A stretch of 21,850 nucleotides of DNA, from IMG/VR virus record IMGVR_UViG_3300029813_000040, positions 1 through 21,850 of that record; one strand, given 5' to 3'. This document shows positions 1-21,850 of this stretch, piece after piece (position 1 is the first letter of the stretch; each line of letters opens with the position of its first letter). Both the position numbers and the translations under genes were made by a program. This DNA comes from a virus. The notes beneath the pieces are model-generated. The model saw only the letters and a program-made list of their open reading frames with translations, had not been told where the DNA came from and ran no database searches.

Positions 1-814
1 CGTATGTTCTGCCTATAGATATGACAGGTGCATTTAACGTTGCCGTTAAAGCTATTGCTTCAGGAAATACGGTAATTCCTAATTCTGTTTCGATAGCAGG
101 CGGTATAAGACTTAAAGATAATGCCAATACTGTTTGCTCTACAGTTGTATCAATGGTTGCCTGCTTAAAAGCAGCGACGTTTATATCCCAATTATGGTCG
201 CCGTTATAAATACCTGCACCGTAAACATCACTTCCATAAACACCAGTTGTCCAGCTTGTTGCTATTGCACCAGCCGTTGATTGCAATGTATATTGATTGC
301 TATCAGAATAAAGGCCGTTGTCGGTTGTATTTAATTCTGTTCCTGATTGAGCCACAGGAACAACATTTTCACCACTGCCTAATACTCCAACAATAACATC
401 CCCGTCTTCAGTAGTTGTAAGTGATATTGAAGGACTGGTAGAAATTTCGCTGTTACCATCACTGCCATCTATCGCACTTGTATATCCGGCAGCAGCTTTA
501 TAACTTGATGCTTGAATGTGTAGGGTTATAGAGCTGGGGTTGGGAATATGAAGTGGGTACGCAGTACCAGTTGGCGGGTCTAATAAATACCATAGTTCAG
601 TATATGTTTCAGGATAAGATACATAACCTGTTGACCAGCCAATTAAAGTTAAAGGTATGCCATTATAAGTGGGGGCGGTTCCATAACGTCGAATTGGACC
701 AGCAGAAACTATGCCTACGCATAAAAGAGTTGCACCGCTTCCGCAGGTATAATCAGCGGCAAGCGGACTATAGTTTACACTAAACCTTAAATTGGTGTCA
801 AAGGTATGAGCCAA
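1..814 (-). CDS. Putative phage structural protein, C-terminus beyond the window
   Basis: An unbroken reading frame of 271 codons enters from the left edge. It starts at a TTG codon (814-812), six bases after a GGGGA ribosome-binding site (825-821), and lies 13 bases behind the preceding tail gene. No ATG start fits, so it is easily missed. The start reads MAHTFDTNLRFSVNYSPLAA. The protein is rich in Ser, Thr, Gly, Ala and Tyr with few charged residues, as expected for beta-rich virion proteins. A middle stretch near residues 45-60 (APTYNGIPLTLIGWS) and a following LWYLLDPP resemble a beta-sandwich module I recall from uncharacterised phage structural proteins. The position at the end of the tail cluster fits a tail or surface role. 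I do not recognise a catalytic motif, and the function is inferred from context. Confidence 0.72.
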   Translation of the reverse strand, partial: MAHTFDTNLRFSVNYSPLAADYTCGSGATLLCVGIVSAGPIRRYGTAPTYNGIPLTLIGWSTGYVSYPETYTELWYLLDPPTGTAYPLHIPNPSSITLHIQASSYKAAAGYTSAIDGSDGNSEISTSPSISLTTTEDGDVIVGVLGSGENVVPVAQSGTELNTTDNGLYSDSNQYTLQSTAGAIATSWTTGVYGSDVYGAGIYNGDHNWDINVAAFKQATIDTTVEQTVLALSLSLIPPAIETELGITVFPEAIALTATLNAPVISIGRTY

Positions 815-827
815 ACTTTATCCCCTT

Positions 828-1346
828 TTAATCTTGGTCAACTGGAGCACCACCGCCTGAAATCAAAGGTGTCCAGTAAATAGTAATCGTGCCACTACCT
901 GTAACTTTGAAGTAATAATCTTTAGGCACAAAAGCCATACCAAAAGATTCACTGATAGTATCACCTGCTGTATTTCCCGCAGCAACCCTAACTCCAGTTT
1001 CCGTTGGATTATTTTCGACACCTACGGATATAAAAACTCGGTCGGCATAACTTACTCTTGCATTAACAAAACCTGCGGTTTGTACTTTATATGAATGGTC
1101 TTTAAGCATTGCAGTAGGTTCGGAATCATATACTGTGGGAGCATCGCCTATTGGATTGCCTGCTGTTATCTGGTCATCTACATATTTCTTATTAGCAAGA
1201 GCAGCGTCTGCCACAGGTGCAGTAGAAAGACTTTGCAATGCCTCATTTTTTACCTTGCCGTCAGAGGCCAATGATACCTCTAAAAATTCATTTAGTTCAG
1301 TCCCCCACGTGCCACTATCACCACCAGGGGTAGGTAGAGTCGCCAT
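828..1346 (-). CDS. Tail-fibre-like protein
   Basis: This 172-aa protein begins MATLPTPGGDSGTWGTELNE, an N-terminal pattern (LPTPGGDSGTWGxxLNEFLEVS) that I know from phage tail-fibre and adaptor-like proteins. Near residue 48 it has ALANKKYVDDQI, the KKYVDDQ motif common in fibre proteins. The C-terminal half is a predicted beta-rich domain of about 90 residues with no Cys and no enzymatic motif. ATG at 1346 follows AAGGAG (AAGGAGATAAAATATG), a strong ribosome-binding site. It lies between the inserted HNH gene and the TTG-started structural gene, in the leftward tail operon. It is short for a fibre, so it may be a fibre-tip, adaptor or collar component. The family assignment is from remembered motifs. 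Confidence 0.75.
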   Translation of the reverse strand: MATLPTPGGDSGTWGTELNEFLEVSLASDGKVKNEALQSLSTAPVADAALANKKYVDDQITAGNPIGDAPTVYDSEPTAMLKDHSYKVQTAGFVNARVSYADRVFISVGVENNPTETGVRVAAGNTAGDTISESFGMAFVPKDYYFKVTGSGTITIYWTPLISGGGAPVDQD

Positions 1347-1357
1347 ATTTTATCTCC

Positions 1358-1882
1358 TTATTTTATCAAAAATTTCTTTTTACAATATGGACAAGTTATT
1401 TTTCCCAAATGCAAATCTTTAGTCATCAATTCGAGATTTTTCAATCTGTTGTCGTCCTTAATCCCATTTTTGTGGTGAATTTGCTCTGAAGGCAATAAAT
1501 ATCGGCCAAGATGTTTTTCCATAACAAGTCGATGCTCTCGAACATATTTACCACCTCTTGCGGCAGGATGATTGGGTGCATATATTTCGATATAACCACC
1601 TCTAATTTTTCTTTTTCCACCTTTCCAACTTGGGTGTTTATTCCCCTTGTGGTTTTTCCAAGAAAAGCCTGGTTTGGCTTTATGTGCGCAACTTCGTGAA
1701 CAATAACATCCTTTTGTATTGCCATTTTCTTTTCTCTGTATTAAAGTTAGAAATTTCTGTTCACAGTACAAACACTTTTCAATATAAGCACTTGTTCTCC
1801 TTTTTTTGCCATTAGACAAAACACCATATTCGTACCACCATTTCCCTTTTTTGTCTTGATAATAACCTTTTTTTGCTTCCAT
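1358..1882 (-). CDS. HNH endonuclease with zinc-binding cysteine pairs
   Basis: A basic 174-aa protein. I chose ATG 1882 ([10 protein letters not shown]) because AAAGG lies seven bases upstream; an in-frame ATG five codons earlier (1897) has no such site. Numbered from this start it has CLYC near residues 37-40, a CYCSRSC cluster near 59-65, a PSWKGG motif, then the HNH core [20 protein letters not shown] followed by [18 protein letters not shown] (H117, H136/H137, N139, N145), and a C-terminal CPYC finger. HNH enzymes of this kind make nicks or double-strand breaks using one metal ion and often act as homing endonucleases. It stands free between two tail genes, the usual place for such an insertion. 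Neither neighbour is visibly interrupted. A packaging role is less likely because it is far from the terminase. Confidence 0.9.
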
Positions 1883-1952
1883 AATTTGACCTTTCATTAA
1901 AGTTTTTATTATGATAGCAAAACATTATGTTATTGTCAAGATATATTACATC

Positions 1953-2360
1953 CTACGCAATCGTAATCAGCCCAGCCGCATCCCATTGGATTGTAAACGT
2001 ACCAGCAGTAACCGATTTTATTCCACCAAAATCTATGGAGCAAATAAGATTATCAGCGGCACTCGTATCATATATTACTGCGTAATATGCGTCGAATGTT
2101 GCGGCTGCCCACGTCGCATTAGTAGCATCCCATTTGGTCGTCGCTGCTTCCACAACCTCTTTGCCTGCTAATGTTGCCCCGCCAGTAGCATAAGCACCGA
2201 CAGCAGGCAGTTCATTTGCCGAAACATCAGCATAGGTTGCGTTACCGGCCGCAAAACTGTGTACATTATCAAACAAAGCTACCTTAATAACATCATCCTC
2301 TAAATCGACAATCTTATTCATAAGATTTGCCTTAAATTTATTATAAATACCTGAAGCCAC
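1953..2360 (-). CDS. Conserved phage virion protein, function unknown
   Basis: A 135-aa protein starting at GTG 2360, six bases after an AAGG site. The start MASGIYNKFKANLMNKIVDL and the later stretches YATGGATLAGK, AYYAVIYDT and ICSIDFGG with TVTAGTFTIQWDAAG-like ending match a protein type I have seen repeatedly in phage tail regions; here the ending reads SVTAGTFTIQWDAAGLITIA. The pattern is beta-rich and lacks enzymatic motifs. It directly follows a 53-aa gene in the leftward operon (8-base spacing) and is separated from the HNH gene by about 70 bases. The role as a virion component is inferred from family memory and from context; no molecular function is known to me. Confidence 0.75.
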   Translation of the reverse strand: MASGIYNKFKANLMNKIVDLEDDVIKVALFDNVHSFAAGNATYADVSANELPAVGAYATGGATLAGKEVVEAATTKWDATNATWAAATFDAYYAVIYDTSAADNLICSIDFGGIKSVTAGTFTIQWDAAGLITIA

Positions 2361-2368
2361 TTTACACC

Positions 2369-2530
2369 TTATCCTTTCTTAATATTTCCTGCAATTTGCA
2401 TACAAGGAACGTGAATAACCACATCAACCCTGCCGTCAGGGTGTTTAATTTCTTCTGCCGTTGCTTTGATAACCAGCCTGCCGGACGAATCGTCTACATC
2501 AACTACTTTATCACCTATTTTTATTTTCAT
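2369..2530 (-). CDS. Small hypothetical protein, 53 aa
   Basis: ATG 2530 lies seven bases after AAAAAGG, and the stop is three bases after the preceding gene's coding stretch ends its own chain. The protein starts MKIKIGDKVVDVDDSSGRLV and continues with a charged beta-like pattern ending in IHVPCMQIAGNIKKG. I do not recognise it. The first residues resemble a short beta-barrel (KIKIGDKVV) as in small nucleic-acid-binding or KOW-like folds, but this is too little to call. Its stop codon region (GGATAAG) supplies the AAGG site for the next gene, so the two are translationally linked. Tight packing, a good ribosome-binding site and codon use like its neighbours support that it is real. Confidence 0.6.
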   Translation of the reverse strand: MKIKIGDKVVDVDDSSGRLVIKATAEEIKHPDGRVDVVIHVPCMQIAGNIKKG

Positions 2531-2533
2531 AGT

Positions 2534-2713
2534 TTACCTTTTTGCTTCTTTAATAAATTTTGTGCCTGTCCTGCGTTCTATCGCACCGTATATTCTCGGA
2601 AAAAAGTTTTCCAATTTTCGACAGCCAGACGAATACTTTTCAATATCAGAACGGGTATCGATAAGCGGGCTAAATTCCCCACCGTTAAAACTTATTATGG
2701 GTATATTTGTCAT
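2534..2713 (-). CDS. Isolated N-terminal domain of a large phage tail/structural protein
   Basis: A 59-aa protein whose ATG (2713) overlaps the stop of the preceding gene by four bases. It starts MTNIPIISFNGGEFSPLIDT and continues RSDIEKYSSGCRKLENFFPR and ends in ERRTGTKFIKEAKR. This is the strongly conserved N-terminus (FNxGExSPxxDxRxDxxKYxSGCRxLxNFxPxxxGxxxRRPGT) that I know from long phage structural proteins of several hundred residues located near the tail tubular protein gene. Here the frame stops with TAA at 2534-2536 right after the conserved segment, and another gene starts four bases later. It is therefore either a truncated gene, an independent single-domain form, or one half of a split gene whose remainder lies elsewhere. 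The ribosome-binding site and operon position argue it is still translated. Confidence 0.72.
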   Translation of the reverse strand: MTNIPIISFNGGEFSPLIDTRSDIEKYSSGCRKLENFFPRIYGAIERRTGTKFIKEAKR

Positions 2714-3003
2714 TTTCTTTCATCGTAAACATAAAGATGTCTTGTTAGGCCGGATATTAAAGTGTTTAATTTGGTATCATTGATTGTCGGCTTATATTCA
2801 CCCCAGCCCACCTGCGTAGTGCCATCATCAATAATAACCAAATCACCTATTTGTATATTTGCAGAAGAGCCTACATATAATCCAGTAGCACCTATTTCGG
2901 TTAAATCTACATCAGGGTCTTCTCTGCGAGTACCATCAGGCGCATAGACACCGGCATCGAGACTTTCGCCGGTATACCAGCCAAAAGTAATATTATTTTC
3001 CAT
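2710..3003 (-). CDS. Hypothetical virion-associated protein, 97 aa
   Basis: The protein begins MENNITFGWYTGESLDAGVY and is acidic and beta-rich, with GATGLYVGSSANIQIGDLVI in the middle, typical of small phage collar or tail-tip proteins. A run of Asp, Gly and Ile residues with no Cys or catalytic pattern is seen. ATG 3003 lies inside the last codons of the preceding gene (11-base overlap), and its own stop overlaps the next ATG (ATGA), so all three are translationally coupled. The context between a fibre gene and tail proteins suggests a structural role. I do not recognise a family. Confidence 0.68.
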   Translation of the reverse strand: MENNITFGWYTGESLDAGVYAPDGTRREDPDVDLTEIGATGLYVGSSANIQIGDLVIIDDGTTQVGWGEYKPTINDTKLNTLISGLTRHLYVYDERK

Positions 3004-3172
3004 CTGTTTTCTCTACGGCTTTAGGAAAAGCTGATTCAGGGGGTGGCACAATGGAATTAAGGATAAGAACAGTTACATCCATAGCCCCCAATCCACGAGC
3101 CTTTAAGATAATATCACAAGCGGTTTTTAATACAGTTTTTGCTTCTTCGTCTGCTTCAATTTTGAGAATCAT
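2993..3172 (-). CDS. Small hypothetical protein, 59 aa
   Basis: ATG 3172 is preceded by AAAAGGA at eight bases. The product starts MILKIEADEEAKTVLKTACD, an amphipathic helix pattern, continues through a hydrophobic helix (GAMDVTVLILNSIV) and ends with a short Pro-rich, charged tail (PPPESAFPKAVEKTDGK). It looks like a small two-helix protein. It lies between the tail-fibre-like gene and the 97-aa gene with 11-base overlap to the latter. A chaperone or assembly role would fit position and shape, but that is a guess; no family is recognised. The ribosome-binding site of this gene lies within the 19-base tandem repeat region that follows the fibre gene's stop. Confidence 0.62.
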   Translation of the reverse strand: MILKIEADEEAKTVLKTACDIILKARGLGAMDVTVLILNSIVPPPESAFPKAVEKTDGK

Positions 3173-3184
3173 AATTTTTTCCTT

Positions 3185-3222
3185 TTGTTGGTTTTTACAA
3201 ACCTTGTTGGTTCTTACAAACC
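3185..3222. repeat. 19-base tandem repeat (two copies) at a gene junction
   Basis: TTGTTGGTTTTTACAAACC (3185-3203) is followed directly by TTGTTGGTTCTTACAAACC (3204-3222), one mismatch in 19. On the coding (minus) strand the copies sit between the stop of the tail-fibre-like gene and the ATG of the 59-aa gene, and the A/G-rich end of the last copy provides the ribosome-binding site. Confidence 0.9.
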
Positions 3223-4904
3223 TAATCTAAAGCCTTGAACATTTTATCTACAGTGAAATGCAAGTGGGTATCTAATACTATTATCTCTCCGGCAATTTCC
3301 GTACCGGCCACAACATCCACCCTTCTTAATCGCATTGACAGTAAATCGTGCGCTAATATCGGGTGTCCTGCATCAGCGTCATAATCTATCGTAAAAGAAA
3401 TCATATAAGTGTCGTAAGCAGCATTCCTGCCTGCCGGTGTATTTGTTTGTACTTCTACATCGTGGGTTGTATTTACAATCGGCTCGCCAAGTTCAGAATT
3501 TTCCCAAGAAAGCTGAAGCCTGAAATCGTCGTCGGCCGTCTCTGCCCCCGATAAGCAAACTAATACATCCGCTGTTATATCGCTTGCCCCATCCCATCTG
3601 CCAGGCACGTTTAAGCCAAAAAAGACTTCCTCATCGGCGGCGTAAATCGGTAATGAAAATCCTTGAAATGCACCATAGGTAACTCTTGTTGGCTTTCCTT
3701 GTGCTGTAATAGTGCTGTAGTCTATATCTGGCCGTAAGGTTAAATCTCTTTTAGCTGTACCCGCCAGCGATACTACGCCAGCAGCTGATACACCTAAATA
3801 GTTGGTTGCACTATCACCTAATCTTGTAGTTCCGACAACATCGAGTTTAGCCGCTGGCGCCGCTATGCCAATACCTACACCGCCATCGTGGTGCAAAACT
3901 AACTGCGATGTATTATCTGCCGTGGCTGAACGGGTCTCAAGAATTAAATCGGCGGGGACGTGCCACGCACCAGAAGCCCCATTCTGGATTACCTTAATAA
4001 TAGCCCCCCTCGCTCTTCGGCCAGCAACGCTTGCGACACCCTGAAAGGCGAGTTGGCCTAACTCATTACCACTTGTCGTTTCTGTAATAGTATCTTCTGT
4101 ATTTGCCGCCGATTTTCTGAAATTAAGCGTAGCTGACGTTGCGTTGGTTGTGCTGTATGTATCTAAATAAATTACAGGCTCGACAACCTCTTTGACGATA
4201 TTCAAAATACCTTCTGGCGTTGACGTTCCAATACCAAGCCAATGATTAGCTATATCGGTATAAATAGTATCTGTATCGACAATTAAGCCCGCTGCCGTAA
4301 TCGTTCCTGTGGTTTCGTCGTCGGCATTATCCTTGAGGTAGTTAGTGCCGTGAATACCATCGTCGCCAGTAACCTGCGAGTGGGTATAAGCTGCATCCCA
4401 AGCAGTATTCTCTGCCACTGAAACGTGAACGCTATCTCCACCTGCTATCTGGCTGTGAGTATAAGCTGTGTTGGCATTGGCTGAGCCGCCGCCTGTCCAA
4501 GTTACCGTATCAAAAGTTGGAGTTGAGGTTGTTAAAACTGCTTGATTAAGATAATCTGCAAATTCATAACCATCCCATAAATCTGCATTTAAGTTAGTAC
4601 ATAACACATTTGAGGTTACCACAAATGGAGCGCCGGATATTGCTGGCCTTGTTGATATAAAATAGCCAGCAGTTACTGTCGTTCCACCAACGCCCGTCTC
4701 TATACTGCCATCTTTTAAGAGGCTTCCTTCAATGGTTACACCGGCATTAAGAGTATTCTCTGTTATGGTATCAACATTAACCTGACCAAACGTACCAGAG
4801 CCAGTAGTTTCTAAATCTTCTGTTGTATCCGTCCAGTCAATATGCTCGTTTGCAACAAAGTTAATTAAAGCATCGTGGTCGGCTGTTATAGGGAATATCT
4901 GCAT
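3222..4904 (-). CDS. Long tail-fibre-like protein
   Basis: A 560-aa protein. Near the N-terminus it has ADHDALINFVANEHIDWTDT, a motif common in phage fibres (DHDALxNFVANEHIDWT). Around residues 145-180 the segment AYTHSQIAGGDSVHVSVAEN is repeated imperfectly as AAYTHSQVTGDDGIHGTNYL, indicating short fibre repeats. Two stretches of the type GIGTSTPEGILNIVKE and GIGIAAPAAKLDVVGTTRLG follow the GIGTxxPxxxLxV pattern that precedes many fibre tip or intramolecular-chaperone regions; no S74 protease-like catalytic dyad is visible at the C-terminus. The C-terminal 170 residues look like a beta-rich head domain, probably for receptor binding. The start at 4904 has only a weak site (AGGTTT) in the repeat region between it and the tail tubular gene. 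Role and location on the virion tail are inferred. Confidence 0.82.
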   Translation of the reverse strand: MQIFPITADHDALINFVANEHIDWTDTTEDLETTGSGTFGQVNVDTITENTLNAGVTIEGSLLKDGSIETGVGGTTVTAGYFISTRPAISGAPFVVTSNVLCTNLNADLWDGYEFADYLNQAVLTTSTPTFDTVTWTGGGSANANTAYTHSQIAGGDSVHVSVAENTAWDAAYTHSQVTGDDGIHGTNYLKDNADDETTGTITAAGLIVDTDTIYTDIANHWLGIGTSTPEGILNIVKEVVEPVIYLDTYSTTNATSATLNFRKSAANTEDTITETTSGNELGQLAFQGVASVAGRRARGAIIKVIQNGASGAWHVPADLILETRSATADNTSQLVLHHDGGVGIGIAAPAAKLDVVGTTRLGDSATNYLGVSAAGVVSLAGTAKRDLTLRPDIDYSTITAQGKPTRVTYGAFQGFSLPIYAADEEVFFGLNVPGRWDGASDITADVLVCLSGAETADDDFRLQLSWENSELGEPIVNTTHDVEVQTNTPAGRNAAYDTYMISFTIDYDADAGHPILAHDLLSMRLRRVDVVAGTEIAGEIIVLDTHLHFTVDKMFKALD

Positions 4905-4948
4905 TTACATTAAACCTATTATGTTAAATCTAATTATGCTGAACCTAA
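4905..4948. repeat. Three degenerate 14-15-base copies of a gene end
   Basis: The units TTATGCTGAACCTAA (4934-4948), TTATGTTAAATCTAA (4919-4933) and TTACATTAAACCTA (4905-4918) lie head to tail. On the coding strand each unit ends in TAA: the first encodes the actual C-terminus LGSA-stop of the tail tubular gene, the others read LDLT-stop and GLM-stop. They fill the whole gap before the fibre gene's ATG. Confidence 0.85.
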
Positions 4949-5560
4949 TTTAGAGTTGATTCTGCTATCGCCAAGACGGGCATCGTTCCAAGTGCCTAAA
5001 TCGCTTCTGCCAATAGTATTTGTCTCCTGCCTATCTAAAGTCCTAACAGCAGGCATTAGAAGTCTTAATTCTTTTATCAAATCTTCTTTTGCTTTCCTGT
5101 CTTGAGCAAGCGGCATAACCAACTTAATGGCAAGATTCAAAACCAGAACTTCAACAAATAACGGGTCGAACTCCGTAACATCAGTAACTTTTTTGATATA
5201 GCGAATACTGGCTGTAGAGTCATTTGTCAGGAGAAGCGAACCTTCTAATGCAAAGGAATTAAGCGTGTTTTTCCTTGTGGTATTATTATCATCATAAACT
5301 GATTTCAATCGTAAAAAGTCATCGGGAAGGACAAATTGATTATCCCACTCAAAAGTAGGGTCATCGGCATCCGCCACCAATTCAGCCCTCGCAGAAGCAA
5401 ATCGCCACCAGTGAGAACGCAGCAAGGCATCCCTTGTTTGGTCGTAATGTAACTGGCATTGAATTGCTTGCACGGAAGTATCTGTATCTAAATCAGTTAG
5501 GCGAAGAGCCCCTATTTTGGCAAGAGCAAGATTACAAATTGCAGTTTCAGTAAGAGCCAT
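4934..5560 (-). CDS. Tail tubular protein A (T7 gp11-like)
   Basis: A 208-aa protein beginning MALTETAICNLALAKIGALR, followed by DTSVQAIQCQLHYDQTRDAL and LRSHWWRFASARAEL. This order (NxALxxIG, then a helix with C and YxxxRDxLLxxHxWxFA) is the hallmark of T7 gp11-type tail tubular proteins, which form the ring that joins the portal to the tail nozzle. VLPDDFLRLKSVYDD at about residues 77-91 is the conserved PxDxLRxxxV strand. The length matches the family (about 190-220 aa). It lies downstream of capsid genes and ahead of the fibre gene, as expected. ATG 5560 has a weak A-rich site (GAAAAG). Together with the connector-type portal this supports a podovirus morphology. Confidence 0.9.
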   Translation of the reverse strand: MALTETAICNLALAKIGALRLTDLDTDTSVQAIQCQLHYDQTRDALLRSHWWRFASARAELVADADDPTFEWDNQFVLPDDFLRLKSVYDDNNTTRKNTLNSFALEGSLLLTNDSTASIRYIKKVTDVTEFDPLFVEVLVLNLAIKLVMPLAQDRKAKEDLIKELRLLMPAVRTLDRQETNTIGRSDLGTWNDARLGDSRINSKLGSA

Positions 5561-5600
5561 TATTTTTTCTTTTCAAAAAATAAAAAAACATTATTTTTTC
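5558..5600. repeat. Duplicated start region, CATTATTTTTTC twice
   Basis: The 12-base sequence CATTATTTTTTC occurs at 5558-5569, where it carries the ATG and leader of the tail tubular gene, and again at 5589-5600, directly after the stop of the 64-aa gene. Between them is an A/T-rich spacer. The second copy also contains an ATG that opens only a 14-codon frame. The simple composition means chance similarity cannot be excluded. Confidence 0.5.
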
Positions 5601-5793
5601 ACCTTTTTTTCAATTTTATTTCAACTTTTAATATCGCATTATCATCGGCATTAACCAGCCAAGCCAAACTTGTCGCTTGCTCCTGCGTTAAATGTATGCC
5701 GTCTATGCGAATTTTATCGCCGTTGGTTTGCGTATGAAACTGAATTTGGTCAGCCTTCGTCTCGAACTCACACGTTTCATTTATTTCTGGCAT
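5599..5793 (-). CDS. Small hypothetical protein, 64 aa
   Basis: The product starts MPEINETCEFETKADQIQFH and ends LKVEIKLKKR. ATG 5793 follows AAGGA at seven bases. The pattern suggests a small alternating beta-strand and helix protein with an acidic first half and a basic tail. I do not recognise a family. It lies between the 142-aa putative virion protein and the tail tubular gene; its ribosome-binding site comes from the second copy of a 12-base repeat (5803-5832). A small head-completion or regulatory role is possible, but nothing in the sequence shows it. Confidence 0.6.
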   Translation of the reverse strand: MPEINETCEFETKADQIQFHTQTNGDKIRIDGIHLTQEQATSLAWLVNADDNAILKVEIKLKKR

Positions 5794-5802
5794 AATTGAT
5801 TC

Positions 5803-5832
5803 CTTATCCTAAAGACTTGTCTTATCCTAAAG
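5803..5832. repeat. 12-base direct repeat CTTATCCTAAAG at a gene junction
   Basis: Perfect copies lie at 5803-5814 and 5821-5832, separated by six bases. On the coding strand the upstream copy carries the C-terminus and stop of the 142-aa gene (codons for Leu-Gly then TAA) and the second copy repeats it (Ser-Leu-Gly-stop) just before the next ATG, giving that gene its AAGGA site. Confidence 0.85.
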
Positions 5833-6250
5833 GTTTATCTCCCGTGAATCCTTCTACATAGACGAAGCACGCAGTGTTATAACCACCTCCGGCATAAACT
5901 CCTACACAATTCAATGCCTTGTTGTCTGTTATTTTTAAGGGCGGGTCAAAATCCTTTTGAAATAAACCACTTTGGACTTGCAATCCTATTGGGCCAAAGG
6001 CAGTAGTGCCTATCCCATCCACTAATGATATTTTATTATCTATCAAATAACCGTGGTCTGCACTATCCACCAGACCCATTGTTACGTGAGTTAGATACAA
6101 TGCACTGCCGGCACGAGTTGGGGCCGCTTTTAATTCCTCGTCTAACCCACCTGCCGCAAAGTCGGCAGAATGAAAATTAACCGCCCAGGGAGCATTGACC
6201 TCGATTGGATGTGTCCCATCGCCCACTAATATTGGTGTTACTATCGCCAT
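5822..6250 (-). CDS. Putative virion (decoration-like) protein, paralogue A
   Basis: A 142-aa protein starting MAIVTPILVGDGTHPIEVNA. I chose the second ATG (6250) because AGGAG lies five bases before it, against two for the ATG at 6253, and because the paralogue at 6867-7256 starts in the same way. Both share the order LTHVTMG/LTHITIS, FGPI, FQKDFDPPLKITDNKAL/FTKDWKHPLKVGDNKAL and a C-terminal Gly-Asp/Lys-Lys-Pro end. The pattern is beta-rich without Cys clusters or catalytic residues. The stop of the glycosyltransferase gene overlaps its ATG (TGATG), so they are translationally coupled. Position after the capsid genes suggests a capsid decoration or head-surface role; this is inference. Confidence 0.72.
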   Translation of the reverse strand: MAIVTPILVGDGTHPIEVNAPWAVNFHSADFAAGGLDEELKAAPTRAGSALYLTHVTMGLVDSADHGYLIDNKISLVDGIGTTAFGPIGLQVQSGLFQKDFDPPLKITDNKALNCVGVYAGGGYNTACFVYVEGFTGDKPLG

Positions 6251-6858
6251 CATAGCTCCTTATAATTATAATGTTTGCAGATTATTGTCGGGTCAACTAT
6301 TAACTTGTATCCGGCCTTCCGTACAATTCTGCTGAAATACTCATCCTCTCCGTAATCATAGCATCTGCCTTCTTCATCTATGGGTTTATACACTATCAGA
6401 AACCACGGCCGTTCAAGCTTTTCAAAGACCTCTCTTTTTACAAGAAGCACCGAACCGCCTACCGCCGTAGCATCCATCAAACCGTCCGACAATGGCGAGC
6501 TTTGTTGCCGCCAGCCACCGTATGTCTTACCGCCAGCTTTACTATCCGTCTTAAATGACCACGCCATTTCTCCGTTTACGTTCATCGGGTAAATACCAGC
6601 CACGATAGGCAAGTTGTGGTCAAGTAACTTCTGTAACGTATTCTCCGGTGGTACAACGTCAGAATCTATAAAATATAAATGGGTAACGGCAGGGTCTTTA
6701 AGTGCGTAATACGCAAACGTGCTCCTGCCCACACCAGCTTCCCTCGAAGCGACATAGCCCCACTTGACGCTGGGACGCATCGCTTCCGCAGAACAATATG
6801 CAGCGGTGCGCACATCTATCCCGTAATCCTTATCTACCGGTACGCCTATAACTATCAT
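6250..6858 (-). CDS. GT-A fold glycosyltransferase (family 2-like)
   Basis: A 202-aa protein. It has an N-terminal Rossmann-like strand (MIVIGVPVDKDYGIDV), the metal-binding DxD in YFIDSDVVPP (Asp65-Ser-Asp67), a following helix and strand PIVAGIYPM, then a GGSVLLVKREVFEKL segment, GEDEYF (Glu171-Asp172, likely the catalytic region), and a final His in CKHYNY (His196). These are the elements of compact GT-A enzymes that transfer sugar from a nucleotide-sugar to an acceptor. The enzyme is near minimal length for this fold. It lies between two paralogous putative virion genes and overlaps the start of the second. The acceptor is not shown; a virion protein or a host surface polymer are both possible. 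ATG 6858 follows AGGA at seven bases. Confidence 0.85.
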   Translation of the reverse strand: MIVIGVPVDKDYGIDVRTAAYCSAEAMRPSVKWGYVASREAGVGRSTFAYYALKDPAVTHLYFIDSDVVPPENTLQKLLDHNLPIVAGIYPMNVNGEMAWSFKTDSKAGGKTYGGWRQQSSPLSDGLMDATAVGGSVLLVKREVFEKLERPWFLIVYKPIDEEGRCYDYGEDEYFSRIVRKAGYKLIVDPTIICKHYNYKEL

Positions 6859-6866
6859 CTAAATTC

Positions 6867-7256
6867 CTAAGCTATGGGTTTCTTCCCGATGAAGTATTCG
6901 CCATAAATAGTAAATGCCGAAGCGGCGGAGGCCTCTACGAACAACGCTTTGTTATCACCTACTTTCAATGGATGCTTCCAGTCCTTTGTGAATGGACTAC
7001 CTCCATCCTGCATCTGGATTGGGCCAAACAGAACCGTACCAGTTACAGCGTCCTGAAGCGTAATTGCAATATCAGCCGCACGACCACTTATAGTAATATG
7101 CGTCAGGTATATTGATTTACTTGCACCTGGTGTACCTACGCATTGTTCGGCAGTACTGGCATTATCCTCATCGTTATTGAACGCCAGTGGCCCAGACCTT
7201 TCTATCGGATAAGCGCCTGGCCCTATTAAAGTTGGTGTAGTAATTGCACCTGCCAT
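6867..7256 (-). CDS. Putative virion (decoration-like) protein, paralogue B
   Basis: A 129-aa protein starting MAGAITTPTLIGPGAYPIER, with SKSIYLTHITISGRAADIAI, FGPIQMQDG and DWKHPLKVGDNKALFVEASA. It aligns over its full length with the 142-aa protein beyond the glycosyltransferase (same order of motifs), so the pair arose by duplication. No catalytic residue or signal peptide is seen. ATG 7256 follows TAGGAG, and this site lies in a duplicated gene-end segment. The glycosyltransferase starts nine bases after its stop and takes its ribosome-binding site from that end (TAGGAA). A head decoration or spike role is the most likely reading, without direct proof. Confidence 0.74.
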   Translation of the reverse strand: MAGAITTPTLIGPGAYPIERSGPLAFNNDEDNASTAEQCVGTPGASKSIYLTHITISGRAADIAITLQDAVTGTVLFGPIQMQDGGSPFTKDWKHPLKVGDNKALFVEASAASAFTIYGEYFIGKKPIA

Positions 7257-7258
7257 AA

Positions 7259-7330
7259 TTAAGCTCCTACGTGTTTTTTAACTTGCTTGTGGTTTTTTAT
7301 ATACTCGTGTTTTTTTGCCCTTTTGGGCAT
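7259..7330 (-). CDS. Tiny basic peptide gene, reading frame ambiguous
   Basis: The 95-base gap between two virion genes holds two overlapping tiny frames. The one given here encodes 23 aa (MPKRAKKHEYIKNHKQVKKH, then VGA) and ends in KKHVGA-stop, like the upstream gene's EKHVGA-stop. The other runs 7278-7337 and encodes 19 aa (MKHAQKGKKTRVYKKPQAS), with AGGAG seven bases before its ATG, a better ribosome-binding site. Both products are very basic and could bind nucleic acid. I cannot decide between them; one may be translated, or the segment may be a remnant inserted between duplicated gene ends. No family is recognised. Confidence 0.4.
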   Translation of the reverse strand: MPKRAKKHEYIKNHKQVKKHVGA

Positions 7331-7372
7331 GTTTCATTGTCAAACTCCTATGTCAAGCCCCTACGTGTTTTT
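7259..7372. repeat. 20-base gene-end duplication (7259-7278 and 7353-7372)
   Basis: The coding-strand segments AAAAACACGTAGGGGCTTGA (7372-7353) and AAAAACACGTAGGAGCTTAA (7278-7259) match at 18 of 20 bases. Both read KHVGA-stop. The first is the true C-terminus of the 91-aa gene; the second ends the tiny basic frame and provides the TAGGAG site of the next virion gene. Confidence 0.88.
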
Positions 7373-7628
7373 CAGGATAGTTTGCTTGGTCTCTTGCCGC
7401 TTCGGTATCAGCCGCAGTAATAGCGCCTGGAAATGACAATGTGCCCGCAGCAGCATCCGAAAAATCTGGCGTTGCACTTATTTCTGCATTTTCAGCAACG
7501 AACAAATCGAACATATTATCAAAATCTTGAAATGTCATACCACCCCAGGGTTTAAACCTGTTATGCTTTACATAAGCTCGTAAAGAATGAGCGGCAGACG
7601 TTGCACCAGTTGTAAAGTCGTCAGCCAT
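7353..7628 (-). CDS. Hypothetical phage protein, 91 aa
   Basis: The product starts MADDFTTGATSAAHSLRAYV and has a central acidic helix (DFDNMFDLFVAENAEISATP) and a C-terminal Ala/Thr-rich part ending NYPEKHVGA. It is acidic and has no Cys. ATG 7628 follows AAAGGAG, in a leader (GGAGTTTTATAATGGCTGA) very like that of the gene at 8703 (GGAGATTTATAATGGCTGA). It follows the terminator at 7860-7888 and the 67-aa gene, and precedes the paralogous virion genes. A head or tail assembly role is likely from context only. Confidence 0.65.
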   Translation of the reverse strand: MADDFTTGATSAAHSLRAYVKHNRFKPWGGMTFQDFDNMFDLFVAENAEISATPDFSDAAAGTLSFPGAITAADTEAARDQANYPEKHVGA

Positions 7629-7640
7629 TATAAAACTCCT

Positions 7641-7844
7641 TTAATTATCTATTAAGTTTCCCTCGCTATCACGAGGCCATAAATTGTATTTAATCTCACC
7701 AAACGCCACTGTTGTCATAATCTTTGTTGCACAACGACATTCTCCGTACTTGGTCGTATATCCCGCTTTGCAAGTCCTTCGATTAACTTCTTCTTGCAGG
7801 TCTTTTTCGCTTGTGTTGTCAGGTACTAATTCGCAACCATCCAT
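7641..7844 (-). CDS. Small hypothetical protein with Cys residues, 67 aa
   Basis: The protein starts MDGCELVPDNTSEKDLQEEV and has Cys at positions 4, 25, 36 and 38 (CKAGY, then GECRCATK), which could form a metal site or disulphides. The C-terminus (FGEIKYNLWPRDSEGNLIDN) is acidic and aromatic. ATG 7844 follows AAGGA at six bases. It is the first gene after the rho-independent terminator, so it either depends on read-through or on a promoter I could not identify. Family unknown. Confidence 0.6.
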   Translation of the reverse strand: MDGCELVPDNTSEKDLQEEVNRRTCKAGYTTKYGECRCATKIMTTVAFGEIKYNLWPRDSEGNLIDN

Positions 7845-7859
7845 TATAATCCTTACAGG

Positions 7860-7888
7860 ATAATAAAAAGAAGGGGGCCGAAGCCCCC
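7860..7888 (-). terminator. Rho-independent terminator after the capsid genes
   Basis: On the minus strand GGGGGC (7888-7883) pairs with GCCCCC (7878-7873) around a TTCG tetraloop, followed by TTCTTTTTATTA. The stem is a perfect 6-bp GC helix and the tail is U-rich, five bases after the stop of the 269-aa gene. It probably lowers expression of tail genes relative to the capsid genes. Confidence 0.88.
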
Positions 7889-7893
7889 AATCC

Positions 7894-8703
7894 TTAAATA
7901 CTAATCTGGAGCATAATCAATGGAAGTGCACTCGTTCCAGAAGCTGTTTCATCAATACAGAAACCAGCTTGCTGATGAGAATAATTCAACGCATTGATAA
8001 CAGTTCCAAAATTAACTGAACCATCGCCAACAAAATAAGCTGTCCGGTCATTTATCGTATCACCAGGTGTGGTATCGCCACCACCAGGTGTAACCCAACA
8101 AGGCCCCCACGTTTGTATCCAGCAGTAATTAGTTGCTGCAACATTACACGCAGGAACACCCATAACAGAGGCATACTGACCACCCTCTTTTTTGAGGTAA
8201 CGATAAGGATTCAAAACAACCTCAGTCCACGGAGTTACCAATACATCACTTACTGGTCCATCAAGAGTTAAGGTGATATTACCACCAACGCCAGTAACGC
8301 CAACGCCATCAGTGTCAACAATTAAACGATTCTGAACAGTTGTTACTCCATGTCCAGTAACCCAATAACCGCCAACAAGTTCCTTGTCGGCACAAACACC
8401 ATCTTCACCAACGCCATCTGTGGCAGCAAAAACCAATACGGTTTCTCTATCGCCTTCGGCAATACTTGCACCAGTAACACTGATATTTACAGCCGATGAA
8501 TCATTAAATGCACCGAAACCAGACTTTAGTGTAGCATCTCTGGATTTCCCATACTTAAATACACGTCCATCCCACGTTAGTGAGCGAGTTCCAGGTACAA
8601 ATCTTTGGGTCGCCTCCTCTTGGTAAATACCAAGTTGATTATCGCCAGCAAAATCGTGTGGCGAAGCAGCCCAATCTAAAGGTCTAAATGGATAATCAGC
8701 CAT
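7894..8703 (-). CDS. Capsid-associated structural protein (cement/decoration type)
   Basis: A 269-aa protein directly downstream of the major capsid gene (15-base gap). It starts MADYPFRPLDWAASPHDFAG and has FVPGTRSLTWDGRVFKYGKS, resembling the xxxGTRxxxxDGRVFRY segment found in proteins encoded after the capsid gene in several podophages, and CWIQTWGPCWVTPGGG near residue 195. It is Gly/Val/Thr-rich and beta-like, with no enzymatic motif. ATG 8703 has a strong AAAGGAG site. The gene is followed by a strong terminator, making a capsid plus cement transcription unit. The cement role is inferred from position and remembered family resemblance. Confidence 0.75.
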   Translation of the reverse strand: MADYPFRPLDWAASPHDFAGDNQLGIYQEEATQRFVPGTRSLTWDGRVFKYGKSRDATLKSGFGAFNDSSAVNISVTGASIAEGDRETVLVFAATDGVGEDGVCADKELVGGYWVTGHGVTTVQNRLIVDTDGVGVTGVGGNITLTLDGPVSDVLVTPWTEVVLNPYRYLKKEGGQYASVMGVPACNVAATNYCWIQTWGPCWVTPGGGDTTPGDTINDRTAYFVGDGSVNFGTVINALNYSHQQAGFCIDETASGTSALPLIMLQISI

Positions 8704-8718
8704 TATAAATCTCCTTTC

Positions 8719-9636
8719 TTAAACAGTATCGAGAGCTATCTCAACAACTGCGGGGCCTTCAACACGGGTGGCGCCAATAGACATCTCAACATAAACTTGA
8801 GTTGAGTAGTTCTTGTCGTCTCGTTCCGTAATACGAACCGTAGGTTCCTCAGCGACGGCGAGGACAATCGCATCCTGAGCGAAGGCATAGCTATCAGTGG
8901 CATCAAGATTGACCGAAGCATTAAGCCTTGTGGACATAAGGAACTTAAAGCCAAGATATGTGTCAATCTGACCCTGTGCTAAAGCCTTGACAGTATTATA
9001 ATCGGAACTTTTAACCTCTGTAGTATTAAGTAACTGATTGATGTTGTACGGATTTGTTAAAAAGTATCTTTGACGGTCTTTATCAATATTCGCATCATCC
9101 ATCAGTTGCTTACAGGTAAGCAATTTGGGAATAGTCAAACCTGTCTCTGCACCGGAGTCGGTATTAGGAGAGCCAGCAGCAATAATTGTGCCGTTATCCC
9201 TGATAAGCCGACATTCGTTGACGTCGTAGTTGTTAATTGCTACACCTGCGTGTCCACCATAAGAAAGTCCGCCTAATGCCGAGATAATCGTATCGTCAAT
9301 AGTGCGGTTGAACGCCATTACAGCGTTCTGGGCATAAGTTGATTGAGGGTCGATGAGCAGTTTTAGCTTATCTTTATTATCAATCAAGTCAGCCCAGTTG
9401 TAATCAGCCATCGTCAACCTTCGTCTGGAGTGCGGGGTGGAGATAAGCGGCGTATCACCGTGTCGAGCACCTATAAGTTGTGCTGTAGTAGCACCAACCC
9501 GCTCGACAAACATAGTGTCGCCAGTTATATCTTCCATCCTGCAACACTGACGCAGCAAAGTCTCTTTTTGCTGACTTAACAGCAAAATATTAGCCTTAAA
9601 CTGGTCAACGAAGGCAACAGGAATCTGTACGCTCAT
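8719..9636 (-). CDS. Major capsid protein (BPP-1 type)
   Basis: A 305-aa protein starting MSVQIPVAFVDQFKANILLL. I chose ATG 9636 since AAAGG lies eight bases upstream; a TTG five codons earlier overlaps that site. Conserved features are the Gln-rich first helix (QQKETLLRQC), TGDTMFVERVGATTAQ, the segment DTPLISTPHSRRRLTMADYN and WADLIDNKDKLKLLIDP, the E-loop and spine-type region, and a C-terminal VEISIGATRVEGPAVVEIAL-like end (here VEMSIGATRVEGPAVVEIAL). This is the capsid type I know from Bordetella phage BPP-1 and relatives, an HK97-fold shell protein. No N-terminal delta domain is visible, consistent with a separate scaffold gene just upstream. A 159-base leader with a hairpin precedes it. 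Confidence 0.92.
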   Translation of the reverse strand: MSVQIPVAFVDQFKANILLLSQQKETLLRQCCRMEDITGDTMFVERVGATTAQLIGARHGDTPLISTPHSRRRLTMADYNWADLIDNKDKLKLLIDPQSTYAQNAVMAFNRTIDDTIISALGGLSYGGHAGVAINNYDVNECRLIRDNGTIIAAGSPNTDSGAETGLTIPKLLTCKQLMDDANIDKDRQRYFLTNPYNINQLLNTTEVKSSDYNTVKALAQGQIDTYLGFKFLMSTRLNASVNLDATDSYAFAQDAIVLAVAEEPTVRITERDDKNYSTQVYVEMSIGATRVEGPAVVEIALDTV

Positions 9637-9795
9637 TAGATAACCTTTCAATAGGAATAGAAATTTCCCGTTAATCGGAAAGGTTATCCTTGTGGGTCTC
9701 CCCTGCGTGCGTCGCTCACGGACAGTTTACTGTCTTCTTTTGGGTCTCTTGCGAGGTTGTCCGATATAATACTTTAACTGGTTCTCAAAGAGAGG
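9637..9795 (-). other. Capsid leader region with a hairpin and repeated gene-end motifs
   Basis: This non-coding stretch between scaffold and capsid genes contains AGGTTATCC at 9681-9689 and 9793-9801, a related GAGGTTGTCC at 9753-9762, and GGGTCTC at 9694-9700 and 9742-9748. GACAGTTTACTGTC at 9721-9734 is a perfect 5-bp hairpin with a TTTA loop. The 9793 copy holds the stop of the scaffold gene (GGATAACC on the coding strand). The repeats suggest a duplicated gene end. The length would allow a capsid promoter or mRNA-stabilising leader, but I see no convincing promoter. Confidence 0.55.
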
Positions 9796-10674
9796 TTATC
9801 CAGTCTTTGTATGACTTACTTTTTCTTGAAATAGTTTTGATACTTTAGCAACAGTTGCTTTGTGCTGTTGTTTTGTAAAGCCATGCTTAGCATAATCAAC
9901 ACCATAAGCAGGTTTTGCTATTTCATCATCTATTTGAGCTTGTATATCACTTGGTGTCGGAATGAGTTTAGTTACATCAACAGCCTTGCCTTCGGCAAAT
10001 TTATTGCCAATATCAGCGGCAAATCGGATAAAGTCAGGGTCATTGCCAAACTTCTGGGTAAGGCGTTCCTTAAATTCATCATCGCCACTCGTCCCTTGCT
10101 CCACCGCTACATTGCCTAAATGCTTCTTCTGCTCAAAGGCATTGCCCCAATCGGCATACAAACTATCTTTAAGCATTGTTGCCACCAACTCTGCATCCTG
10201 CTTATTCTTCGCAAGTTGTGCTATTACATTGTTATTATTAAATGCAAACAATGCGTCAGCTTGCTTTTGGCTTAAGCCAATCTTGTGGAACAATTCTTGC
10301 GCAGTAGTTGCTAACTCTTGGTTGTAAAACTCTTCCGGCAATTCTTCTGGCCGTGCAAGGTTGTAATCGCCTGCTGTTTCCGGCCTGCCACCAGCGACAT
10401 AATAGGCATCCCATTCGACATCGCTTGATGCCTCATTAGGAATAGCAACCTTGTTTCTGCCAACCATCTTCTCGGCACTTGCCAAACTCTTCATCACACC
10501 TTCAAAATTGTTTACTCTATCAAAAACTTTTTCGTTCCGAATATCCTCCGGTAACGAATCTCTCCAACCATCCCTGAGTTCACCTTCTGCATTGACAAGC
10601 GGAGGGGTTGGTTGTCCTGTTGGCTCTGGGGCTATCGGCTCTGCGGCCACAAGGTCAGTTGTCCCTTCTGTCAT
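9796..10674 (-). CDS. Scaffolding / capsid assembly protein
   Basis: A 292-aa acidic protein starting MTEGTTDLVAAEPIAPEPTG. The N-terminal 40 residues are Pro/Ala/Glu-rich and disordered-looking. RDGWRDSLPEDIRNEKVFDR resembles the common scaffold segment in which the domain starts. Around residues 98-145 come GDYNLARPEELPEEFYNQEL and FHKIGLSQKQADALFAFNNN, the pattern (LPEEF, then HxxGLSQxQA) of podovirus scaffolding proteins. The C-terminus is basic and helical (KQQHKATVAKVSKLFQEK), as for capsid-binding ends. It lies directly upstream of the major capsid gene. No protease motif is seen. ATG 10674 follows AAAGGA at seven bases. Confidence 0.88.
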   Translation of the reverse strand: MTEGTTDLVAAEPIAPEPTGQPTPPLVNAEGELRDGWRDSLPEDIRNEKVFDRVNNFEGVMKSLASAEKMVGRNKVAIPNEASSDVEWDAYYVAGGRPETAGDYNLARPEELPEEFYNQELATTAQELFHKIGLSQKQADALFAFNNNNVIAQLAKNKQDAELVATMLKDSLYADWGNAFEQKKHLGNVAVEQGTSGDDEFKERLTQKFGNDPDFIRFAADIGNKFAEGKAVDVTKLIPTPSDIQAQIDDEIAKPAYGVDYAKHGFTKQQHKATVAKVSKLFQEKVSHTKTG

Positions 10675-10700
10675 AATATAATCCTTTCTAAAAATACCTC

Positions 10701-10952
10701 TTAAAAATCAGGAATCTCCCTATGGATTCCTTGCTTTTCCCAAATTTCATATAAAACCTTTTTCTTTTTTCTTAATAAATTTCTACTGGCATTAAACAAT
10801 ATCCCAAATTTCCTTTTCGCATCTTGGATAGAATTTTGGCCAGCGTCAAATAACTCGGCAAATAACTGGCCTTTGAATCTTGTAGATACCTGATAATACT
10901 TGCCGTAAGGTGATATTTGGCATTCAATATCGCCAATCATAAAGTTTTCCAT
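10701..10952 (-). CDS. Small hypothetical protein, 83 aa
   Basis: The product starts MENFMIGDIECQISPYGKYY and has a Lys-rich second half (RNLLRKKKKVLYEIWEKQGI). I chose ATG 10952, with AAAGAG at six bases, over a TTG two codons upstream. The first half looks like a small beta-hairpin protein (IECQISPYGKYYQVSTRFKG), the second like a basic helix. It could bind nucleic acid. It is located between a zinc-ribbon gene and the scaffold gene. No family is recognised. Confidence 0.6.
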   Translation of the reverse strand: MENFMIGDIECQISPYGKYYQVSTRFKGQLFAELFDAGQNSIQDAKRKFGILFNASRNLLRKKKKVLYEIWEKQGIHREIPDF

Positions 10953-10966
10953 AATCAACTCTTTGC

Positions 10967-11137
10967 TTACTCAAGTATATATTTTGTGTGCGTCTTACAT
11001 TCACAATGAATGCATCTTGTTCTTTCGGGTAAAGACGTACCTTTTGGCAATATTACGATAAATGCTTTTCCGCAATTGCCGCATTTTAATTTTACTTCAT
11101 AGTTTCCCTCAAACGTGCTTTTTATATCTTTTTCCAT
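10967..11137 (-). CDS. Small zinc-ribbon protein, 56 aa
   Basis: ATG 11137 opens a frame starting MEKDIKSTFEGNYEVKLKCG with two knuckles: CGNC (Cys19 and Cys22) and CIHC (Cys42 and Cys45), separated by about 20 residues, followed by Glu-Cys. This spacing is that of a rubredoxin-like zinc ribbon. The gene begins three bases after the stop region of the Bbp19-like gene and ends 14 bases before the next ATG, so it fills the gap neatly. The ribosome-binding site is weak (AAGGGATTGAAAAATG). Such ribbons often bind nucleic acid or protein; the partner is unknown. Confidence 0.65.
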   Translation of the reverse strand: MEKDIKSTFEGNYEVKLKCGNCGKAFIVILPKGTSLPERTRCIHCECKTHTKYILE

Positions 11138-11140
11138 TTT

Positions 11141-11365
11141 TCAATCCCTTGCTTTTAATTGTCTTTTTTCGCCTGGTATTTTTGCCAGCATATTATCTAT
11201 ATAAATTATTACGACACGTTGACCTTCGTCGTAAATCAAACGGTTTACGTCTATTTCGCTATTGGGCAAAATGCTGCTACGATTATAAGTTGTTAGTTTT
11301 CTTAATTGAGCCAGAACACGCTTGCCGTTTTCCGTCCCGAAAGTAACTCCAAAATCTATAATCAA
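11141..11365 (-). CDS. Bbp19-like phage protein
   Basis: A 74-aa protein starting at TTG 11365 (no ATG exists in the frame). The sequence FGVTFGTENGKRVLAQLRKL at residues 5-24 matches the pattern (FxxxFxTxxGxxVLxxL) of the small Bbp19 family of Bordetella phage BPP-1 and relatives; the later DEGQRVVIIYIDNMLAK corresponds to the family's GRRxVxxxI end. Function in the family is unknown to me. The location between portal and scaffold genes agrees with the order in BPP-1-like phages. The TTG start has only a weak site (AAAAGCAG), so low-level translation or coupling to the upstream gene is possible. Confidence 0.68.
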   Translation of the reverse strand: MIIDFGVTFGTENGKRVLAQLRKLTTYNRSSILPNSEIDVNRLIYDEGQRVVIIYIDNMLAKIPGEKRQLKARD

Positions 11366-11388
11366 CTGCTTTTGTTTATCTTCTCTGT

Positions 11389-11526
11389 CTATTTTTTTCT
11401 TCCTTTATGGGCGCCTTTGATAGTCCCCTTCTTCTGGCTGGCATAAAAAACCTGTTCGCCTTTTTTCTTGCCGTATTGCTTTCTCATAGCCCGTTTGATT
11501 TTTTTCCCTTTTTTAGTTAACGGCAT
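11389..11526 (-). CDS. Conserved small basic phage protein, 45 aa
   Basis: ATG 11526 starts MPLTKKGKKIKRAMRKQYGK, continuing KKGEQVFYASQKKGTIKGAH and a basic tail. This MPLTKKGKKIxxxMxxQYGxKKGxxVFYASxNKGxIKG pattern is one I know from many podophages, usually near the portal and capsid genes. Function is unknown; the strong positive charge suggests contact with DNA. The gene overlaps the end of the preceding 41-aa frame by 14 bases. Its presence is strongly supported by the conserved sequence although it is very short. Confidence 0.85.
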   Translation of the reverse strand: MPLTKKGKKIKRAMRKQYGKKKGEQVFYASQKKGTIKGAHKGRKK

Positions 11527-11638
11527 TTTTTTTCTTTCTTAATCTTTTTTTTAGTATTGCCTTCTTGAAATCGCTTATAAAATCACAACCAGCCCAACAG
11601 AAACCACCAATTTTATAGAAACCACCGGTTTTATTCAT
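11513..11638 (-). CDS. Small hypothetical protein, 41 aa
   Basis: ATG 11638 has AAAGG eight bases upstream and begins three bases after the portal gene's stop. The product starts MNKTGGFYKIGGFCWAGCDF, with an aromatic, Gly-rich half containing two Cys, then a very basic helix (KKAILKKRLRKKKNAVN). The first half has an internal repeat GGFYK/GGFCW. I do not recognise it. It could be a DNA- or membrane-interacting peptide, but the short length leaves doubt that it is a gene. Confidence 0.5.
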   Translation of the reverse strand: MNKTGGFYKIGGFCWAGCDFISDFKKAILKKRLRKKKNAVN

Positions 11639-11641
11639 TTT

Positions 11642-13282
11642 TTAACCTTTTATTGCTTCCATAACTTCGCCTGCCGGACTACCTTCTTCTGGCGATTTGG
11701 TAGTCTGGCCATAGCCCTGTGCGGCCGCTTGTGCCATTTCTAAAGCCTGCTGTTGCTGCAACTGCTCGGCACGAACTCGCCTTTTTTCGTCTCTTTCCTC
11801 AATCGTAGCAATATCCTCGATGTTTACACCAAATGTTTCGCCCATTCTCCGCACAGCTGAATCGGCATCTATATTATCCTTAACACCTGGGAATACTGCT
11901 TCTAATTCGCCTACAAAAGCTGCCCATTGCTGGAAGCCCTTGGCTTGCCCGCTTCTTAATGCCAATACAAGAGGCCCGATATATTCAATCTTAAACCGCT
12001 GGCCTTGAAGTTCGGTGGGTATTGGCGGAAGCTCACCATTTCTTAATAATAACAAAACAACCCTGGTAACAAGCGGGTTAAATAATTCTTCGTTTATTCT
12101 GCCGATTGGCGGGCCAAGCCGTTGCAATCCCTCTCTTAATCTTTCGTAAATCTCTAACTGTGTCCTTCTATCGCCTTTGAGGTCAGCCAACTGAACAAAA
12201 ATATCATTAAAAAACATTTTTTTAACAAAGTCCCGCTGCATTTCGAGTATATCTTTAGTTATCGGGAAATTGCCCCTTACACCTTCATCAATAGCTTTAA
12301 TAGAAGGAATTTGCTGAACATAGTTATTTGCGCCAGGTGTTACATTAACATCACCCTCAAAACTATCTAATACCTCCCTTGCCGGATTATTGTATTTGTT
12401 TCCGCACTCGATAAGGTCTCTTGTCATTACTTGCAATGTTCTGATAAAAGGCAATGCAAACGTACCTTGCCCCCTGCCAAAAACTTCATTAGAGGATTTT
12501 GTCCATCTCGGAACGGCGTAAGGGAATTCCTCGTAGCCACCCTCAGTAACTATTATTTTTTCTTTAACCGCAATATACATAGACTCGAAAGGCATATTAA
12601 GATTATCCACAAGTCTCGGATTGCGTTTTTCCCGTGGTCTTACAACATGAATAAAATCAAACTTATCGTTTTGCTTTTTTTCGTCTCCATAGGCTTTCCT
12701 TATAATTTGGCCGACATTTTCCTTGCCCCATTCTTGGACAGCCTGCCGTGCCGTAAAAACAAACTTCATTAGCATTGTATCTACACGGCCTTTGTTATTC
12801 TCCATTATCAGATAATTACCAATGTCGTAATCCCTGAAGTTTAAGCCAATTTCCGGCACCCATTCAGAGTATAAATTCCCTGTGCCAAAAACACCAAGGG
12901 AACGCAATGTCTCGTTTAGCTGAAGTAAAAAATTAGAAGCAAACAAATATTCGTGCGTGCGTTCTGTTATTATATTTAACGACCTCTTAACAGACGCTAT
13001 TTCATTTAACTTATTATCAGATGCCTTTATTAAAAAGAATCTCTGTCCAGGCGGTACAAGGTTTATAGAAAGGCCGGATGCCATTTCCATAGAAGCCATT
13101 ACCCCTGTCGGGTCGAATAAATTGATAGTTCTTTCTGTGCCAGGATAGCTTTTACTTGTTATCTGGTTTTCTCTCGGAAACACTAAGTCGGCAACGCTTT
13201 GAAAAAGAGCCCTGAAATTAGAAGCTTTTGCTTCTTCTTTTTCATACAATTTTATAATATCAACTGCTTTTTGTTCTGACAT
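11642..13282 (-). CDS. Portal protein (head-tail connector, T7 type)
   Basis: A 546-aa protein of the bacteriophage head-to-tail connector family. Features include the N-terminal helix with FRALFQSVADLVFPRENQIT, DPTGVMASMEMASGLSINLV followed by PPGQRFF, the region LRSLGVFGTGNLYSEW, and YEEFPYAVPRWTKSSNEVFG with RGQGTFALPFIRTLQ; then the long helix RRTQLEIYERLREGLQRLGP with PPIGRINEELFNPLV. Length is normal for the family (about 500-560 aa). The protein forms the dodecameric ring through which DNA enters and leaves the head. The C-terminus is Gln/Ala-rich. ATG 13282 follows GGGAT. It lies between terminase and capsid genes, as expected. Confidence 0.93.
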   Translation of the reverse strand: MSEQKAVDIIKLYEKEEAKASNFRALFQSVADLVFPRENQITSKSYPGTERTINLFDPTGVMASMEMASGLSINLVPPGQRFFLIKASDNKLNEIASVKRSLNIITERTHEYLFASNFLLQLNETLRSLGVFGTGNLYSEWVPEIGLNFRDYDIGNYLIMENNKGRVDTMLMKFVFTARQAVQEWGKENVGQIIRKAYGDEKKQNDKFDFIHVVRPREKRNPRLVDNLNMPFESMYIAVKEKIIVTEGGYEEFPYAVPRWTKSSNEVFGRGQGTFALPFIRTLQVMTRDLIECGNKYNNPAREVLDSFEGDVNVTPGANNYVQQIPSIKAIDEGVRGNFPITKDILEMQRDFVKKMFFNDIFVQLADLKGDRRTQLEIYERLREGLQRLGPPIGRINEELFNPLVTRVVLLLLRNGELPPIPTELQGQRFKIEYIGPLVLALRSGQAKGFQQWAAFVGELEAVFPGVKDNIDADSAVRRMGETFGVNIEDIATIEERDEKRRVRAEQLQQQQALEMAQAAAQGYGQTTKSPEEGSPAGEVMEAIKG

Positions 13283-13286
13283 GTAT

Positions 13287-13478
13287 TTATCCCAGTAACG
13301 TTTTCTTGGTGGGTTCAGGCGCTAATTCACCTGTTATAAATGTTTCTCGCCTGCCCTTTCTACGCCTTGCCCTCTTTTTTGCCTCGTCCTCTGCGCCCTC
13401 CATAACCTCAGGCAACGGTTCTGTTTTTGCAACAGGTGGTGCTTTTACTGATTTAGGACTTGAAAATAAACCTCCCAT
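13287..13478 (-). CDS. Conserved small phage protein upstream of portal, 63 aa
   Basis: The product starts MGGLFSSPKSVKAPPVAKTE and ends with the pattern RRKGRRETFITGELAPEPTK then KTLLG. MGGLFSxPKxPxxP and a GRxxTxxTG...KTLLG tail is a pattern I know from small proteins next to the portal in many podophages. The N-terminal MGG could be a membrane- or virion-targeting segment. The middle is acidic then very basic. Its stop region (GGGATAA) supplies the ribosome-binding site for the portal. It overlaps the preceding gene by one base (TAATG). Function unknown, possibly an ejected or head-completion protein. Confidence 0.78.
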   Translation of the reverse strand: MGGLFSSPKSVKAPPVAKTEPLPEVMEGAEDEAKKRARRRKGRRETFITGELAPEPTKKTLLG

Positions 13479-13594
13479 TATTTCACCTTTCTCTTGCCAA
13501 ATATTCTTTCGTAGTTTTTGTCATACCTTTTCTTGTCAACAGGCCGGTAACTATCTCCTTTTCCCGCATTATGTTTTTTTTTAGATTCCGGCAT
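13478..13594 (-). CDS. Conserved small phage protein with GKGDxxRPV motif, 38 aa
   Basis: ATG 13594 opens MPESKKKHNAGKGDSYRPVD, followed by KKRYDKNYERIFGKRKVK. The GKGDxxRPVDxxxxxxNYxxIFG motif is one I recognise from very short phage proteins, which supports this tiny gene. It is basic with no Cys. The start lies within the last codons of the preceding zinc-finger gene, inside a degenerate third copy of the terminase-end repeat. A second frame starts at an ATG nearby in another phase but has no conserved motif. Function unknown. Confidence 0.75.
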   Translation of the reverse strand: MPESKKKHNAGKGDSYRPVDKKRYDKNYERIFGKRKVK

Positions 13595-13808
13595 AGTTAC
13601 AAATTCTATTTACCTCACCGGTAAGGCAGGATTTACATATCTCGCCAAAATGCTTGAATCTGTATTCTCTATCAGGCAAAGATAATTGCCTCAATTCGTG
13701 TCCTTCCGCTTGATTGGTGTCGTTGATGGGTGTTTCGCAAAGACAACAAACCACTTTTCCGTCCCGCCTTCTTAAAACTTGATATTGAATAATAATTTTT
13801 TTCAACAC
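13581..13808 (-). CDS. Small putative zinc-finger protein
   Basis: The frame is open from ATG 13838, but I prefer GTG 13808 (75 aa), which has AAAAGGA six bases upstream, because the ATG lies within a duplicated segment of the terminase end. The protein has VVCCLCETPINDT, a His in EGHEL, and CKSCL near the end, giving a C-x2-C ... H ... C-x2-C arrangement as in treble-clef or HNH-like fingers, although the HNH core is not complete. It ends ICNYAGI-stop, matching the terminase ending NDYARI-stop. Neighbours are small genes of unknown role between terminase and portal. Function unknown; binding of nucleic acid is possible. Confidence 0.6.
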   Translation of the reverse strand: MLKKIIIQYQVLRRRDGKVVCCLCETPINDTNQAEGHELRQLSLPDREYRFKHFGEICKSCLTGEVNRICNYAGI

Positions 13809-13825
13809 TGTTATCCTTTTAGATT

Positions 13826-14149
13826 CTTGCATAGTCATTTATTATTCACAAATTTTTATCTGTGATGAGTCAATTACCCACTCACCATCAATAAATGACC
13901 ACACAGCATCTTTTATCGTTTCCCACGCACCGCCATCCACTACGCATCTTCTGTTTTTCTCAAAAGATTTCTTGGCCTTTTCCACATCTTCAGAAAGGGC
14001 ATAAAACGCCGACATAATCCTTCTTGTCTTATTGAAATTTTTATTTCGCTGTGTATGAAAACAATGAAGTTCAACCAGACCATCTTTTCTATCTACTTGT
14101 TCCCAATGAAATGTTTTCATCTTCCTATATCCTTGCATAGTCATTTATT
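13826..14149. repeat. 18-base direct repeat of the terminase gene end (two copies)
   Basis: CTTGCATAGTCATTTATT occurs identically at 13826-13843 and 14132-14149. On the coding strand both read Asn-Asp-Tyr-Ala-Arg-Ile-stop: at 14149 it is the real C-terminus of the large terminase, at 13843 it follows the stop of the next gene. A third, degenerate copy near 13576-13598 encodes Asn-Tyr-Ala-Gly-Ile-stop. The copies flank the two small genes in this stretch. Confidence 0.9.
13842..14120 (-). CDS. Small hypothetical protein, 92 aa
   Basis: I chose ATG 14120 (MKTFHWEQVDRKDGLVELHC), four bases after the terminase stop and preceded by AAGG/AGGA; the frame is also open from ATG 14144, which would overlap the terminase end and has no good site. 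The protein is basic and aromatic (HTQRNKNFNKTRRIMSAFYA, then WETIKDAVWSFIDGEWVIDS), with single Cys residues. It is bounded on both sides by copies of the terminase C-terminal segment, suggesting that it was added to the genome as a unit. No family is recognised. Confidence 0.62.
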   Translation of the reverse strand: MKTFHWEQVDRKDGLVELHCFHTQRNKNFNKTRRIMSAFYALSEDVEKAKKSFEKNRRCVVDGGAWETIKDAVWSFIDGEWVIDSSQIKICE

Positions 14150-15732
14150 GCTGTTTCCCGCCTGTTCCTTTTATGGCCTACGTTTGCAATTTTGCCTCCA
14201 GAAGCAGCAAGGTAAAAATAATTAAGGGCGTTCCTAAAATGCTCTGCCCCTAACTTTTTGTATCTATAAATAGAAGTGCCAGACCGCTTATTGGTTTCCA
14301 ATACTTTCGCAGTTGCACATAGTTGTTTGGCAAATTCTTTTACCTCCGGTGAATTTCTCGGAATTTTTAAGACACCATCTTTTGTAACCATTCTATGCGT
14401 TGCATCAAATACTTCCGTGCGGTTTACCTTAACAATTCCAGTTTTTTCGTTATAAGCAACCCCTTGTGTTGCCGATTCGGAGTATTCGCATAAATATATC
14501 TTATACAGCTCTGCCGCCTGGAACTGCCGTGCCATATCCTCATAAGGACGAATATCTATAACAGCACTTTTAACATTAAACCTTTTGGCTATATCGTGTA
14601 TGTCGTTCCAGCCAGAAAGCTGGGCAGTTTTTAGAATCTCATATCTATTCTTGCCCGTTTTAATACCAATAACAACGTGCTTTATCTTGCCGACATCTAC
14701 ACCCATTGCACACGGGCCACGATGAGAATGAAGCGATAAATTCGTACCGCAACAAGAAAAAACATCTTGCGAGGTCAATCTGTCCTCTGCCGCTATATAC
14801 GGCAGACCTAAGCGCAACCGATAGACATCGCCAATATTGCCTTCTGGCGGGTCGTTAAAATCGTGTAATATTTCTGCTGGGTCATTAAAAATACTGGTAA
14901 GCTGTGACCACCTATAGCCAACCATATAGTCAGTATTGGCCGGTACAGAAGGAACCCACTCGCCAACGCTAAACCCTATTTCTTTGCCACACTTATCGCA
15001 GGCAATATAGCCAACGCCATTCTTGTTCAACTTCACACAATCGGGAAATGACAATTCGGCACAAGTCCAGCCGCCGCAGTCGCATTTCCTAAACCAATGC
15101 CTTTGGTCAGATAGCTGGAATATTTTATCAATACCGAAATCAGGAATAGTCGGATTAGAGATATAAACCTCTTCTTTGACTTTAGAATGACCCATCCTGC
15201 TTTTGGCTTTTGCTATTACATCCTCGTCCATAAGGTCAATTTCATCAAAAACAACCTTATCAACAGGAATACTTCTCATCTTTGTCGATTCGCTCTGGTC
15301 GCTATTCGGGCCTATCTTCTGGCTTAATCTCGCACCCCTTAAGTATAGAAAGGCATTATGTATTTTCTTCAGAGAAGCCGTATCAGTTTTCTTGACATAT
15401 TGGCCTATAGCTTCACGATTAGCCAAAATAAGAGGATTAAAACGAGATTTGCTAAACTCGCCAACATCATCAGTAGTAGGAAAAGTATAAAGAACACCTT
15501 GCGGATAGTGCATATAAATCATTCCGTGCAGGCATCTGATAATTTCCAGTTCGCTAAAACCACCCTGTGTGCCCTTCATAAAACTTCTTCTGCGAGCAGT
15601 AGATTGCATAGGCTCAACCTGATACTCGTGGTCTTTGAAAGAAAACTTACTGCTCTGAAGCTGGATTTCCTTTAGATTTGCCCAGTAAGCAGCATCAGCA
15701 GAAGCTATTTGAGACGGGGTTAATTCTTTCAT
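14125..15732 (-). CDS. terL: Terminase large subunit (GpA-like, with zinc ribbon)
   Basis: A 535-aa packaging motor. Numbering from ATG 15732 (a TTG six codons upstream is less likely): a deviant Walker A FMKGTQGGFSE at 51-61, Walker B VVFDEIDLMDED at 160-171, a coupling segment EVYISNPTIP at 188-197, and a zinc ribbon CDC with C224 (217-224) plus CDKC (245-248), as in GpA-type terminases. The C-terminal RNase H-like nuclease has GVDVG (Asp346) and AVIDIRPYED (Asp393). The ATPase translocates DNA into the procapsid through the portal; the nuclease cuts concatemers. The C-terminus NDYARI is duplicated downstream. There is no clear ribosome-binding site before either start. The small subunit lies about 1.5 kb upstream with other small genes between. 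Confidence 0.93.
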   Translation of the reverse strand: MKELTPSQIASADAAYWANLKEIQLQSSKFSFKDHEYQVEPMQSTARRRSFMKGTQGGFSELEIIRCLHGMIYMHYPQGVLYTFPTTDDVGEFSKSRFNPLILANREAIGQYVKKTDTASLKKIHNAFLYLRGARLSQKIGPNSDQSESTKMRSIPVDKVVFDEIDLMDEDVIAKAKSRMGHSKVKEEVYISNPTIPDFGIDKIFQLSDQRHWFRKCDCGGWTCAELSFPDCVKLNKNGVGYIACDKCGKEIGFSVGEWVPSVPANTDYMVGYRWSQLTSIFNDPAEILHDFNDPPEGNIGDVYRLRLGLPYIAAEDRLTSQDVFSCCGTNLSLHSHRGPCAMGVDVGKIKHVVIGIKTGKNRYEILKTAQLSGWNDIHDIAKRFNVKSAVIDIRPYEDMARQFQAAELYKIYLCEYSESATQGVAYNEKTGIVKVNRTEVFDATHRMVTKDGVLKIPRNSPEVKEFAKQLCATAKVLETNKRSGTSIYRYKKLGAEHFRNALNYFYLAASGGKIANVGHKRNRRETAINDYARI

Positions 15733-15789
15733 TATTGTAATTAAGTGCAATAAGACTATGCGTTATTGTAGTTTTTGGCTTAAATTGCT

Positions 15790-15873
15790 TTAACAGAAAG
15801 ATTGCAGTATAAGCCAGATAAGACAGGTTGCTACGGCAGCATAAAAGGCAATATCCCAAAAGTTAAGTTGCAT
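15790..15873 (-). CDS. Tiny membrane peptide, 27 aa
   Basis: ATG 15873 is preceded by AGGGG at six bases. The peptide is MQLNFWDIAFYAAVATCLIW followed by LILQSFC: one hydrophobic segment from about residue 8 to 25 and almost no charge (one Asp). It fills the gap between the terminase and a zinc-ribbon gene. Small single-pass peptides occur in phages as holin-like or regulatory factors, but no other lysis gene is in the window, so no role is assigned. The strong ribosome-binding site is the main support. Confidence 0.45.
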   Translation of the reverse strand: MQLNFWDIAFYAAVATCLIWLILQSFC

Positions 15874-15908
15874 AACTTGCCCCTGTATTAATATGTATTA
15901 GTACATAA

Positions 15909-16088
15909 TTACCAGATAAGTTGGAGCCAATCTGGATAAGGATAAGTATCTGTATTTGGCTCACCACCCCTACCACACACCGGGCAACGGCCACAGTGGG
16001 GGCAGACGTGCTTATCGCTCTTAAGCCACTCGGCAAAAGCCTTCTTGACGGCTTCAGGGCTTTCGTCGGCTTTGTCTTTTTCTGGCAT
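15909..16088 (-). CDS. Small zinc-ribbon protein, 59 aa
   Basis: ATG 16088 follows AAAGGA at seven bases. The product starts MPEKDKADESPEAVKKAFAE, an acidic helix, then has the compact cluster CPHCGRCPVCGRGG (residues 29-42; Cys29, Cys32, Cys35 and Cys38), which can bind zinc, and ends with an aromatic tail PYPDWLQLIW. It is upstream of the large terminase. The Cys arrangement resembles short ribbons of phage proteins of unknown role. The stop lies at 15909-15911. Confidence 0.65.
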   Translation of the reverse strand: MPEKDKADESPEAVKKAFAEWLKSDKHVCPHCGRCPVCGRGGEPNTDTYPYPDWLQLIW

Positions 16089-16118
16089 AAAATGTCCTTT
16101 CGTGGCAGACGAGGCTAA

Positions 16119-16397
16119 CTAATCAATGTGGTCTAAAGTCTGGATTGCTTTTAGCTGGGCTTTAGATAGTTCGGATTCATGCTTAATTAAGTTTGTACCA
16201 CAATTCTTACACTTATATTTATAGCCATCTATATAGCCGTCTATCGCTTCAATGTTTTCTGGGCTTGAAAGAAAATAAGGGTAATAATCCCTTGCTATTT
16301 TCTCAAAACGCCATTTATGGCCTCGCTGGCCACATTCAAGCCAGTTAATCCTGTTTTCAAGCTTCTCAAGCTTTGCTAAAATCCTTTTCTTTCGCAT
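16119..16397 (-). CDS. Hypothetical protein with coiled coil and Cys pairs, 92 aa
   Basis: The product starts MRKKRILAKLEKLENRINWL, a short coiled coil, followed by ECGQRGHKWRFEKI with Cys22 and His27, and a CKNC pair near 63-66. Together these Cys and His residues could form a zinc site (C-x4-H ... C-x2-C). ATG 16397 follows AAAGGAG, a strong site. It lies 22 bases after the GIY-YIG-like gene in the packaging region. No family is recognised; the middle region is Tyr-rich and acidic (RDYYPYFLSSPENIEAIDGY). Confidence 0.65.
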   Translation of the reverse strand: MRKKRILAKLEKLENRINWLECGQRGHKWRFEKIARDYYPYFLSSPENIEAIDGYIDGYKYKCKNCGTNLIKHESELSKAQLKAIQTLDHID

Positions 16398-16436
16398 TTG
16401 ACTCCTTTCTTAAGCCTTAAAAACCCCCGTAACTAC

Positions 16437-16715
16437 TCAATCGCTGGCTTTTGCCATATCGCACTTCAAGATTTCTACTTGTTCTCGTGATAACTCAAAC
16501 CATTCGCCGTGTATATTATGAGGCTTCAGTTTAAGGTGAATCTGTAATTCAGCTTGGCTTGCTGCCGTTCGACTCGAAAGCCCACAAATCATTAAAAGCG
16601 ACAATGGCAACGGATTACACTTTTGTATGGCATCTAACCGCTCCGAGGGGCTATCAGAAATGCCAATTTTATAGTAAGGTAAATCACCACATTTTATTAA
16701 ATAAACATAACTCAT
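16437..16715 (-). CDS. GIY-YIG nuclease-like protein (T5orf172/MUG113 type)
   Basis: A 92-aa protein starting MSYVYLIKCGDLPYYKIGIS. The VYLI strand and KIG motif, the conserved Arg in SPSERLDAIQ (Arg26), the Glu in AELQIH (Glu56) and the final HGEWFELS agree with the compact GIY-YIG domain of the T5orf172 or MUG113 type. Such proteins have a nuclease fold with a single metal site; activity and target are usually unknown. The typical GIY motif is degenerate (VYLI and YKIG), as is normal in this subgroup. ATG 16715 follows AAAGGG. Its place between the terminase subunits could indicate a role in cutting or packaging, or simply a mobile nuclease. Confidence 0.82.
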   Translation of the reverse strand: MSYVYLIKCGDLPYYKIGISDSPSERLDAIQKCNPLPLSLLMICGLSSRTAASQAELQIHLKLKPHNIHGEWFELSREQVEILKCDMAKASD

Positions 16716-16738
16716 AAAATCCCTTTGAGAGAATACTT

Positions 16739-16897
16739 TTATAACTCTTTATCTACAATCGACGGCAAAGCAGGTGTGGGATGCTTTTGTAAAACAGAAA
16801 GCGTTTTATCCGAAAAATGGATTATCTCCCGCATACATTCAACCTGAAACCGTAACTTTTTAATTAGTAAGTCTTTATCTTCGTTTTCAGCTTTCAT
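16739..16897 (-). CDS. Small hypothetical protein, 52 aa
   Basis: ATG 16897 follows AGGT at five bases and overlaps the stop of a preceding 22-aa frame (ATGA). The product starts MKAENEDKDLLIKKLRFQVE, a charged helix that may form a coiled coil, and ends in a Pro-containing tail (PTPALPSIVDKEL). Length, spacing and ribosome-binding site support it as a real gene. No family is recognised. It is part of the small-gene series between the terminase subunits. Confidence 0.6.
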   Translation of the reverse strand: MKAENEDKDLLIKKLRFQVECMREIIHFSDKTLSVLQKHPTPALPSIVDKEL

Positions 16898-16962
16898 TTT
16901 CTACCTGCCTTGTCCAGAATTGCAAAAGCTGTCAGCATTTCTGGGCTTGTACATATAATCAT
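16894..16962 (-). CDS. Possible 22-aa peptide
   Basis: A short frame (MIICTSPEMLTAFAILDKAG, then RK) starts at ATG 16962 and ends in an ATGA overlap with the next gene. The only possible ribosome-binding site is the G tract on the coding strand (10 G, three bases before the start), which is too close to be ideal. The frame is also open upstream through the G tract, so it may be the end of a longer frame altered by homopolymer length. Existence is doubtful. Confidence 0.25.
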   Translation of the reverse strand: MIICTSPEMLTAFAILDKAGRK

Positions 16963-16964
16963 TG

Positions 16965-17008
16965 CCCCCCCCCCGCTTGGGGGGTCAAGGCCTTTTTTTA
17001 GCCCCCCC
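16965..17008. other. Homopolymer tracts: C10, G6 and C7 with a hairpin
   Basis: A run of 10 C (16965-16974), then GCTT and a run of 6 G (16979-16984), forms a 6-bp GC hairpin. Seven T (16993-16999) and a C7 run (17002-17008) follow. On the plus strand the hairpin plus T run resembles a terminator, but no rightward gene precedes it; on the minus strand there is no U run. Homopolymers this long can vary in length by replication slippage or sequencing error. Confidence 0.6.
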
Positions 17009-17011
17009 TGC

Positions 17012-17203
17012 CTAAGCCACAGGGTGTCTGCTACACTGTCCATTAGATGGCTGGTCTTCTGGCAACCCACAATACTTGCAGGCGGCCTGTTGTATAGCCT
17101 TAGGTCTAACAGGTTCAGGCCTCTTGTTAGACTTTGGCTTGTTAGACCTACGCCTACGCATATACTCTCGCTGATAGTCAGTTTTGGCTTGTCCTGTTAG
17201 CAT
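17012..17203 (-). CDS. Small basic protein with a Cys cluster, 63 aa
   Basis: The product starts MLTGQAKTDYQREYMRRRRS, an Arg-rich segment that I have seen in short phage proteins near terminases (AKTDYQREYMRRRRS), then a Lys/Pro/Arg linker, and CKYCGLPEDQPSNGQCSRH near the C-terminus (Cys42, Cys45, Cys57, His60), a likely zinc site. It may bind DNA. ATG 17203 lies eight bases after AGGG, which overlaps the TerS stop. Composition is noticeably GC-richer, with many AGG, CTA and GCC codons, than most of the window, as in the TerS gene beside it. Function unknown. Confidence 0.7.
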   Translation of the reverse strand: MLTGQAKTDYQREYMRRRRSNKPKSNKRPEPVRPKAIQQAACKYCGLPEDQPSNGQCSRHPVA

Positions 17204-17207
17204 AATG

Positions 17208-17699
17208 TTACCCTACGATGGCCTTAGCCAGCTGTATGCCAGCCTCTGGCTGCCTGCTGGCCTCTGCTGGCTGCCGCAGCCTTATGCCAGCCAGCCGCCT
17301 AGCCTCGGCTTGCTCACGCTCCGTTAGCTCTATGGCTTTAGTCTTATCAGCAGTATTAAGGTTGTCCGTGAAGTCAGCCTCAGACCTGCCTAATAGCTCG
17401 CTGGCTCGCAGCCTATCAGCCATAGAAGCCCTCTCATTGGCCATTGTGGCTGTCCAGAAGCTCTGCCTGTCCTTGCGATTAGCTATAGCCAAACGCTGTA
17501 CAATGGCCTTACGCTTAGCGATAGCCTCTTTAACACCAGTATTATCCAGTAGTTTATAGCTTATAGACTTTGCATAGCTTACGCTATATCCTGCATCCAT
17601 AGCACTTTGCTCTACATCTTTGAAGCCATTACTCTCAAAGCAGGCTACAAAGTTTCTTTGCAAACTCGTCAATCCATCTTTTGCACGTGGTTTAGGCAT
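17208..17699 (-). CDS. terS: Terminase small subunit
   Basis: A 163-aa protein starting MPKPRAKDGLTSLQRNFVAC. The N-terminal LTxxQxxFV...NGFKDVEQSAMDAGYSVSYA is the DNA-binding helix-turn-helix of the Terminase_2 type, in which the phage packaging site is recognised. The centre (ADRLRASELLGRSEADFTDN) is the conserved xxRLRAxELLGKxxxDF oligomerisation segment. The C-terminus is Ala/Arg/Gln-rich. The protein presents phage DNA to the large subunit as a ring. Start ATG 17699 lies inside the end of a TerS-like fragment. Composition is GC-richer and repetitive (many GCCAGC and CTGGC blocks in the last 200 bases), unlike the rest, which suggests separate acquisition. Confidence 0.92.
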   Translation of the reverse strand: MPKPRAKDGLTSLQRNFVACFESNGFKDVEQSAMDAGYSVSYAKSISYKLLDNTGVKEAIAKRKAIVQRLAIANRKDRQSFWTATMANERASMADRLRASELLGRSEADFTDNLNTADKTKAIELTEREQAEARRLAGIRLRQPAEASRQPEAGIQLAKAIVG

Positions 17700-17857
17700 T
17701 TATCCTCATTCTTATAAATCTTATAACCCCAATTACATTCATCGGCAGCATTAAAGCCATTGATACGGTATATCTCCACAAAAGCCTGCTGTTTATCTGT
17801 TGGCTTTCCTTGTGAACATTCTTTTACTCTGCATCTATTCTCTTGTTTTCTAACCAT
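17669..17857 (-). CDS. TerS-like N-terminal fragment, 62 aa
   Basis: The product starts MVRKQENRCRVKECSQGKPT and contains PTDKQQAFVEIYRINGFNAA, which resembles the first helices of TerS (compare LTSLQRNFVACFESNGFKDV in the next gene). It ends after about 62 residues and overlaps TerS by 31 bases. It could be a decayed duplicate of the TerS DNA-binding domain, or an independent regulator with the same fold. Four or more Cys residues (C9, C14, C41, C54) are unusual for TerS. The similarity covers about 30 residues, so it is not certain. Confidence 0.55.
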   Translation of the reverse strand: MVRKQENRCRVKECSQGKPTDKQQAFVEIYRINGFNAADECNWGYKIYKNEDKCLNHVQKMD

Positions 17858-17879
17858 TTGTCTAACATTCTTTGCTTAT

Positions 17880-17924
17880 TTGTCAAGTGTTTTTTGCACT
17901 CACTTGTCAGATGTTTTTTACACT
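17880..17924. repeat. Tandem repeat, 21-base units at 24-base period
   Basis: TTGTCAAGTGTTTTTTGCACT (17880-17900) and TTGTCAGATGTTTTTTACACT (17904-17924) match at 18 of 21 bases. They are separated by three bases and lie about 23 to 67 bases upstream of the start of the TerS-like gene. On the minus strand each unit carries TTGACA or CTGACA, like a -35 element; no good -10 follows at 17 bases. They may be operator or activator sites for the packaging genes. Confidence 0.7.
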
Positions 17925-17974
17925 AAATAATCCAACAGGTTTAATGGGATTATATCTTAACGCTTAATATAACC

Positions 17975-18152
17975 TCAACAGCTAATAGGCAAAGGCTTGT
18001 TTATCATAACCATTATAGATTTGATGGAGAGTGCAACCCGTAGCCACTGTTTATCCCATCTGGCTGCCCGTGCGGTAGGTTTAACCCCGCATTCCTGTTT
18101 TGGGCATTTGTCGGCTTCAGTTCCATCCGCCTTTTTTATCAGCCTACCTCAT
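17975..18152 (-). pseudogene. Possible frameshifted small gene (58-codon open frame)
   Basis: In the gap 17858-18266 a minus-strand frame is open from 18148 to its TGA at 17975-17977 but has no ATG, GTG or TTG near its beginning. ATG 18152 has AAGG five bases upstream but stops after two codons (ATG AGG TAG). Removing one base after the ATG joins it to the open frame, giving GRLIKKADGTEADKCPKQEC and GVKPTARAARWDKQWLRVAL. This protein-like sequence with a CPKQEC pair suggests a one-base insertion, either a real lesion or a sequencing error. The rest of the gap (17925-17974, 18153-18266) shows no gene. Confidence 0.35.
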
Positions 18153-18266
18153 TTTAACCTTATTCTTATGCTTTTCGAGGCTTCACACTCGCTGTAAGCC
18201 CCGAACTCACCTCAATCAATAGTAAACTATACCTTTATGCCCATCTTTTTAGGCCAATATTGCAGT

Positions 18267-18521
18267 TCAGCGATAATCAGCCTGTATCTTTTTAATCTCT
18301 GCGAAGTCATCGCTGCTTCTCGTAGCATTGCCGAAAGCAATAACCTTATGGCTGGCGGCGAGCTCTTTGTTCCACCATTTACGCAAGTGCTTAACTACGC
18401 TCTCACCGCTATAAAATGCAACAGCCGCCTCTTGCATAGCGTCGTCCTTGCACCGTCTTGATATGTGCAAAGTCCGAATCGCTTCAATAGCAGCTGACTG
18501 ATAATCTTCATATTGTCCCAA
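18267..18521 (-). CDS. Unknown protein, 84 aa, partly sigma-region-2-like
   Basis: Starts at TTG 18521 after AGGGA (10 bases). The product begins MGQYEDYQSAAIEAIRTLHI and has KDDAMQEAAVAFYSGESVVK and HLRKWWNKELAASHK. The DDxxQEAxxAF stretch is faintly like the DDLxQExFL segment of sigma region 2, and the Trp pair and basic residues after it would suit DNA contact, but the similarity is too short to name. It is the second gene after the sigma region-4-like gene in the leftward operon. If real, the pair would form a split sigma factor; this is speculative. Otherwise the function is unknown. Confidence 0.55.
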   Translation of the reverse strand: MGQYEDYQSAAIEAIRTLHISRRCKDDAMQEAAVAFYSGESVVKHLRKWWNKELAASHKVIAFGNATRSSDDFAEIKKIQADYR

Positions 18522-18563
18522 TGTTTAACATCCCTGTAAATAGAGTCCTTCTATATAGTATCC

Positions 18564-18776
18564 TTACTTGACAACCCTTTTGAGTCGTTTTTTTATTCTT
18601 TTTTTTGCATTATCTAAACATTTTTGCACCGCCTGTTGACTCACACCTTCAGCCCTTGCAATTTCAGCCTGTGTATTGCCTTTGATATACAACCGATAGC
18701 GACGACGCTGGAGAGGTGTCATTGCAGCCAAAATAATCTTAACATTATCCTTAATGCTATTAGTTTTACTTATCAT
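18564..18776 (-). CDS. Sigma-70 region-4-like helix-turn-helix protein, 70 aa
   Basis: The product starts MISKTNSIKDNVKIILAAMT, then PLQRRRYRLYIKGNTQAEIA and RAEGVSQQAVQKCLDNAKKR. The LxxxQRxxxxLYxxGxxxxEIAxxxGVSxxAVxxxLxxAxxRI pattern is that of sigma-70 region 4, which binds the -35 element. The protein consists of this domain only plus a basic tail. It is the first gene of the leftward operon, next to the divergent promoter region. A likely role is control of late (structural) transcription, by acting with host RNA polymerase or as an autonomous regulator. ATG 18776 has no good ribosome-binding site. The HTH assignment is firm; the sigma-type function is inferred. Confidence 0.8.
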   Translation of the reverse strand: MISKTNSIKDNVKIILAAMTPLQRRRYRLYIKGNTQAEIARAEGVSQQAVQKCLDNAKKRIKKRLKRVVK

Positions 18777-18965
18777 AAGTTCTGTTGATACATACTACAG
18801 TCCCAATAACCAAATGTCCAATCAATAAAATTAAAAATAAAATAAAATTTTATCTCTTTGTCCCATCAGCACTTATAACAAATATCATAAAATCCACTTG
18901 CTTTTTTCGGTTTACTCCCGTATAATATATATAGAGATAAGAATTTTTTGACGATAGGATTAAGT
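18777..18965. promoter_or_regulatory. Divergent intergenic region between early and late blocks
   Basis: This AT-rich 189-base stretch lies between the leftward and rightward genes. It holds the rightward promoter described separately. For the leftward block only a weak candidate is visible: TTGGAC and TAGTAT on the minus strand at 18-base spacing, about 30 bases before ATG 18776. Runs such as AAAATTAAAAATAAAATAAA make the middle flexible or bent, and could be a binding site or origin-like element, but no iterons are seen. Confidence 0.55.
18898..18926 (+). promoter_or_regulatory. Sigma70-type promoter of the rightward operon
   Basis: TTGCTT (18898-18903) and TATAAT (18921-18926) are separated by 17 bases, the ideal spacing; the -10 matches consensus fully and the -35 at four of six positions. 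Transcription would start near 18933, giving a leader of about 33 bases before ATG 18966 with its AGGA site. Confidence 0.75.
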
Positions 18966-19079
18966 ATGTTAGCCAAAGCAAAACAAATAATCAAACAAAC
19001 AACAAAGCAATCGGCGGCGGTTCTTCATTTCTCTGCTTTGGCTGGCATTGAGGCCGCCGCCTTTTTGAAAGGAGCGTAA
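18966..19079 (+). CDS. Small early peptide, 37 aa
   Basis: First gene after the rightward promoter. ATG 18966 follows AGGA at seven bases. The product starts MLAKAKQIIKQTTKQSAAVL and ends HFSALAGIEAAAFLKGA: a basic N-terminus and an Ala-rich hydrophobic second half that could be amphipathic or membrane-associated. Its last codons (AAAGGAGCGTAA) contain the ribosome-binding site of the next gene, so the two are coupled. First-expressed small phage proteins often modify host functions, but there is no motif to say which. Confidence 0.62.
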   Translation: MLAKAKQIIKQTTKQSAAVLHFSALAGIEAAAFLKGA

Positions 19080-19081
19080 AA

Positions 19082-19237
19082 ATGAAAACAAAAGAAGTTC
19101 TCAAAAAGGCCGAAATTAAAGCCGTACGGATTTTATCATCACACTTACGGGACATTAACTGTTACCAAAAACCCAAAGATATAAAAAGTGATTTACATAA
19201 CATAGCTGAGCAGCTTTACAATTTAACGCTTAAGTAA
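19082..19237 (+). CDS. Small hypothetical protein, 51 aa
   Basis: ATG 19082 follows GGAG at seven bases and begins three bases after the previous stop. The product starts MKTKEVLKKAEIKAVRILSS and looks like two or three amphipathic helices, basic overall, with one Cys. No family is recognised. A 7-bp inverted repeat (19245-19251 with 19259-19265) lies directly downstream; it has no T run and so is not a typical terminator. Promoter proximity suggests early expression. Confidence 0.62.
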   Translation: MKTKEVLKKAEIKAVRILSSHLRDINCYQKPKDIKSDLHNIAEQLYNLTLK

Positions 19238-19544
19238 ACAGTTTGCCGGTTCTGCAAAAACCGGCCGCAATAATAAGATTGATAACTTAATAAAGGAGCG
19301 TAAAGCAGAAAGGAAGCAGCATAACTTGGACGGCTCAAAATCGCTGTGTTATTAGCCAGCAATACTGTTAAGGCATAATACGCTCCGTTGGCCTGCCGGT
19401 TAGCGTATAGGCTGGCAGGCCAGCACTTTAAAAACAGAGGAAGGCTGGCAGTGGCTTCTCTGGGCTGAAGAACCTCTTGCAGGGTACGGACGGACTTATA
19501 GGACGTGGAAAACCTTGCCTGCCAGCAGCTTTTGAAAACTTAAT
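19238..19544 (+). other. Structured non-coding stretch, possible RNA
   Basis: No convincing gene is seen in these 307 bases. Inverted repeats include GCCGGTT with AACCGGC (19245-19251 and 19259-19265), GGAGCGTA with TACGCTCC (19295-19302 and 19379-19386), and TGGCCTGCC with GGCAGGCCA (19389-19397 and 19414-19422). CTGGCAG and CTGCCAG words recur in the last part. The sequence AAAGGAGCGTAAA at 19292-19304 repeats the one at 19068-19080. It could be a structured RNA or long leader; no known RNA family is recognised and there is no tRNA. Confidence 0.45.
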
Positions 19545-19676
19545 ATGGCCGAGTGGCTTATGCCAAACAAAAACGAGCGACTAATGGTATGGCTCACCCG
19601 TGGCGCAGAACCAAGAGCAGGTTACGAAAGACCTGCCTCGGCCAGCAATTATAAAATAGAAAGGGTAAGAAAATGA
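19545..19676 (+). CDS. Small hypothetical protein, 43 aa
   Basis: ATG 19545 opens MAEWLMPNKNERLMVWLTRG, followed by AEPRAGYERPASASNYKIER and VRK. It has no clear ribosome-binding site (only A/T-rich bases), but its TGA overlaps the ATG of the next gene (ATGA), which suggests translational coupling. It is basic with no Cys. No family is recognised. The GC-richer segment just upstream gives the region a composition different from the following genes. Confidence 0.45.
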   Translation: MAEWLMPNKNERLMVWLTRGAEPRAGYERPASASNYKIERVRK

Positions 19677-19891
19677 ATAACGAATTAGGATTGCTTGAAA
19701 AAGTGCGAAAAGCCGCCACAAAATGGCCGAGATGTTGTGATTTATGGCAAGATAGTTTGGGTGGTATGCACTGCACTGCCTGTAGTCAAAAGACATTTGC
19801 AATGATGAGAGAAATACAACAATTGCTCGGCGTTAAAAAAGATTGCAATCCAATCAAAAAGACAAAATCTGTTTTAACGGATTGCCATTAA
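19673..19891 (+). CDS. Small Cys-rich hypothetical protein, 72 aa
   Basis: The product starts MNNELGLLEKVRKAATKWPR and has CC at 21-22 and C-x2-C (CTAC) at 34-37, which together could bind zinc, and two further Cys near the end. It is basic. ATG 19673 overlaps the preceding stop and follows AAGGG (AAAGGGTAAGAAAATG). No known family is seen; a zinc-binding regulator or nucleic-acid-binding protein is possible. It lies 39 bases before the lipoprotein gene. Confidence 0.62.
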   Translation: MNNELGLLEKVRKAATKWPRCCDLWQDSLGGMHCTACSQKTFAMMREIQQLLGVKKDCNPIKKTKSVLTDCH

Positions 19892-19930
19892 CGCAGGATG
19901 CCAAAACTAATATGAAGAAGGAAAGAGAAA

Positions 19931-20089
19931 ATGAAAGCAAGAGCAATTGAGGTAGCCCTGATTTTGGGTGTCATCTGGCTATGCCTGATACTGTCAAGTT
20001 GTGGCAATGCAGCCGCCGGCTTTGGCGGGCTTGTCAAGGGCGTAGGCACAGACATTCAGCTTGCAGCCGAGAATAACACCGTTGAGTAA
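19931..20089 (+). CDS. Entericidin-like small lipoprotein, 52 aa
   Basis: ATG 19931 follows AAGGAAAGAG. The N-terminus MKARAIEVALILGVIWLCLI is a signal peptide of lipoprotein type, with the lipobox LSSC (Cys24), so the mature peptide of about 29 residues (CGNAAAGFGGLVKGVGTDIQ, then LAAENNTVE) would be lipid-anchored. The mature sequence follows the entericidin pattern CNTxxGxGxDxxxxGxxIxxAA: compare GNAAAGFGGLVKGVGTDIQL. Entericidins are small outer-membrane lipoproteins of bacteria, one form (EcnB) being toxic and the other an antidote. No antidote partner is visible next to it. A phage copy may alter the host envelope or exclude other phages; this is inference. Confidence 0.8.
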   Translation: MKARAIEVALILGVIWLCLILSSCGNAAAGFGGLVKGVGTDIQLAAENNTVE

Positions 20090-20099
20090 AGCACTAACC

Positions 20100-20125
20100 G
20101 GAGGCCAGCTTGCGGGTTGGCCTCC
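20100..20125 (+). other. Strong intergenic hairpin without T run
   Basis: GGAGGCCAGC pairs with GTTGGCCTCC (10-bp stem including one G-T pair, 6-base loop), 11 bases after the lipoprotein stop. It is followed by AAGATTAAAAAGG, so it is not a typical terminator. It may protect the lipoprotein mRNA end or lower expression downstream. Confidence 0.65.
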
Positions 20126-20146
20126 AAGATTAAAAAGGAGTAAATT

Positions 20147-20344
20147 ATGAAATATACAGATTTAACATTACATCAACGAATATCTCTAAAAGGATTGTTT
20201 GAAACAGACGAGAAGTTAGTTTGCTATCGTGCGATAGTAATTCTTTGGGATTTCGTCAAGGCGGTAGAATACTTTTTGAACGATGACATTTCAATTTTAC
20301 GGATACAGGCTTCGCCACCAGTTTTTGGAGGGAGAAAATTATGA
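20147..20344 (+). CDS. Small hypothetical protein, 65 aa
   Basis: ATG 20147 follows AAAAAGGAG, a strong site. The product starts MKYTDLTLHQRISLKGLFET and looks helical with Cys and Trp in the middle (CYRAIVILWDFVKAVEYFLN), partly hydrophobic but without a clear membrane segment. Its stop overlaps the next ATG (ATGA), so it is coupled to the membrane-anchored gene, suggesting that they act together. No family is recognised. Confidence 0.62.
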   Translation: MKYTDLTLHQRISLKGLFETDEKLVCYRAIVILWDFVKAVEYFLNDDISILRIQASPPVFGGRKL

Positions 20345-20625
20345 AAGGAAAAACAGAAGCACTTCTGATAATAGCAACTATTGGCCTTGTAATCATTTTG
20401 GCAATCGGTATAGGTAGCGGTCTCAACCAAATAGACAAAAAAACACAAGCACTTTATCGCCAAGCCTCCAAACAGCCTTCTGCTATCCCAACCATTCAAG
20501 AGCTACAGATAATGGTTGGTGCAGAGCCAGATAGTATTGTTGGACCAAATACTATAAGATTGTGGAATAAAGCAATTTGTGAGCAAGAAGCAGCAAAATG
20601 GGACTTTATGTATGAAGGAGAATAA
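20341..20625 (+). CDS. Membrane-anchored protein with peptidoglycan-binding-like motif
   Basis: A 94-aa protein starting MKGKTEALLIIATIGLVIIL: a single membrane helix at about residues 6-27, then a linker and TIQELQIMVGAEPDSIVGPN followed by TIRLWNKAI (51-79). This matches the peptidoglycan-binding motif (VxxLQxxLGxxPDGIVGPxTxxxLxxA) of PG_binding_1 domains, although Gly is replaced by Ser in the DGIVG part and only about half the domain is present. The protein would sit in the inner membrane with the motif in the periplasm. ATG 20341 overlaps the preceding gene; GGAGGG lies eight bases before. It is not an endolysin, since no catalytic domain is present. Confidence 0.72.
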   Translation: MKGKTEALLIIATIGLVIILAIGIGSGLNQIDKKTQALYRQASKQPSAIPTIQELQIMVGAEPDSIVGPNTIRLWNKAICEQEAAKWDFMYEGE

Positions 20626-20627
20626 AA

Positions 20628-21110
20628 ATGGAAATAAAAGAACTTAATCTTGAAGAGATTTCACTGGAAACCCTAACTGAGTTATGGAAAAAGGCCAATG
20701 AAAAACCTAAACCACCTGAGCCAAGGCACGGAGACTTTGGCTTTGATGAATATAACAATAGCTGTGCAACTATTTTTGTAGGAAACAAAGGGCTGAAAGA
20801 TGTTAGTACAGCAGAGCTCTTAAACTACTCGCTATCCTTTCACGTCAAAGACATAGTCTTCAATGCCTTTGATGACCTCAAGGCAATCCAAGAGGCAATG
20901 AAAGCAGAAGATGTAGAAACCTTTGGGTTTGCACCCGATGCTAATAACATTATAGAAGTTTGTACAGAGCTCTTTGATGCTTCCAATCACATAATTATGT
21001 CAACAATGAAGTCAAATTGCAATAAAGCACTCTTAACCCTCCCTGAGCTCAAACAATTTATCATAAAACTTCGTGCTCTGGTAGCAGTTTTAGAGCAGAA
21101 GGAGAAATAA
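20628..21110 (+). CDS. Hypothetical protein, 160 aa
   Basis: An acidic, mostly helical protein starting MEIKELNLEEISLETLTELW, with a Pro-rich acidic link (KPKPPEPRHGDFGFDEY) and single Cys residues (NNSCATIF, EVCTEL, SNCNKA). No domain is recognised. ATG 20628 comes just after the previous stop and follows AAGGAG (AAGGAGAATAAAAATG). The next gene starts two bases after its stop. The position in the early operon, before a RecB-like nuclease, would suit a host-takeover or replication accessory role, but nothing in the sequence says so. Confidence 0.65.
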   Translation: MEIKELNLEEISLETLTELWKKANEKPKPPEPRHGDFGFDEYNNSCATIFVGNKGLKDVSTAELLNYSLSFHVKDIVFNAFDDLKAIQEAMKAEDVETFGFAPDANNIIEVCTELFDASNHIIMSTMKSNCNKALLTLPELKQFIIKLRALVAVLEQKEK

Positions 21111-21111
21111 A

Positions 21112-21432
21112 ATGAATAAAGAAAAAGAACAATGCGAAGGCTGTTTGACCTATACAGCCAAGCCCCTTACATTGCTGTGCGAAACATGTGCCGATAAGGC
21201 TGCAAGCTACGACTTAACAGCTTATGAACTAAAGCAGTTATCAGTTGCAGTGAGTAAATCATTGCAATTGTTAAATAGCTTAAAAAATTGTAGTATGGAT
21301 GAGCTTCCTCGAATTATCGGTGAAATATACGGCACGCTCAGTACTGCCTTATACTATACAACAGAAAAAGGGAACCCCTATATAAAAAAGGAGAAAAATG
21401 AAAACAAGGGCTCACATAATTTACAGGTCTAA
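21112..21432 (+). CDS. Hypothetical protein with N-terminal zinc ribbon, 106 aa
   Basis: The product starts MNKEKEQCEGCLTYTAKPLT and has Cys8-x2-Cys11 and Cys23-x2-Cys26 (LLCETCADK), a likely zinc ribbon, then a helical region (LKQLSVAVSKSLQLLNSLKN). The C-terminal 35 bases overlap the start of the nuclease gene. ATG 21112 follows AAGGAGA at seven bases. The ribbon plus helices could be a small DNA- or protein-binding accessory of the nuclease encoded next. Family unknown. Confidence 0.65.
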   Translation: MNKEKEQCEGCLTYTAKPLTLLCETCADKAASYDLTAYELKQLSVAVSKSLQLLNSLKNCSMDELPRIIGEIYGTLSTALYYTTEKGNPYIKKEKNENKGSHNLQV

Positions 21433-21850
21433 AGTACAGAAATATAAAAACGGCAAAGGCATAATCTTTCCCGGTACGACTACAATCACTGGCGGCCAAT
21501 GTGGCTGGGGCAAAAACTTTCTCGTCCAGTGGGCTAATAATCTTGGCCTCAAAGGAATAAGCTCGGACAAATACCGAGACGAAACTGCCGATATTGGTAC
21601 GCTGGGGCACGCATTTATAACAAATAGATTGCTCGAACAAAAAACTGATACAAGCGATTACAGCGAGAACCAGATTAGGGCAGCCAAAAACGTACTTAAA
21701 AGTTTTGAGAAGTGGAAAAAGAATTATACGATAATACCAATCCACGCTGACAATGAAATCAAACCTATCATAGAATGGCCTATGGTCAGTGAGCAATATG
21801 AATATGGGGGCACAATAGATATTTACGCTTATGTAAACGGCATAAGAGAG
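21398..21850 (+). CDS. PD-(D/E)XK nuclease (RecB/Cas4-like), C-terminus beyond the window
   Basis: The frame stays open to the right edge (151 codons). ATG 21398 follows AAAAGGAGA and overlaps the end of the preceding gene by 35 bases. The N-terminal TTTITGGQCGWGKNFLVQWA is the usual TxIl-type start of the phage members. IGTLGHAFITNRLLE carries the conserved His71 (motif GxxxH), and YEYGGTIDIYAYVNG has Asp141, corresponding to the xGxxD motif that precedes the ExK catalytic residues, expected just past the window. Such proteins are 5'-3' or 3'-5' exonucleases, often with recombination or replication functions. Position in the early operon fits phage recombination. Confidence 0.82.
   Translation, partial: MKTRAHIIYRSKVQKYKNGKGIIFPGTTTITGGQCGWGKNFLVQWANNLGLKGISSDKYRDETADIGTLGHAFITNRLLEQKTDTSDYSENQIRAAKNVLKSFEKWKKNYTIIPIHADNEIKPIIEWPMVSEQYEYGGTIDIYAYVNGIRE

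Follow-up and report, generated by a model that had tools for sequence, protein, structure and literature searches.

The gene for a minimal glycosyltransferase of predicted GT-A fold (GT) and the gene that directly follows it, which encodes a decoration-like protein (DecB), are paired almost exclusively with each other in a group of uncultured, short-tailed phages, and this pairing is independent of the histories of both the upstream paralogue of DecB (DecA) and the major capsid protein (MCP). We propose, with moderate confidence, that the two genes make up an exchangeable module, one encoding a decoration-like protein of the capsid and the other an enzyme that adds a sugar to it; that is, GT would glycosylate DecB. 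The enzyme is of an ordinary kind, and it is the gene pairing that is unusually clear.

The DNA analysed, to which we refer as the window, is a 21,850-base virus record from IMG/VR. The head operon on its minus strand begins with genes for the small and large terminase subunits, a head-tail adaptor/portal protein, a 292-aa protein that from its position is probably an assembly protein, and MCP. A gene for a 269-aa protein and two small genes come next, followed by DecA, GT and DecB, a 64-aa gene, the tail tubular A-like gene and a gene whose product is named fibre-like by position, so that the order DecA, GT, DecB is flanked by capsid and tail-tubular-A genes (Table 1). In the examined relative contigs as well, MCP and tail tubular A flank the slot for the Dec genes, and the gene for tail tubular protein A is likewise located 3' of MCP in Pelagibacter phage EXVC032P. 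Elsewhere in the window, an HNH endonuclease gene (1358-1897; phrog_20891, E 2.4e-29) that is likely to be a homing-type intruder resides amid the virion genes.

Table 1. Features of the GT locus and its borders in the window
Feature	Position	Strand	Basis
DecA, upstream paralogue; beta-sandwich, capsid-decoration-like; resident, replaceable slot gene	6867..7256	-	ORF, 129 aa
GT, minimal GT-A glycosyltransferase, phrog_1574 family	6250..6858	-	ORF, 202 aa
DecB, downstream, translationally coupled paralogue; proposed acceptor	5822..6253	-	ORF, 143 aa
Loop specific to DecB (ORF residues 120-126); contains invariant Tyr125, a candidate acceptor residue	5876..5896	-	model + alignment
GT/DecB junction: Shine-Dalgarno-like AAGGAG within last GT codons; GT stop overlaps DecB start	6248..6261	-	
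Major capsid protein (MCP), context	8719..9651	-	PF19821 E 1.8e-69, phrog_3437 E 2.7e-73
Tail tubular A-like tail protein; borders the slot on its downstream side (context)	4934..5560	-	phrog_394 tail protein E 4.6e-47

The three genes are located where the initial annotation of this DNA had placed them, and the outer two do encode paralogues, as it had recognized (DecA versus DecB: BLASTP E=2e-21, 38% across 141 columns). Its spacing of nine bases between the DecA stop and the GT start needs to be corrected to 8. The translational coupling that it had described for GT and DecB agrees with the overlap of the two reading frames and with the Shine-Dalgarno-like AAGGAG in the last codons of GT. 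DecB has two candidate ATG codons, of which the second, at 6250, is probably the true start because Met-Ala begins most family members at this place; a start there would leave a 1-nt overlap with the GT stop.

Structure prediction, which the initial annotation had proposed for the enzyme and both paralogues, yielded a GT-A fold for GT and a beta sandwich for DecB. The AlphaFold model of GT (pLDDT 90.1, pTM 0.88) agrees with the earlier description of a GT-A enzyme with a DxD motif, in that the domain covers residues 1-202, i.e., the entire protein, and the motifs are intact: DSD at residues 65-67, E171-D172 and H196. D65, D67 and D172 are conserved in 21/21 GT relatives, and H196 is kept in 20/20, one more GT ending at a contig edge. 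The modelled GT has the fold, and its sequence the DxD and the catalytic acidic residue, that are expected of such enzymes, and it is presumably a working transferase. The gene is under purifying selection, with a median dN/dS of 0.13 from the 7 of 120 pairs that were measurable. The nearest structure to the model is the STIV protein A197 (2c0n; Foldseek E 4.9e-10; Z 19.4, rmsd 2.2 over 164 residues), followed by entries for LH3 (Z up to 17.1, aligned via LH3 residues 297-521), yeast Mnn9, mimivirus R699 and COLGALT1; many GT-A enzymes match at Z 13-17. A197 is also the nearest PDB sequence to a profile of 19 GT relatives (E 2.5e-6), and its D151, counted along the profile alignment, aligns with the invariant D172 of GT. 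The window GT belongs to phrog_1574 (E 1.3e-15), a family annotated as of unknown function, which was matched by 19/19 scanned GTs (best E 3.1e-17). Against Pfam, the window GT scored below the curated cut-offs for Anp1 (16.4 versus 28.8 bits) and Glyco_tranf_2_3 (12.1 versus 27 bits); weak matches (E up to 0.01) to Glyco_tranf_2_3 and Anp1 were obtained for 7 and 3, respectively, of 19 family members. The GT tree has long branches and weak support.

The virus protein A197 is also a guide to what such an enzyme might do. It is essential, contains no domains beyond GT-A, and shows delayed replication as a D151E mutant. The coat protein of STIV, B345, is its possible target, although the review in question regards both the donor and the acceptor as undetermined (PMC10551542). 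Both A197 and GT thus consist of a single minimal GT-A domain, and the thought that a virus-encoded A197 acts on a coat protein (PMC10551542, excerpt) resembles our proposal for GT. The two systems differ in that STIV infects archaea and has a coat protein of the double-jelly-roll type, and in that GT is paired with DecB whereas the excerpt mentions no paired decoration paralogue for A197 (PMC10551542).

The search for close relatives of GT added 17 contigs to the window (18 in all), with at least 56% identity to the window GT among the relatives listed, except that one (L136) was admitted by its profile score. L136 came to light in a scan for DecB and had been missed by the scans for GT, which therefore overlook relatives. 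The gene after GT is readable in 17 loci, one contig (L012) stopping inside GT, and it is DecB in 16 of these; the exception is L101. The GT-DecB junctions range from -14 to +2 nt in 16/16 loci. The initial annotation had named a lack of co-occurrence of the three genes elsewhere as a refutation; the genes do recur in other phages. In a tree of 75 Dec rows, all 16 GT-linked DecB proteins fall into one clade (support 100/99), which was recovered in all of 200 bootstrap trees tested and holds none of the 42 Dec proteins from loci labelled GT-less, a label that includes L096, a contig ending within its Dec gene. The Dec trees left out 5 duplicate contigs and ORFs of <110 aa (except L003) or >240 aa; 5 very divergent Dec rows, dropped from the 75-row tree, lay outside the DecB clade in an earlier tree.

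The gene upstream of GT has a different history. With L101 set aside, 17 contigs can be compared: GT is preceded by a main-lineage DecA in 12, by a Dec protein of another lineage in 4 (L025, L062, L073 and L136, the last with an extra Dec-like ORF separating the upstream Dec from GT), and by no Dec protein in L022; DecA-type proteins occur in GT-less loci too. Tandem Dec genes are found without GT in L046, L076, L080, L089, L140, L141 and L142, and duplication is therefore possible without the enzyme. The initial annotation had pictured the enzyme as lying between a linked pair of duplicated acceptors. Much of that picture stands, i.e., the enzyme, the paralogues, their place in the head/tail operon and the recurrence, but only the downstream paralogue is tied to GT; we rejected the notion of two acceptors around the enzyme since the upstream paralogue is exchangeable.

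Two loci depart from the usual arrangement. The sole close GT without DecB (L101 7310-7951) lies one gene earlier and has the longest branch among the close GTs (0.84). In L026 (4920-6211), a tandem pair of divergent members of the GT family is encoded a short distance 3' of MCP and of a gene for a 146-aa protein, and no Dec gene was found with this pair. Both cases speak against a module of GT with DecB.

To view the pairing in a sample that was blind to GT and Dec, 80 contigs were gathered via MCP, of which 44 were kept after the removal of 31 with no readable tail tubular A and 5 near-duplicates judged from their layouts; L106 (GT and DecB) and L012 (GT) were among those removed. These 44 contigs comprise 9 with GT and DecB, 1 with GT alone, none with DecB alone and 34 with neither, a stronger association than expected at random (with DecB defined by its clade, Fisher p=1.4e-8). 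DecB had been labelled by gene position, and the label proved to correspond to one clade of the Dec tree, on which the zero therefore depends; when DecB was labelled by profile score only, the table became 9/1/2/32 (p=7e-7). The presence of GT, when mapped onto the MCP tree, is distributed as in shuffled data (9 changes versus a shuffled mean of 9.9), and among 7 independent pairs of contigs, DecB tracks GT in 6-7 and never goes the opposite way (p 0.016-0.031). The scatter together with the paired DecB indicates that the module is often gained or lost, and jointly. In L055, a 34-residue N-terminal remnant of GT (10038-10139; E 1e-8) is located 3' of a Dec gene and is followed by a stop, with the clade-type DecB absent alongside it; both GT and DecB are absent from L010. 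A 138-bp ORF in L042 is a less certain, merely possible further remnant: it matches the profile (29 bits) but is missed by tblastn at E 0.01.

Evolutionary distances were compared in the 13 loci that have MCP, DecA, GT and DecB. The distances of GT correlate with those of DecB (r 0.58, Mantel p 2e-4), but neither with those of DecA (r 0.21, p 0.16) nor with those of MCP (r -0.02, p 0.46); DecB and MCP are correlated at r 0.38 (p 0.004). For GT and DecB, r was 0.39 in all 16 loci (p 2e-4), 0.49 in 14 loci (p 4e-4), 0.63 in the 10 loci whose DecA is of the main lineage (p 4e-4) and 0.25 in 13 loci with a readable tail-tubular-A gene (p 0.08), and because of this variation between subsets the link is moderate and set-dependent. 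The corresponding values for GT and DecA were 0.31 (14 loci, p 0.06) and -0.29 (10 loci).

Modular exchange is usual among phages, and neighbouring genes that overlap can travel jointly without sharing a function. GT and DecB, whose ends abut or overlap, might accordingly recombine as one piece with no relation of enzyme to substrate, which we consider improbable. DecA and GT adjoin about as closely (junctions of -13 to +10 nt in 13/14 loci), and DecA has been swapped nonetheless; in addition, GT is under purifying selection and the DecB clade has a conserved loop of its own.

This loop joins the last two strands of the DecB model, an eight-stranded beta sandwich (pLDDT 85.6, pTM 0.80) whose closest structural counterparts are jelly rolls or sandwiches, both from viruses and from elsewhere. 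They include trimeric cement proteins from three phages, KHP30, KHP40 and Pam1, which match at Z 7.5-8.2 and without a sequence match (KHP30, 7dn2: TM 0.54/0.60; KHP40, 7dou: Z 8.2; Pam1, 7eel_H: TM 0.46/0.47). The likeness to a cement or decoration fold, at Z about 8, is suggestive and may reflect a common beta-sandwich arrangement alone. The cement proteins of KHP30/KHP40, Pam1 and GP4 are described as trimers of Ig-like fold, and the available excerpt mentions no linked GT (PMC9698820); they have no detectable sequence relation to DecB. A search with Dec sequences against PDB gave nothing credible, 63 Dec proteins yielded 1 match against phrogs (at 0.0096), and DecA had 2 weak matches in a phage collection. 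Fold and position, the DecB gene sitting in the head module near MCP, suggest that DecA and DecB are virion proteins, as the initial annotation took them to be, and that DecB would be located on the capsid.

The last-loop stretch comprises 16-18 residues in 15/15 DecB proteins, as compared to 12 in 44/48 other Dec proteins (maximum 15). Tyr125 is invariant in two 15-row alignments, which jointly cover 16/16 DecB, while its column in the other Dec proteins is a gap in 46/48 and Lys in 2/48, with Tyr in none. Other invariant residues of DecB (T55, T58, T109, T137, Y53 and N26) are possible alternative acceptors, but only Tyr125 lies in a feature missing from all 48 other Dec rows. Because it is invariant in DecB, within a DecB-only loop and without a Tyr counterpart in other Dec proteins, the Tyr125 loop is the best single candidate for an acceptor site, judging from the alignments; Tyr125 may instead have a structural role or be an inherited trait of the clade.

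The sugar might be destined for some other virion protein (MCP, DecA, the 269-aa product encoded after MCP, or tail parts), with DecB as a partner that, for example, binds or protects the glycan. We regard this as rather unlikely. L101 and L026 keep GT near other head genes without DecB, carbohydrate binding is known for several decoration proteins (PMC7602432, in part), and LamG lectin-like proteins occur in the same slot of four contigs (see below). The distances of GT are nevertheless unrelated to those of MCP and weakly related to those of DecA, which is of another lineage or missing in 5/17 GT loci. MCP as the target of GT was rejected as unproven, given the absence of correlation between their distances.

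Another role for GT would be to alter the host surface, by receptor masking or superinfection exclusion, with a merely positional link to DecB. Serotype-converting enzymes of the gtr type are membrane-linked glycosyltransferases that have a flippase gene as partner. In GT, the GT-A domain fills the 202 residues and therefore leaves no space for a membrane domain, and the next gene is DecB rather than one for a flippase in nearly every readable locus. Phage GTs that change the host serotype are on record (PMC12619734, in part), and in a slot as variable as this one, unrelated genes may co-reside. A role at the host surface is distinctly improbable, however, for a GT whose gene has MCP on one side and tail genes on the other and is coupled to that of DecB throughout the 16 loci, the more so as DecA is nearly as close to GT and is not co-inherited with it. 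A GT-alignment scan of genome contigs, reaching fairly close relatives, gave 70 pattern stretches and no relatives of GT; within that reach, the grouping of the enzyme with host surface-modifying enzymes, which the initial annotation had raised as a counter-indication, was not seen. In cyanophage ACG-2014f (L147 4851-8398), the surroundings of a GT relative include tail-collar genes, a nucleotide-sugar epimerase gene and another GT2.

The location of a phage GT gene within a structural module is, by comparison, what would be expected for virion glycosylation. Related kinds already on record are the virion glycosylation of mycobacteriophages and A197 of STIV. The mycobacteriophage case was reportedly described by Freeman et al. 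in 2023. The glycans reported there are on the subunits of the capsid and tail tube, at their C-termini (PMC12619734, in part). Our proposal shares with that system the glycosylation of phage virion proteins, but the target would be a separate decoration-like paralogue that is gained and lost with the enzyme. Among the matches listed from the open-access literature, none described a decoration protein that is glycosylated and has a GT linked to it.

The steps that we envisage for a module of GT and DecB are as follows. In an infected cell, the soluble, minimal GT-A enzyme would move a sugar from a host nucleotide-sugar to DecB, a decoration-type protein with a jelly-roll or Ig-like fold that would assemble onto the capsid. 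Virions would then display the glycan, which might mask the surface or alter its interactions, and the two genes would be exchanged together in the variable slot of the head operon. A more specific version, which we hold as doubtful, is a mobile self-glycosylating capsid module in which DecB, via its longer Tyr loop, is the dedicated substrate of a minimal GT located between duplicated decoration genes, perhaps by tyrosine O-glycosylation and perhaps in phages of Phycisphaerae (Planctomycetota). As to the hosts, two MAG contigs, one of Sedimentisphaerales and one designated Phycisphaerae by its title, both thus in the class Phycisphaerae, encode MCP with identities of 73% and 68%, respectively. 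These contigs may have been binned wrongly, and the two MAG genomes gave no match to the GT profile. We consider Phycisphaerae to be candidate hosts of this phage group.

Some relatives carry other genes in the slot or beyond its downstream border. A different kit of glycosylation type, with GT2-related ORFs measuring some 280 aa and 320-510 aa, directly follows tail tubular A in L043 (4033-6928), L046 (11457-14334), L050 (11452-14925) and L145 (10372-13249); PF00535 was confirmed for the ORFs in L046 and L145, a Methyltransf_24-type gene accompanies the kit in L043, L046 and L145, and none of the four contigs has the compact GT and DecB. Proteins of a LamG/concanavalin-like family are encoded in the same slot as the Dec genes in L040 (2925-3503), L047 (9680-10486; PF13385), L053 (9666-10385) and L101 (8588-9298), the first three of which are GT-less relatives. 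In this respect, the slot resembles a site that receives cassettes for surface proteins of the capsid.

For viral glycosyltransferases like A197, the question of the acceptor has here received one named candidate, DecB, from comparative genomics. DecA provides a natural negative control, and GT-less relatives are available for comparison, so that enzyme and substrate become directly testable as two proteins. If our proposal is true, phages would be able to swap a capsid glycan coat as one unit; if the more specific version holds as well, an A197-like enzyme would O-glycosylate a decoration protein of a phage, and related phages would gain or lose a capsid glycan in a single exchange.
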